This document shows, one piece after another, positions 1-64,000 of a stretch of 64,000 nucleotides of DNA (position 1 is its first letter; every line of letters begins with the position of its first letter). The translations under genes and the position numbers were made by a program. Source of the stretch: Diprion similis (Eukaryota > Arthropoda > Insecta > Hymenoptera > Diprionidae). The stretch spans positions 310,001-374,000 of the forward strand of contig NC_060110.1 of the NCBI RefSeq assembly GCF_021155765.1, read 5' to 3'. A model generated the notes under the pieces. It ran no database searches and was not told the origin of the DNA. It saw nothing but the letters and a program-made list of their open reading frames with translations.

Positions 1-290
1 CTGCAAGTTCAAAAACGTCTTTGAGAAAGGTTACACTCCCAATTGGACGGCTGAAATATTCACAATAAGCCAAGTAGAAAATACCAATCCTGTGACGTAC
101 AAGCTCAAAGCTACCAAGGTCAACCTATCGCTGGTGGTTTCTACGAACAGGAGCTCCTCAAGGTGGAACATCCGGACATCTATCTGGTGGTGAAGGTGCT
201 TCAGAAGCGGGGAAAAAAATTATACGTCAAGTGGCTAGGTTTTGATACTACACACAACATGATAGTTGGATAAATGAATCTGATATGTAA
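1..290 (+). pseudogene. Polinton/Maverick integrase, C-terminal end with chromodomain-like tail (partial)
   Basis: This is the 3' end of an integrase gene that begins outside the window. The translation shows a C-terminal segment (TAEIFTI, then NTNPVTYKLK) followed in another frame by GGFYEQEL and a chromodomain-like tail (LYVKWLGFD, then WINESDM and a stop at 288-290). These motifs are typical of the retroviral-type integrase of insect Polintons/Mavericks. At least two frame changes are visible, near 108-112 and near 260, so the copy is dead. It converges tail-to-tail with the DNA polymerase B pseudogene on the minus strand about 80 bp away, which supports one element. The Polinton assignment is by motif recognition. 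Confidence 0.75.
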
Positions 291-2439
291 TGTTGAATAA
301 ACAAAATTATTTTTCAAGTATTTGTCTTTATTTTTACATCTTGGAGATGCAATTCATACCGATGTTCAGTTTAACTGCAGGTCTTGTAGCCCCACGGCAG
401 CGTATCGGTTGCGTTTCGAAATACGATACGCTTATCGTCGTTCCAGCTCAGTGCTACTTTTTTCTGTTCAATGGTATAGACCTGATGCTTCTGACTCTGT
501 ATCAGACTCTGACGTTCGACTAAATTTTCGTGTTCTAAGGCACACTTTAAGTAATCATTGAAGATTATAGTTTTTAACAGGGACACCCTTTGACACCCTT
601 GGCTCGTTTTTCATCCTTATCCTCCCCCATCACTCCTGAATGAGTACAACTTCGCTCTCAAGCCAATAAATTCCGCCATTATTTTTCCGTTACACTCATC
701 TTTCATCAAACCCAGAACCTTTTTGTTAACCAACGGCATTTCGTAGACATTGTCAGGTGGATAATCGGAGGTATCAAATTTATCCAAGTCCTGTTTGATG
801 CATTCGTAAATGTTGGGGACGGTGAAGTGATATATCAAACTATCCGTGTCAGTGTACATTAATTTTGCCTGCTGCCCAAATTTCGTTTTAATCTACTTGT
901 AGTGAAAATCGTAGATAAAGGTCTTCGCAAGATCTAAAATGGAGAAGCCTGCATACAATGGTTTGTTGAGTTTGACTGTCGTTCTACGCAATTCAACTAT
1001 TATCATATCTTTATCAAAGATTGTACAACTGTGGAAATTTGGTTTGGCTATAGTAACTCTAGCACCGTATCTTCCATCCAATTCCGTGATCAGCCTGACA
1101 TCTCTATACTTCCTAACATTTTCCATTGTCTTACCGAAAACTGCGTTGTTCATCAGTTTATAGAAGTTTTTTTCGAATTCATTGTTTGATTTTTTGCGTA
1201 AGTCTGTATTTAAATCTATGTACTTTTTGAGCCACGGTGTTTGTCTGAACTTTAAAACTCTATGAATTTTAGCTAGTTTTAAACCTAATTCTAAGCATTG
1301 TTCCAAGACACGGTAATGAACAACATAGTTTTGCTTGAAAAGTAGCGTGGTCGTCAATTTCGGCTGCTTACTTTCTGAGATGGGAGGTATGTAGTGTTCC
1401 GGACACAGTGGTAAATCTTTATGCATTTCATGCAATTCCTAGGGATATTCCAAATCGACCTCTAATATGTAGCCAAACTCTGCCTCGTCTGTGATGGCAA
1501 AAACATCGAATGGTCTGAAATCTAATATCCATTCGAAAGAACTGCATGGCAGAGCAAAGCTCATAGCCGCGCCATACAAGTTGTTAACGTCGAAGTACAT
1601 GAGATAAGACTCTTCGAGCGCTGGATTAAAAGCATCTCCCATGTATCTATTGTTAGCCTTTGCATATCGATTAGAGCATTGGGACACACCACCTCGAATA
1701 CCTTTTTCTATAAACATAATAGTCCAGGAACTTTAGACAAAAAATGGGCTAATCTTCGGAAAAAGTCCAACCAAGCTGAAAATTGGTATACACTTACCTT
1801 TCAGCTCTCCAAATAAGGTGTGAAAAGTCCCCTGAATTCGGTTGTACGCATAACTTGTGACAGCCCAAAAACGGTGAAAAAATGACCCTTTTACGTTTTT
1901 CACGAATATCTCCGTTCCTGTCGGTCTTACGGTTATAAGGTATACTTATAAAAAATAAAAAGCGAAAAATTTCCTACAAAAAAGGTCCAATAGAGTTTAT
2001 TGATAAAATTAGCAGTTTTCACGTAATCTGGTATTTAAACTGCAATATAAATTTTGTATGGGTATTTAATTGCATGTAATAATCGAAATCGAGGTTTCTG
2101 TGCCGTATCTTCTCGTTTTGATATTTTTATAGACATTCGGGTATAAATAATAGTATGTTTAATAATGGTATATAAAAATAGTACTACAAATAATAGTAAA
2201 TTTGTCTCATTCTAACATTATATAGATGTTGAGGTTTACCGTATAAAAATGGTATATTCAATTGTGCAATATCAACGTTCCTGTTCATGATCTTCTTATT
2301 CTAACACTAAAAAGATGTAAAAGAGTACCTCAAAAAATAAAGCTTGTCAGGTTAGGTATAATCTAATATTTTTCATAGTGAATATTTAGGAATAGAAAAA
2401 TGAATTTCGAATATTTATTGGTTGACTTGAAAAATTAAC

Positions 2440-2516
2440 GACGGAGCCAGGAATCGAACCTGGTATCTAGAGATGCTTTACCGGAGACTTACTCCACTAG
2501 ACCACCTAGGCGCCCT
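2440..2516 (-). other. tRNA-like sequence with A and B boxes (pseudo-tRNA or SINE head)
   Basis: Read on the minus strand, there is a good A box (TGGTCTAGTGG, 2494-2504) and a perfect B box (GGTTCGATTCC, 2450-2460) with a 5-bp T stem (CCAGG/CCTGG). The would-be acceptor arms (GCCTAGG and CTCCGTC) do not pair, so this is not a functional tRNA gene. It could act as an internal RNA polymerase III promoter or be the head of a tRNA-derived SINE caught in the foldback element. Confidence 0.6.
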
Positions 2517-2691
2517 GACACCAGTGGACATCAACAAAAATTTTGCCATTCCAACAGTATGTTTATCATTCCAACAAAATATACCGTTGAGATTGCAAAA
2601 ATTTAGTCAATATCGAAAAATATTTAGTCGTGCGTATTCAACTATATATTTATAAATTCAACAAATTTTTTTTTCACTGTAATGACTCATT

Positions 2692-2940
2692 ATGGAACAG
2701 TTGTGCGGTATATGTGACAAAACACTCGCAGATGACGAATCTGTAACAGTTGAGCGGACGATATGGAAGACCCAGAAACCGATTTTATTGATGATTCTGA
2801 GCAATCTCGGAATTTCCCACCAGTTTCGTGGGAAAATCAAGAACAATTCGAGAGAGAAGAGGAAGAAACTGAAAGAGAATAAGCTGTCAGAAATTATTTA
2901 CATAAACAACCTTTATTTTTTTTTAGTTATCTATTCCTAA
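2692..2940 (+). other. small unrecognised ORF in the core of the TAA element
   Basis: The reading frame starts MEQLCGICDKTLADD and has one CxxC pair. From about 2763 a second frame (starting MEDPETDFIDD) gives a very acidic tail that ends at a TAA near 2881, so the real coding unit, if any, may switch frame or be spliced there. No family is recognised. It may be a captured gene fragment or chance coding. It lies wholly in the single-copy core between the TIRs. Confidence 0.25.
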
Positions 2941-5900
2941 ATATTCACTAAGAAAAATATTAGATTATACCTAACCTGACAAGCTTTATTTTTTGAGGTA
3001 CTCTTTTACATCTTTTTAGTGTTAGAATAAGAAGATCATAAACAGGAACGTTGATATTGCACAATTGAATATACCATTTTTATACGGTAAACCTCAACAT
3101 CTATATAATGTTAGAATAAGACAAATTTACTATTATTTATAGTACTATTTTTATATACCATTATTGAACATACTATTATTTATACCCGAATGTCTATAAA
3201 AATATCAAAACGAGAAGATACGGCACAGAAACCTCGATTTCGATTATTACATGCAATTAAATACCCATACAAAATTTATGTTGCAGTTTAAATACCAGAT
3301 TACGTGAAAACTACTAATTTTATCAATAAACTCTATTGGACCTTTTTTGTAGGAAATTTTTCGCTTTTTATTTTTTATAAGTATACCTTATAACCGTAAG
3401 ACCGACAGGAACGGAGATATTCGCGAAAAACGTAAAAGGGTCATTTTTTTCACCGTTTTTGGGCTGTCACAAGTTATGCGTACAACCGAATTCAGGGGAC
3501 TTTTCACACCTTATTTGGAGAGCTGAAAGGTAAGTGTATACCAATTTTCAGCTTAGTTGGACTTTTTTCGAAGTGAAATGCTAAAGTTCCTGGACTATAA
3601 GCATATCTATGTCAGTGAGAATCTCGAGTTCGATACCGGTACATTTCAACATTGCGCCAAACGAAAGACCGGGCGCTGTAAAATAATGTAACGGGTCCAG
3701 GTTGTACGTTGCATAACAATTTTGTCGAAAGTTTTCAAAAACGTCAGCTAACAGAAAAACATCAGTTTGCAAATATAAGTCTGAATATTCCCCCAACGTT
3801 TTGAGGTTAAAAGCTTGCCAAACTTTACACGCGTGTGCGTAATCGTTATCCGAAATATCTTGGTTGTTTAATTTTGAATAAAATCTTTCTTTAGGTGGTA
3901 ACTTTACGTCCTCGAGCTTCTCCCAACCATCCATGTACTCATACGGAAAAACACCTTTCCTGGTTAATAACTCGAATTTTTCAGAGCTTGTGCAAAATTT
4001 ACGTGTAATTGCTTTTTGATTGTCATTCAAATATGTTGCCAATTTTTCGAGACTGCTGGGCATAAAACGGAACGAATCTAGAAATCTAAACTTTATATCT
4101 GTCCCCTTTACATGTTTTGTGAACGAAATGTACTTTTCTTTGTTCACGGGTAGAAGCTGAATAGTACCCTGAAAAGTTGTGGCCCATGCTTTAATCAAAA
4201 AATGCGAATCGCAACCCGACAGATTGTGGAATATCACTGGGATAGTATGCGAGCTTTGATAATTAAGATTACAGCTTTGATGCGCAGGACCACGGTACTT
4301 TCCTGTGAAATGACAGTGATCACGGTGTTTCACGTCTTCGCGCGTGAACGGCTTTTCACAAATATGACATACCTTTGATAAATTAAATTCGTTAATTTGA
4401 TTGAAGTTCAGCGACTCCATAGGTACAATAGTTTTGAAATACGTTTCTAACGAATGTGCCAATTCCTCCAACTCGTTCACAAACCATTCGATGCAAGTCT
4501 CCCCGCGGTTAATTTTGAACTTTGAAATGGAATCGTTAAAGGTGCAATGCAGGTAATATGCTATACTGTGAGGAATATGATTCTGGTAAATTGTTCTATT
4601 TTCTGACACTTGAATGTTAGTAGCTTGCAACAAGCATTCTAGATCCGCGTAAATACAAAACGGAACGGTTTCTCTGTGCTTAAAATTTTTGAGTTTCAGA
4701 ATCTTTTCCTCCTCCTCGGGTAAAACAACTTTGGTCTCGTTTAAACTCATGCAATAAACTCTATGGTTTTCCAAACATCTTTCAGATTGGAAGTGCATCA
4801 GACATCTATCACACAACCAGATACGAGGATGGTGCTTAGAACTTTGAGAACTTGTCAAGCGTGATAAATTGCGAATCCAAGCAAAATGAAAGATTCTATT
4901 TTTTTGACAATATTCCGTATCAATATCATCGTCATAGTCTGTAATTTCGGTTTCCACTGCCAAGAGATGAATTACGGGTTTATCAGACTTATTTTGACTC
5001 AAGTGAATCGGTACTATTTCACTTTTTTCCCCACCATCTTGATCTATACCATAAACATTGATGGAAAGTCCGTTGAGTTTTTCAAATTTTGAAACAGTAT
5101 TTTTATCTGGAGACATAGGAAAGTTTATACTGTCATACCGTAGCACTGAGCTGAAATGTGGATACGAGCTGGTTATGTTGGGATTTCTGTTGTTAGCTAG
5201 ATACAGAGCTGCGGTGACCGACCAAAGGAAGCAATACGAGTCGTTGTTTCGGATGTTCACCACAGCCTTCTTATCTCTGATGTGCTTTGGTAACGGGGTG
5301 TAGGTATACAGACCACCTCGAAGTGGCGTATACTTGTTAATGTTGACGGCAAGATTCATAATTTCAAGTAACGACCAGCCTGAATCCTTTTCCTGTAAAT
5401 CTTCCACCTTTGTCAACAAACGGTTTGTTACATTTTCGATGAACCATTCGTTAATATCCGTTGTCTGGAGGATGATTTCGTTTTTCGTATTAAAGAATTT
5501 GTTCTCTTCTACTATGTGATCATCCTTTTTTACTTCGAATTTACAAACCAGGATGGCGTTTACTTTTAGGCTCCCCGTTTTCCGCAAAGCGTTTTTCAGT
5601 CTTGTCACAGCAAGTAACTTTACGTCTTCTAGAAACCTCTCCGCGTCTTTATGCTTCAAATTGGTGATGGATCCTGTTCGTATTCTTCCCTTGAAAGCAG
5701 ACTCCAATTCCTCCCAGTGTACGCGATCGCTTCGTCTTTGTTTTCGCGTACCGTCACCCGTTCTCCGAAGCCGTTTGAATTTTTCTGCCAGCGACTTCAA
5801 GAGTCCGATCGTTGGGATAATTTTCGTTTTCTCACCCATAGATAAAGCCTTTCGCAGAATTTTGTTTAGAAGCCGGATATTTTGCGTCCCAAATTTAATC

Positions 5901-5999
5901 CATTTCTGAATCTCCGTTGGCGATGATTTGTTCAACATTTTGTACGCAGATTTCATAATGTTGATCAATTTCAAACAATTCGCGGATTCCATATTTCTT

Positions 6000-6520
6000 A
6001 CTTCTCACGTGCTCTTGACAAGTTTAAACATGAGTGATCGTTTGCTGTGATGGTAATCCTTTTTATAGAGCGAGCTATACGTGTGTCTATTACGCGTGGT
6101 GTCGTGTCATTCGGTGAACACGGGAGCCACCATACGATATCACATTTCTCCGTTTGCAAAACATAAACACATGGTTTCGTTACATTAGAGTCCTGGAGAG
6201 GTATTTGGTGGGGAGAAAGAACGTCACGTGGTTGATATCACTTCGAACTTGTGATTTTTGATAAGAATGTCACGCGGTTGATAACGCACCGAACCTTGGA
6301 CTCGAACAGAACATCACGTGGTTCACCCCATCCCTTTTCGGAACTATTGATTGTCGAATGTTATGTAGTTGATATCATACTGGTCATTAGACCACACAAG
6401 CAGTTTTCAAGAAAAGAATATCACGTAATTGATATCGGGTTAACGAAAACAATTCTCGGAACTGTTAATTGCGGAATGTAGGGTGTCAAATATCACACCG
6501 CAAGCCGCTCAAAGTTAACT
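6000..6520. repeat. degenerate tandem repeat upstream of the Polinton polymerase
   Basis: No gene is seen. Between about 6215 and 6510 a motif close to AATATCACGTGGTTGATATC recurs five or six times, spaced about 45-57 bp (about 6219, 6267, 6312, 6360, 6417, then a weak copy). Polinton TIRs often contain minisatellite-like repeats, so this could be remains of the right TIR. That is inference, as no matching left TIR lies inside the window. Confidence 0.5.
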
Positions 6521-7653
6521 GGAACATTCCTGAGATGGGTACGTTGGGAACAGAAGGGTTTGCGTCTCCGCTACACCTTGACCGTCGGTAGGGGGGAATA
6601 ACAGCGAGACCGATGGTAAAGCCGCGTGATTTCGACCTTCGGCCGATGGAACAGTCGGTAAAACAGCAAGATTTTGACCTTCGGCTGATAACACTGTCGG
6701 TAAGGTTGAATCTTCGGTCGATAAATAGGTAGCGCCATTTTGATCGACGGTCGGTACAGTAGACTGTGACGTCATCGCGGAGAAGGGTTTGAGTCTGGGG
6801 AAAATGTCGGTAAGTGTCGGTAACAGGAATCTATACGCAGAATGCCCCTTGTATTACTACTGGTGACGATGATATTCTGAACTTTTAACTTTCTCGTGTT
6901 GTGTAAGACTGATGAGTCTGCCATGGATTTACTGTCCTTATGCCGAAGGATCGTGAGGGCGGGAGGGGGGGAGGGTCTCAGCGTTCTGCAGCAGCTGTAG
7001 CCTCCAAGATAAAAATTGTAATCAACCCCGTCTGAGCCTACAGACGCCCACCCCACCCCATTAGTGAAAAAAACGTTAAGGATACCCAGTGGGAGAATCG
7101 GCTGGCGATAAGCGGCTTCGAGCGGCATAGAGATGAATTCTAATCCCTAGACTCTTGACCGGATGATTTATGTTTATGGGACCTGACGAAAAGGGTTGTT
7201 TGGGAAAAGACTTTTGAGAAAACGTAGCAGCAGTCAGTAATTATTGCACCCAAATGGTGAGAATCCGATTCTGCGACGATCAGCCAAGACTGAACCGCTT
7301 AGTAAATTTCTGCATGAGGTTTTCGCGATGGTTCATAATGGTGCATAAGTACATTTCCAAATATTCTGGCATGGTTTCAATTTTCTCCTTGTGTCCCCAT
7401 ACCACTGCATTTATTACCGGCATGAGCTGAAAGGCAGCATTTCCAGGAATTTTTTCAAGTGGTCTAGCGTTATCTAACTTAGAGCCTCCCGCCATCGAAC
7501 AAGACCCGGCAGGACCCCTCCCCCCCCCTCACTCTTCTCCTCGCTTCCCCCTCCCCCCTAGCGGCGCTGCAGTCGCCCCAGCCTGTAGGAATAGGGGGGC
7601 TGGTGGCGGCGATTGGAACTAGAATACAGACCTCTTATATCTTTACTACTTCT
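6521..7653. other. non-coding stretch with TCGGTA-rich repeats; no supported gene
   Basis: At 6570-6770 short units built on TCGGTA/ACCGA and TTCGGCCGAT recur irregularly and give repetitive open frames such as LPTVxSAEGxN on the minus strand. I read these as repeat-driven, not genes. At 7280-7495 a 71-codon minus-strand frame shows no recognised domain. At 7500-7560 there is a C/T-rich low-complexity run. I see nothing else here. Confidence 0.4.
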
Positions 7654-7998
7654 ACCGATTTTGAAATTTCTTTTTAAAACTTTTAGAATGGCCGTATATA
7701 TGGCTTTTTTTGCCTAGTATCTTTGAAACTTTGCAAGTCTAATGGTAAACCCGCCCTCTAAATCATATCCAAAATTCACAATTTTGTAGTTTGTATTTTA
7801 TAATTTTTTTTTTCAAAATATTTCAAAAATGGAAAAATTTGAAAAATAATTTTAAAATACAAACTAAAAAATGTAAATTTTGGATTATTTTTGAGGACAG
7901 GTTTACCATTAGACGTGCAAAGTTTCAAAGATACTAGGCAAAAAAAGCCATATATACGGCCATTCTAAAAGTTTTATAAAGAAATTTCAAAATCGGTA
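7654..7998. mobile_element. small hairpin MITE (inverted repeat, ~150-bp arms)
   Basis: The left arm (about 7654-7803, starting accgattttgaaatttc) is repeated in reverse complement at about 7848-7998, around an A/T-rich spacer of some 45 bp. Shared landmarks are TGGCCGTATATATGGC and TTTACCATTAGAC. No coding capacity is present. The TSD was not resolved. It lies next to the solo LTR at 8026. Confidence 0.7.
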
Positions 7999-8025
7999 AA
8001 AAATTTAAAAAAAAATTCATAAGCG

Positions 8026-8501
8026 TGTTACGTCCGGCGTCCCGCCACACGTCTCCTCCACCTTCCTCGACAACCTCTCGCCTCTACCTGCCATTCCCAT
8101 CGTAATGCTACACTCCATATCTCGTCCTCCCATTTCCATCTTGCCTTACGCCACTCGTTATCGCCCTTACGTTGCTATTTCTATTCCCCTCTATCCTGGA
8201 TCCTCGCTCCTTTCTCACGCTGAGGATGGACTCCGATCAGAACTTTCAACCCGACAACATCGAGCTCCTACTTCTTTCCTCCCATCACCTCAACTACTCC
8301 CCAACAACTTCGCCGCTTATTTCACCCCATTCCCAAATCTCAATAAAAGTTTATTTCTCATCAAACATAATCCTTCTCTAATTATTATTCTTCCCTCTTC
8401 CATTCCCTGAACGAGGACAGTGACGAGAACCGACCAAAAAATAGCACCCGAATCAACATCTCGGGTGGGTACAAGAACTACCGTCCCTCTGTACCGTAAC
8501 A
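8026..8501 (+). repeat. solo Gypsy LTR, TSD AGCG
   Basis: The sequence runs from TGTTACGTCC to CCGTAACA and is an older relative of the Gypsy-2 LTRs at 22897 and 31538: it shares the start, the CTCCATATCTCGTC region, an AATAAAAGTTTAT polyadenylation-like segment and the GGGTGGGTAC tail. AGCG flanks it at 8022-8025 and 8502-8505. No internal element sequence is present, so it is a solo LTR left by LTR-LTR recombination. Open frames inside it are chance. Confidence 0.85.
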
Positions 8502-8740
8502 AGCGTTCAGAAAAATTAACAAATTTGATTCGTATAAAAAAACAAGGGGTCACCGTTATGTTATTGAATAATTAATTGTTTTAACAATTAGTTAATAACT
8601 TTCGAGTGATATTAATGTTGGTTATCGTAGTTCATAGTATGCCAATTATTGCTGAATTTTTTCAGATTTTCATTGAATCCCGAAGTACAATAATTCTGAT
8701 TAAATACATTTTTCGTCCGAAAAGTGTCCCGCATACATCC

Positions 8741-11700
8741 TTAAGGTAGTTCTATCGGTACACGTATGAGCCAAAAGTTTAGCCCGCTCCGTGTAGTTAC
8801 ATCCTATTTCTAGATTTCGCGGTAGGGCAAAAACTTTTAACAGAGACTGTACGCCTCTACACGGAACTGTTATATATGAACGAGCTCTCACACGTAAACA
8901 CATAGCGGCACTGAACGTGGCAACAGCGCGATTCCCAACTTTTGTCAACATTTAAACAGTTCCATAAAATTGATAAAAAATGTCAGATAGAGTACGACTA
9001 AAGGGTCGTTTTATCAAGAAAAAAGTGCGTGATAAACAAGTGAAAGCCGTGGCGGCTATGCGTGAAGCGCATCTTTCGAAAAACGTGCCAAGATCCCCGC
9101 CTAACCTCAAATTTTCGTTCGACGGTAGACGTATTGTCGACATGCAATACCTTTCGGAACATTTGAAATGCATCAAATGCAAAAAAGATATTTTTTTGAG
9201 GAATACGGTAGAGGAATCGCGAATGGGTTTGAACTGTATTCTAAATATTTCCTGCGAAGAGTGTTCAACGTTGACACGAGTGCACACCGGAAAAATGCAT
9301 GGCACAGGAGAAAATAAAAATCGAGTCGACGTCAATACGAAAGCTGTGTTGGGTAAGTAAATTATTCTTATAAATTATAGAATGGTTTTTGATAATTAAA
9401 AATGAGTTAACTAGAGCCTAAATATCTTTAATATTTTTTCAGGTGCTGTCCACTCCGGCATTGGGGAAACAGCTTTGAACAAGCTATTGGTCTGTTTGAA
9501 TGTTCCTCCGATATCAGCAAACCTGTACAAGAGATATGAACGGGAAATCGGGCCAGCTATAGAAGCTGCTGCAAAAGACTCATGTCGAGAAGCTGCGAAG
9601 GAAGAAAAACAATTAGTCATAGCTAATGTCGACAAGTTATGTCAGGAGATGTAAGTTTCATATTTTCTCCTTAGCGTAGTAAAGCTTTGTAACAAAAGCA
9701 TTTGCTACGGTGAGTACAAAATATTGAGAAGACATTCTTCGCAGAATGAGTGATGATCATGAAACTAGGTACTGCGGAGAAGAGAAATTACAAAATTTCC
9801 TGCTGCGGTTGAGAACATGATCCACTGTGGTACAGTTTACTCTGTATTTACAACAGTTTTTTTAAAAAATGTCTGAAATAGACAATTTTATGTACTTTAA
9901 AAAAAACTCAACGGTGGATCAAAGTTAATTATTTCCCTTGATGCTGTAGATAGTTTTTTAATTTCCCTCGCAGTGCACAATTTCATTGTCGTTGCTCTTG
10001 TTTTTGTTTTCTTTCAGATTGTTGAACGATACAGTGCCTTGACACCAATTATTGGAAAGCAAAAGCTGGAACAATAAGATTAATCGTGTAAATTAATAAT
10101 CAGATTTTCATAGCATTTTACAGCTATTTTTATAGGAATTTTGTATATAAATAATTGTAACATACGATTTATTTTAAGACGTTTTTCACCTAGTACTCGT
10201 ATTTTTATGAATTCTAATTTTTCAAGTTTTATTACTTGTATTTTTATCAATTACAGTTGATGTCAAGAAATAAACTGGAACATTCGGCAAATTTTGTGTT
10301 TTATAGTCTTTCATGCATCCTACAGATTTTCTCTTTCTCTATTTTCTCTACCGTAATTAGGCCAAAAGATGTAGTCCAAGACATCTTCCCTTTCATGGAG
10401 TCTCTGAGAGTTTCAACGAATGTCGACGTTCAGCACCCTGAAGGTACAGAGGATGCCTTGGACCAAAGAAAAATATTCGATGCAGCCGTTGGAAATATCG
10501 TCAACATCATCGTATCATATGATATGGGTTGGAGCAAACGAGGCAACGGACGGAGCTATAATAGCTTAAATGGTTATGGTACCATAATCGGATTCCTAAG
10601 TGGGAAAGTTTTAGATTTTGCAGCGCGTAATAGGAAATGCAAACGTTGCAGCACTGGTCATGATAAATCCGACCATGATTGCCGACAAAACTTTTCTGGT
10701 AGTGCTAAGGCGATGGAGCCTGATGTAGGAGCAACTCTAGTCAATGACAGTACGATTCTCAAAGAAATTGGATTAAACGTCAAAGTGCTCATCGGTGACG
10801 AGGATAGTTCAACAATCGCTGCAGTACGACAAGGCAATCCTGAGTCGGTTCACAAATTGACAGATGCAAATCATCTGAGAAAAAACTTTATGAGCGCATT
10901 ATACGATTTGAGGAAAAATTTCAAAGAAATGAGGGATAAGAAAGTTATTCCCCATTTGAAGAAATGTTTCTCTTACGCTTTGGCTCAAAATAAAGGGGAC
11001 AGCGCCAACCTAGCCAAAAGTCTTCGCAATATTCCGGAGCATTTCTTCGGTCGCCATGAAAACTGTGGAACGTGGTGCAAACAGCCGCACAAAATAGTGC
11101 TACAAAACGTACAACTGCACGCAAAATTGTCGGAAATATTCGAGAAATATGCGGGCAACGCTGCTAAATTTTCGATTGTCGCATCCAGTCAGCCTAACGA
11201 AAGTTTTAACAACATGATGGCTCACAAAACACCGAAAAACGGTTGTTATAGTCAAAGCGAAGCAGCGGATTATAGATTAGCCAGCACCGTGTGCACGAAA
11301 AACGAAGGAGAAATGTTTGTTTTGAACGTCAATTCAAAATATTTGAATCTTTCTCCTGGAAAATATACCGAATCTTTTACTAAGAAGTTGGACCAAAAGA
11401 GAAAAAAGAGAGCGATAAAGGCGAAATTGCCTTCAAGTAAAGCACGTCGAAATTTACTCACTCAAACGAAAGAAACTTGTAGAAAATCAATGGAGAAGTC
11501 TGAAGGAACACAATACGAGAGAAATTGTGGTATGGATATCGACGTGCAAAATTCTACAAGTATTAATGTACCACTGAGAAATACTGCTGAAGATTTACCC
11601 GATGTTTTTTTATCTTCGGACGACTGCAACATCATTTATTTCGATCTCGAAACGTCTGGATTGTCGAAAACATCAGAAATCTTACAAATTGCAGCAAAAT

Positions 11701-13114
11701 TTGAAGATCGAAAATTCAGTGTATACGTCAATCCATCGAAAGCTATCGATTCTACTGCGTCCAGAATTACAGGATTAAAGTTCGTTAAAGGAAATCTGTA
11801 TTTCAACGGCAAAAAAGTCCCGTCGATGTCACCACGGGACGCCCTAGAATCATTTCAAGAATTTATCGACTTCTCGTCTAAACCTTGCATTCTTGTAGCT
11901 CATAATGTTTCGTTTGATTCTGCTCACTTGCTTCGGTATATCATTCAAAATGGAATGATTCTAAATTTCCAAAAGATCGCAGGATTTTCAGACAGCTTGG
12001 CGATTTTGCGAAAAGTTTTACCCGAAAGAAAAAAAGAAAATGGAATGTTTAAACTGGAGACGCTGGCACGTGATTTTTTAAAATTGACAATGACTGACGA
12101 ATTTCACGAAGCATTATTTGATGTTGATATATTAGAGAAATTGTGCCATCTGCTTGTCGAGAAAGAAGATTTTTGTTTGCACTGTAAACCATATAAAAAC
12201 TCGGTGTTAATGAAAATTTGTACACCGTCTTTGAAAAATTTGAAAGGCGTAGTTTCGGACGCAATTATCAAAAGAATAGCAAGCGCTGGGTTCGATTTCG
12301 AAATTCTGACAACAGTTTACGCGACAGGAGGAGAAGCTGCAATTAGGGAATTATTGACCAAAGAAACGACGGAAAAAAAACCACGCGTTACCAAAATGAA
12401 GAAAATTATCGACAATATAATATCGCACCTGCAAAGTAGGTCTTAACTTCAAACTCTCAAGCATATCGAAATATATTGAGTTTTCGTTATTTCATGTTGT
12501 TTTTATGTATTATCTTCATTAATACTTTGTTTTTCTATAATAAAAGTTTATATTTCATTATTACATTATAATGTAAATTAAAATAATTAAATATGAATAA
12601 ATATTTTCCAATCATTCAGACAAAAAAAAACATTCCTTCCTTCACCTTGCTAGAAACAGAAAATTTGGGCTCTATCGATTCAAATTTCGCGCGCATCTTG
12701 GCCAGCTGTCGCCTCGCATCGTTGCCGCGTCAACACAATCACTCCCCTGCACGTTCAGTGTCGAGCGCAAATTATTACTTTCGAAAGACTATAAATCGGA
12801 AACTAGATGGTCAAAAATTTTCATTTTTTTTCAAAAGCATCTATATATAGTCAAGAATAATATGTTATTTTTTCAAAAAATTGGTAAGATCCGTTCTCTT
12901 GTTATAATTACTTATGTAACTGTAGTTGGAGTCTCTCACGTGTTAAGTATAGGAAACGTGCCCCAGAAACATGATTTTTGATAGCGTTTATCTAACAAAC
13001 TAGATGGTGAATCACTTTAAAAATTTGACCATTTCTTTATGACTGTATCTTCTACGTCATATTAAAATTTCAAGTGATTCGTAAGATTTTGGAAAAACGA
13101 TAGAACTACCTTAA
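8741..13114 (+). mobile_element. TTAA-flanked DNA transposon with Mutator-like transposase/exonuclease
   Basis: A perfect 17-bp inverted match (TTAAGGTAGTTCTATCG at 8741-8757 and its complement at 13098-13114) brackets a complete transposase gene. TTAA is the probable TSD and GGTAGTTCTATCG the TIR. TTAA targets are known for piggyBac, Kolobok and Sola3; the transposase domain is not piggyBac-like. The 3' part after the stop (12447-13097) is A/T-rich with AATAAA-type signals near 12538 and 12597 and two copies of AAACTAGATGGT (about 12801 and 13000). The gene looks undamaged, so this may be a recently active copy. Confidence 0.8.
8980..12446 (+). CDS. Mutator-like transposase domain fused to DEDD 3'-5' exonuclease (3 exons)
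   Basis: Exons are 8980-9352, 9443-9650 and 10361-12446. Each junction has GTAAGT donors and CAG/TAG acceptors and keeps frame; the ATG at 8980 follows AAAAAATG. Exon 1 has a zinc-binding-like CIKCKKD with CEEC. Exon 2 matches the LNKLLVCLNVPP and LYKRYEREIGPAIE blocks of the insect Mutator-like transposase family. Exon 3 carries SYDMGWSKRG, YNSLNGYGTIIGFLSGKVLD, IGDEDSSTIAAVR, HLRKNF and HENCGTWC blocks. The acidic residues in SYDMGW and IGDEDS are likely catalytic. From about 11635 a second domain begins with YFDLETSGLS and continues with VAHNVSFDSAHLL and HEALFDVDILE, the Exo I-III motifs of a DEDDh exonuclease similar to those fused to PML-like and other TE proteins. No stop or frameshift is seen. 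The role is presumably transposition; the exonuclease function is unknown. Confidence 0.85.
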
Positions 13115-13678
13115 TTAAAAGCAAAATAAAATGACGCTCTTTTCTCGGCCGAAATGTAGAAGCCATTCGTCAATCTGGCGATGATAATCGACACATACAT
13201 AACGATACACAACCTCGTTCAAATTCGCTGTTTCTCTTTCATCACGGAGTAAGTTGACCGTGAAATATAAAATAGCATAATGTTACGTACCGTTCATTCA
13301 ACTGATCGTTCCGCATCCGTCTGCCTGCACGCACACATGCACTACTACATAGGACCACTATACGTGCGAGCAAGTGGCGACGTCAAGCGTTCATTTAGAG
13401 AACTAAATTGTCGGCTTCGACATGAACGCAGGACTTGTGCTTCCATGTAAGTCTATATTCTTTGCCGCCGCGCTGTTGCCACAGTCATGCTTGACACCTA
13501 GCGGCAGCAAACCCTCTCGCCCCACAGGTGGATAATTCCATTTTTGACGCATGCGACCGAGAGGTGGCGATAATTAAGGAAGAAGTAGGTGAAGAAGACA
13601 AACCGATATTCAGAAAAAATAACCGAACGTTAGCAGGTTGCGAGGCAGGGAAAAGTTTACACGCAATAAAAAAGCGTT
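13115..13678. other. flank between the TTAA transposon and Gypsy-1; no firm gene
   Basis: There is an open frame from 13528 (MDNSIFDACDRE, then EEVGEEDKPIF) that ends when Gypsy-1 is entered. It follows a pyrimidine-rich CGCCCCACAG that could be a splice acceptor, and an ATG at 13422 with a GTAAGT at about 13447 could be a first exon, but joining them gives an early stop. It may be an old host exon that Gypsy-1 hit. I give it low weight. Confidence 0.25.
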
Positions 13679-13683
13679 ACCAC

Positions 13684-13879
13684 TGTAAGGTATGCACGCT
13701 AGAGGCGTGCGTGTTGCGTGCTGTAGGTGGCTGTGGCGGCAGCGGAGTCGTCGTAGTAGTGTGGCACTGACGAAGCATCATATAAAATGTAAGAGCTACA
13801 AGAGCTCCCGGCTCTTGTTAATAAACATATATTTCTTAAACAACTTAATTTGCGGTTCATTCACCCTACAGCCATTACA
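13684..13879 (+). repeat. Gypsy-1 5' LTR
   Basis: It runs from TGTAAGGTATGC to GCCATTACA, with a TATAAAA at about 13780 and AATAAA at about 13819, plausible promoter and polyadenylation signals. It is a direct repeat of 18007-18202. Confidence 0.93.
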
Positions 13880-13963
13880 TGGCGCAGCCGGTAGGATCAA
13901 TAAAAAACGATGGTGAAAGGTGAAGAATAAGAAATATTCCGTGGTTAAAATTTAATAACCTAA

Positions 13964-16900
13964 ATGGAAAAACGTGCACGACGCGCTACGAACAAGATGG
14001 ACGGTTTCAAGCCCCCCAAGTCGATGAGTGTAGAAGGCAATCTCAGTGAAAATCGGCGTAAATTCAAACAGAGCTATGACATTTATATGGAAGCATCGGG
14101 AAAAATAAGTGTTGAGACAGCGAAAAAAACAGCCATATTTTTAAACCTAATTGGTGAAGATGCGGTTGAGCTGTTCAATACATTTAACATAAGTGACGCG
14201 GACAAAAAGATAGAACAAAAGGTGATAGAGCATTTCGAGGCCTACTGCGTTCCCAAGAAAAATGTTGTGTTTGAAAGATTTGTGTTTTACAAAAGAGATC
14301 AGAGAGAAGGCGAAATGTTCGAGCAATTCTTAACAGACGTTAAAAAGTTGTCAAAAACGTGTGAGTTCCAAAATCTCGCTGATGAAATGATTCGAGATCG
14401 TATAGTACTAGGAATCAGTGATTTGACATTACAAGAAAGACTTCTCCGAATTGATGACTTGGACATGAAAAAAGCAGTCGATTATTGCAAAGCTGCTGAA
14501 GCGTCAAAAACTCAGGCAAAAAATTTGCAAGTGAAATCCGTTGAAGGTATAAAACCATACAAAAATAAAGTGGATAAGAAGAGCAAAGCATCCGAGGGGA
14601 GTAAGAAGACTGGGCAGTTCAACTGTGGAAGGTGCGCCCAAAGACATGGGCCTCGCCAGTGTCCTGCTTTCGGGAAGAAATGTACGAGCTGTGGGATTCT
14701 CAACCACTTTGCAGTTTCCTGTCGCAAGAAGAACGTCAAGGAAATACAGGAGTCTGAAGATATCGACTTTTGTAATGATAATACTAGTTTTTGCATTGAA
14801 ACGTTAAGCATGGAAAGTATTGATAACGTTGACACATGGCACGAGGAAATAATTGTAGAAAAGTCCGAGGTAAAATTTAAACTTGATATAGGTGCGCAGG
14901 TCAACATCTTGCCTAATAGCTTATTAGAGAAAATAGGTAAGAAGTGTGAGATAAAACCATTAAAGGTAGTATTGGAAACGTTTGGAGGCTTTAAAATAAA
15001 ACCTCTTGGTATCGTAAACCTCAAGTGTCAAGTACAAGACAAGGAAAGCCTTGCTGATTTCATAGTAGTAGAACGTAAAGTTACGCCAATATTAGGATTG
15101 GAAACCTGTGTCAAACTGAATTTAATACAAAAAATTGAAGCGATAAGTGATGTAGGCAGAAAACAGTTCATCTCAGATAACAGAGAAATATTTGAAGGGC
15201 TAGGGACATTCAAGGATAAGTGTACGATCTCACTGAAAGAAAATTGTAGACCTATTGCCAATCCACCGAGGAGAGTTTCGATAGCCATAAGAGATAAATT
15301 AGAGGCAACGTTGAAAGAAATGGAGAAGAGAGGTATAGTATCTAAAGTAACAAATCCTACTGAATGGATTAGTAATCTAGTAATAGTAGAGAAGAAGGAT
15401 AAAACTTTGAGATTGTGTCTAGACCCCACTAATTTAAATAAGGCGATAAAAAGGAATCCAAATGTACTAATACCCACAATTGCGGAGATAAGCGAAAAAT
15501 TGTGCAATAAGAGAATCTTTTCAGTACTAGATCTAAAGGATGGGTTTGGCACGTCGAATTAGACAGCAAATCTAGTGAATTATGCACATTTAGTACTCCA
15601 TTTGGGTGTTGGAAATTTAATAGATTACCATTCGGGTTAAATATGGCTCCGGAGTATTTTCAGTACATTAACAGCAAAAATTTTGCCGATATTGAGGGTG
15701 TTCAAATCTACTTTGATGATTTACTGATTGCTGCTGATTCACTAGATGAGCATGATAAGATAATGGAAAAAGTAACTAAAAGAGCCAAGGAAGTTGGCGT
15801 AAAGTTTAACCCAAACAAAATACAGTACAAAGTTTGTCAAGTAAAATATCTGGGACATTTGTTCGACAAAGATGGCATGCATGTTGATCCGGATAGGCTT
15901 CAAGCAATACTAGCACTAAAAAATCCTGTAGATAAGAAGGGGTTGCAAAGTATTTTGGGAATTGTGAACTTTGTAAGACAATACATACCTAATCTGGCTG
16001 AACTGACAGCACCATTGAGAGAGCTGTTAAAAGAAAAAGTGGAGTTTCTTTGGTTGCAAAGACACTCTGATGCGTTAGAACAAATTAAAAAAACAGCTCA
16101 CAAGTGCACCAGTTTTGACAAATTTCGATTCTAGTAAGGAAGTTACCATACAGACTGATGCATCACAAAGTGGGTTGGGATGTTGCTTGCTGCAGGAAGG
16201 TAGATCAGTTTGCTATGCATCACATAGCCTAAACAATGCTGAAAAGAACTATGCAACAATAGAAAAAGAGTTGTTAGGAATAGTGTTTGCCACCAAAAGG
16301 TTCCATAACTTCATATATGGTCGTAACGTTAACGTGGTCACAGATCATAAGCCACTTGTCAGCATTATTAATAATAAAAACATAGGTGACATAGCGTCCA
16401 GTAGGCTACAACGGATGAAAATAAAACTATTGAAATATAATTTAGCTGTATCCCATGCACCGGGTAAAAACATGTATGTAGCAGATTTGCTATCAAGAAA
16501 CCATATGGCGAACAGTAAGGATAGTTCAAGTGATTGGATCACTGAAGTAGTTCATTCAGTCAATACTAGTCTAAATATCTCAGATTCTAAAAAGAAGGAA
16601 TACCAAACAGCAACTGAATCAGATTCGGTATTGTACAAAATTAAGAAGTACTACAACGAGGGCTGGCCACCAGACAAAAGCAAGGTTAGCGAAGATATTA
16701 AATTCTATTACAAATATCGGAATGAATTGAATGTCGAGGATGATTTGGTATATTTAAATTATAGATTGGTTGTACCAACTGAACTTAGAAAGGATGTCTT
16801 AAAACTGTTACACGAGGCTCATCTAGGAGTCAACAAAACTAAAGCCAGGGCACGTCAAGCTGTTTATTGGCCAGGCCTCATGGTAGACATAGAAAACATG

Positions 16901-17955
16901 GTGGCCATGTGTAGAGTTTGTGAAAAGTTTAGGACAAAAAATATTAAGGAGCCATTGATTCCTCACGACATACCGGACATACCATTTAATAAAATTGCCA
17001 CTGATATTTGTGAGTTCATGGGCAAAAATTTTCTTATTATACAAGACTATTTCTCTAAGTGGCTGGAAATATTGCCAATAGCAAATAAGACAGCTGCTGA
17101 GGTATTAAGAAGTTCAAAGTTGTATTTGCAACTCATGGCATACCGAGACAGGTCATTAGTGATAACATGCCGTTTCATTCATACGAATTTGGCCAGTTTG
17201 CGAAGGGTTGGAATTTTGAGGTGGTAACTAGCTCGCCGACTTATCCCCAGAGTAATGGTCAAGCAGAAAGAGCTGTGCAGACTGCCAAAAATATTTTGAA
17301 AAAGTGTAAAGAGGAGGATAAGGATATTAACTTAGCCTTACTAGAATATAGGAATTGTCCTATTTCTGGGATAGCAGCCTCACCAGCCCAGATAATTTTT
17401 AGTCGAAGACTGAGAGGTAAACTACCTATTCACTCCAATCTTTTAAAGCCAGTAATTGAACCAAATGTACACGAACAAATTAAACACAGACAGAATATAT
17501 ATAAATACTATTATGACAAAATTGCTAAACCTAGACAAGACCTTGGGCCTGGAGAAAATATCGTACTGCGAGAAGGGAAAATCTGGGAACCGGCCCGGAT
17601 TATACAAAAGCACAGCACTCCAAGATCATACGTGATCAAAGACCAAAAAGGAGAAACGCTGAGACGAAATTCAATACACTTAAGAAAATCAAAAAACAAG
17701 TACAGGCAAATAACTGATAACTGCAATAATGACTCTAATTGTGATGCTAATATTAAGATGACTGATAACTGTAATGATGACAACTGTGATGTTAGTATTA
17801 AGAACGATATTGATGATAATGTTAACACTACAAGTACACCTGCTAAAAAAGGGCAAATTCAAATTGGTAAAGACTCAACTAAACAGACTGTGACAACTCG
17901 TAGTGGTCGTAGCATTAGGGAGCCTTCTAAATTTAAGGATTATATAAAGGGATAG
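13964..17955 (+). pseudogene. Gypsy-1 Gag-Pol polyprotein with three frameshifts
   Basis: A single fused Gag-Pol frame begins at 13964, 84 bp after the LTR. Order: capsid-like region; Cys/His cluster (CGRCAQRH, CTSCGILNHF, about 14620-14720); protease (LDIGAQVNIL, where the usual DTGA is DIGA); reverse transcriptase (SVLDLKDGF, RLPFGLNMAP, YFDDLLIA near 15710); RNase H (TDASQSGLG, TDHKPL); integrase with HEAHLGVNKT and CRVCEKF zinc region, then ATDICEF, ISDNMPF and SNGQAERA as the D, D and E sites. A tail of NCND-type repeats (about 17700-17820) precedes the stop at 17955. Single-base frame changes lie near 15546, 16093 and 17106. Otherwise it is intact, so these are either fresh mutations or sequencing errors. 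The D to I change at the protease would also need checking. Confidence 0.9.
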
Positions 17956-18006
17956 TCAGATATATATAACAATAACAAAATATATATCTAATCTCAAAAG
18001 GGAAGG

Positions 18007-18202
18007 TGTAAGGTATGCACGCTAGAGGCGTGCGTGTTGCGTGCTGTAGGTGGCTGTGGCGGCAGCGGAGTCGTCGTAGTAGTGTGGCACTGACGAAGCA
18101 TCATATAAAATGTAAGAGCTACAAGAGCTCCCGGCTTTTGTTAATAAACATATATTTCTTAAACAACTTAATTTGCGGTTCATTCACCCCACAGCCATTA
18201 CA
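18007..18202 (+). repeat. Gypsy-1 3' LTR
   Basis: Same 196-bp unit as 13684-13879. I see two substitutions (C to T in the CCGGCTCTTG segment, T to C in CACCCTACAG). It is followed directly by the ACCAC target duplication. Confidence 0.93.
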
Positions 18203-18207
18203 ACCAC

Positions 18208-18360
18208 AATATCGAGAAAAAAAGTTGAGCAGTGTGAAAAAATTCAGTTAAATTCTGAAAATCTCTGACTTTTCCCTGACATTTCCAGAACCATAAAATC
18301 CCCTGACAATTCCCGGTTTTCCAGATTTCCCTGACCGCTGGACACCCTGTCAGACAGTCT
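18208..18360. repeat. dispersed CCCTGACA/TTTTCC repeat fragment
   Basis: The segment consists of phrases such as CTGACTTTTCCCTGACATTTCC, GGTTTTCCAGATTTCCCTGACC and GGACACCCTG. I recognise this as a style of dispersed repeat common in arthropod genomes. No boundaries can be set. Confidence 0.4.
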
Positions 18361-19000
18361 CATATGTAATATGTGTTTTTGTAAGATTCCACAAAACTGT
18401 TATGGAATCTCTAGGGTACGGAATTTGTTAGTTTCACTTTATAATTTTTTAGCAGGTAATCTTATGCTGGATTTGGAGCCCAGTGATCCGACTTGTACAG
18501 GAAAAACCGGGGCACGACGAACCCTCTGAAAAATTTGCAAACAAAAACAAAACATTAAAAATAAAAAATGATTTGTGCAATCGTTCTATAATTGAGAGTT
18601 TATAAGCGATTTGTAAAAAAAATAGAGTATTTTGGGTGAAATGGAATGCTTTAAGAGTTTTAAAAAATGAAAGTATTTTTTGTGATCATTTTTTGAAGGG
18701 GATTCGTCGTGCCCCAGATTTTTATTTTATTTTTAATCATGGCAATTTGAAGATGATTTTTTTCAAGATAGATCAGAACAACTTATATCCGGTGCTCAGA
18801 AGCCACGGAAAATAATCAGCGGCTTAGGTGGTCCGTCGTGCTCCGGTTTCCCCTATATATTTATAATCGTCAATACGTAACATAAAATGTAAATAATGAT
18901 CATATTACAAAAACCCGATAGATCAAATTAAATATGGTAGTTCATAATCAGTCTCATCCTGAAAAGATTCAATATAAAGTCAGTTTTCGCATATGAATCA
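18361..19000. other. non-coding; short inverted repeat GGGGCACGACGAA
   Basis: No gene is seen. GGGGCACGACGAACCC at about 18512-18527 recurs in reverse complement as GGATTCGTCGTGCCCC at about 18700-18715, and a weaker copy (GGTCCGTCGTGCTCCGG) lies near 18831. This may be a decayed MITE. Confidence 0.35.
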
Positions 19001-19009
19001 ACCATTAAT

Positions 19010-20140
19010 TAGCTGAACTATTTCTGCAAATGGAATTCGACGACCGAGTATTTTTACAGCATACCAAATTATTTGAATTCATTTGCTTAAAAAAAGCACT
19101 TACTCGTGAGCCGAAACATCCCTCTGGAGTTTCAGCTGCGAGGGGTTCAAAATAAAAATCGACGACTCGATATTTTAAGAGCACCAAATTTTCCGAGACA
19201 ACACAACACTATTTGAATTATATTTTTTTATTGCTTGAAAATTAAGGGTACTTTACTCATGAGCCGAAACATCCCCGTTGGGTTTTGCCCTGGCGGAGTG
19301 TGAATAAATATGCTGATATGCAAGTACCCCAAAAGCACCCAAATCTGTGAAATCGTACCAATTTGTTCCGTATTTATTCTTCGGAATATTGGGGTCCTCT
19401 TGTTGCTAGAAAACCACCCTTAATGATATTAATTTCCGCAGTTTGTGACAGTCCGATTGGAATATTTTCACTGATCTCTGTTTCCAGCGTTCCACTCTTT
19501 TACTGACTAATATTACACTGAACGTCATTTGTCTATATTCATCTTCGTATCTAAGGCGTGGGTTCTTGCATTAAGGGTTGGTCGAATTATATTGCTCGGA
19601 CAGATTGTATCAAACTTGTATCGACAGCAAATATTTTCTTTCCAACGTTTGTTCTGGTACGAACTGTGATTATTTTGTATTTGAGGCTCGAGAGTGTTTT
19701 TCTCACCAGGGGGGTGGTTGGTTCCAATTCGCACTTATGTATTCTTAAAGTACCAACAAAGCACCAAATTTCTATCGCATCTCCGTTCCGATATCTAATC
19801 GCATTCGGGAAAAAATTTTGTGGTCAGTCCAGCTTTACACAAGGCTAGGTTAACCACGGATATCTCGGAAGGGGTTGGAGCACCGAAATTGTGGTTAGAG
19901 TACAAAAATAGCACCAAATCAACACCAAATTTTGGTTCTTGTTCCATTGCGATACCTGAATTCCTTCACTGTGAAATTTTTGTGGTCGGTCCAGCTTTTT
20001 GTAAACCTAGGTTGACCACACATATCTCCGAAGGGGTTGGAGCACCAAAATCAGGGCTTGGGCACAAAATTAGCACCAAATTACAGTTTTGGTCTTATGT
20101 CGAAAAAGTGATGTGGTCGGTCCAGGTTTGGAGACATTAA
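19010..20140. repeat. degenerate tandem repeats (GAGCCGAAACATCCC and GGAGCACCAAA units)
   Basis: Two blocks are visible. In the first, CTCGTGAGCCGAAACATCCC near 19106 recurs near 19257, period about 150. In the second, TTTTGTGGTC(A/G)GTCCAGCTT and GGGGTTGGAGCACC recur from about 19815 to 20120, with periods of about 163 and 130. GCACCAAATT is scattered through both blocks. There is no coding evidence; short frames here are repeat-derived. Confidence 0.6.
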
Positions 20141-20418
20141 GATTCAAGGACTAAGACTCGTTCAATTTAGCCTCAAAGAGATCATAAAGAAAAAAAATGT
20201 GGTATTTGGATGACCATCAATCGATGGTAATCTCCAAGATTATATATAAATTTTATTACTTATTTTCACGAGCCTATAAGTAATAAATTGCCAATTGACA
20301 TTTATATTCTGTGGTTCTAAATCTTGAATAAATCTAAAATTAGACTATTAATTTTAATTGAGCATATCGGTTTCTTTGAGTGATGAATAAAAGCACCTGA
20401 ATTCTCTCTCTTCATAGG

Positions 20419-22079
20419 TGAAATGATGGCCCTGGATGCCAAGCCCTTCTTTTTAGTCGAAAGGGAGGGTTTTAATCGGCTCATTCGGTACCTGGTGCCG
20501 CAATACCCTGTTCCAAGTAGGACCTTTTTTCGCAAAATGTCATGCCGAAAATACACGATAAGCTGCGAACCACAATTAAAAAGAAATTAGCAACTACGTC
20601 GTATATTTCGATTACGAAGGATATCTCGACTACAACAACGAATAACGAATCTTTTATAAGCTTGACCGGCCACTGTTTGTCGTCAGAAAATACGCAAAGG
20701 GAGGTTTCCGAGCTGGAGTCAAAGCACTTCCCCATGAGTCACACTGGCTACAATATTTCTGAAATATTGACCTATGCTCTGGCGGAATGGGATATTCCTG
20801 ACGAAGAAATTCATTTCATTGTGAGAGACAATGCCACTAATATGATTGCAGGAACAAGTATGTTATCATGAATATTTTATGATGTAAAAATGATTAAATT
20901 ACACTTTCATTCTAATTTGTGGAAATTTGGAAAACAATCAAAACAATGTAGAAAATCGATAGCTCATACAAACCACCGTTATTTTTCTTCGCAGATCTCA
21001 TGGTAGCAGAAGGTATAAGCTGCTTGATTCATTCGCTACAGCTCGTCATACACGATGCCATTTTCGTGCAACGAAGCGTGGTGGATATTCTGGGAAAATG
21101 TCGAAAAATAGTAACTCATTTCAGCCATTCTTCGCATGCTTGCTCGAAGTTAAAAATAATCCAGGACAATTTGAAACTACCGACTCATAAGTCGTTGATC
21201 CAAGATGTGTCAACACGATGAAACTCGACTTTTTACATGTTATCACGGCTTTACGAACAGAAAAACAAGCTGTGATGGCGTATGCAGCGGAGTACGACAT
21301 TCCAACCCTAACTGCACATCAGTGGAACACTGTCAGAACGAAAAATTCGAGGAAATGAATTAACATGCTAGTGCGAAAGACGAACTCTTGGATACGTAAT
21401 TCCTGCAGTAGCAACTCTAAGCTCCTACCTCTCTAAGCGGCAGAAAGATGCTGGAGTGCTACTTGTAAAGCAGGAATTGCTGAAGGCCTTTCAAAATTGA
21501 TTCTTGAGTTCAACAGATATTATAGAAATATATATACGCTAGATGAATAAGATAAATAAAGAAGCATGTACCAATATCTCCAATGCATTTGTAAATTTTT
21601 GGGACATAACATATTTCGGAATTAAAGCATTTGACGATGTTTTAAAGGACTAAACGTGCAAAAAAGTCGATATTTTGCTGTGACTACCTTCCATGATCCG
21701 CGCTACAAAGCCCGATTCTTACAAGATTTTCCAACTACAAGCAAATGGATAATTGATGAACTGGTAGCAGCTAGTAACAAGGAAATGACGAACACTGGGA
21801 ATAAGGAAAATCAGACGCCACAGCATCGACAAGTAGAGCAGTCAGCTGTTATCGTAGCTGATGCTCATGAAGACATTTGGCAATGCTTTGATGAAATCGC
21901 TAATATTTCTGAATCCGAGGCTGACAGTAGTGGTAACGGAGAATGACAGCATAGATAAAAATAGTTTCGAAAGGTTGGATGTGGAATTAGAGCGGCAACC
22001 AAGCGATAGGAGGCGAAAGAAAGTTACAGCGATTAATGCAGAAATTGACGAATATATGGCTGAGCCGTTGTTACCGAGC
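20419..22079 (+). pseudogene. hAT-1 transposase, N-terminal and core fragments
   Basis: An exon opens after CTCTTCATAG at 20418 and reads ALDAKPFFLVEREGF, LVPQYPVPSRTFF, then after a frame change near 20530 ISITKDISTTTTNNESFISL and FIVRDNATNMIAGT. A GTATGT donor at 20858 and CGCAG acceptor at about 20996 join to LMVAEGISCLIHSLQL. These are hAT core motifs. The RW of the TRWNSTFYML motif is broken by TGA near 21219, and the next 400 bp are scrambled with recognisable pieces such as IPAVATLSSYLS. The last fragment (from about 21657) has FAVTTFHDPRYKARF and ends at EIDEYMAEPLL where hAT-2 is inserted. Clearly dead. Confidence 0.8.
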
Positions 22080-22540
22080 AACGCCGGCGACTTATATGTG
22101 GAAGGTGTGGAGATCTCCATACTCGAAATTTCTGGAGTGTGGAATTCCACACTCGAAAATTCTCCTGACTAAGATTGAATTTCACAAATATGATAATAAC
22201 AATTTTCTGTTTGCTTTTTATCCAAATGAAAATGGGATTTCCCCCGAAAACACCTTTTTTTATATTTGGCTGCATCAGATTTACAATACCGACGGCGTTA
22301 CCCTTGTGGATAAGGTAGTCTGCAGTTTTAGAGTTCCCTAGTTCGCCTTCGAGCGCTAGAGGCGCATCAACTGCAATGCGCACACACACATGTGAGCGTG
22401 TACCAGTTCCTGTTCCGTGTTTCGTTCCGAATTTACGTCAGCTGACAATACTTTTACCATTGCACGAGGCCTAAACTTTTAATGCTGTGTGCGGGACTTA
22501 TGAGACCAGACGGCGTGACTATACTTATCCCTCTCACACA

Positions 22541-22792
22541 ATGGATAAGTACATAGTAAAAGAGAGAAGAAAAGATGCAGCTGCTTTGACAGTAGTCTCT
22601 CCAAACCTCACAGACGACCCAGACCCAGGACCAGATAGTAGTTCAAAATCGGCTTTGGAAGGAACATCATCAAGTTGTGAACAAAACTCGGAAAAAGAGA
22701 ATAATCTAAGCAACGAAGGTAGTAGAAGACTGGGTTTGTCATTTTTCCACAGAACTATAATGCGTTTAAGGGATCGTCTCAGTGCAGTGTGA
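22541..22792 (+). pseudogene. possible N-terminal fragment of the hAT-2 protein
   Basis: A frame starting MDKYIVKERRKDAAAL runs through a Ser/Glu-rich stretch and ends in RLRDRLSAV. A short basic N-terminus followed by an acidic, disordered region is common at the start of hAT proteins of the ZMYM1 type, and its place inside hAT-2 fits. No domain can be called. The gene's middle is missing; Gypsy-2 is inserted about 100 bp downstream. Confidence 0.35.
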
Positions 22793-22896
22793 CCCTTCGA
22801 AAAATCACTGATTTTCGCGATTTTTTTTTTAATGTTGTAGTAAACTAATCGGTCTGGTTTTCTTTTTATAAATAAATACATTTATGCCGAATACAA

Positions 22897-23338
22897 TGTT
22901 ACGTCCGACGTCCCGCCTCACGTTTCTCCTACCTTCCTCGACGCATGTCTTTACCTACCATTCCCACACTCCATATCTTGTCATCCTATTTCCATCTTGG
23001 CTTACACCACTCGCTATCGCCCTTACCTTGCTATTTCGATCCCCCTCTACCCTGTATCCTCGCTCATTTTCTCATGCAAAAGACTCACTCTTATTCCAAC
23101 GCTCTTACCTCTTACATTCAACTTCAACTCCCGTTCCCCAAAACCATTCCCTCAACTACTCCTCATCGACTTCACTCAATTTCCAAATCAAAATAAAAGT
23201 TATAATCATTCTCTAATTACTGTTCTTTCCCTTCCGTTCCCTGAACGAAGACGTCGACGACTACGAACCAACAAAAATAGCACCCGAACCAACACCATCG
23301 GGTGGGTACATGGACTGCCGTCCCCCTGTGCCGTAACA
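22897..23338 (+). repeat. Gypsy-2 5' LTR
   Basis: It runs TGTTACGTCCGACG to GCCGTAACA. It carries an AATAAAAGTTATAA segment near 23193 (polyadenylation-like). It is related to the solo LTR at 8026-8501. Open frames inside it are chance. Confidence 0.95.
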
Positions 23339-23397
23339 TTCTGGTGGCAGCGGTTTTGCCGTCGACCTACCCTTTGTTCAGTGCTTCGGAAAATCTA

Positions 23398-23658
23398 CGC
23401 AAGAAAAGTATTAATACGCAAAACTCCCGATATCATATCAATAAGTGATAGCCACGTAGAGAGTGTTCGCCGGCAAATCAAGTGCGTACCTGACAAATTC
23501 AGAACCCGCAACAAACTGTGCAACGAGTGGAAATATACGACGCAAGAAAAGTGTTAATACGCAAAACTCCCGATATCATATCAATAAGTGATAGCCACGT
23601 CAAGAGTGTTCGCCGGCAAATCAAGTGTGAACCTGACAAATTCAGAACCCGCAACGAA
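23398..23658. repeat. 143-bp tandem duplication in the Gypsy-2 leader
   Basis: CGCAAGAAAAGT followed by the AACTCCCGATATCATATC segment occurs at 23398 and again at 23541, and both copies end in CAGAACCCGCAAC. The copies differ at a handful of bases. It lies between the primer-binding site and gag, where packaging and leader RNA structure would be expected. Confidence 0.85.
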
Positions 23659-24025
23659 CTAAATATACGGACGACAGCCGATCTATACCACACATCACCT
23701 TTTGGAACCCAAAATTGTGATTAGCCCCACCCGTTTCTGGACGCCTGCGACGCTGGAACAAGAATTTGGACCCAAGATTGGCATCACTCAGATACCTGGA
23801 ACACCAAACCGAGACTCTTTAACACGCAACGGACTTCCCCGCCTACACCCTCCTCTTGCCGACGGACGACGTGCATCACGTCTTCAAGTCTCACCTGCCT
23901 TCAGCCGCCTACAACCATGCTGTACCTTGCGTTTGTGTTCATCTTTGCTCTGTAAGTTTGTTGTAATCCTTAGTAATAAGTTGATATTTCATCCCCGTAC
24001 CCATTGCCCATCTACGAAAATCGAT

Positions 24026-25144
24026 ATGGCACCAACTAATGAGACCGGTTCATCTTTTTGGTCAGTGAAAGACGTCTTACCGACGATCCCTGCGTTCGAT
24101 GGCAACAACATGCCTTTTGACCAATTTGTGGAACAATTGCGCCACGTGGAAACCCTCATTAGAGCTTCAGACAAAATGACCCTTGCTAAATTTGCACAAT
24201 CAAAAATTACCGGCTCCGCTTCCCAATATTTAGTAGGCATTAATTGCAACGACGTCGAAGACCTTATAACGGCCCTCAGCCGAGCATACCGTCCAGACAT
24301 CCCCGTACGTCAATTATCAATTCAATTAGATAGAATTACCCAACAACCGCGTGAGCGTGTCATCGATTACTCATGCAGAATAAGAGTCATATCAAACGAA
24401 ATAAGCAAAGCTATCGAAAAAAAATACCCGCCAGACATAGCAAGCGCTTTGCTAAATGACTTAAGAAAAGACACTGCTAGAACATTCATTAGAGGGCTTA
24501 GACCAGAATTAGAGTGGAGAATAGCTACCATCAGACCACTCCCTACCTTTGATATCGCCGTCAGCGTCGCCGAAAGCGAGGAGACCGAGTTAAATAACCG
24601 TCAAATGCAACGCTTTGCACAATATTGTACTCCTCTTACGCCTATGTATCCCCCAATTTCCGTCTCTGTCTGCCAAAACGATACCCCTCCACCTCAGGTG
24701 TCCATAACCCCCTCCCTCATCCCCCCTCTAATGTCATTGCCCACACCTGGTTACGCGCATCAGCAAGCGCCCGGTATCGAACCCATGTCCTACGCCTAAG
24801 CGCTCGGTGCAAGCACCCTCGCGCCTCCCGCAGATCGAACGAGGACCTCGCCGACTATTTGCCAATTCTGCAACCACCGAGGTCACCTGATCACGGAATG
24901 CCATCGCCTGCAAAATACAAGATACTGTACCAAATGTCGGCGAATGGGCCACTTTTACAATGAGTGCAACCAACCCAGCAGAAGCGACAAACTGTACTGC
25001 GATAACTGTAAGCGCAGAGGCCACACATCAGACCAATGTAGATCTCCCCCGCATGATAACCAAAACCATGTAAGTTCGAATCAAGATTTAAACGGCAACA
25101 CTGCCCGCGGGGAGAACGCGCCCGCGAGCTATGCAAACAACTAG
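24026..25144 (+). pseudogene. gag: Gypsy-2 Gag (capsid plus three CCHC knuckles), one in-frame stop
   Basis: I place the start at the ATG at 24026 (MAPTNETGSSFW), since the capsid-like region follows directly; the frame is open further upstream without other support. The capsid region includes LPTIPAFDG, FVEQLRHVE and RTFIRGLRPELEWRI, as in Gypsy Gag. An in-frame TAA at 24797-24799 falls in the Pro-rich linker. Beyond it the same frame reads three zinc knuckles: CQFCNHRGHLITEC, CTKCRRMGHFYNEC and CDNCKRRGHTSDQC, ending at 25144. The stop is probably a mutation. It could be a leaky stop separating capsid from nucleocapsid, though that would be unusual. Confidence 0.85.
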
Positions 25145-28039
25145 CGTTCCGATCCACAAGACACATCTTAATAACAGCTTCAGCTGATCCCCCTTTAATT
25201 TCAATCGATACCCCTGAATTGACAAAGATCTCTAAATTTATTATCGACACCGGTGCAGACGTAAACTTAATCAAAGAAAGTTGCGTTAAGCCCTTCGTAC
25301 GACGCACCACAGACGAACGTTTGACATTGACTGGTATAACGGACGAAAAGACGGAAACCATCGCAAAAACGGAAATACGCTTTAATAACAACTCCCATAC
25401 CTTTCACTTGGTCCCTGATTCATTTCCAGTCCCACATGACGGTATTTTAGGCCAACCCTTTTGACGAAAAGAGAAAGCAACTATCTCGTTCAACTCAAAC
25501 TCGGTAATGCTTGGATCCTCATTGCCAATCCACTTCAACAAAATCGAACAACCACCCCCTGAAACCGCACGTGTTATTACAATACAGGCCCGCACCGCGA
25601 AGGTCATCCCGATAATAGTTGCAAACCCAGATATCAAAGTAGGCTACCTTAAACACATTAATTTAGGCAACAATGTTCTTTGTGGTGAAGCAATAGTTCG
25701 AAATCAGAACGGCATCGCTTATTCCTACGTGTTCAATTGCAACGAATCTGTCGTAGAGATAGCATCTCCAACGGCAACCCTGGAAGAATTCGACGAACCA
25801 CTGAGCACAGCCATGCCCGAAATTAAGTCTACCCCGCCGAATAATTCTGACAAAAATAATGGACAAAAATCCCCCCTTCCTACCCAAACCACTTCTCATA
25901 ATAATTCATTAATTCTTGCCACTAATAATCACATATGCCGTCCGCCCCATTACCCCCCCTCCAACCCCCGCCAGCTCACTGACCTCGCACATCAGCAACC
26001 TGAGCCCCGCATACCTGATAACAGTGCACCTCGTCGTGGCGCCGCAACAGTACTCTTAACTGACAGTAGGTCAGAGAGATTGGACACACTAAAGAATAGT
26101 GTGTGCCTCGATCATCTAAATGACACCGAAAAACAATCAACACTCGACCTGCTAACAGAATTTAACCATCTTTTCTATCTCCCGGGAGATAAATTAGGCC
26201 ATACCAATCTAACCCATCACACTATCCCCACGACAGACGACACACCAATTCACACCAAACAATATCGTTTTCCAAAAATCCACAAAGATGAAATCGAATC
26301 CCAGGTCAATAAACTCCTTCGGCAAGACCTTATTAAACATTCCGCATCTCCTTATAATTCTCCGGTTTGGATCGTCCCCAAAAAACCCGATATTGACGGT
26401 AATAAACGATGGCGCATGGTGATCGACTACCGAACGAAAGCTCGACGAAAAAACAATCGGCGACGCCTATCCAATGCCCGACATCACCGAAATTCTTGAT
26501 CAACTTGGCTCAGCTAAATATTTCTCTACATTCGACCTTGCTTCCGGCTTTCATCAAATTCCCATGCACCCCGATCACAGTGCAAAAACTGCGTTTTCGA
26601 CGCCCCGGGGTCACTATGAATTCTCCCGAATGCCCTTTGGACTAAAAAACGCCCCTGCCACGTTCCAAAGGCTCATGGATCAAGTCCTGCTAGGCTTACA
26701 AGGCAATGAGATGTTCGTATATTTGGATGACATGGTTATTTACGCTCGAAATTTACAAGAACATGAGATTAAATTCAGAAAATTGATGAAAAGACTAACT
26801 GAAGCCGGCTTGACTCTGCAGCCAGACAAATGCCAATTCCTGCGCAAAGAAGTCGTTTACCTTGGTCACCTTATCACTGAGTCAGGAGTTAGACCTGACC
26901 CCGGGAAGTTAGTAGCTGTGAAAGAATATCCTGTCCCGAAAAATCCCAAAAATGTTAAACAGTTCCTCGGTCTTTTGGGTTATTATCGCAGGTTTGTCCC
27001 AAATTTCGGAAAAATTGCAAAATGCCTCACTAACCTAACCAAGAAGGATACCCCTTTCATTTGGACATCCGAACACCAATCTGCCTTCGAAACCTTACGT
27101 GATTGTTTATGCAAAGAACCAATTCTCCAATACCCGGACTTCAGCAAGCCGTTTACGCTCACTACCGACGCGTCAAAATTCGCCATCGGTGCGGTTCTGA
27201 GTCAAGATAAGAACGGTGCCGACTTACCAGTAGCGTACGCATCCCGAGCACTCAAATCCGCTGAATTAAATTACTCGGTGCCCGATAAAGAATTTTTAGC
27301 CGCCTACTGGAGCATCAACCACTTCCGCCCCTACATCTACGGTCAGAAATTTACTTTAGTTACAGACCACGAGCCCCTCAAGTGGGTAAAAAGCGTTAAG
27401 AAGCCTAATTCTTGTTTATTACGATGGAGTCTAGAACTAGCAGAATACGATTTTGATACCAAACATAAATCGGGAAAAGCGAATGTCAACGCCGATGCTC
27501 TATCAAGAAACACGCCGCCTGACGTCGCACAAATCCTTCCTATAGATGCAAAACGCCCTCGTCCCACGACCGAATCCTCTGACAGCAAACCGAAAAAACG
27601 CACCAAAGAGACCCATCAGTACCCCCGACGCCCTCGACAGACCACAGACGAATCTACGAACCCGGCCCCGCTAAAATGCCCAAAAATCTCACAACCCACC
27701 TATCAAATGATATACCCCTCTGATTCTTCTGATCTCTCAGATGACGAATCCAGTGACAAAGAAACCGCAATGCCTTTTAAACCTCCCCCCTCCATCCCAC
27801 CTCCGCACCCGGTTCATCCCTACCCGAAACGCCATCGAGAAACGAATTCCTCTACAAACCCTGGACCACGTAAGAGACCACACCTGAGCTACTTTTCGGA
27901 CACTTCAACTAGCTCAGATGACCTACAAACCCCAGAGACGAACTCAGAAGTTGATGACATTAATTCGTCTACCGATTTACCTAGCCCCCCTCACATTCAC
28001 AACCCCTCCTATAGCGATTTCCTTATAGAATGCGACACG

Positions 28040-28490
28040 TTCCCTCTTATGCGTAATAAATATATTAAAGAAATAAAAGCCGACCTACCACAGCAAAAAG
28101 ATAATTTGGCTCACTGCATATCAGCTGATTGCCAAATGTCAAAAGGAATCGCGTCACAGCTAAGAGAACGTAAATTCATAAATCGCGAACAACTTAGAGA
28201 ATTCAATCCGACGTGACTGACGTTATTTCTACCACTTACGGAAACCGAAAAATTTATAACCTAGTGACAAAGCCAAAGTACAATGACAAACCCTTACCAC
28301 ACGTTTTTTTTGATACCTTGGTCAACTTTAGGAAAACCTTGGAAGAAGATGGTGTAACATCTGTCTCAATCCCGTTAATAGGCTGCGGACTCGACAAACT
28401 AGAATGGAGCACGGTGCGCAAAATGATCCACTATATTTTCAAAGATTCAAAAATGAATATCAACGTTTGTCGCCTTGACCCTCCGCTTTC
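28040..28490 (+). other. first TARG1/OARD1-like macrodomain inside Pol
   Basis: After the acidic linker the protein reads NLAHCISADCQMSKGIASQL, then (after the 1-base frame change near 28210) KIYNLVTKPKYNDKP, VTSVSIPLIGCGLDKLEW and a final MNINVCRL strand. The order and wording match the C6orf130/TARG1/OARD1 group of macrodomains: a first strand with LAHCIS.DC, a LITK.....KP motif and an IGCGLD..W motif. In that family the Lys of ITK and the Asp of GCGLD are catalytic for removing ADP-ribose from glutamate, and both are present here. Assignment is by pattern recognition; structure prediction would test it. Confidence 0.75.
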
Positions 28491-28989
28491 AACCCCCACA
28501 CACCACGACGACACAACGGTGTCCGTTGATAACGCCTCACCTGACCCCATCCCTTCCACATCTGGTAACCCCGCTCCCTCTCTTCGTCCGCCGCGTAAGA
28601 AACCGCGACCTCCGACCAAATCAGTCGCACCTCTCGCGACCCCACCTCCCCTCCCAGCCACGAACGTCGTCATGCCCCCGCCTGTAGGACCCCCGCGTCG
28701 TGCTAAGAGACGCCCAACAGCTGTCCCCAGGCCAGCGAACTCTACTACTCACCCCCCTACGCCTCCTCCCTCAGTACCCACACTGGCCTCTGATAACGAC
28801 AACAGCTCCAACTCGCTCACGGATACCGAATACCATACATGCGCCCGACAATCCGAATCCGATATGGAAACCACACACCCTGACCATGACATTGATCCCA
28901 ATGTCGACGACGATTTGACCGATACCTCCCACGATTTCACGAACTTTGTTGACAACTTGGACGACATACCGGTAGCTGACAATGTCAAA

Positions 28990-29405
28990 GACACCAATGA
29001 TGGTCTTTTGATGCTCAAAACCAATTATGCACACTTTATATCAACAGACTGCTCTTGGACTAAAGGCATATCATCACAACTTGCCCACGATAATATCGTT
29101 GACCCAGATATAGTTATGAGGCCCCGTCCACAGAAATTTGATATTATCGAATCCAAGCATAACAGCCGACGGATCTTTACTCTAGTACTAAAATCAAAAG
29201 AATCAGATAAAAGCAACCTATATGATATTTTTCAACTCTTGTCTAAACTGAAAACAGTCTTGACCGATTCAATTCCGAAATTCCTCGCTTTCCCAATAAC
29301 GGACGATAGTTTAGGTGGACTCGATCCTCGTGTTATCCGAAAACTCTTATCTTACCTTTTCGCAGACTTACAAATTCAAATTACGCTTTGCCGCAACACG
29401 ACTGT
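28990..29405 (+). other. second, divergent macrodomain-like segment inside Pol
   Basis: The segment repeats the pattern of the first one: NYAHFISTDCSWTKGISSQL, RRIFTLVLKSKESDKSN, FLAFPITDDSLGGLD, IQITLCRN. It keeps the Lys position (LVLK) and an Asp after GGL, but the tight GCGLD loop is lengthened and altered, so ligand binding or catalysis may be lost. It joins directly to the integrase zinc region (DECLRKEIIKECHES). Confidence 0.6.
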
Positions 29406-30547
29406 CACCCCAGACGAATGTTTACGTAAAGAAATAATTAAAGAATGCCACGAATCATTAATTGGCGGTCATCAAGGCGTCACAAAAATATACAACCGCA
29501 TTAGACAAAAATGTTTTTGGCCCCACATGAAAGAGCAAATCCAAGACTTTATAAGAACTTGTGAGAGTTGCCAAAAGAAAAAACTAGTAAGAGTAAAAAC
29601 CAGGTTGCCGATGGTGATAACAGATACTCCTGCCGATGCATTCGACAAAGTAGCACTAGACATCGTTGGTCCTCTCCCCCTTACTAAATCAAACAACAAA
29701 TACCTTTTGACGATACAATGCAACTTGACGAAATTTCTGGACGCCATCCCTTTACCTGACGCCACTGCCAAAACAATAGGTGCAGCATTCGCGAAAGAAT
29801 ACATTACACGTTACGGTGCCCCTCGAGCAATACTTACAGACCAAGGACAGAATTTCATGAGCACAGTCATTAAGCAACTTTGTAAACTCTTTAAAATAAA
29901 ACAAATTCGAACTACAGCTTACCGCCCACAATCTAACGGATCGCTAGAACGCAGTCACCTTGTTCTCACCGAACACGTCAAGCATTACACGAATGCTGGT
30001 AGAGACTGGGATGAATACATCCGCTTTGCTATTTTCTGTTATAACACCGCGAAGCACGAAGGCACTAACTTCACTCCCCATCAGCTAATTTTCGGTTCCT
30101 ATGCCAGACTTCCGACAGACGCGAACCCTGCCAGCGCTTACACCCGTTCCTACGATTCGTTCCTTCTGGATTTAATCTCCAACCTATCCAGCATACGAAG
30201 AAACGCCGCGGCTAACCTCATCTTAGCAAAGCACCGTTCCAAGACGTACTACGACCGTCGTACCAACAACCAAAATTTCGAAGCAGGCCAAAAGGTCTAT
30301 CTACTAAACGAAACCCGATCTAAATTTGACGACCACTATAAAGGAGCATATACGATCAAGCGCATAATTGACGATATCAATGCCGAAATTTTCATCACCC
30401 CCCATAAGACCAAAATTGTCCATCTGAATAAACTCAAATTAGCACAGGAAGAAAGTGATTCAAATTAAACCACCTTTAGAAGCCAACAGCCGTATATTAT
30501 CAATCTACCCGTAACTGCATCATATTACGCCTCATGCCCTGAATGAC

Positions 30548-30976
30548 GTGCTTCAACGCTCAGCCGATCTAAGCACACACTATCGTACTCAAAGTAACAT
30601 GCATCGCCTCACCACCAACCTCAGCTATGGCGGAATCGTCTTCGCGTCCCTCTCAGCAGTTTTCCTTTGCTACAAACTCTCATTATTTAGAAGAATCTCA
30701 AAAGTATACTCTTCCTGTAAATCCAGGCGAATACGCCACAACCTCGACTCACGTCATCCAAGACCCCAAATCCTTTCCCACCATGCCATTTCCCACCCTC
30801 ACCTAGAAAATAGGTCATTCCGTAAGGACCTGTCTCCTCGCACTTCGTCGCTGCCCCGAGCTCATTCAGAAATTGAAATGATGGAAATGTCCAAGCTACG
30901 ACAACACCCACGTAAACTGCCCCGCGATCAGAGCCTTGACGCTAGTTCCGACTCCCTCTTCATCTGGACAGACTAA
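30548..30976 (+). CDS. Gypsy-2 third ORF, small protein with one membrane segment
   Basis: A 142-codon frame follows pol by 79 bp. It starts MLQRSADLSTHYR, has one hydrophobic segment (about residues 27-49, GGIVFASLSAVFLCYKL) and then a basic, Arg/His/Pro-rich tail. The layout, a transmembrane helix with a short basic tail, could be what is left of an envelope C-terminus or an accessory membrane protein; no signal peptide, furin site or Cys pattern supports a full envelope. The hydrophobic run and open frame in a place where other Gypsies keep ORF3 are the only support. Confidence 0.4.
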   Translation: MLQRSADLSTHYRTQSNMHRLTTNLSYGGIVFASLSAVFLCYKLSLFRRISKVYSSCKSRRIRHNLDSRHPRPQILSHHAISHPHLENRSFRKDLSPRTSSLPRAHSEIEMMEMSKLRQHPRKLPRDQSLDASSDSLFIWTD

Positions 30977-31537
30977 GCCCTCTACTACATATTTATAAGA
31001 ACATATCCATTGTTATGCCCAAATATCATTCAATAAAAATGTCTCAAATTACGCTATTATAATAACCGTATACACTATCTACAATTATACCCCTGACATT
31101 GTCATTTAACTTTGACTTGTATCTATAATATCTACAATCAAAACCCTAAAAATTATAATTTAACTATAATCGTATATATACTATCTACAATTATACCCTT
31201 GACATTGTCATTTAACTTTGAGTGTATCTATATTATCTACAATCAAAACCCTAAAAAATTATAATTTAATTATAATTGTACCTTTATAATATGTAACTAC
31301 TACACGCTTAAATTATAAGAACATACCTATTGTTACAAAAAAAAAAAAAAAAAACATTTCTGCTAAAAATGTATATTAACCCGCTTAAACGCGCATTAAC
31401 CCTAGGCGCTATACTCCTTAAGGCAAACTATATTGTAATCTTTCGTAAGTGAGTCGATACATTACCCAAAAAATTCGGTTTTCCTTCGAACATTCGGCTC
31501 TGTACCCTCACCGAATGTTCTTCCCGAAGGGGGGGCG
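30977..31537. repeat. Gypsy-2 3' non-coding region with ~106-bp tandem duplication
   Basis: CTATCTACAATTATACCC begins near 31075 and again near 31181, each followed by GACATTGTCATTTAACTTTGA and AATCAAAACCCTAAAAA. An 18-A tract lies near 31336-31353. The polypurine tract is just before 31538. Confidence 0.8.
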
Positions 31538-31979
31538 TGTTACGTCCGACGTCCCGCCTCACGTTTCTCCCACCTTCCTCGACGCTTGTCTTTACCTACC
31601 ATTCCCACACTCCATATCTTGTCATCCTATTTCCATCTTGGCTTACACCACTCGCTATCGCCCTTACCTTGCTATTTCGATCCCCCTCTACCCTGTATCC
31701 TCGCTCATTTTCTCATGCAAAAGACTCACTCTTATTCCAACGCTCTTACCTCTTACATTCAACTTCAACTCCCGTTCCCCAAAACCATTCCCTCAACTAC
31801 TCCTCATCGACTTCACTCAATTTCCAAATCAAAATAAAAGTTATAATCATTCTCTAATTACTGTTCTTTCCCTTCCGTTCCCTGAACGAAGACGTCGACT
31901 ACTACGAACCAACAAAAATAGCACCCGAACCAACACCACCGGGTGGGTACATGGACTGCCGTCCCCCTGTACCGTAACA
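31538..31979 (+). repeat. Gypsy-2 3' LTR
   Basis: Same 442-bp unit as the 5' LTR; I count about five substitutions. It is followed by ACAA, the target duplication. Confidence 0.95.
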
Positions 31980-31984
31980 ACAAA

Positions 31985-33135
31985 ATGATTTTTTTACGTT
32001 TATTTATTTAGTATATAATAATTAAATAAATTGTAGAAATGACACGTTAAAAAAAAGGTCCTGTACGATGTCCACGATTGCGGCCGCAATTTTGATCTGA
32101 AACAAAAATTTCAAAAAGATTATTAATCTGTAATTTCTATACATTTACGTTTACATATACATATCTTCAGATGGTGCATGCGAGTGAAATCCTTGAAAAC
32201 GATATACGCGAATTGCAAAAACGTTATAAAATTCATGGAAAAAGTCAGGGCTGAAAAAATGGACGACAGTAGCAAAGCAGACGGATTTCTGAAGTACCTG
32301 TGTTGAGTTTTATTTGAGAGTAGGCAAAAAAATACAAGATAATTAACAATCATTGTTGACAGGAATATGAATCTGGTAAGTTTTGTGGCGCGAGACGCAA
32401 AATGAGTTTAAAATCGAGTCCGCGTACCCCGAAAAAGGGGGCCGAGAGGGGACAGGCGTCCGGGCCACCACGAGGTGCCGGGCGTCAGTCAGTCAGATAA
32501 TTATCGCCGTAAGCGGCACATCGACACGCGGGTCAAGTATCGCCACGTGAGTGAAAAGTGGAGAAAGTGTGGTGTGAGTACTTGTGAGCTGCTGAAACTG
32601 TTTACCACGGTGATTATTATCTACATCTATCAAGGTAAAATAAAAGACAATGTAATGACCATCTATCACTGTGTATTCGAACTCTTGGCTCACTCAATCT
32701 GCACCTATTCCCTGAGATTATCATAAAACCCTCGCTGCGTTAGCCGTGCTCTAGTTACCGTACATACGACCCTCGGGCCGAAAGTCGTCACCGAGCTAGT
32801 CGGCATCTTCTAGTTTGGATCGGGGCTAGGTAAGAAAAATCGCACCCGACCTGGCGCTCAAAGAAGGTAAAAGGTGGAAGAAACTTCGTGTCGGCGAGCC
32901 GTGGAACGCCGGCACCTGATATTTAGGCCCGGATTGTGCGCCTTTCCGCCTTCGAGCGTTCGTCACTCGATTGCGGGGATGGTGTTTTGCCACAGTTTTA
33001 TGCTCCTTCGCAGAGCATTAAGAAAAACGCACTGAGGAGAGGCGAGATCGCCCGCTCTCTCAGCTCCCCGCACAGCGCCCCACGCGTCGCATCTGGTAGC
33101 CCGACTTTAGAGACCGCCGGTAATGTCGGACTCTG
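31985..33135. other. hAT-2 interior; GC-rich island, no recognised gene
   Basis: The first 400 bp are AT-rich, ordinary sequence. From about 32390 to 33130 the sequence is clearly GC-richer than anything nearby, with CCGAAAAAGGGGGCCGAG and GGCCACCACGAGG. A frame opens at 32936 and runs into the transposase region below. The island resembles the 5' leader of a retroelement or a CpG-rich promoter, but I could not identify ends or a family. Confidence 0.35.
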
Positions 33136-33897
33136 CTCGAACCATTCCAACAACCTGGAAAGTTTTGCATTTTATTATCATCTGATGACCGTGATTCCGG
33201 TATTAGAAAGAATAGAGATTTCGAATAGTCAACTACAAAAGAGTGATCTCAGCATTAATGAGTCTCATGAAAAGATTAAATTGGTACTCCATAGCCTGAT
33301 GAACATGAGGGCGTCTGGGTTTGATTCGATATGGAAAAATGCGATGGACGAGGCAAAAGGTCTAAATTTGCAGGAACCCAAATTACCGCGCGTCTGTAGA
33401 GCCCCAAAACGTTTAGAGAACGCTCAAGTGCATGTGTTTAAACCACCTGAAGAATACAACTGAAAATTTTTCTACGAGATTTTTGACCAAGTCATTATTT
33501 CGTTGTAAGTGAGATATCGTTCAGAAACAATGCGATTTTTTAATAATTGCGAAGACTTTGTCACTGGCAGAACAAAGAATGTAGCAGAAATTGTTGAATT
33601 TTAGAAATACGACTTTGATGGAGACATGCTGCAATGCCATCGCGATATGTTTCTCGATATAATTGAAACTCGAAATTTGAAAATCCGTAATTTGAAAGAT
33701 GTCGTCACATTTTTGAAAGGAAATGAATCTGCAGCCGACATTCTTACGTCATTTTCGAAATTCATTAGAATTCTGCTAACAATTCCTGCATCACATTTCT
33801 ATATCAGCCATCAGGTCAACCATGCTGCAGGATCGTTTGAACAGCTTTGCGATTCTCCATATACATGGAGAAATCGCAGGAAATTTGAACATCCATA
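33136..33897 (+). pseudogene. ZMYM1-like hAT transposase, C-terminal part
   Basis: The translation reads ESFAFYYHLMTVIPVLERI, NSQLQKSDLSI, FDSIWKNAMDEAKGL, LPRVCRAPKRLEN and then, through three in-frame stops (TGA near 33461, TAA near 33508, TAG near 33602), YEIFDQV, RSETMRFF and NLKDVVTFLKG. This is the order seen in the central and C-terminal region of ZMYM1-like hAT transposases. It ends at about 33897 without a recognisable dimerisation motif. The N-terminal half is missing, apart from a possible fragment at 22541. The copy is dead. Confidence 0.65.
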
Positions 33898-33979
33898 AAA
33901 TAATTGATGAATTTATATTAAAAAACCCTGTCAGAAGTTCTACCTTCGCAATAAAAAAATAAGACCCGGAAAAAAATAT

Positions 33980-34005
33980 CCCCCCCCCCCCCCCCCCCCC
34001 CCCCC
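33980..34005. repeat. 26-base poly-C run
   Basis: An uninterrupted run of 26 C follows GAAAAAAATAT. It lies near the right end of hAT-2. It is a simple repeat whose length is likely to be uncertain in the assembly. Confidence 0.95.
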
Positions 34006-34052
34006 ACGTGCCTCAACTCCACACTCGAAATTATGAGAAGTCGCTGGCGATG

Positions 34053-34300
34053 TTACCGAGACAAGAAAGCCGCTTACTTTGGTGGAGGCTTCACGACAAG
34101 GAATACCCAAAACTCAAAATGCTAACAGTGAAGTATCTGAGTGCTCCGTTCTGTCTTGTCTGAGTTCCGTTAATTCCGAAAAACTTTCTAGTGCAGCAGG
34201 GAGAATCTATACAGAAAATGATAATCGTTTACTGCCACAGAATGCTGAGATGCGGCTCTTCATTATGAAAAATATTAAAATCGTGAATTTTGTGTATTAA
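34053..34300 (+). pseudogene. hAT-1 transposase, C-terminal dimerisation fragment
   Basis: After the second TTACCGAG copy the frame continues with LLWWRLHDKEYPKL, LTVKYLSAPFCL, RLFSSAGRIY-like residues (one frame slip near 34160) and NRLLPQNAEM. These are the hAT C-terminal dimerisation motifs (WW, P..L, ERLFS.AG). It continues the fragment ending at 22079, and the junction is exact. Confidence 0.8.
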
Positions 34301-34947
34301 ACTACTGAGCCAATCGTATAAAAAAGTAAAAACAATGATTTTTATTTCGTGTTGTACTAATCATTCAATTTTCTTTCAGTTGTTTAATTGTTCTGCCGTA
34401 ATTTGGTATTAGCCGGCAATCCAGCCGGATATTGGTGGTAGCCGAAAGACCTGCCGGATAGTAAAAAACAGACTGGATAGTAACCGAATATCCGGCACAT
34501 CACTACTTTGAAGTATCGAGAAGAACGGCAGTTTTGCTTTTATTTGCCTCGGGACGTCGAGTACACGATCTTACTTTGTTAAAAATTAATCAATCTTGGT
34601 GACAAGATCATCTTGTGGCCGGCGTTCAGCTCTAAAACAGATCACGCTAAATTCAGATAGTTGGGCAGGGAGTAGGGATGGGCGATATGCTTAAAGATAT
34701 CGATACGTATCGAAATTCATAATATCGATACGTCTGAAATATCGATAGTGAAATATCGATATTGTAAGTATCCGATAGCCAAATACATAATAAAGCAGCC
34801 ACAATCCACATATTTTATTTTGTAATTTTATTGCTCAACACACTGTATTTATACACAAACTGTTAGATATATATTTTAAGTAACTCAAGTGCCAATCTGC
34901 TGCAGACAGAGAGTTTAGAAATAATAATTGCTGAAAATGATCAGGAG

Positions 34948-37790
34948 TTAATCGACTTCGATAAAAATATTTCCTGCCCTAGAAAATGATCGTTCTGAAG
35001 GAACGGAGGTTGGTATTATCGTAAGATACTGTAAAGCCAATGCCTGTAATCGCGAACTTCCATTCAGCTGCCAAAATTTCACAGAATTTTTATTCATTGG
35101 TATCGGCGATTGATGTAGATAATATATGAAATCATCGGGCATTTCGTTTTCTTCGTGCACTGATATTTTTTTGGAACTACTAATGCTTACGAGTTCTTCA
35201 TGTTAAGGTGTATATAAAGACCCGTTGTAAACCTCGAAAACGCGGGGATGCAAAACTCTTATACCGCTCAAGCGATCAGAGTGAAACTTGGGCAATTAAT
35301 GCCTTATTTTGGCAATAAGTTGAGCGTCTTTTTGCTTTTTCAAAATTTTGAAAAAAATATTACAGATAGGTTACCACTCACAAAAATTGGCCAAATTTTC
35401 ACAGTTACACTGAATGGATCGACCTATCCGGTATGATGCCACTCGGCGGTGATGAAACACACATTTTGAGCCCAGTCCCATGAGATTTGATGGTGAAATG
35501 ACGAAATGGCAGTTGATCTGGTTTTCGATTACGAAGTACACCGAAATCTCATTTTGGCGACATTTGTAACCGATATTACGCGCATGCCGGTAATGTATGC
35601 GTGTAATGTCGGTAAGAAATTACCACCATGCATGAAAGGTCGGTAACAAATGTCGCGAAAATGAGATTTCGGTGTTCTTCGTAATCGAAAACCAGATTAG
35701 CTGCCATTTCGTCAATTCACCATCAAATCTCATGGGACTGGGCTCAAAATGTGTGATTCATCACCGCCCAGTGGTATCATACCGGATAGTTCGATCAATT
35801 CAGTGTAACTGTGAAAATATGGCCAATTTCTGTGGGTGTTAACTAATCTGTAAATTTTTTTTCAAAATTTTTAAAAACTAAAAAGACGCTCCACTTTTTG
35901 CCAAAATAAGGCATTAACTGCCCAAGTTTCACTCTGATCGCTTGAGCGGTATAGGAGTTTTGCATCCCCGCGTTTTCGAGGTGTACAACGGGTCTTTATA
36001 TGCACCTTAAGACCAAAAATTGGTCGCATCTGTTCTTGTACTTGATGGGATTTCAGTTAAATTTTCCTGCTGTTCCAAATTATGGGAATCTTGTAAAGCC
36101 TTCGAAATTTCATTAATGAAATGCGAGCAGGCTACAATATCTCTGAAATCAATAGATTTGAACCTGGGGTCTAAGATTGTTGCCATTCCTAATAGAGATA
36201 TTTGTTCAATTTTCTCGAACCTTTTACAAAATCCATCCGTTAACAATTTCTTCAGGTGTCTTCCAGCTTCTGTAGTAGGTAAAATATGATCAAATCGCTT
36301 TCTTAAAGTCGTTATTAGAGGTATAATTTTACTTCCAGTTGCATAAACTTCCCCACTAATTATTGTTGTTGCTTGTTCAAAAGGCTCTAATAACTGAACA
36401 AATTCTTTAACCGTTTGCAATTCCGAACCGTTTAACATTTGAGGAGCATCAGTAGACTGTAAAAGAATCGACCCGATTTGCTCAGTCAATGCTATGAATC
36501 TGTTTAACATATAGTATGTTGAGTTCCATCTTGTATCGACGCTTTGAATAAGTTTCAAACTACTAACCACCCTCAATTTATCAGCAGCAAAGACAGATTT
36601 CTTGAAATAAGTTACTATGGATTTTATTTTTTTTGCATATTGCCGTGATACTCTCGTCATGTTGAATAATATTTGACGGGACGAGATTTAAGGTGTGTGC
36701 GAAGCAAGGTAAATGCTTTTCAGCACCAAAAGCACCTGTAATTGCCTTGTTAATGTTAGCAGCGTTATCAGATACTACGACCACTATTCTGTCTTTATCA
36801 ATTCTCCAATTATTAATAATTTCCAATAACCACCCCATTATAATAGTCGGCGGTGTGCCTTTCGGACAATTCTGTTACCCCTATAGTAACAGATTTATGG
36901 TCCTCTCCTAATATAAAGTGACCGGTTACCCCTAAATAACTTTTCGTGTTGTACGGGTCTGACCAAATATCTGTTGTGAGAGATACATGTGTGATAGTTG
37001 CCAGCTGCACTTTGATCAATTCGGATAAAACCTCGTATTTTTCTTCCATCAAGTTTGTCACTGTTCTCTTGCTAGGGATGTGGTACAGCGGCGCTATGGT
37101 CTTCATGAGCATTCGAAATCCCTCCTTTTCTACCATAGCGTAGGGTAAATTATCTTTTGCTATTAAGAATAAGATTTTATTTGTGATATCTGCAGCTTTC
37201 GATCCTCCTTCTGAAATAAATATTGATTGAAATCTGTTGTATACGAAAATATCACCCTCAGAAAGTTACTGATTCGATTATTGGAAGCTACAAAAGCCCC
37301 AAATGCATGAAAAAAATTGAAATCAAAAGTTGTTCGTGAGAATACCTCCGAACGATTTCTGTTCTGCGAACGCCATGTCAAGTTTGAGTTGCTTTGCTCC
37401 TGGCCTTGAATGCGATGTAGATGTTGATGGTCTAGAGTCAGAATTCGTAGATTCCATCTACAATGTCGATAGTGCAGGTGATGCTGGCGGTGAATCAATA
37501 TTTTCAGGGAAATCAGAATCATGGCTTTCATCTAATTCAGGCTGTAACAATAATTCAATTATTATAAGGTACATCAAGTTATCAATATATTATTAGCTCA
37601 GAAAAATTAATGGTATTACCGTTTATTTTCTTTTTTGAGATTTATTCGAGTTGACCAAAACAACAGAGCCGCCCATTTTTACCTCCAGATGATATCGTTT
37701 CATATGCAGGTTCAAGTTTGTTGTATTTCCACTGGATTTTACGATTGCTTGGCAAATTTTGCATCAAGCACCTCCCTCTTCCGATGTGAT
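34948..37790 (-). pseudogene. hAT-3 transposase (BED zinc finger, RNase H core, dimerisation domain), broken
   Basis: Reading leftwards: a BED-type finger (CKICQAIVKSSGNTTNL then HMKRYH, about 37790-37660), a Ser/Pro-rich linker (about 37540-37340), then AADITNKILFLIAKDNLPYA and VEKEGFRML, LTTDIWSDPYNTKSYL, VVVVSDNAANI, CFAHTLNL, SVDTRWNSTYYML, ATILDPRFKS, and, beyond the foldback insertion, ALQYLTIIPTSVPSERSFSRAGNI. The last is the hAT dimerisation motif. Frames change near 37130, 36850 and 36650, and some of these may be introns. A stop is in frame at the TTAA insertion site, so the gene was probably dead before that insertion. Confidence 0.82.
35207..36006. mobile_element. 800-bp foldback MITE with TTAA TSD
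   Basis: Two arms of about 367 bp (35207-35573 and 35640-36006) form a near-perfect inverted repeat with a short spacer. TTAA stands at 35203-35206 and 36007-36010. The ends read GGTGTATATAAAGACCCGTTGTA and complement. No ORF of substance is present. The TTAAGGT start is shared with the autonomous TTAA transposon at 8741, so that family may mobilise it (inference). Confidence 0.85.
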
Positions 37791-38922
37791 GAAATATCTC
37801 CATACTAAGCTTTTCGGTGGCACTAAGACAAAACGATGAACAATATTATTTGCAATTGTTCCAAAATTAATACTTCAGTTCGACCCGTTGGGATTCGGAC
37901 TGAGAGGAAATTCTATATTTGTGAGTCATTCTAAAATACAGGAATATTATCACAAGGATATGAATATCTGAAATTCTGAAGGTTATAGGGAACGTGCGAT
38001 GTGTGTGCGTACTGTTAAGTGAAATTGAAAGCCTCTACATTGGATACCGGGATTCTTTCCAACTCATTCACAACAACCACCACTGCTGAAAAATAATTAA
38101 ATATAGTATAGTAATAGTTACAATAACTTTTTAACACAAATATCAGGTGCAAGCAGCTACCGCGTGATGTATGCCATACATTGTAATGGTTCGTTTTTAT
38201 TTTACATGTTGCAAGGGCGACTGAACATTTTCAATAGATGGAAAATTGATATAATGGAGGATAGGTATAACAAGACAAAAGTGGGATAAAACAAAACGCA
38301 CGAAAACCAGTCTACTCAAGTAATATGACAAGAAAAATTATGATCGTGGACACTGGACTCTAGCGAGTAACTACCACCCACTACAATACAATAAAATTAC
38401 AGAACATGACCTCACCTTACGATTGGTGTGTAGTGGACTGAGGTTGCGTACGTGCTTTTGAAATTTCGTGTGAGTAAAATGATTTATTTGGTGTTAAATG
38501 CGAAATATTTGTTCATCAAGTGAAGACTATTTCTGACGGAGGTTAAGGGCTAAGCGACAATTGTGCTGTGAGAATACACTGATTTTCTTACCTACCTGTC
38601 AGAGTGTCGGTGTCCTCTTCTTTTGGGGGGCGTAGGATGAACGATTTTTTTAATAAAGCAAAGCAAAGTGCAAAATTTGTTCAAAATTTCGAATAAAACA
38701 CTTTGACACTTTGCCGGCTCACCGTGCCAAAAAGCATTGATATTCTTGATATTGATAGACTTCGATATCGATAGGTTCAGTATCGATATCACGATATATC
38801 AATGACTGATAAATCGATAAAAATATCGCTGTATTGACTTACAAAATATCGATATCTTGAATATCGAAGTCATATCGCCCATCCCTAGGCTGGAGGCTCT
38901 CGAGGCATGAGAACATTAGTAT

Positions 38923-39267
38923 GTGCCCTGTCATATGGATACGAACTCTGATCAAGAAGTCAGAGGAAAAAAGGAGACCAAAATGAGCTGTTTATTACGG
39001 TCACGGGCCATGTCAAAGCGGCTACTAAGCAATAATCGCAGGTTGGTTTCGATTGCCTTGAAAGGTACCAACGTAGAGGCAACTCTGGGTAGCATCCGGT
39101 CGGCAGTTGCCTTCCGCCACTGGATAGATGACGTCTCGATAGCGGACATTCTCGCTAGGGGGAACTGGAGATGCGCAGAAACCTTCAGAAAGCACTACTG
39201 CAGACAGGTAGAGAGTGTAAGCCAAAGTTTGGGAGCTCTACTTTATAAGAATTTTCAACCGATCTAA
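38923..39267 (+). pseudogene. tyrosine-recombinase C-terminal fragment (DIRS/Crypton type)
   Basis: The 114-codon frame ends in SIRSAVAFRHWIDDVSIADI, ARGNWRCAETFRKHYCRQV. A hydrophobic helix with IADIL, then a GW/NW and TF..HY pattern is the C-terminal signature of tyrosine recombinases in DIRS-like retrotransposons, Ngaro and Cryptons; the Tyr in HYCR would be the nucleophile. The Arg/His box upstream is not clear and nothing else of the element is seen, so this is a fragment. Confidence is moderate because the motif is short. Confidence 0.5.
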
Positions 39268-42200
39268 AAAGAAAGTCTTGAAACCGGACGTTACAGCCAC
39301 TTATAAATTTATGCTGAGTAATATAATTAATCAAAATATTGTTAATATAGCTTATTTATGATTATGTTCTAAGATGCTCTATAAATGTTTCAAAGATAAT
39401 TAAAGATTTATCAGTGTACATAACATAGCGTTTTTCTTATCGAATCTCACCACTAGATAATAAACACGTCTCTCACCAAAGCCGTGTATCGGCATCGTGA
39501 AAGAATCCGTGTTTCTTTCCGAATATGGCGCCACTAGCCTTTACAAGTATCAAACAGGCTAGAATGATTTCTTCACCATTTCCTGACACTGCCAATTGAT
39601 TCTACAATATACACCTCGTTCTCTTTTTCTCACATATTTTCTTTTCCATTGATGAATATTGAATATCTGTAATTTGACGCAAATTCTAATTTTTCGCGTG
39701 CATGACATACTCAGCAACTACACTTTCAATATAGAATCAATATTCCTTTTCTTATCGGTGGCATTAGAAAACCTGCAAATAATCACAAAGCATCAATTTC
39801 GCTGAATATGTCACATAATCAGTATTACTGAAAGGTTATATACTTATTTAATGCAATGGTGCTAGGCAGGTCTGTTAATTTATTCATGTCGACGTTTAAT
39901 TTGATGAGGAATGTTTCTTGGACATTTCTATATGACAGCTCAAGATGAAGAAAGAAACTCCGATTAGTTTTCGTTGTTTCTTTTTCGGAATACGATAGCC
40001 TCAAGAGGTTTAATTATGATTTCAACAATCCAGAATCAGAAAGCCAGCTCTTTATAGTCTCACTGTTTTTACTGATAGGCCATGGCCATAAGCATAGAGA
40101 GAAACAATGTCTACCTTTCTCTCTCTAGTGGCGCATACAACATACAATTAGGTGCTCTACGTAGACACCTTTCATTTCCTTTCTTTTTCTAGTAAGGACA
40201 TACTTCCGCTTGCACGAGAGCTTATAGCTCATGTACTCTATTTTCATATCTCTATGGGAAGGAACCATTTCTTAACAATCGATATCTGTTAAACTTTAGA
40301 GCAGTTGCTAATAAACCATATTTCGAATCGTATAAAAGTAGTAAAAATTGTTTTTCAAGATTTATTATTTAAGATTATTTTGTGACAGGTTGAAACTTTT
40401 GCATTAAGCTGTGATGTAAGGCGATCGTTTGATTGAGAAGCATAACCTAACCAACCATACACAAACTAACAAAAGCAAATTTTTCAGTTTTTATTATGAT
40501 AAAAAGCATCATTATCGCAGAAGTGGTAAAACTTTGTACAGAAATTACTGCTGTGTGATTATTTCTAGAGTTACAGGTTCATGTACACCGGTATTTTCTT
40601 CACGCCAAAACTTGTGGTATTTACTCAAGATCCTGTCAATACAGGTTTTCCCACACACGTATTGTAGAATACAATGAGGACTGACTGCAAAATTAGGGTG
40701 CTTGATATCAAATGTTCAACGATACGTCAAATGTATTGCAGTCATCGGCTATGACTTACCTGTGGTGAGGAGTATTCAACGTCCGGAAATGCTGAAAAAC
40801 ATTTTGGAGGATTTTTAATGTAATGCAACTATTTGATAATATGGCTGAATAGTCTAGAAAGCGAATCAACGAAAGCGGAAATTATATGTTATAATTTTGT
40901 TTTATTATAACGTTCTTCAGTTTACTTTATTTCTGAATAGTTATCCGAAGCATACTAAAACATAGCTTTAGTATGATATGAAACTTTGTTTCGGCTCGAT
41001 TCTCTTCATTCCAGCACAGTGATTGGCCGAACTGTGGCATCAAAGTTGAAAAATGGTGAGTTTGCGCATTGAATGCTAATTTTAATACCCAGCTGAAAAA
41101 ATTTTAATAATATATCCAAGTTGGTTGAATTAGCTCAGAGCCGTAGCAGAGGGCCGATAAATGGATTGATAGTGGTATATTATTGAATGAATTGAGCGAG
41201 AAAAGCCCTATGGGATTGTTCTGTGCTTTAGGGGGCTTCATAATGTGGTCCGAGTAAACACCTCTACAAGTTTGAACAGAATCCGTGATCCGAAAGTTTA
41301 ATACTCTCCTTGTTAGCTCAACTCACGGATTTTCATAATTCAGAAAATTTTGAAAATTTGAGTGTCAGCTAAAGGGAAAAATCATTGCCACGAGAATAAG
41401 GGTAGGTCGAATCGAGGTGTACTAGAGGAAAAAGATTCCGTACTCGTCTAGCACAATTCTGCTCAACTCACGGATTTTCGAAGTTTGAAAAAAATTTGCA
41501 AATTTGAGTGTCAGCTGAATCGGAAAATCATTTCTATGAGTGGAATGATAAGTCAAAGGAAAAAGTTTGCGTACGTGCTTAGCACAACTTGCGGATCTTC
41601 AAATTTTCTTCAATTACGTAATTTTTTTTTTCAAATTTGAGTAGCGCACAAGTTGGCACGAACTTGACACAGCCTAACACAATTTTCAGAATGTTGATAT
41701 CACAAAAGTGCTGTGGAGGTAAAATTTTAGTTATTACAAAGTTCCTGGAAAAGCGTTTAAGTTGGGAAATCGGGATGTACGGCACAAACTTGCATCAGTC
41801 TAGTACAACTCAGCACTACTTTAAAGAGTGTCCATTTTACAAAGTGTTGGGGCAAGTTCACACTCATCAGCATAAATCCTCAATTCAATGAATAACCCTT
41901 TACAGTTATTCAAAATTTTATACATTTATGTATAGTAATATCTAATTATAAAAAAAATTGCGTACATATAGATCCGTATTTTCACATGAAATAATGTACA
42001 TGTCAAAGAGTAAGAGTTGCTAAAAATACAGAACAATCTCCATCATTAAGATCTGCTTGCACAGAGTAGTTACTGCTTCGATAGTCCCTTCTCTGAAAAG
42101 GGACTGTTAGTTACTGGACATCTTGTTGCATTACGAAACTGCCGAGATTGAATATTGCTCGTGGAACTACGACCGGTTATTCCAAAATTGATAGTTAGAC

Positions 42201-43141
42201 TCAAGCTTTTGTTCTTCGCACATGCCTGTAAACCCCTAAGCCTCTAAATTCAATGAAGCCTGCCCGTGAATGTTCTTCTTATTTGATGTCATGTTCACCT
42301 TTACGCAGCAACCCGACTACTGAATTTGTTATATACTTACGTATGTTATATTTATATGTCCATATGAGGTATTCCAGAAATGTCGAACTAATTTATAATC
42401 TTCACCTGCCTCCGCTCCCACCACCATCTTGGAACAAAGTTTTTATGTGAAAGCAACAGATCTCCAAAAAATCAGTGAATAATTTCAGATTTCTCTGAAA
42501 CTTGATCTTCAATTTAATCATTTCATTCAATCGCCCACGGCGGCAACCGTTGGTTTTTCAGCGTCGTAAACAGTTCCTAAACAAGATATTGCACAAAGAA
42601 ATAACTGATAATGCATGACTGGTGTGGTTTTGAGCACTTTGATGAAAGAATGTTGACGTTTTTTTTAGGTACCAGAAATACCTACGTATTTTGTTGCAAT
42701 GAATAAGTATGCCATTACAAAAAACCGCCATAGTCGATTTTTCCGAAATTTTCAACGAAAAGCCGTATAAAAATGGATAAATTTTAAGACCATGTGGAGG
42801 TTGGGCCTAGCATGAATTTATGAGTTATGACCAAATTGGAGTCAAAAGTACGATAGATGCAAAAAAGTTTAATGGTCAATTCATGAGACATTTTGGATGG
42901 GCAAGTACTGACGTCATTTCATCAGTTTTGGAATGGACCACTAGAGGCAATCTATATTCATAAAAATTTTCAAGACAGAGACTGCAGATTCAGTTAAAAT
43001 ATAGATATGGTAAATTCTTATATTGACAACTGTTACGAATTCGTTTGAAATATAGTTCTGGTAAGCTAAAGATACTTCTGAAGATTACAAAGCACGTACT
43101 ACAAATGCGCTGGTAATAGAAAGGAAAAAATGACAACCGTG
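39268..43141. other. AT-rich region without recognisable genes
   Basis: No exon chain, RNA gene or element is supported over these 3.9 kb. Short frames (for example at 40429, 41637 and 42253) carry no recognised motif. Tandem repeats at 41316-41620 are listed separately. It ends at the TSD of the giant Mutator-type element. Confidence 0.5.
41316..41620. repeat. degenerate ~145-bp tandem repeat
   Basis: GCTCAACTCACGGATTTTC at 41316 recurs at 41461, each followed by AAATTTGAGTGTCAGCT about 45 bp on. A third, weaker copy (AGCACAACTTGCGGATCTTC) begins near 41581. Confidence 0.7.
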
Positions 43142-43150
43142 AACGAATCC

Positions 43151-44176
43151 ACGTAATCTAAGCTGGAATAACCACTTGCGGGAATGAATTCGGATTAAAA
43201 TGGCGATTTAGTGCTCTTTTGTTGCTAATTTGTTGCCCCATTCCCGATTTTGTTGCTCCAACCATTTCGCTGAAATCGACGGCGATGCTAGCTTGAGATC
43301 AAGCTAGCAAAACCACGCCTGGGAATCGAATTAAAAAATAATTAATAAATACCATATTTTGTTGCTATTTTGTTGCTGTAAAGTCATAATAATATCGAAG
43401 CGTAAATATCAACCCTTACTCAAAAACCAACCCCTTATACCTCCGAGGCACGGGAGAACTGTTGAAATAGCGTGATTTTTTCAAGGTGACACGCAGGATT
43501 TCTGCTTGCTGATGTACTTTCTCGAAAAATATCTGGTGAGAAATTTTTTTTTGCCCTACTCCGACCCTCCAGAATCCATCCCTATACCCTGAGAGCACAA
43601 TCTCTCTTGAACGTATCGACCTACAGCGTGAAAAGTAGTAACATTCGTTTATTGCTCAACAAATACGAGTCAGGGAATTTGTTGCTCGGCGATTTCGGCC
43701 ACAACATCTCTTCCCGAATTTGTCGCTCAACAAATACGAGTCGGAGAATTTGTTGCTCCGCGATTTCAGCCACAACTCTCTTCCCGAATTTGTTGCTCAA
43801 CAAATACGAGTTAGGGGATTTGTTGCTCCGCGATTTCGGCCACAACGTCGCTTCCCGAATTTGTTGCTCCGCGATTTCGGCCACAACCTCTCTTCCCGAA
43901 TTTGTTGCTCAACAAATACGAGTCGGAGAATTTGTTGCTCCGCGATTTCGGCGACAACCTCTCTGCCTAAATTTGTTGCTCCGCGATTTCGGCCACAACC
44001 TCTCTTCCCGAATTTGTTGCTCAACAAATACGAGTCGGAGAATTTGTTGCTCCGCAATTTCGGCCACAACCTCTCTTCCCGAATTTGTTGCTCCGCGATT
44101 TCGGCCATAACCTCTCTTCCCGAATTTGTTGCTCCCACAATTACGAGTCGGGGAATTTGTTGCTCCGCGAAAAAAT
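43151..44176. repeat. left TIR of the Mutator-type element, with minisatellite
   Basis: The outer 500 bp (to about 43640) is the inverted copy of 58960-59460. It is followed by a run of units built from GAATTTGTTGCTCCGCGATTTCGGCCACAACCTCTCTTCCC-like pieces alternating with TCAACAAATACGAGTCGG (43640-44176). The right TIR has only about two such units. Long open frames through this array are repeat-driven. Confidence 0.85.
43287..43308. promoter_or_regulatory. 10-bp-arm hairpin in the left TIR
   Basis: GCTAGCTTGA and TCAAGCTAGC face each other across GA. The same hairpin stands in the right TIR at 59302-59323. It may be a transposase-binding site. Confidence 0.45.
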
Positions 44177-44312
44177 GATCCCCCCACTTCCCTTCCAACA
44201 ACAACGCACTTTCATCGTATTAGCTCGGGTGCAGGTTTGATCTTGTTGATACAGTCCGCGCGTTGGCGGTCCGTGGCACGGAGGAACAGGACAGGGAGGG
44301 GCGGGAACAAGG

Positions 44313-44618
44313 CATAGACTTATAAGATAGACCGAGCGCTTCTATAAGAGGCACTGACGCTTACATATGAAGGACAAAGATATCCGGGAGTACTGCTCTC
44401 TCTTTTCAATCGGCGTCATGGTGGGAGACAACGGAGCAGCGGAAGTGGAACAGCTTTGCGCCTGTCATATGCGTATTTCTCCTCGTTCTCCTCTACCACT
44501 CAGTCCCCACCACTAATATCGCCAGACAGAAAGAGAAATACTCCGGACATATCTCTGTCCTTTATATCCTTGCTTCAAGCGACTCATAAGAGCGCTCATT
44601 CTATCTTATAAGTCTATG
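44313..44618. mobile_element. 306-bp hAT-like MITE, TSD GAACAAGG
   Basis: The ends CATAGACTTATAAGATAGA and complement are flanked by GAACAAGG at 44305-44312 and 44619-44626. An 8-bp TSD points to hAT. Arms extend about 75 bp with mismatches. There is no coding sequence. Confidence 0.85.
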
Positions 44619-44639
44619 GAACAAGGGTAGCGCGGCGTT

Positions 44640-44760
44640 TAGATTAAAACCGTGCGTAAAGTTTTTACTCCAGATACGTCTTCTTACTTTACGCACGCGC
44701 ACCACATTTGCACACGTGCGTTTCTAAAAGTGAACTTAACGCACGGTTTTAAACACTTTA
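44640..44760. repeat. short inverted repeat AAAACCGTGCGT
   Basis: AAAACCGTGCGTAAAG near 44647 is matched by CTTAACGCACGGTTTT near 44737. It is a small hairpin, possibly a tiny MITE; no TSD was resolved. Confidence 0.5.
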
Positions 44761-45127
44761 CATACGTACTTTAATGAATGCAGTCAAATTTATATCCCAG
44801 ACTTTGTTTATTCATTCATCTCGGTATGTTTAAATATCATCACTTTTGGATTTGCTGTGAAGTTGTCACTAATCTTTTTCGATTTTCCGTACATGTCATC
44901 ATATTGTACCCAGGCACCTCCACTTCGTCGTACAATCGCTGTATAATGGCCAATGCCTTCCTCTGATCGCCTCGTTTTTATCGATGGACCTGTATAATGA
45001 ACGAATCTGACTAAATCAAAACGTTCGTTTGTCGACAAAGGATTACGAAAAGGTTTTGGCAATTCTTTCGTGTTGATCAGATCGGATCTGTCACCGAAAT
45101 CGGCCACATCAAGCACTACCAGGTCTC

Positions 45128-45415
45128 CTGAAATGTAACAAATGTTAGCCGATATTTATTCAATTACTTTGAGTTGAGCGAGTGACACGACAACAGAATA
45201 GAATAGTATAAAGTAGAAGAGTATTTATTTATATTCATGATATATTGTACAATGCACAAGAGTAGGGTTCATCGGTAGAAGAGAGAGTACACCAGATGCA
45301 CTAGAAAAATTGTTTTAGATATTCCATTCCCAGTCAATGAACAATAATTTGCACGCCTATTTATAATAGTAGAATAACTCCAATATCGTTGCGGCGGGGG
45401 GGGGGGGGGAGGTTA
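45128..45415. other. intron sequence; poly-G run
   Basis: This is the start of the last intron of the transposase gene (donor at 47455, acceptor just above 45127). It ends in a long G run at about 45395-45409. No gene is seen. Confidence 0.5.
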
Positions 45416-45801
45416 GGGGCCACTCATTAATTACGCAAGGGTCCAGAGAGGGAGGGGGGGTTTAAAGAATCTCCACATGACATTATCTCGGGGAGGGGGG
45501 GGGGGGGTAGAAGCCATACTTACGTAATATTTTTATTACTCTTTCAAATACTCAATAATTATTCAGAATATAAATAAAAATCTTTGATTTATATCAAATA
45601 ATAACGTGTTTTAGTCTATCTGAACCTTTTCTAACAAAGTTCAACTATTTAACGCTTCTTAGGGAAATTCCACGTAAAATTTTACGTAAGAAAGGGGAGG
45701 GGTGGTCCGAGAAATCTTACGTGTCCTTTCATGGAGGTAAGGGGGGGGGGGGGGGCGTCAAAAACGGCGAAATCGTCCTTACGTAATTATTGAATGGCCC
45801 C
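45416..45801. mobile_element. 386-bp PIF/Harbinger-like MITE, TSD TTA
   Basis: The ends GGGGCCACTCATTAATTACG and GTAATTATTGAATGGCCCC are near inverse, and TTA flanks both sides (45413-45415 and 45802-45804). GGGGCC ends with TWA targets are typical of PIF/Harbinger. The interior has several long G runs. There is no coding. Confidence 0.8.
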
Positions 45802-45938
45802 TTATACACTTCTGATGACGAATTCCAACAATTCTAATAATTGTATGTTGGACTGGACAAATACAAATGCTCACGCTCAAGGATTTCGCAGAAAAAAGAG
45901 GATTTCCAGGCATTTACGAATATATAAAACGTATACAC

Positions 45939-47440
45939 TAGGGTGGGTCAAAAAAACCGACTATTTTTTTTTTCACTTTATACTCCGAAAAATCGGTGTC
46001 TATACACCTCTAAAAAATACTCATCAAATATGAGCTCTTAATTTTGATAGGAAGGTCCTCCGCTTTATAGTTTTCCATTTGTTCCTCAGTTTGAGAAACG
46101 AAAATTTATATCTCTCTATTAAATGTTCGTTAAAAAATATCTCTCCTTATATTCTTGTAGGAAATTGAACGCTCTACGAAAAAGGTCTCGTATAATTTTT
46201 CCGTAAGCCTCACCGTTTGAAAGATATCAAAGGCTTAAGTTTGATTATTTTAAGACAAATTTCTGTTTTGCTTATGAATTTTATAACTCGTTAGAAATTT
46301 TTTTTATGAATTGCGCAGTCCATAATTTTGTAGGAAATTAACTGTTCTACAAAAATGGTCTCTTATGATTTGTCGATTAAATTAAGCGTTTCAAAGACAT
46401 TCATCGTCAAACTCCAATGGTTGCAAATTTTAACAGTTTTTGATTGATAATTCAGAAAATTTTAATTCTGTCTATGACTTTCAGGGAAATTTATACGAAT
46501 TTGAGTTTCTATGAACAGAGAAATGTTTTAAACTATTTTTCTAGTTTTTCTTTTAGTCGTAAACATGTTTAGTTAAATCTATAAAAAAAATTAGAGCATT
46601 ATTTCTGACTGAGAGTCAATGCTTCATTAAATCGTGAAAAAATAACGGTCTTGTTAGAAATTTATAATGAAAAGTATCAATTTTAAAGAGAAAAAATGTT
46701 CAATTGTTATTAAAAAGTTTTTTTTATTTAATTATCAAGTCAGTTCAAGAAAAATAAACACCATCGGGATTTTAAATTATTAAAGATAAAATCTAGAAAA
46801 ATATCAGAATAAAAGTTTTAAATAAATTTTTGAACAAAAAACTTCTTTATGATAGTTACTTTTACGATAGAAACTCAAATTCGTATAAATTTTCCTGAAA
46901 GTCATAGACTGAATTAAAATTTTCTGAATTATCAATCAAAAACTGTTAAAATTTGCAACCATTGGAGTTTGACGATGAATATCTTTGAAACGCTTAATTT
47001 AATCGACAAATCATAAGAGACCATTTTTGTAGAACAGTTAATTTCTTACAAAACTATGGACTGCGCAATTCATAAAAAAAATTTTATAACGAGTTATAAA
47101 ATTCATAAGCAAAACAGAAATTTGTCTTAAAATAATCCAACTTAAGCCTTTGATATCTTTCAAACGGTGAGGTTTACGGAAAAATTATACGAGACCTTTT
47201 TTGTAGAGCGTTTAATTTCCTACAAGAATATAAGGAGAGATATTTTTCAACGAACATTTAATAGAGAGATATAAATTTTCGTTTCTCATACTGAGAAACA
47301 AATGGAAAACTATAAAGCGGAGGGCCTTCCTATCAAGATTAAGAGCTCATATTTGGCGAGTATTTTTTAGAGGTGTATAGCAACCGATTTTTCGGAGTAT
47401 AAAGTGAAAAAAAAAATAGTCGGTTTTTTGACCCACCCTA
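45939..47440. mobile_element. 1.5-kb palindromic (foldback) element, TSD GTATACAC
   Basis: The ends TAGGGTGGGTCAAAAAA and complement are flanked by GTATACAC at 45931-45938 and 47441-47448. The arms (about 45939-46526 and 46866-47440) are nearly identical inverted copies around a 340-bp AT-rich core. No transposase is present. The 8-bp TSD suggests hAT or P mobilisation. It sits in the last intron, 8-15 bp from the donor of exon 4. Confidence 0.88.
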
Positions 47441-47889
47441 GTATACACGTCTTACCAATTTCATCCACAATGGTTGCCTCTACACCTTTGCAAGTTGGTT
47501 TCTTCAAATTGCAGCATTTGGTCAAATCAACTTGCAATTTTGTGCTTAATACGTCTTCAAACGCATTCCCATTTCGTAAAATTACTGCATCAATCATGAG
47601 CGTCTGCAGTTTCTTTACACGGGGTGGGCAGCCACAATCGCATGTTGATGTTTCAACAAGACTGGGCATTCCTGTAAATAAAACACTGGCCAACCAGGCT
47701 ACGTTAATTTTATAGTCGATCAGTCTGCATCCGGCTCGGAACGAGTTTGTTTCTTTTTTGAACCACTCAATCAATATTTTGGCTCGTAATCGATAAGAAT
47801 GCGTTCTTAGTCCTCTTTCGAGAGTCTCAAACACCATCGTGATGAGAGGGTTGATTTCTCTGAGTCTTTCTCCCTGTAACAATCACAGA

Positions 47890-48700
47890 ACTCAATGTAC
47901 GAATGTCTACTGGTAATAAAAATGACGAAATAGTTCACGACCAAACACAGTATCCTAGATAACAAATTATGTCGGGAATATGTATGAAACTATTGCAATT
48001 TAAATGATTGTAGCATTGGACGAAGTTTCAAATTCAAGATCGAATTGCCACTTTATAAATTCGTCAAGTGTAGAGTCAATCTCAATGACAACTAGCTCTA
48101 CTGATCATACAGGAATGAATACAAGTGGTCAGACAAGATGAGAGTATTTGTTTGGTAGGAAATGGAAGCTTTATCAGGAAGAGTCCTCGGTTTGACAAGT
48201 ATCAATTTTATATTTCTTTATCATGTAGCAAAAATCCTATCACAAATTCTTGTATATCTAGGTAATAGGTATGTGTATTGAAAAAAAACGATGTCAATCA
48301 CTTATGATGAACACACTTTAAGGTTACACTTTAATTGCAGGGGGTTGAATCTATCATTTCAATCCACGTACAACCATGATTAATGATAATGTGTACAATT
48401 ATTTTAATGTAACTGATATCAGTCGTTTTAGACTCAGAAAACGGTTATTGGCTAAATTTCACCGAAGTCCACCATTCAGGGGCATTGATGTTCTGATCTA
48501 TACAGCTACACATTTATTAGCTTGAGATCCAAATATCTCTTTAACAATAATTGTGTTGCATTAAATAACGCTGAGCATGATATACAAGTTCCATGGACTG
48601 GACATCAAGAAGTTGTTCGATTGGGTTGAAAATCGAGTAAGTGCGTATTGACACTAAGTGACGCAAGTGAAACCAAAGAAACCTGAACTATTTTTTTCTC
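47890..48700. other. intron between exons 3 and 4; no other feature
   Basis: AT-rich sequence between the GTGAGT donor at 48774 and the acceptor at 47874. I see no element or gene in it. Confidence 0.5.
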
Positions 48701-49819
48701 GTCTGTCCTAATGCTTTAAGTACAACCCTCGTAATTATAATATCAATGCTGCAATTTATAATTATCATACTCACCTTCTGTCGCAGTAATGGCCAATCGG
48801 AAAACAAAGCCAAGATTAACTGGAAGAGACTGTCGAAGCCACAAGTATTATAGAAACAGACTTTCTCATTTTCTATTGATATGGGTTGTAGAGTATTTGT
48901 ATCCCCAGCCTTGATAATTGGTAAATTGCAATTTTTTTCGAACATCAACCTATCCTGGATTTCATGTGTGCTCGCACCTAAATATTTTGCCCTTCGTTTC
49001 TTTTGTGTATTTGTTTCTTCTAGCCCCTCACCACCCCATGTTTCTAGTTCTCGTGTCGCCAGGATTTGTGGTGTACTTTTTTCACGGTGACATTTCATGC
49101 AACGTCGTCGTGTACCACATCCTTATTCGGGTCCTATTGCAATGGAACATGGGCTGATAGCATGCACAGGTTCATTACAGACGTCGCATATGTGTCCACC
49201 TGGGGGTTTTCCAAACATAGCACATGCAGAACATGAGCTTTCTTCCGCTGTATAATTTCTTACACAATTCCCTTCGCTTATTTTTATGGCTGTGAATGGT
49301 ATGGCCATCTCAGGATCATCGGGCTCGTCTTCTTCCACTTCATCATATGAACACGACGACGAAACTGTTGGTTCCTGTATGCTGAGATTGTTAATGGCTT
49401 GCTTTACTTGCATAGGTACAACGTCTCCACTTATATGCGCTGCATTTACTATTTTAATTCGACCATTGATATAATCAATGTGTTTTCCCAAAAACACATC
49501 CGGTCTCATTGGTGTCGTACAATGCTTCAACAGGTGGGTTTTTATTTTATTGAATTCTCCCTCCACTGGAGCACTAGAAGCTGGTACACGACCATAGCCA
49601 AATTTGTCTCTGAGTACACTTGACCACAGCGGAATCAGCTTCAAGTCTTTTACAAGCCGATCTGCTAACTTAGGCAGATAATGTTTTTACGATCTCCGAT
49701 TTCTGTCGAAGCAATTTCACCAACCTCTTTTTCGATATTTGCTACCCACTCTGACCACTGGTTTTCCCCATAGCCATTAACGTCTTCGGCCTCATTTTCG
49801 TCATTTTTTTTAAAGCCGG

Positions 49820-51000
49820 ATCATCGATAGATCAGTCAAACTGTTGACAAAGCAAAAATTGAAATCACTGACTTTAATAGAGTAAATGCGTAGTTTTCGG
49901 TGGAGATTCTATTGTGGCACGACAGAAAATTGTGAGCTCTAGGCAATAGTCAGAATAATAAAATGCCTGATTGGAAGAACTATTAAAAGCATCAATCGTC
50001 AAGGCCGTATTAATTTGATTGGCTTGTATTTTTCGTTGTCACAATAATTAGTCGCTATAAATTTGGAATTGTAATTCAAGTTCAAACAATACTTCACGAA
50101 GCTCCAAGAGTATATTATGGTGAGTGTACCAATTAGTGACATGATTTTTCGTCGATCAAAATCCTATATTCAATGCAAAAATCAAATTTCCTCTTGATAA
50201 TTTTGTCTCATTCAAACGTATGTGTATTAGGGTTATGGTCGAAAACTCGATTTTTTTTCTCGTAGTTCCATCAAAAATCAGTATATCAAGTAATATAATT
50301 TTTCCAAAAATTAGAATTGGAAAAAAAAATGTAGATGGACTTTTAGGTTTTTTCTACTATCTGTTGGAAATTGCGACTATGAAATTCTTTTTGCTTTTGC
50401 TCCCATAGCAGAAAGTGTTGTTATTCAATATAACTTTTTTTTTTTTAATTCTAGTATTTTGACATTTTTTTGAGCTGTTTCAAGTAACTTATTTGCCGTT
50501 TTTTTTTTTTGTATTCTCAGCTAAAAACCATAAAATTTACACAATAGTTCTGCTATAAATAACAATTTCTTATTCCTCTCAAACGAAGGGAACAAACATT
50601 ACTTGCGTGAAATGCCTTACATTAATTTTATATTTTTCAGCTGAAAATGCAAAAACCGGCAACTAAATTACTTGACTAGTTTCAAACAAATTTCAAAGTA
50701 CTAAAATTAAAAAGATAATCATGATTGTATTGGATACGAACACTTTCTGTAATACGAGCAAAAAAAAATTTTTTAAACGAAACGTCGCTTAAGCACTGTC
50801 TAAAATTGTTTTTTTTATTCTAAATTTTGAGAAACTTCTTATTTTTATGTACTCACAATTTTCAATAGAGCTCCGAGAAAAATGAAATATCGATTCCTTT
50901 TGCATTACCCTATAGATAACGGATATTGGTAAGACACATGTTTACCCATGCGATACCTCTGAAAAAAAGTGATTAATCAAAAGACATATTGTATACGCAC
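49820..51000. other. intron between exons 2 and 3; no other feature
   Basis: AT-rich, with several T and A runs. The donor GTGCGT lies just below 51001; the acceptor near 49815 is uncertain. No coding or repeat structure was recognised. Confidence 0.45.
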
Positions 51001-51727
51001 CTCAACTGTAACCCCCTCAGCCAAGTTCCTCAAGCACACGCTGCGGACCTCAGATCCTCGAGCTTTAGACGCGTTTGGAATTTCCACTGTTACTCCAGTG
51101 ATCAATGACTTCAATTGAATTTTTGCCTCTTCGCATTGAGATAGACCCCCACAGGATAAGGTACCATATGTTTCGCAGCGAGAAACCAACAGAATATTTT
51201 TCACAATGATGCGAGCCGCGTCGATATGTCGTGAAACTACCAACTTTCCGACAGCTGCTAGGTAAAAAAATTTTATACGATGAGGAGTATTTGTCAGTAA
51301 TGACACGTAAGTTTTTATAAAGTGAGCCACGTCTATGCGCACGTAACATGCTGGCAGATTGTCGTTTCTACACGCATTCGCGTATTCTTCGATAGTGCTG
51401 TAGTTTGTGAAAGCGCGAATTACTGCAGTCATTAAAGCTCGGCTCTCATCCGTTACTACTTCACGTGGAATTGGTGCTCCGGACCGGACCCACTCCATCA
51501 ACCAAAACTGGATCGAATTGGTATTGTGGCTTTCACTGATCTGCTGAGATACCGAGAATGGCCCATCGAGGCAGTTGATAACACATTGGTACAAAAATAC
51601 GTGCTTACAGTGTGCTTTCTCCGCTTTATCAATTTTTCTAATGATGCCTCCAGTTGCATCAATTGAAACACAACTATCACGATTTGCCCTGTAAGTTTGT
51701 GTTTGGTAATTGGTCCAGTAATGTACG

Positions 51728-53944
51728 TGTTACGCCCCGACGTACCGCCTAGGCGAACCTTTTGTTCAATCGTACATAGCGACCAAAGACGGCTTATTTC
51801 AGTAAAACATCTTGAACATTTGTGAATAAGCTGCAGCGCAATAAACAGCGCTAAAATAACAGATTGTTTAAACAGGGGATTTCCACCCCTCTTAGAGGAA
51901 GCAACGCAGAGCCTCAGTATTAGTTTTAGTTTAGGGTTATTTAGCAGTACCAAGAACCTAAATTGAAGTGCGGACATGAAACGCAGTGGCACTCAGCCCA
52001 AAAGTATCTTCTTTTTCTTTTTCAAAATTGTCATTATTAATAATTAGGCTAAACCGACTATACAATATGTACCAAGTTAAAATAGGCTATTTATTAAGAT
52101 GTCTGGACGAATGTGTGAGAATTACACCTACATATCTTTTGCTCATACCATAGTATGTAACCGACGAGATTGAGAATCGTCGGAACACCGTCTTAACACT
52201 CGAGTCGGACCCGGAAAAACCCTGACCATGCCGATTCTGGCACCGGGAGGTCGCCCTCGCACCCCATTGGCTGATTACCGTTGTACTTAGTTGCACCGAG
52301 GGTTCTTGGACCGTCAGGCCCAAGAAACCATGTCTTTCGTCTGTCAAGTCGCGTGGTGCGTGGACGTCAACCCGGGTCAGCCCTTCTGGTCGATAGTAGT
52401 GTTCGGAAAATCTTCGTTGTGACCGGCCTAAAGTACCAAGCTGATTCGTCATCTTAAAGCTTTCAATTTGTTCTGTGAATTGCAAAGACTTTCTATCACC
52501 TAACTTCATTTCTTTCCTGTTTCTGTACTAACTCTCTTATTTTCACGAATAGACATTTTTATGATATTCATTTCCTTAAATTTAAAATCAAATTAGGCTC
52601 CGCCCTGATTCTCAAGAATCAGGTAAAGTTTAAGTGTTTGACTAAAATAATTAATAGTAACTTCACGTCAAACCATATTAATAATCCACCAAATAACTTC
52701 TACGAAACCCGAATACTCGTCTACATCTGAGGTGAGGCTCTGCTCCAGTTACCAACGACACGATCCGACGGCTCTCAATCTCGTCGTCACCAACATCAAA
52801 AGATAAGTCAATTCGAGCAGCGTTCACCAACACTTTTCAAATTCTTGTTTTTACCAAATCATCAAAATTATCTTTCAATTAAACACCAAGAGTTGGTGGT
52901 GAGCTTTTCTTGCCATCTTCGAGACGCATGTTGTTTTCTAAGAACCTTTATAAGAAACAATATTAGATTTGGAGCCTAGTTGTGGAAAATATCCTTTGGG
53001 TATTCCGAGAGTGATTCTCCAATCTTCAGCTCGGCCCCAGCATCTAAACCACTTCAACATTGTAATTAACCACGAATTTTCATAACGTGATTTCATAAAA
53101 CTTGTTTGCATTGACCGGCGGAAGCACGTATACAAAGTCTTTTACACAAGGTTGTCGTCCGTGTGCTCCTGCACATCCCGAGAGCGATTCTCCCGACACG
53201 ACCTTGTTGGTTTTATTAGAAAGACGTAAGGTTGTCGTCCGTGTGCTCCTGCACATCCCGAGAGCGATTCTCCCGACACGACCTTGTTGGTTTTACTAGA
53301 AAGACGTAAGGTTGTCGTCCGTGTGCTCCTGCACATCCCGAGAGTGATTCTCCCGACTCAACCTCAACGGCTATTTTCTAAATTATCAGAAACACTTCTA
53401 GTGACGGGTGCTTCCGCGGGCCAATCCAATTGGCACGTTAGTTTACCAATCTCATAAATATAAAAAGGAAGAAGGATACAAGCATTTAAAAGACCATATA
53501 GTATTAATACGCGTTCAATATAGATGTTCTTGGTACAAGCTTCTATTTTGTTTTATATCCGTAACCATTTAAAAATCCGAATTGTCCGTCTTCTCAAAAT
53601 TTATTCGTTAATATAACCTTTGTTCATTGTTATCATTTTACCAATTACATTTACCTATCGTTTGAATTATACATATTCTCTTTTACCAGGTAACTCAAAT
53701 TAACCGTTTATTTTGAACGACGACCTTCCCCAATTTTAGAATTAGCCTCAACCTATTTAAACAAACCTCACAGCCCTGTATAGGACTAAAGTAACACGAT
53801 CCTACAAATACCGGCGTACCGAAAGGTAGGTCCTTCTTAGTTTTAATTTTTATTCAGCGCTGTTACGTGGGTGCATAATTGATTATTATCTTTAATAGTC
53901 ATAAACTTCCATCGCTCTCCACACGTTCACCCTCCCACGTAACA
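51728..53944 (-). repeat. 2.2-kb solo LTR, TSD TACG
   Basis: It runs from TGTTACGCCCCGACG to CCACGTAACA, flanked by TACG at 51724-51727 and 53945-53948. It interrupts the transposase codons between FYV and HYW exactly: removing it plus one TACG restores the frame. The TGTTACG start is like Gypsy LTRs in this window (8026, 22897). No internal retroelement genes are present. It contains an 80-bp tandem repeat. Orientation is uncertain. Confidence 0.8.
53146..53362. repeat. 80-bp minisatellite inside the solo LTR
   Basis: GGTTGTCGTCCGTGTGCTCC occurs at 53150, 53230 and 53310, each with CACATCCCGAGAG(C/T)GATTCTCCC following. Two full units and most of a third are present, almost identical. Confidence 0.9.
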
Positions 53945-54333
53945 TACGTAAAACGGGTCTAAACCGATATTATGCACGGCATTCTGGAAACGGGTAGCCT
54001 TCATAATACCAATTGCTTTGATTGGATCCTGATCCAAGTATTGGCTAGATGTGTATTCATGCTTAGCCATGCTGAGTACTTTGGATGTAAACAAGTGAGG
54101 TGGCTCCGGATCTCCATCCGACATTAATTTATCTGCTTGTTCTGCCTGATAAACATGCACAACTTTATGCAGCAAATCCCGAGCTATTTCTTGTCTGATT
54201 GGCGCTCGAAGATAGAGTTTACCACATATCGCACCGACCCCTTCCGTGATGGTACAATCTAAATATATGTTGCTGTCCTTAGGATTAGGATCTTCGATGA
54301 TTATTGTGAGTTTGCTCCCGCATTTACAATTAC

Positions 54334-54955
54334 CTGTTGATAGAATGTAATTGTATGATGTTTTGTATTTATTGCAATACGTCTCAATGTGCTAATCTGA
54401 ATAGCTACAGTCAAATTTAACGTCACCATCATCAAACAGCCGAATGTTTTTATTAAATACATAGGTATAGCATAGAGCGCAGGAATATCTCTCGTACAGC
54501 CACTACGGTCCGCGGTAGAACTTTAAAACAAAATAATCAACGTGCAAAATATACAAATATTGCATTTGATTTATAATTTTACGGATATATTTTGTATTGA
54601 AGATAAATCCTCAAAAAACAAACCCTGAAGTTTCTACACCCACCGAACATATTACTAATTTTTAAAACTCCTGATAAAAAGGTTTCCACTTATGATCTAT
54701 ACAACGAAATGTAGGGATTTTGCATCTTAATAATCTTCGATTTTCAGTACCTTAAATCATGGAAGCAAACTGAGTGTTTGCGTCCCCAAGTTGACAAGAA
54801 TTTATGAATCAAAAGCCGCAGAATCCGGTAGAAGTGCACAAAAGTCTTAATAATTGTGAAACGAGAGATAATGCATTCTCTAGGTAAACCAGACTTATAC
54901 GATGCAGTCTCATTTAATTGAGACACAAAAATGATTAATTATAATTATTACATAC
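54334..54955. other. intron between exons 1 and 2; no other feature
   Basis: The GTATGT donor (54955 side) and the CAG acceptor (54334-54336) fit. The interior shows an open frame (54744-54926, minus) without a recognised motif. Confidence 0.45.
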
Positions 54956-55757
54956 CGTTGATTAATCCAGTCATACCACATCCCGATATATAATGATTTT
55001 TATAATGGAAACCACATTTCACCTGCGTTTCGTTCCAGATATTCGAAGTAACCATGTGCTGCCATTTACCTGGTTGAAGCACTTTTTGTTCCCGGTATCC
55101 ATGCGGATTTCTTTTACTGCTACGCTTGTATAACCGATCTACAATGAGCTTTTCAAACTCAGCTCTTGGAATTGGAAGTAAAACACTCGATATTTCAGGA
55201 TTTTGCACTTTCGAATTTTCGTTAGGATTAGTTGATGGGTCGATTAGTGCTGAATCACTGTGCGTACTATCACTTACTGATGTGTCAATATTGGTATTGG
55301 CTTGATTTTTTGGTAGCAACTTATCACAAATTTGATACCTATTACAAGCCACAATCGCTCTAATGAGGCCAGGGATATAGCGTTTTTCACTTCGCGAGAC
55401 ATGACGCTCCATATTACATTTGATTTTACTGCTATTTTCTGATTTGGTAACAATACCTCTTCACCGTATTGCAATATCAGAGCAGTGATTACCTCTGGAT
55501 CAACTTTTGATGGTCGCCCACGTGGCAAAGTCATTTTAAAAACTGTGATGTATTCACGACAGAAGATATCTGCGAACTGAAGCTCATGCCGTAGAAAGAC
55601 AAAGGGATGAAAGAAGGGGACAGAAAATAATTGGCCGAGTGAACCGATATAATAAGGTGGTAGTATGATTGACTAAATATCAAAAAGATGCCGCGTTTGT
55701 AACATTGTAACGCCGCACCGATAGAATTACGCGGCAACGTTTTATGGTTAGAAAGTA

Positions 55758-57533
55758 CACTACCGGCGGAAAGTTTCCGGGCAAAACCTCAAAAAAAGTC
55801 TGAAACGTTTTCTTATGCTTTTTCGCCGATAGCGGACGCAAACTAATTTATCAAACGGCAGTTTGAAGGGAAAGAATTCAGCTTCATTTCATTATTTTTA
55901 ATTTTTTTCAAGACGATTCTATTTTAAAAACAACTGTTTTCGCCTTTCTCCCTTTTCAGGTCGACGCATTTTTGAAAGAAATTTTCTTTTATTCTCTTAG
56001 AGCGGAGTCATAAATAGTCTAGTCGAGAAGTGAGTTCTCTGCGAAAAATCGTTACAAGTGTCTTAAAAATATGAGCAATGGCTCATTCGATCCGGTATGC
56101 GATTCTAAAAAAGACGTATTTTTTGTTTTATCCACAAACAAAAATTGTAATTGTCATAAACAAAAAACAAGAAAAAAAGACGCCTCCGGTTTTTGGACTA
56201 TAACTCAAAAACTTTGTGAGATAACGAAAATTGGAAAAAAGCATCTTAAGCATCTTTTTTATCAAATTTCCTATTCTGTAAGATGCTTTTTCCGATTTTC
56301 GTTATCTCTTGAAGTTTTCGAGTTATAGTCAAAAACCGGAGGCGTCATTTTTTTTTATTTTTGTTTATAACTACAATTTTTGTTTGCGGAAAGAACAAGA
56401 AATACGTCTTTTTCAGAATCACATTCCGGATCGAATGAGCTATTGCTCATATTTTTAAGACACTTGTAACGATTTTTCGTAGAGAACTCACTTCTCGACT
56501 AGACTAAAAGGGGAGCGTTTCAGCTTCAATCTCGTATTTTTTTAAACTTTAGACGATGTTTTTCTCCAGAGGTATTTTGTTTTTTTATGACAAACGGGAC
56601 AATTTAAAAAATCCCGTCGAACACAAAAACAAAGAAGATTCATGGAAAACTTCAGACTGGCAAAAAGTTGCGTCGGATTTCGTTGAGTACACCGGAATTT
56701 TTTCAGATCTTTTCTCAGAAATTTTTTTCCCTCCGATTTTTGGTCGGAGCTCAGATCATTCAATTACTATAACTCGGGAACTATGAAATTATTAATAAAA
56801 TTTCCAGAGGGGAAAATACTTTATTTTTCGATTTTCAACACATTGGAAGTTTTTCAAATTTCTTTCCCGATTTTTTTTCTTCTATAACAGAAAAAGTCCG
56901 AAAATAGAAAAAAAAAACATTGAGGATAAAAATTTGAAAAAAATTTAAACTTCTAGAAAATGGTAAAACAAAGTATTTTCCTGTATGGAAATTTTATCAA
57001 TAATTTCATAGTTCCCGAGTTATGGTAATTGAATGATCCGAGCTCCGACCTAAAATCTGAGAAGAAAAAATTTGAAAAAATTACTTTGAACTATACGATA
57101 ACCGATGCACCTTTTTACATCTTGAAGGTTTCCAGGAATCCTGTTTGTTTTTGTGTTACACGGGATTTTTCAAATTGCCTCTTTTGTCACAAAAAAATCA
57201 AAATAACTATGGAGAAAAAAATCGCTGAAAGTTTGAAAAAAAAACGAAATTGAAGCTGAAACTCACCCCTTTATGACTCCGCTCGAAAAAATGACAACAA
57301 GTTACTCGAGAAAATGCGTTCCCCTGAAAAGGGGGGAACAAAGGCGAAAAACAATTGTTTTTGAAATAGAGTCCTACTCTAGAAGAAAAAACAAAAAAAA
57401 AAATTAAGCTGAATTCTTCCCCTTCAAAATTCCGTTGGCTAAATTAGTTTACGTTGACTACCAGCGATACTGCATAAAAAAAACGGTTAAGACCTATTTT
57501 GAAGTATTGTCCGAAAATTTTTCACCCGTAGTG
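55758..57533. mobile_element. 1.78-kb foldback element with a nested palindrome
   Basis: The left arm starts CACTACCGGCGGAAAGTTTCC and the right arm ends TTTTTCACCCGTAGTG. Arms (about 55758-56014 plus 56507-56880, and about 56910-57533) match in reverse through landmarks such as AAGAATTCAGCTT and GAGCGGAGTCATAAA. The left flank TA and right flank TG hint at a Tc1/mariner-type TA target, but this is not certain. A second palindrome lies inside the left arm. No gene is present. Confidence 0.7.
56015..56506. mobile_element. 492-bp palindromic MITE nested in the foldback element
   Basis: It begins TAGTCTAGTCGAGAAGTGAG and ends with the complement. AAA flanks both sides, and the uninterrupted site (CATAAAGGGG) is visible in the right arm of the host element near 57270, which proves the insertion. 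Arms are about 230 bp. Confidence 0.8.
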
Positions 57534-57539
57534 TGAATT

Positions 57540-58755
57540 ATTTATATCAATTAAAAACACAAGCATCAACTGAAGAGCATGTATGCAAGATCATATGTGT
57601 ACACATTAATTCGAAGGTATTAATTTTTGTATCAATTAGTAACTTATCGTTTGAGAAACACAAGCAAACATGACTTCGACAATCTTCATTTTACAGTACA
57701 GTCCTTCGGTCAGTTTCGTAGCATAAAGGAGGAGTCGACTTAGGAAATCAAATTTTCAACAAAACTTTCCTTCACATTTTACCGGTCAAATTGATCGTTT
57801 CAGAGATAACAGCGAATTTTGGGTGAAATCAGCTTTAGTGACCCCTACCATCTCACCAGTGCGAGTTGCATTAACGTCGTTCAGGACGCTTTTGAAGATT
57901 GTTCAATTCTGCGTAAATCGCGACCAAGAACAATATGATAGCATAAAACGCCGCTGTGTTATAGATATTTGAAAAAAAAAATCAAATTTTACGTGTATTT
58001 TAAATGGGAAATCTTTCAACGCTCAGGGAAAGTACTTAATATTAATATTAAGGGCTATAACTTACAGGGAATTTTCTTTTCGACATATCCAACAAAATTT
58101 TGGGTGGGTACTAAAAAAAATAGTCGCGAAAAAAAAATCACCCTAATGTAGATACTAATAAAATAATGAGATCCTGAAATTTCAGATCCCTAACTTAATT
58201 GGTTTTTGAGGAAAAGCCAAATATCTTAAAAACGGGAAAAACTTTTTCTCAGGGACCGTCCATAAATTACGTAACGCACGTTCTCGGCGATTTTTAAACC
58301 AAAATACTGTAACTAATTACATGTTTTAAACTTTTTTTTTATCATTTAAACGCATATTTATAGAATTTATACTGATTAAAAATAATATTTCACTTTCAAA
58401 ACAACGACAATTTCTTACATTTGACGGAGTCAAAAACTATAACTGTTGAATAGCAGAGTTGATTCGTGATATCCAGAGGTTGAGCAAAAAAATCTAGCGT
58501 CACCTAATGAAATATAATCTTCAAAGCAGCTAGATAGGATAGCAGGAATCGCAGGCGACAACTCGAAAACACCACGCCACTCTACAAACCATTTCTTGAC
58601 TTTGGGGGTCTTACATAGAGTCATTCGAAAGAGCGTGATACTTACGTTTATCAGTTATTATAATTAGGCAGCAACACATCGGCAACAAAATATGTTGATT
58701 TTTATAATAACCATTAACCTTTTACCCGTGCACACCTCCGCAACAAATCTTGAAA
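57540..58755. other. 5' non-coding part of the Mutator-type element
   Basis: No gene is supported. At 58255-58280 the phrase AGGGACCGTCCATAAATTACG stands alone; it resembles the end of a common arthropod MITE whose other end I could not find. A 64-codon minus-strand frame at 58430 has no known motif. Confidence 0.4.
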
Positions 58756-58756
58756 T

Positions 58757-59460
58757 ACGATTGGCCCCGATCGATTTTCAGCTCGAAGTATCAGGAGAAC
58801 TTTGCATACTTGCGTATTTGTTCAGCAACAAATGTAAGAAGTGAGGTTGTGGCCGAAATCGCGGAGCAACAAATTCCCTGACTCGTATTTGATGAGCAAC
58901 AAATTCGGGAAGAGAGGTTGTGGCCGAAATCGCGGAGCAACAAATTCCCTGACTCGTATTTGTTGAGCAATAAACGAATGTTACTACTTTTCACGCTGTA
59001 GGTCGACACGTTCAAGAGAGATTGTGCTCTCAGGGTATAGGGGTGGATTCCGGAGGGTCGGAGTAGGGCAAAAAAAATTTCTCACCAGATATTTTTCGAG
59101 AAAGTAAATCAGCAAGCAGAAATCCTGCGTGTCAACTTGAAAAAATTAAGCTATTTCAACAGTTCTCCCGTGCCTCGAGGGTATAAGGGGTTGGTTTTTG
59201 AGTAAGGGTTGATATTTACGCTTCGATATTATTATGACTTTACAGCAACAAAATATGGTATTTATTAATTACTTTTCAATTCGATTCCCAGGTGTGGTTT
59301 TGCTAGCTTGATCTCAAGCTAGCATCGCCGTCGATTTCAGCGAAATTGTTGGAGCAACAAAATCGGGAATGGGGCAACAAATTAGCAACAAAAGAGCACT
59401 AAATCGCCATTCTAATCCGAATCCATTCCCGCGAAGTGGTTATTCCAGCTTAGATTACGT
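58757..59460. repeat. right TIR of the Mutator-type element
   Basis: Inverted copy of the left TIR: about two minisatellite units (GGAGCAACAAATTC with CGTATTTG(A/T)TGAGCAACAAA), the CTCAGGGTATAGGGGTGGATTCC segment, the GCTAGCTTGA hairpin (59302-59323) and the end ATTACGT. The TSD AACGAATCC follows. Confidence 0.88.
59302..59323. promoter_or_regulatory. 10-bp-arm hairpin in the right TIR
   Basis: Reverse-complement counterpart of 43287-43308 (GCTAGCTTGA, TC, TCAAGCTAGC). Keeping it in both TIRs suggests function, or simply youth of the TIRs. Confidence 0.45.
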
Positions 59461-59469
59461 AACGAATCC

Positions 59470-62400
59470 TTGACAAACCCTTCAGAAAATTTGTCCCATG
59501 ATCAGTAAAACTTTCAGATCATACAGAAGTATACTCTGGTAAATTATAAGATATGGCTTCTGCCCACTCAGCGCTCTTTGCTTGCTTGGACTTCGGCGCT
59601 GCCGCTGATATTTCATGATATTTACAGGACCGGGTAGCAAAATCTAACCGTAACCTACCATCCTTGCCACCACTCCAATATCCAGCTGCTCCTATCAGCC
59701 GGGAGACATTAGTGTAAATTCGATCAAAATAAATCCAATAATTTCATCGTTTATTCTAATCACAAACGCACGTCTGTCGTTTTATTGTAATATTACTATT
59801 CACAACCTGTAAGATTGAGTATTGATGATACCATAGCATATTCTTGAACTACTGAAAACGGGTGATACTATCCAGTCGTTTCAAAGGAAATAATCTACTA
59901 GTATGACTAATCAGAAGGAGAGTGTGAGTGAATAGTCACGTGGACGAAAAACCATAACCGTAAACAATAATCAACATGTACGGCCACATCTGTATACATA
60001 TAAGGACGAACATGGACAATACGCGTGTTTACCCCTGTCCTTACAAGCGTTGGGAGAGGAAAGACGTGAAACATCACCTCAATAAGACTCGAGAGTTTAG
60101 ATAGGCTTAATGCCATTTCACCTTTTATTTTGACATCACGGTATGGGAAAGTATAGGGCATAACCTGTATTTCACTACCTATATAGTAGAAAAAATTAAA
60201 GCTAACGGCAGCAAATATGAGACTTGCTCTATTGACAAGGTTTAGCAGGATGTCGATAGTTCTAAGCATTCGCCGTGCAGGTTCAGCATAGTAGATTACT
60301 ATAGTTTCCAATAAAATGTACAAATAACAAACGAATACATATCAACGCTGCCCTGATGTGATGGAAAGTAGTATTTCTTAATTGTAGATTAGTAGTTTCT
60401 CGGCATACTAGCAAGTATCACAACACCTCCAGTTCAGATGACGGGATCACAGTGTACGAAAGACAAGTGGATCGACGAGACCACTAGCCCTGTAATTTTT
60501 AGATGGTATTTCTAAAGGCCTTATCCAGGTAGCTCTGCTGCGGAAGTACACCAATCAGAGCTCGAGTTAAGTGTCACCTAACGATAACCTAACCTCGATT
60601 GTCAACATCGTGCGTCTGTCAAATAACTGCAATATAAAAGACACCGTATGCAAAAAATGAAATATACAGATTTGACAATTTGTAAAACAGTTTCGCGCGA
60701 GGGTAAAAATTTTACGTGAAAAACGGTCGAAGTGTACAAATTAGTGACGGAAATTCAAATTTTCCAACTTCACGAGTACCTTTGTCGGATCGGCGTCTAA
60801 TGCAATTTCAGGAAAACTCCATCTAAAAATCAAAGCCTGTTTATTGGAAAAATGCCACTGTGGACCTACTTGTCTATCTTACATCGTGGATGCGATTCCA
60901 TGACAGGGGTATTCACATACACATGCAACTTGGATTCTCAATAGATAGAAAATATTTGGCGCATTCATTAGGTACTAATGGAACCTTGAAGACAATTAAT
61001 GTTGGTGAAATAGTTGTGGTTTGCCGCGAAAGAGCGTAAGATTGAAATAAAATCTTAATTACATCGCTTCGGAACAACTGACATATAGATGCATACATTG
61101 ACACAATAAACATAACCACCCTCCGAGATAAGTGGAATCACATTGTATGGGTGGAATGATTTTGTGTACTCTACAAGCATTGAGTACTATTTCACGCACA
61201 ACAATGTAATGGAAAGAATAGTCGAGCTGCAATCCCAATTTGTAAATTAGTTTGAACTCTGGGAATTTAGCAGGGAAGAATCGCTTGGAATATGTCTGTG
61301 TACTTGTGTAATCGTATATGACTACCTCTCACTACGGGGATCCGTTCAACAGCCTTAAGAACGCAGCACATTTTTCATAAATCAATGAGGATTGGTGACT
61401 ATTATCTACAATCGGCAATCTGTTTACGATAAGTCGCTTTTTTCAAATTCAGCAGTGATACTTCATTAGAATAGCTTTCGGATATGCAAGCAGTAACATA
61501 ATTATTACTTATTTCTACGTTTCAAGTTATTTTTACCACATAATATAAATAAATCAACTATTTATGTTATATTTTACAAATTGCTACTATTGTAGATCTT
61601 TCGAAGTTGGCCCATAAATTCAATTAAAGTATTCGATTTTATACACTGGGGTTTTCTTGAGCGCATGCGTACTTTCGAATAACCCAATTGTACGCACTGC
61701 GTTGTTGAGCACAAGTCACACCATCCAAATGTTACACACCGTCAGTAGCATCTTCGTCGCTTCTCAAATTTAACTTTTCGTTATACGTGTTCAAAAAAAT
61801 ACCGTGTGTCACACGTGCGAATGAGCGATATCTGACTGTAATGACAGCACTAACCTTGGCTCATGCTGCAGTCATACAGGTACGAGTGTGAAGTTGGTCG
61901 TACGAGCGGAAGCAAATTTTAAAGTCGTCGGAAATAGCTTACTTTCCAGACTTATAACAGAACGTACTGTTGTTGGAATTTCTACGGTAAAATTTGAACG
62001 AAACACTTTCAGTGCCGATACAAAAATGTATTATAACAATAGTATGTTGTATTACATGTGCAGAAAGTGGGCCAATCTGATAAGTGTAAAATTCACTTTG
62101 ACTTGTGTCGCCAACTACACACTTGTGAAGTACCGCAAAAGCGAGTGCCCTATTCACACAACTCGGAATGCTGCAATCGCACGAATACTAGTCTGAACGT
62201 AGCATGAGTCAAGGCGAACGCTGTAATCATACGAATTAGATATGAACCCATCAGCATGCGTGACGTACACTATTCTTTTTTAAAACCTATGTAGAAAAGT
62301 TCGATTTAAGAAACACCGAAGCTGTCACTGACAGCACGTGAAATTAGCATTAGGTCACTTACTCTCAATGACACATTGCCTAAATTTGTGTTATTGGAAA

Positions 62401-64000
62401 GTACGCATGCGCCAAAGATGACCCTAGTGTGTAAATTGCAGCATTTTAACGGTGCGCATACGGCAAGGTTGCTTTACCGCACTGTTCGGAAATGGGACAC
62501 GTTGCACACGCTCCACAGACATCGGAAATCAAAATTTCAAAACAGTTATTGGAAAAATAATTTTGTGAAACAAACCAAGGATTTCCGTTAGTTCACACAT
62601 GCTGAAACTTTATTCGTTTATAAAACTCGTTAACATGGAAAGAGTTTTTCTCTTCAAGTACAACAAACTGATCTGATAAATTATCACTACTGATTGTTTG
62701 AGAGTATAATTTTGTTTATAACAATTGACTTTTTTGTAATAAATGTAGCATCGCAACGAATTTCAACACTGCTTGTTCATTAGTCCATAAATTATTAATT
62801 TTTTTAAGTCAATTGATTGCCATACTGAATGTCAAACGATCATAATAAATTACTGGTGCTTAGGAAATACAGAAAGTAAATGTGAAAAGAACTTGTAGTC
62901 TGAAAAAATACGCGAAATTGTTAATTTATTTATAAAGTCGATTACAGTAACATTGTTTCTGGTGGATCAATTTGGGAAATTCACAATCTCGAAGACTTTT
63001 TATATCCTTTCCGAATGTTCACATAACACATATCTGGACACGTTCTCTCGGAGTTTTCAAATGAAACTACGTACACTCGTGTAAATATAGTATGGGCAAA
63101 TCGACTAATCACAGCTGTGGATTATTTTAGCATGGATGACATAATTTTCTTAGGTAATCGTCCCCAGAAAAATTACGACCAGCTCAGAAAGACAATATGT
63201 TTATATTTGGGTGTTACACCAGCATGGATATTTGTGTATTCAGGCCTTCAACATCGGCTCCTAAATAGAATTGGCATACACTACTTGTGTCGCAACAAAT
63301 GCGAACGGCATCGATTTCACGATCACTGATTCTCGCCCAAGCTCGAGCATCCCAGAAATTTGTTATTTTTAAATTATTACGGCTTTACCAGAAATTATTT
63401 ACAACGTAATTGCCGCTTGTACCGTATAAAACGGAAAAATCGTTTAAAGTCTAGGGTACCAGTACTAACGGTTCGTTCTACCCTCAGCTTGTCGTATTAC
63501 CAACTTCACTGCTTTCATAAATCAGCTTTTTCAGAAGAGCTGATGATAACTATTTGATTCATTCCAATATCATGCGCAGATTAAAGCATCTTGATCAGCT
63601 TACCAATTTATGTGACTATTACATTAGAAGTATATTCGATACAATATAATTCCGAGAATAACGCTGGCTTATGAAGAGCAACTGAATTCATGTTATATGA
63701 TAGATTTTTACATTGGACACATTATACCAGAACGCAAACGGTCAATTTTGTAACTAAGAGTACGCAGCAAGAATGTTGGATACGAATCTAGATGGTGTAA
63801 TTAAACTTTTCGTACATATACCAGATGTATCTATTGGAACAATCGGAAACTATCCATCATTCAAGTTAAAGCTTCAATTCAGCAAAGTGAATTAAGGCTA
63901 ACAACAGAACGCAATTGTACATTTATATCATTTGAATAATCAATGTCAATATCACAAATTTCTACATATTCAATGCCCTGAATGTACTAGTTTTGGAAAT
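59470..64000. other. AT-rich region without recognisable genes
   Basis: No exon chain, RNA gene or transposon could be supported. The longest frames (59907-60323 minus, 61888-62196 plus, 63117-63329 plus) have no motif, codon pattern or neighbours that would make them genes. It may be host intergenic or intronic DNA. Confidence 0.5.

Follow-up and report, generated by a model that had tools for sequence, protein, structure and literature searches.

TARG1-like macrodomains preceding integrase in the Pol of a Ty3/Gypsy retrotransposon lineage of Diprion similis

Two macrodomains in a Gypsy Pol

We found that a Ty3/Gypsy LTR retrotransposon of Diprion similis carries ∼1.9 kb, located after RNase H and before the zinc domain of integrase, that codes for two macrodomains, here termed MD1 and MD2. 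Sequence and profile comparisons identify MD1 as a homolog of TARG1/OARD1 and MD2 as a macrodomain whose closest match is MD1. We predict MD1 to be an active hydrolase of the TARG1/OARD1 type, which removes ADP-ribose from Asp/Glu; as read from its sequence, MD2 differs from catalytic TARG1-like macrodomains in having no intact catalytic GCGLD loop. The initial annotation had placed two TARG1-like macrodomains at this position, a proposal supported by sequence, by profiles, by a fold model of a relative's MD1, and by purifying selection between diverged families.

Structure of the element and its insert

The window, that is, the whole stretch of 64,000 nucleotides that was analyzed (G000:C6:310001-374000), contains the 9.1-kb element on its plus strand, from 22897 to 31979. 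Its two LTRs of 442 nt each (22897..23338, reading TGTTACG...CGTAACA, and 31538..31979) have TG...CA ends and 5 differences between them, and they are flanked on both sides by the target site duplication (TSD) ACAA (22893..22896 and 31980-31983). The Gag part (24026..24796) gave a weak Retrotrans_gag match (E value of 0.012, below the Pfam cut-off), the zinc-knuckle part (24800..25141) matched zf-CCHC in two stretches (19.3 versus a cut-off of 20.8 bits), and the aspartic protease part (25060..25461) matched RVP (20.1 versus 20.7 bits). Reverse transcriptase (RT) and the first part of RNase H (26423..27349) scored above the cut-offs of RVT_1 and RT_RNaseH_2, and Pfam also recognized the H2C2 zinc-binding domain (29413..29583) and the catalytic core (rve, 29656..29928) of integrase. 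The order protease, RT, RNase H, integrase is thus that of Ty3/Gypsy elements, with the protease and the zinc knuckles slightly below cut-off, and both macrodomain segments lie within this element in the place and order originally claimed for them.

Some minor features accompany this architecture. A 153-residue frame 3′ of integrase (30515-30973), with one hydrophobic stretch by eye and no Pfam match, may be an envelope remnant or a third ORF. The leader after the 5′ LTR contains a 121-nt direct repeat (23397-23517 and 23540-23660, 95% alike), and neither an Rfam match nor a tRNA was found in the 64-kb window.

The insert consists of a low-complexity stretch, MD1, a linker, and MD2. The N-terminal half of MD1, which contains NLAHCISADC, spans 28058..28213, with a frame break at its end, and the C-terminal half spans 28198..28482, with the catalytic Lys codon at 28270-28272 and that of the GCGLD Asp at 28393-28395. 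Human TARG1 in the PDB was matched both by the N-half segment 27944-28213 (E value of 6e-4) and by the C-half segment 28198-28503 (E value of 4e-11). A linker rich in Pro, Ser, and Asp (28483..28971) follows; no Pfam family was found in the region 28504-29013. MD2 (∼28972..29400) lies directly 5′ of the integrase zinc-binding domain. The window MD2 had no significant single-sequence PDB match and no Pfam family, but a query with the C-half of MD1 found it (28% identity, E value of 1.2e-6), as well as the MD2 of many other copies. Pfam Macro matched the C-half of MD1 alone, below the cut-off (17.4 versus 22 bits), and did not match MD2.

Because MD1 is frame-broken near 28.2 kb, Pol is not intact in the window copy. 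In the genome (269 Mb, 60 contigs), at least 38 rows among the 150 scored of 212 candidates match the C-half of MD1 over nearly its full length at ≥87% identity, and at least 8 of these lie in open frames of 1801 to 1802 aa and so represent intact copies elsewhere. The subthreshold Pfam Macro scores of the window halves could point to a chance resemblance or an assembly chimera, but the existence of these other copies refutes that reading; gene models in Neodiprion and Athalia, the paired LTRs, and the TSD also speak against it, and we give it practically no credence.

Fold and catalytic residues of MD1

We built an MD1 profile from ten TARG1-like macrodomains, five from the Gypsy lineage (L037, L031, P0002, P0003, and P0004) and the others from P0008, P0005 (two domains), P0009, and P0011; the window MD1 was left out. 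This profile matched TARG1 in the PDB (4j5q) with an E value of 5e-59 over 141 residues and retrieved 2257 proteins at an E value of 1e-3 or better among 3035 candidates; 18 of the 120 matches listed are named OARD1. The fold evidence comes from the sequence of a Neodiprion relative rather than from the frame-broken window copy. The AlphaFold2 model of this MD1 (17 sequences; pLDDT, 88.8; pTM, 0.85) had TARG1 as each of its first eight PDB matches, the best three with an rmsd of 1.8 Å and a TM score (query) of 0.83, in keeping with the fold that had been suggested for the first domain. A MacroD-type viral class for MD1 was rejected, since profile and fold searches put TARG1 closest and DarG next; the TARG1 match of the model had an E value of 1e-13, versus 5e-7 for the best alphavirus domain among the matches listed.

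That the DNA-acting DarG comes next after TARG1 in the fold search fits an alternative in which nucleic acid is the substrate, with MD1 taking ADP-ribose off the phosphate ends of RNA or cDNA of the element. According to a review, TARG1 acts on phosphoesters that link ADP-ribose to the ends of nucleic acids, and RNA ADP-ribosylation may, speculatively, help to recognize transposon-derived or viral RNA (PMC7050489). TARG1 is nevertheless closer than DarG to the MD1 model, and we consider this alternative improbable.

The TARG1 sequence in the PDB reads GCGLD at the second catalytic position, which we take to be Asp125. A review on the roles of TARG1 residues calls the second catalytic residue Glu125 (PMC7050489). 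Other reports describe K84A TARG1 as catalytically inactive (PMC10933786) and G123E TARG1 as having lost ADP-ribose binding (PMC5928194). The catalytic Lys and the GCGLD Asp are both present in the window copy and kept in 12 of the 12 aligned MD1 rows of the elements (one or two per family); altered loops occur in printed copies outside the alignment, namely, GCESR in the second domain of L044, SYGLD in L048, and GCVLD in L043. In family i, to which the window element belongs, Lys and Asp are kept in all 30 loci with the best-scoring copies; since 69 of the 102 sites do not vary in this family, we dropped this retention as proof of selection.

Families and distribution

For the family survey, genome searches with RT, integrase, and MD1 were combined with the reading of 20 chosen regions and four smaller ones. 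Several families in the D. similis genome carry MD1, most of them together with MD2: family i, family ii (L031 and L032), family iii (L034 to L036, L047, and L048), family iv (L037 to L039 and L050), and family v (L045 and L046). MD2 was read directly 5′ of H2C2 in families i to iv, and family v has an MD2-like stretch recognized by eye only; the linker between MD1 and MD2 measures about 165 to 410 residues. Elsewhere, MD1 and RT are found in P0002 from Neodiprion virginianus, MD1, MD2, and integrase in P0003 from Athalia rosae, and MD1, RT, MD2, and integrase in the database proteins P0001 and P0004. The search for the same insert in insect genomes, as originally suggested, thus yielded several D. 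similis families, Neodiprion, and Athalia.

Two families depart from this pattern. The insert site harbors a degenerate MD2 alone in family vii (L055, one copy) and a very degenerate MD2 in family viii (L056 and L058), without MD1 at that site in either. An eraser is thus not obligatory at the insert site in families vii (one copy) and viii (two copies), since MD1 is missing there. After integrase, family viii encodes two further macrodomains, the first degenerate and the second of the active type, with a stretch between them that by eye resembles an aspartic protease, a part read from L040, L051, and L052, with the active-type macrodomain in partial sequence (loci G000:C14:3855000-3859500 and C14:5683571).

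MD2, a degenerate copy beside integrase

MD2 profiles matched cellular OARD1 with a probability of 99.1 (E value of 1e-18; hhalign) and element MD1 with a probability of 99.8. Evaluated by family, the probabilities against element MD1 were 99.5 (i), 98.4 (ii), 94.9 (iv), 97.6 (vii), and 47.9 (viii). In an MD2 model of middling confidence, the first two PDB matches in Foldseek were TARG1, with no MD1 row in the alignment; in the VIA list, unrelated folds tied with TARG1 for this model. The catalytic Lys and Asp that the initial annotation had pointed out hold for MD1 and fail for MD2, in which all 11 rows have a changed GCGLD loop (DDSLG in the window family); the Lys column has K in 7 of these rows. 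The pocket loops are degenerate, most so in families iv, vii, and viii.

MD2 adjoins integrase in all the cases read through (families i, ii, iii, iv, vii, and viii and P0001, P0003, and P0004), and it stays there where MD1 is gone, which argues for a role in integrase. This placement would also suit a tether, in which binding of the macrodomains to ADP-ribosylated chromatin or repair proteins would direct integrase to such sites, with hydrolysis being secondary. A macrodomain directly following a chromodomain in P0008 points the same way, as does the location of three of eight insertions examined in one common repeat, judged by eye on the flanks (G000:C3:18937169, C12:749392-749421, and C13:10697072-10697105), the 32-base core of which has 122 genome matches at ≤3 mismatches. 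The degenerate pocket loops of MD2 argue against a tether, as does the distance to MD1, the better binder by sequence, which lies ∼165 to 410 residues away from MD2. Moreover, the seven clear TSDs all differ, those of the six other insertions being CACA, CTCG, TAGG, CGAA, CTAC, and AACA, with no clear TSD in one of the eight copies examined. A sequence-specific target is rejected on this basis, and a tether seems unlikely to us.

Selection on MD1 and MD2

We then compared dN/dS between copies. In the family ii pair L031/L032, values were 0.05 for RT, 0.06 for MD1, 0.15 for MD2, and 0.16 for integrase, and the first and second linkers gave 0.07 and 0.27. MD1 of L037/L050 had a dN/dS of 0.14 at a dS of 0.457; these are the two pairs with a dS near 0.45. 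Other MD1 values were 0.21 (L035/L036), 0.37 (L045/L046), 0.49 from three changes (L037/L038), and 0.13 with saturated dS (L037/L046). Among four close pairs of family i, dN/dS was 0.72, 0.67, 0.36, and 0.68 for MD1 (5 to 8 amino acid changes each), 1.46, 0.38, 0.22, and 0.73 for MD2 (3 to 5 changes each), and 0.08, 0.17, 0.19, and 0.21 for RT; a fifth pair had no synonymous change in MD1.

These results show that purifying selection acts on MD1 in those diverged pairs that were compared; deep pairs favor constraint, and shallow pairs show weak or relaxed constraint. Neutral decay, raised in the initial annotation, is accordingly countered for MD1 by the diverged pairs (0.06 and 0.14) but not by the window family (0.36 to 0.72). 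The high values that close copies of the window family give for MD1 and MD2 would be expected of chance-captured passengers that serve only as folded spacers. In line with such passengers, the long linkers are of low complexity, and two families have no MD1 at the insert site; furthermore, constraint on the first linker matches that on MD1 in family ii, so that low dN/dS is not special to MD1. However, MD1 is nearly as constrained as RT between the diverged copies of family ii, the catalytic pair is complete in the aligned MD1s, and similar domains occur in other retroelement-like proteins. We regard the passenger explanation as rather improbable. As a separate observation, dS between L037 and L050 is 0.085 in the RNase H region and 0.457 in MD1, a contrast that hints at recombination between families.

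Origin of the insert

In an RT tree of 22 of the 48 RT slices, for which P0012 with its very long branch served as the root, 17 rows, those of the macrodomain-bearing families, group together with a support of 86/93. The spacing from RT to integrase is 2070 to 3477 bp inside this group versus 1126 to 1416 bp in four outside relatives (L057, L059, L060, and L061, with L060 absent from the RT tree and L061 having a partial integrase match), which leaves the latter no room for the macrodomain insert; L057, when read, showed a short tether. For L062, no integrase match was seen in the genome search with integrase. The simplest history would be a single gain in the macrodomain-bearing lineage.

The D. 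similis genome also contains a host gene, LOC124415963 (P0005; G000:C2:13509223-13514943), that encodes two TARG1-like macrodomains of the active type and, behind each of them, a degenerate domain, and a Diabrotica protein (P0009) has one such active-plus-degenerate pair. The host gene and its Athalia counterpart LOC105684241 (P0005 to P0007) resemble the element in this combination; unlike the element, LOC124415963 shows exon-like broken matches and is devoid of RT and integrase. MD2 profiles matched the host degenerate domains with probabilities of 0.4 (i), 75.4 (ii), 3.3 (iv), 1.0 (vii), and 0.9 (viii), a limited test in that the host degenerate domains themselves reach probabilities of only 77 against MD1 and 9 against OARD1 (hhalign). 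As MD2 is closer to element MD1 than to the degenerate domains of the host gene, co-capture of the host pair is not preferred as the source of MD2.

Domain trees were poorly resolved, with long branches throughout. The first omitted 5 of 55 rows (near-duplicate or partial), and the second omitted 17 of 55 (those five, long branches, host degenerate domains, and most MD2). The MD1s of families iv and v fell, with weak support (82/78 and 71/82), beside the active domains of the host gene. Topology tests, with long branches in play, rejected MD1 alone as a clade (p-AU of 1e-5) and MD1 with the host active domains (p-AU of 0.0004); MD1 plus MD2 (0.295) and MD1 plus MD2 plus host (0.217) survived. 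Acceptance of the MD1 plus MD2 clade is as expected from a duplication inside the lineage.

Proposed function

We propose that MD1, the predicted eraser, and MD2, its degenerate copy on the integrase side, act together to erase PARP-made marks during integration or in escape from silencing, a proposal that we rate at about an even chance. MD1 would have been captured from a cellular TARG1-like gene and then duplicated. It would be enzymatically active and erase Asp/Glu-linked ADP-ribose, its targets presumably being what host PARPs have modified, be it chromatin, repair proteins at integration gaps, or the integration complex itself; MD2 would have turned into an extension of integrase with a structural rather than an enzymatic role. 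Eraser and tether had both been put forward as putative roles in the initial annotation. Integration gaps would recruit PARPs, and viruses are known to counter host PARPs with macrodomains. A study on Drosophila without PARP-1 reports 8 significantly misregulated mobile elements (5 up and 3 down) and nine further gypsy-superfamily elements that rise below the significance limits, with indirect effects being possible (PMC7712786). Since five of the eight rise without PARP-1, removal of PARP products could benefit an element. The silencing of L1 by SIRT6-KAP1, as described in another report, is mammalian (PMC4695847). More tentatively, the Gypsy lineage may use MD1 in cis with its MD2-bearing integrase to control the PARP response at its own site, with other Ty3 lineages having converged on this solution.

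If MD1 is an eraser, the element would probably be capable of removing a mark by which the host signals DNA damage or silencing. Retention of a TARG1-type active site in an insect retrotransposon lineage would suggest that ADP-ribosylation stands in the front line of defense against such elements, and MD2, next to the zinc domain of integrase, would represent a novel type of integrase extension. As intact natural copies exist, both points are open to simple biochemistry.

Relation to known systems

Chromodomains guide some Gypsy integrases, and chromodomain elements likewise have an extra chromatin-related domain fused to integrase, although at its C terminus rather than 5′ of the zinc domain as here. 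TARG1/OARD1/C6orf130, of the ALC1-like class, has in common with MD1 the predicted fold, the Lys, the GCGLD Asp, and a whole-domain profile match. TARG1 is, however, a free-standing host enzyme, whereas MD1 is one part of a retrotransposon Pol, with MD2 after it, and MD2 has lost the GCGLD loop present in TARG1. Viral macrodomains, such as that of alphavirus nsP3, also reside in a viral or mobile genome with a proposed role against ADP-ribosylation; MD1 differs from the nsP3 type in being TARG1-like by sequence and predicted fold.

The initial annotation knew of no described case. This stands for Gypsy Pol as far as the titles and abstract openings of the open-licence papers listed go, none of which describes a macrodomain in a Gypsy element. 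It does not stand for LTR retroelements as such: fish epsilon-like endogenous retroviruses have macro-domain ORFs (Basta et al. 2009, as cited in the review PMC4977317). These resemble our element as LTR retroelements with a macro domain; compared by description only, theirs is in additional ORFs and ours is inside a Ty3/Gypsy Pol before integrase. A paper on rotifer LTR elements with extra ORFs (PMC5408684) contains no word starting with "macro."

TARG1-like macrodomains occur at other positions in further retroelement-like proteins as well. They follow integrase in P0012 (a Gypsy-like Pol with 121 member sequences) and P0059, and a macrodomain comes right after the chromodomain in P0008 and after the H2C2 domain in P0032; P0032 and P0059 are pieces of about 240 to 250 residues. 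Lys and Asp are kept in all four, with P0032 reading GCGID. The differing positions suggest repeated gain of macrodomains. In P0008, the series integrase, chromodomain, macrodomain is followed by a weak rhabdovirus glycoprotein match (19.3 versus a cut-off of 22 bits). Outside retroelements, we noted one TARG1-like macrodomain in a DNA ligase III-like protein (P0011), where it sits after the ligase C-terminal domain and before the BRCT domain, and another in a protein of Hubei virga-like virus 22 annotated as an RNA helicase (P0013).
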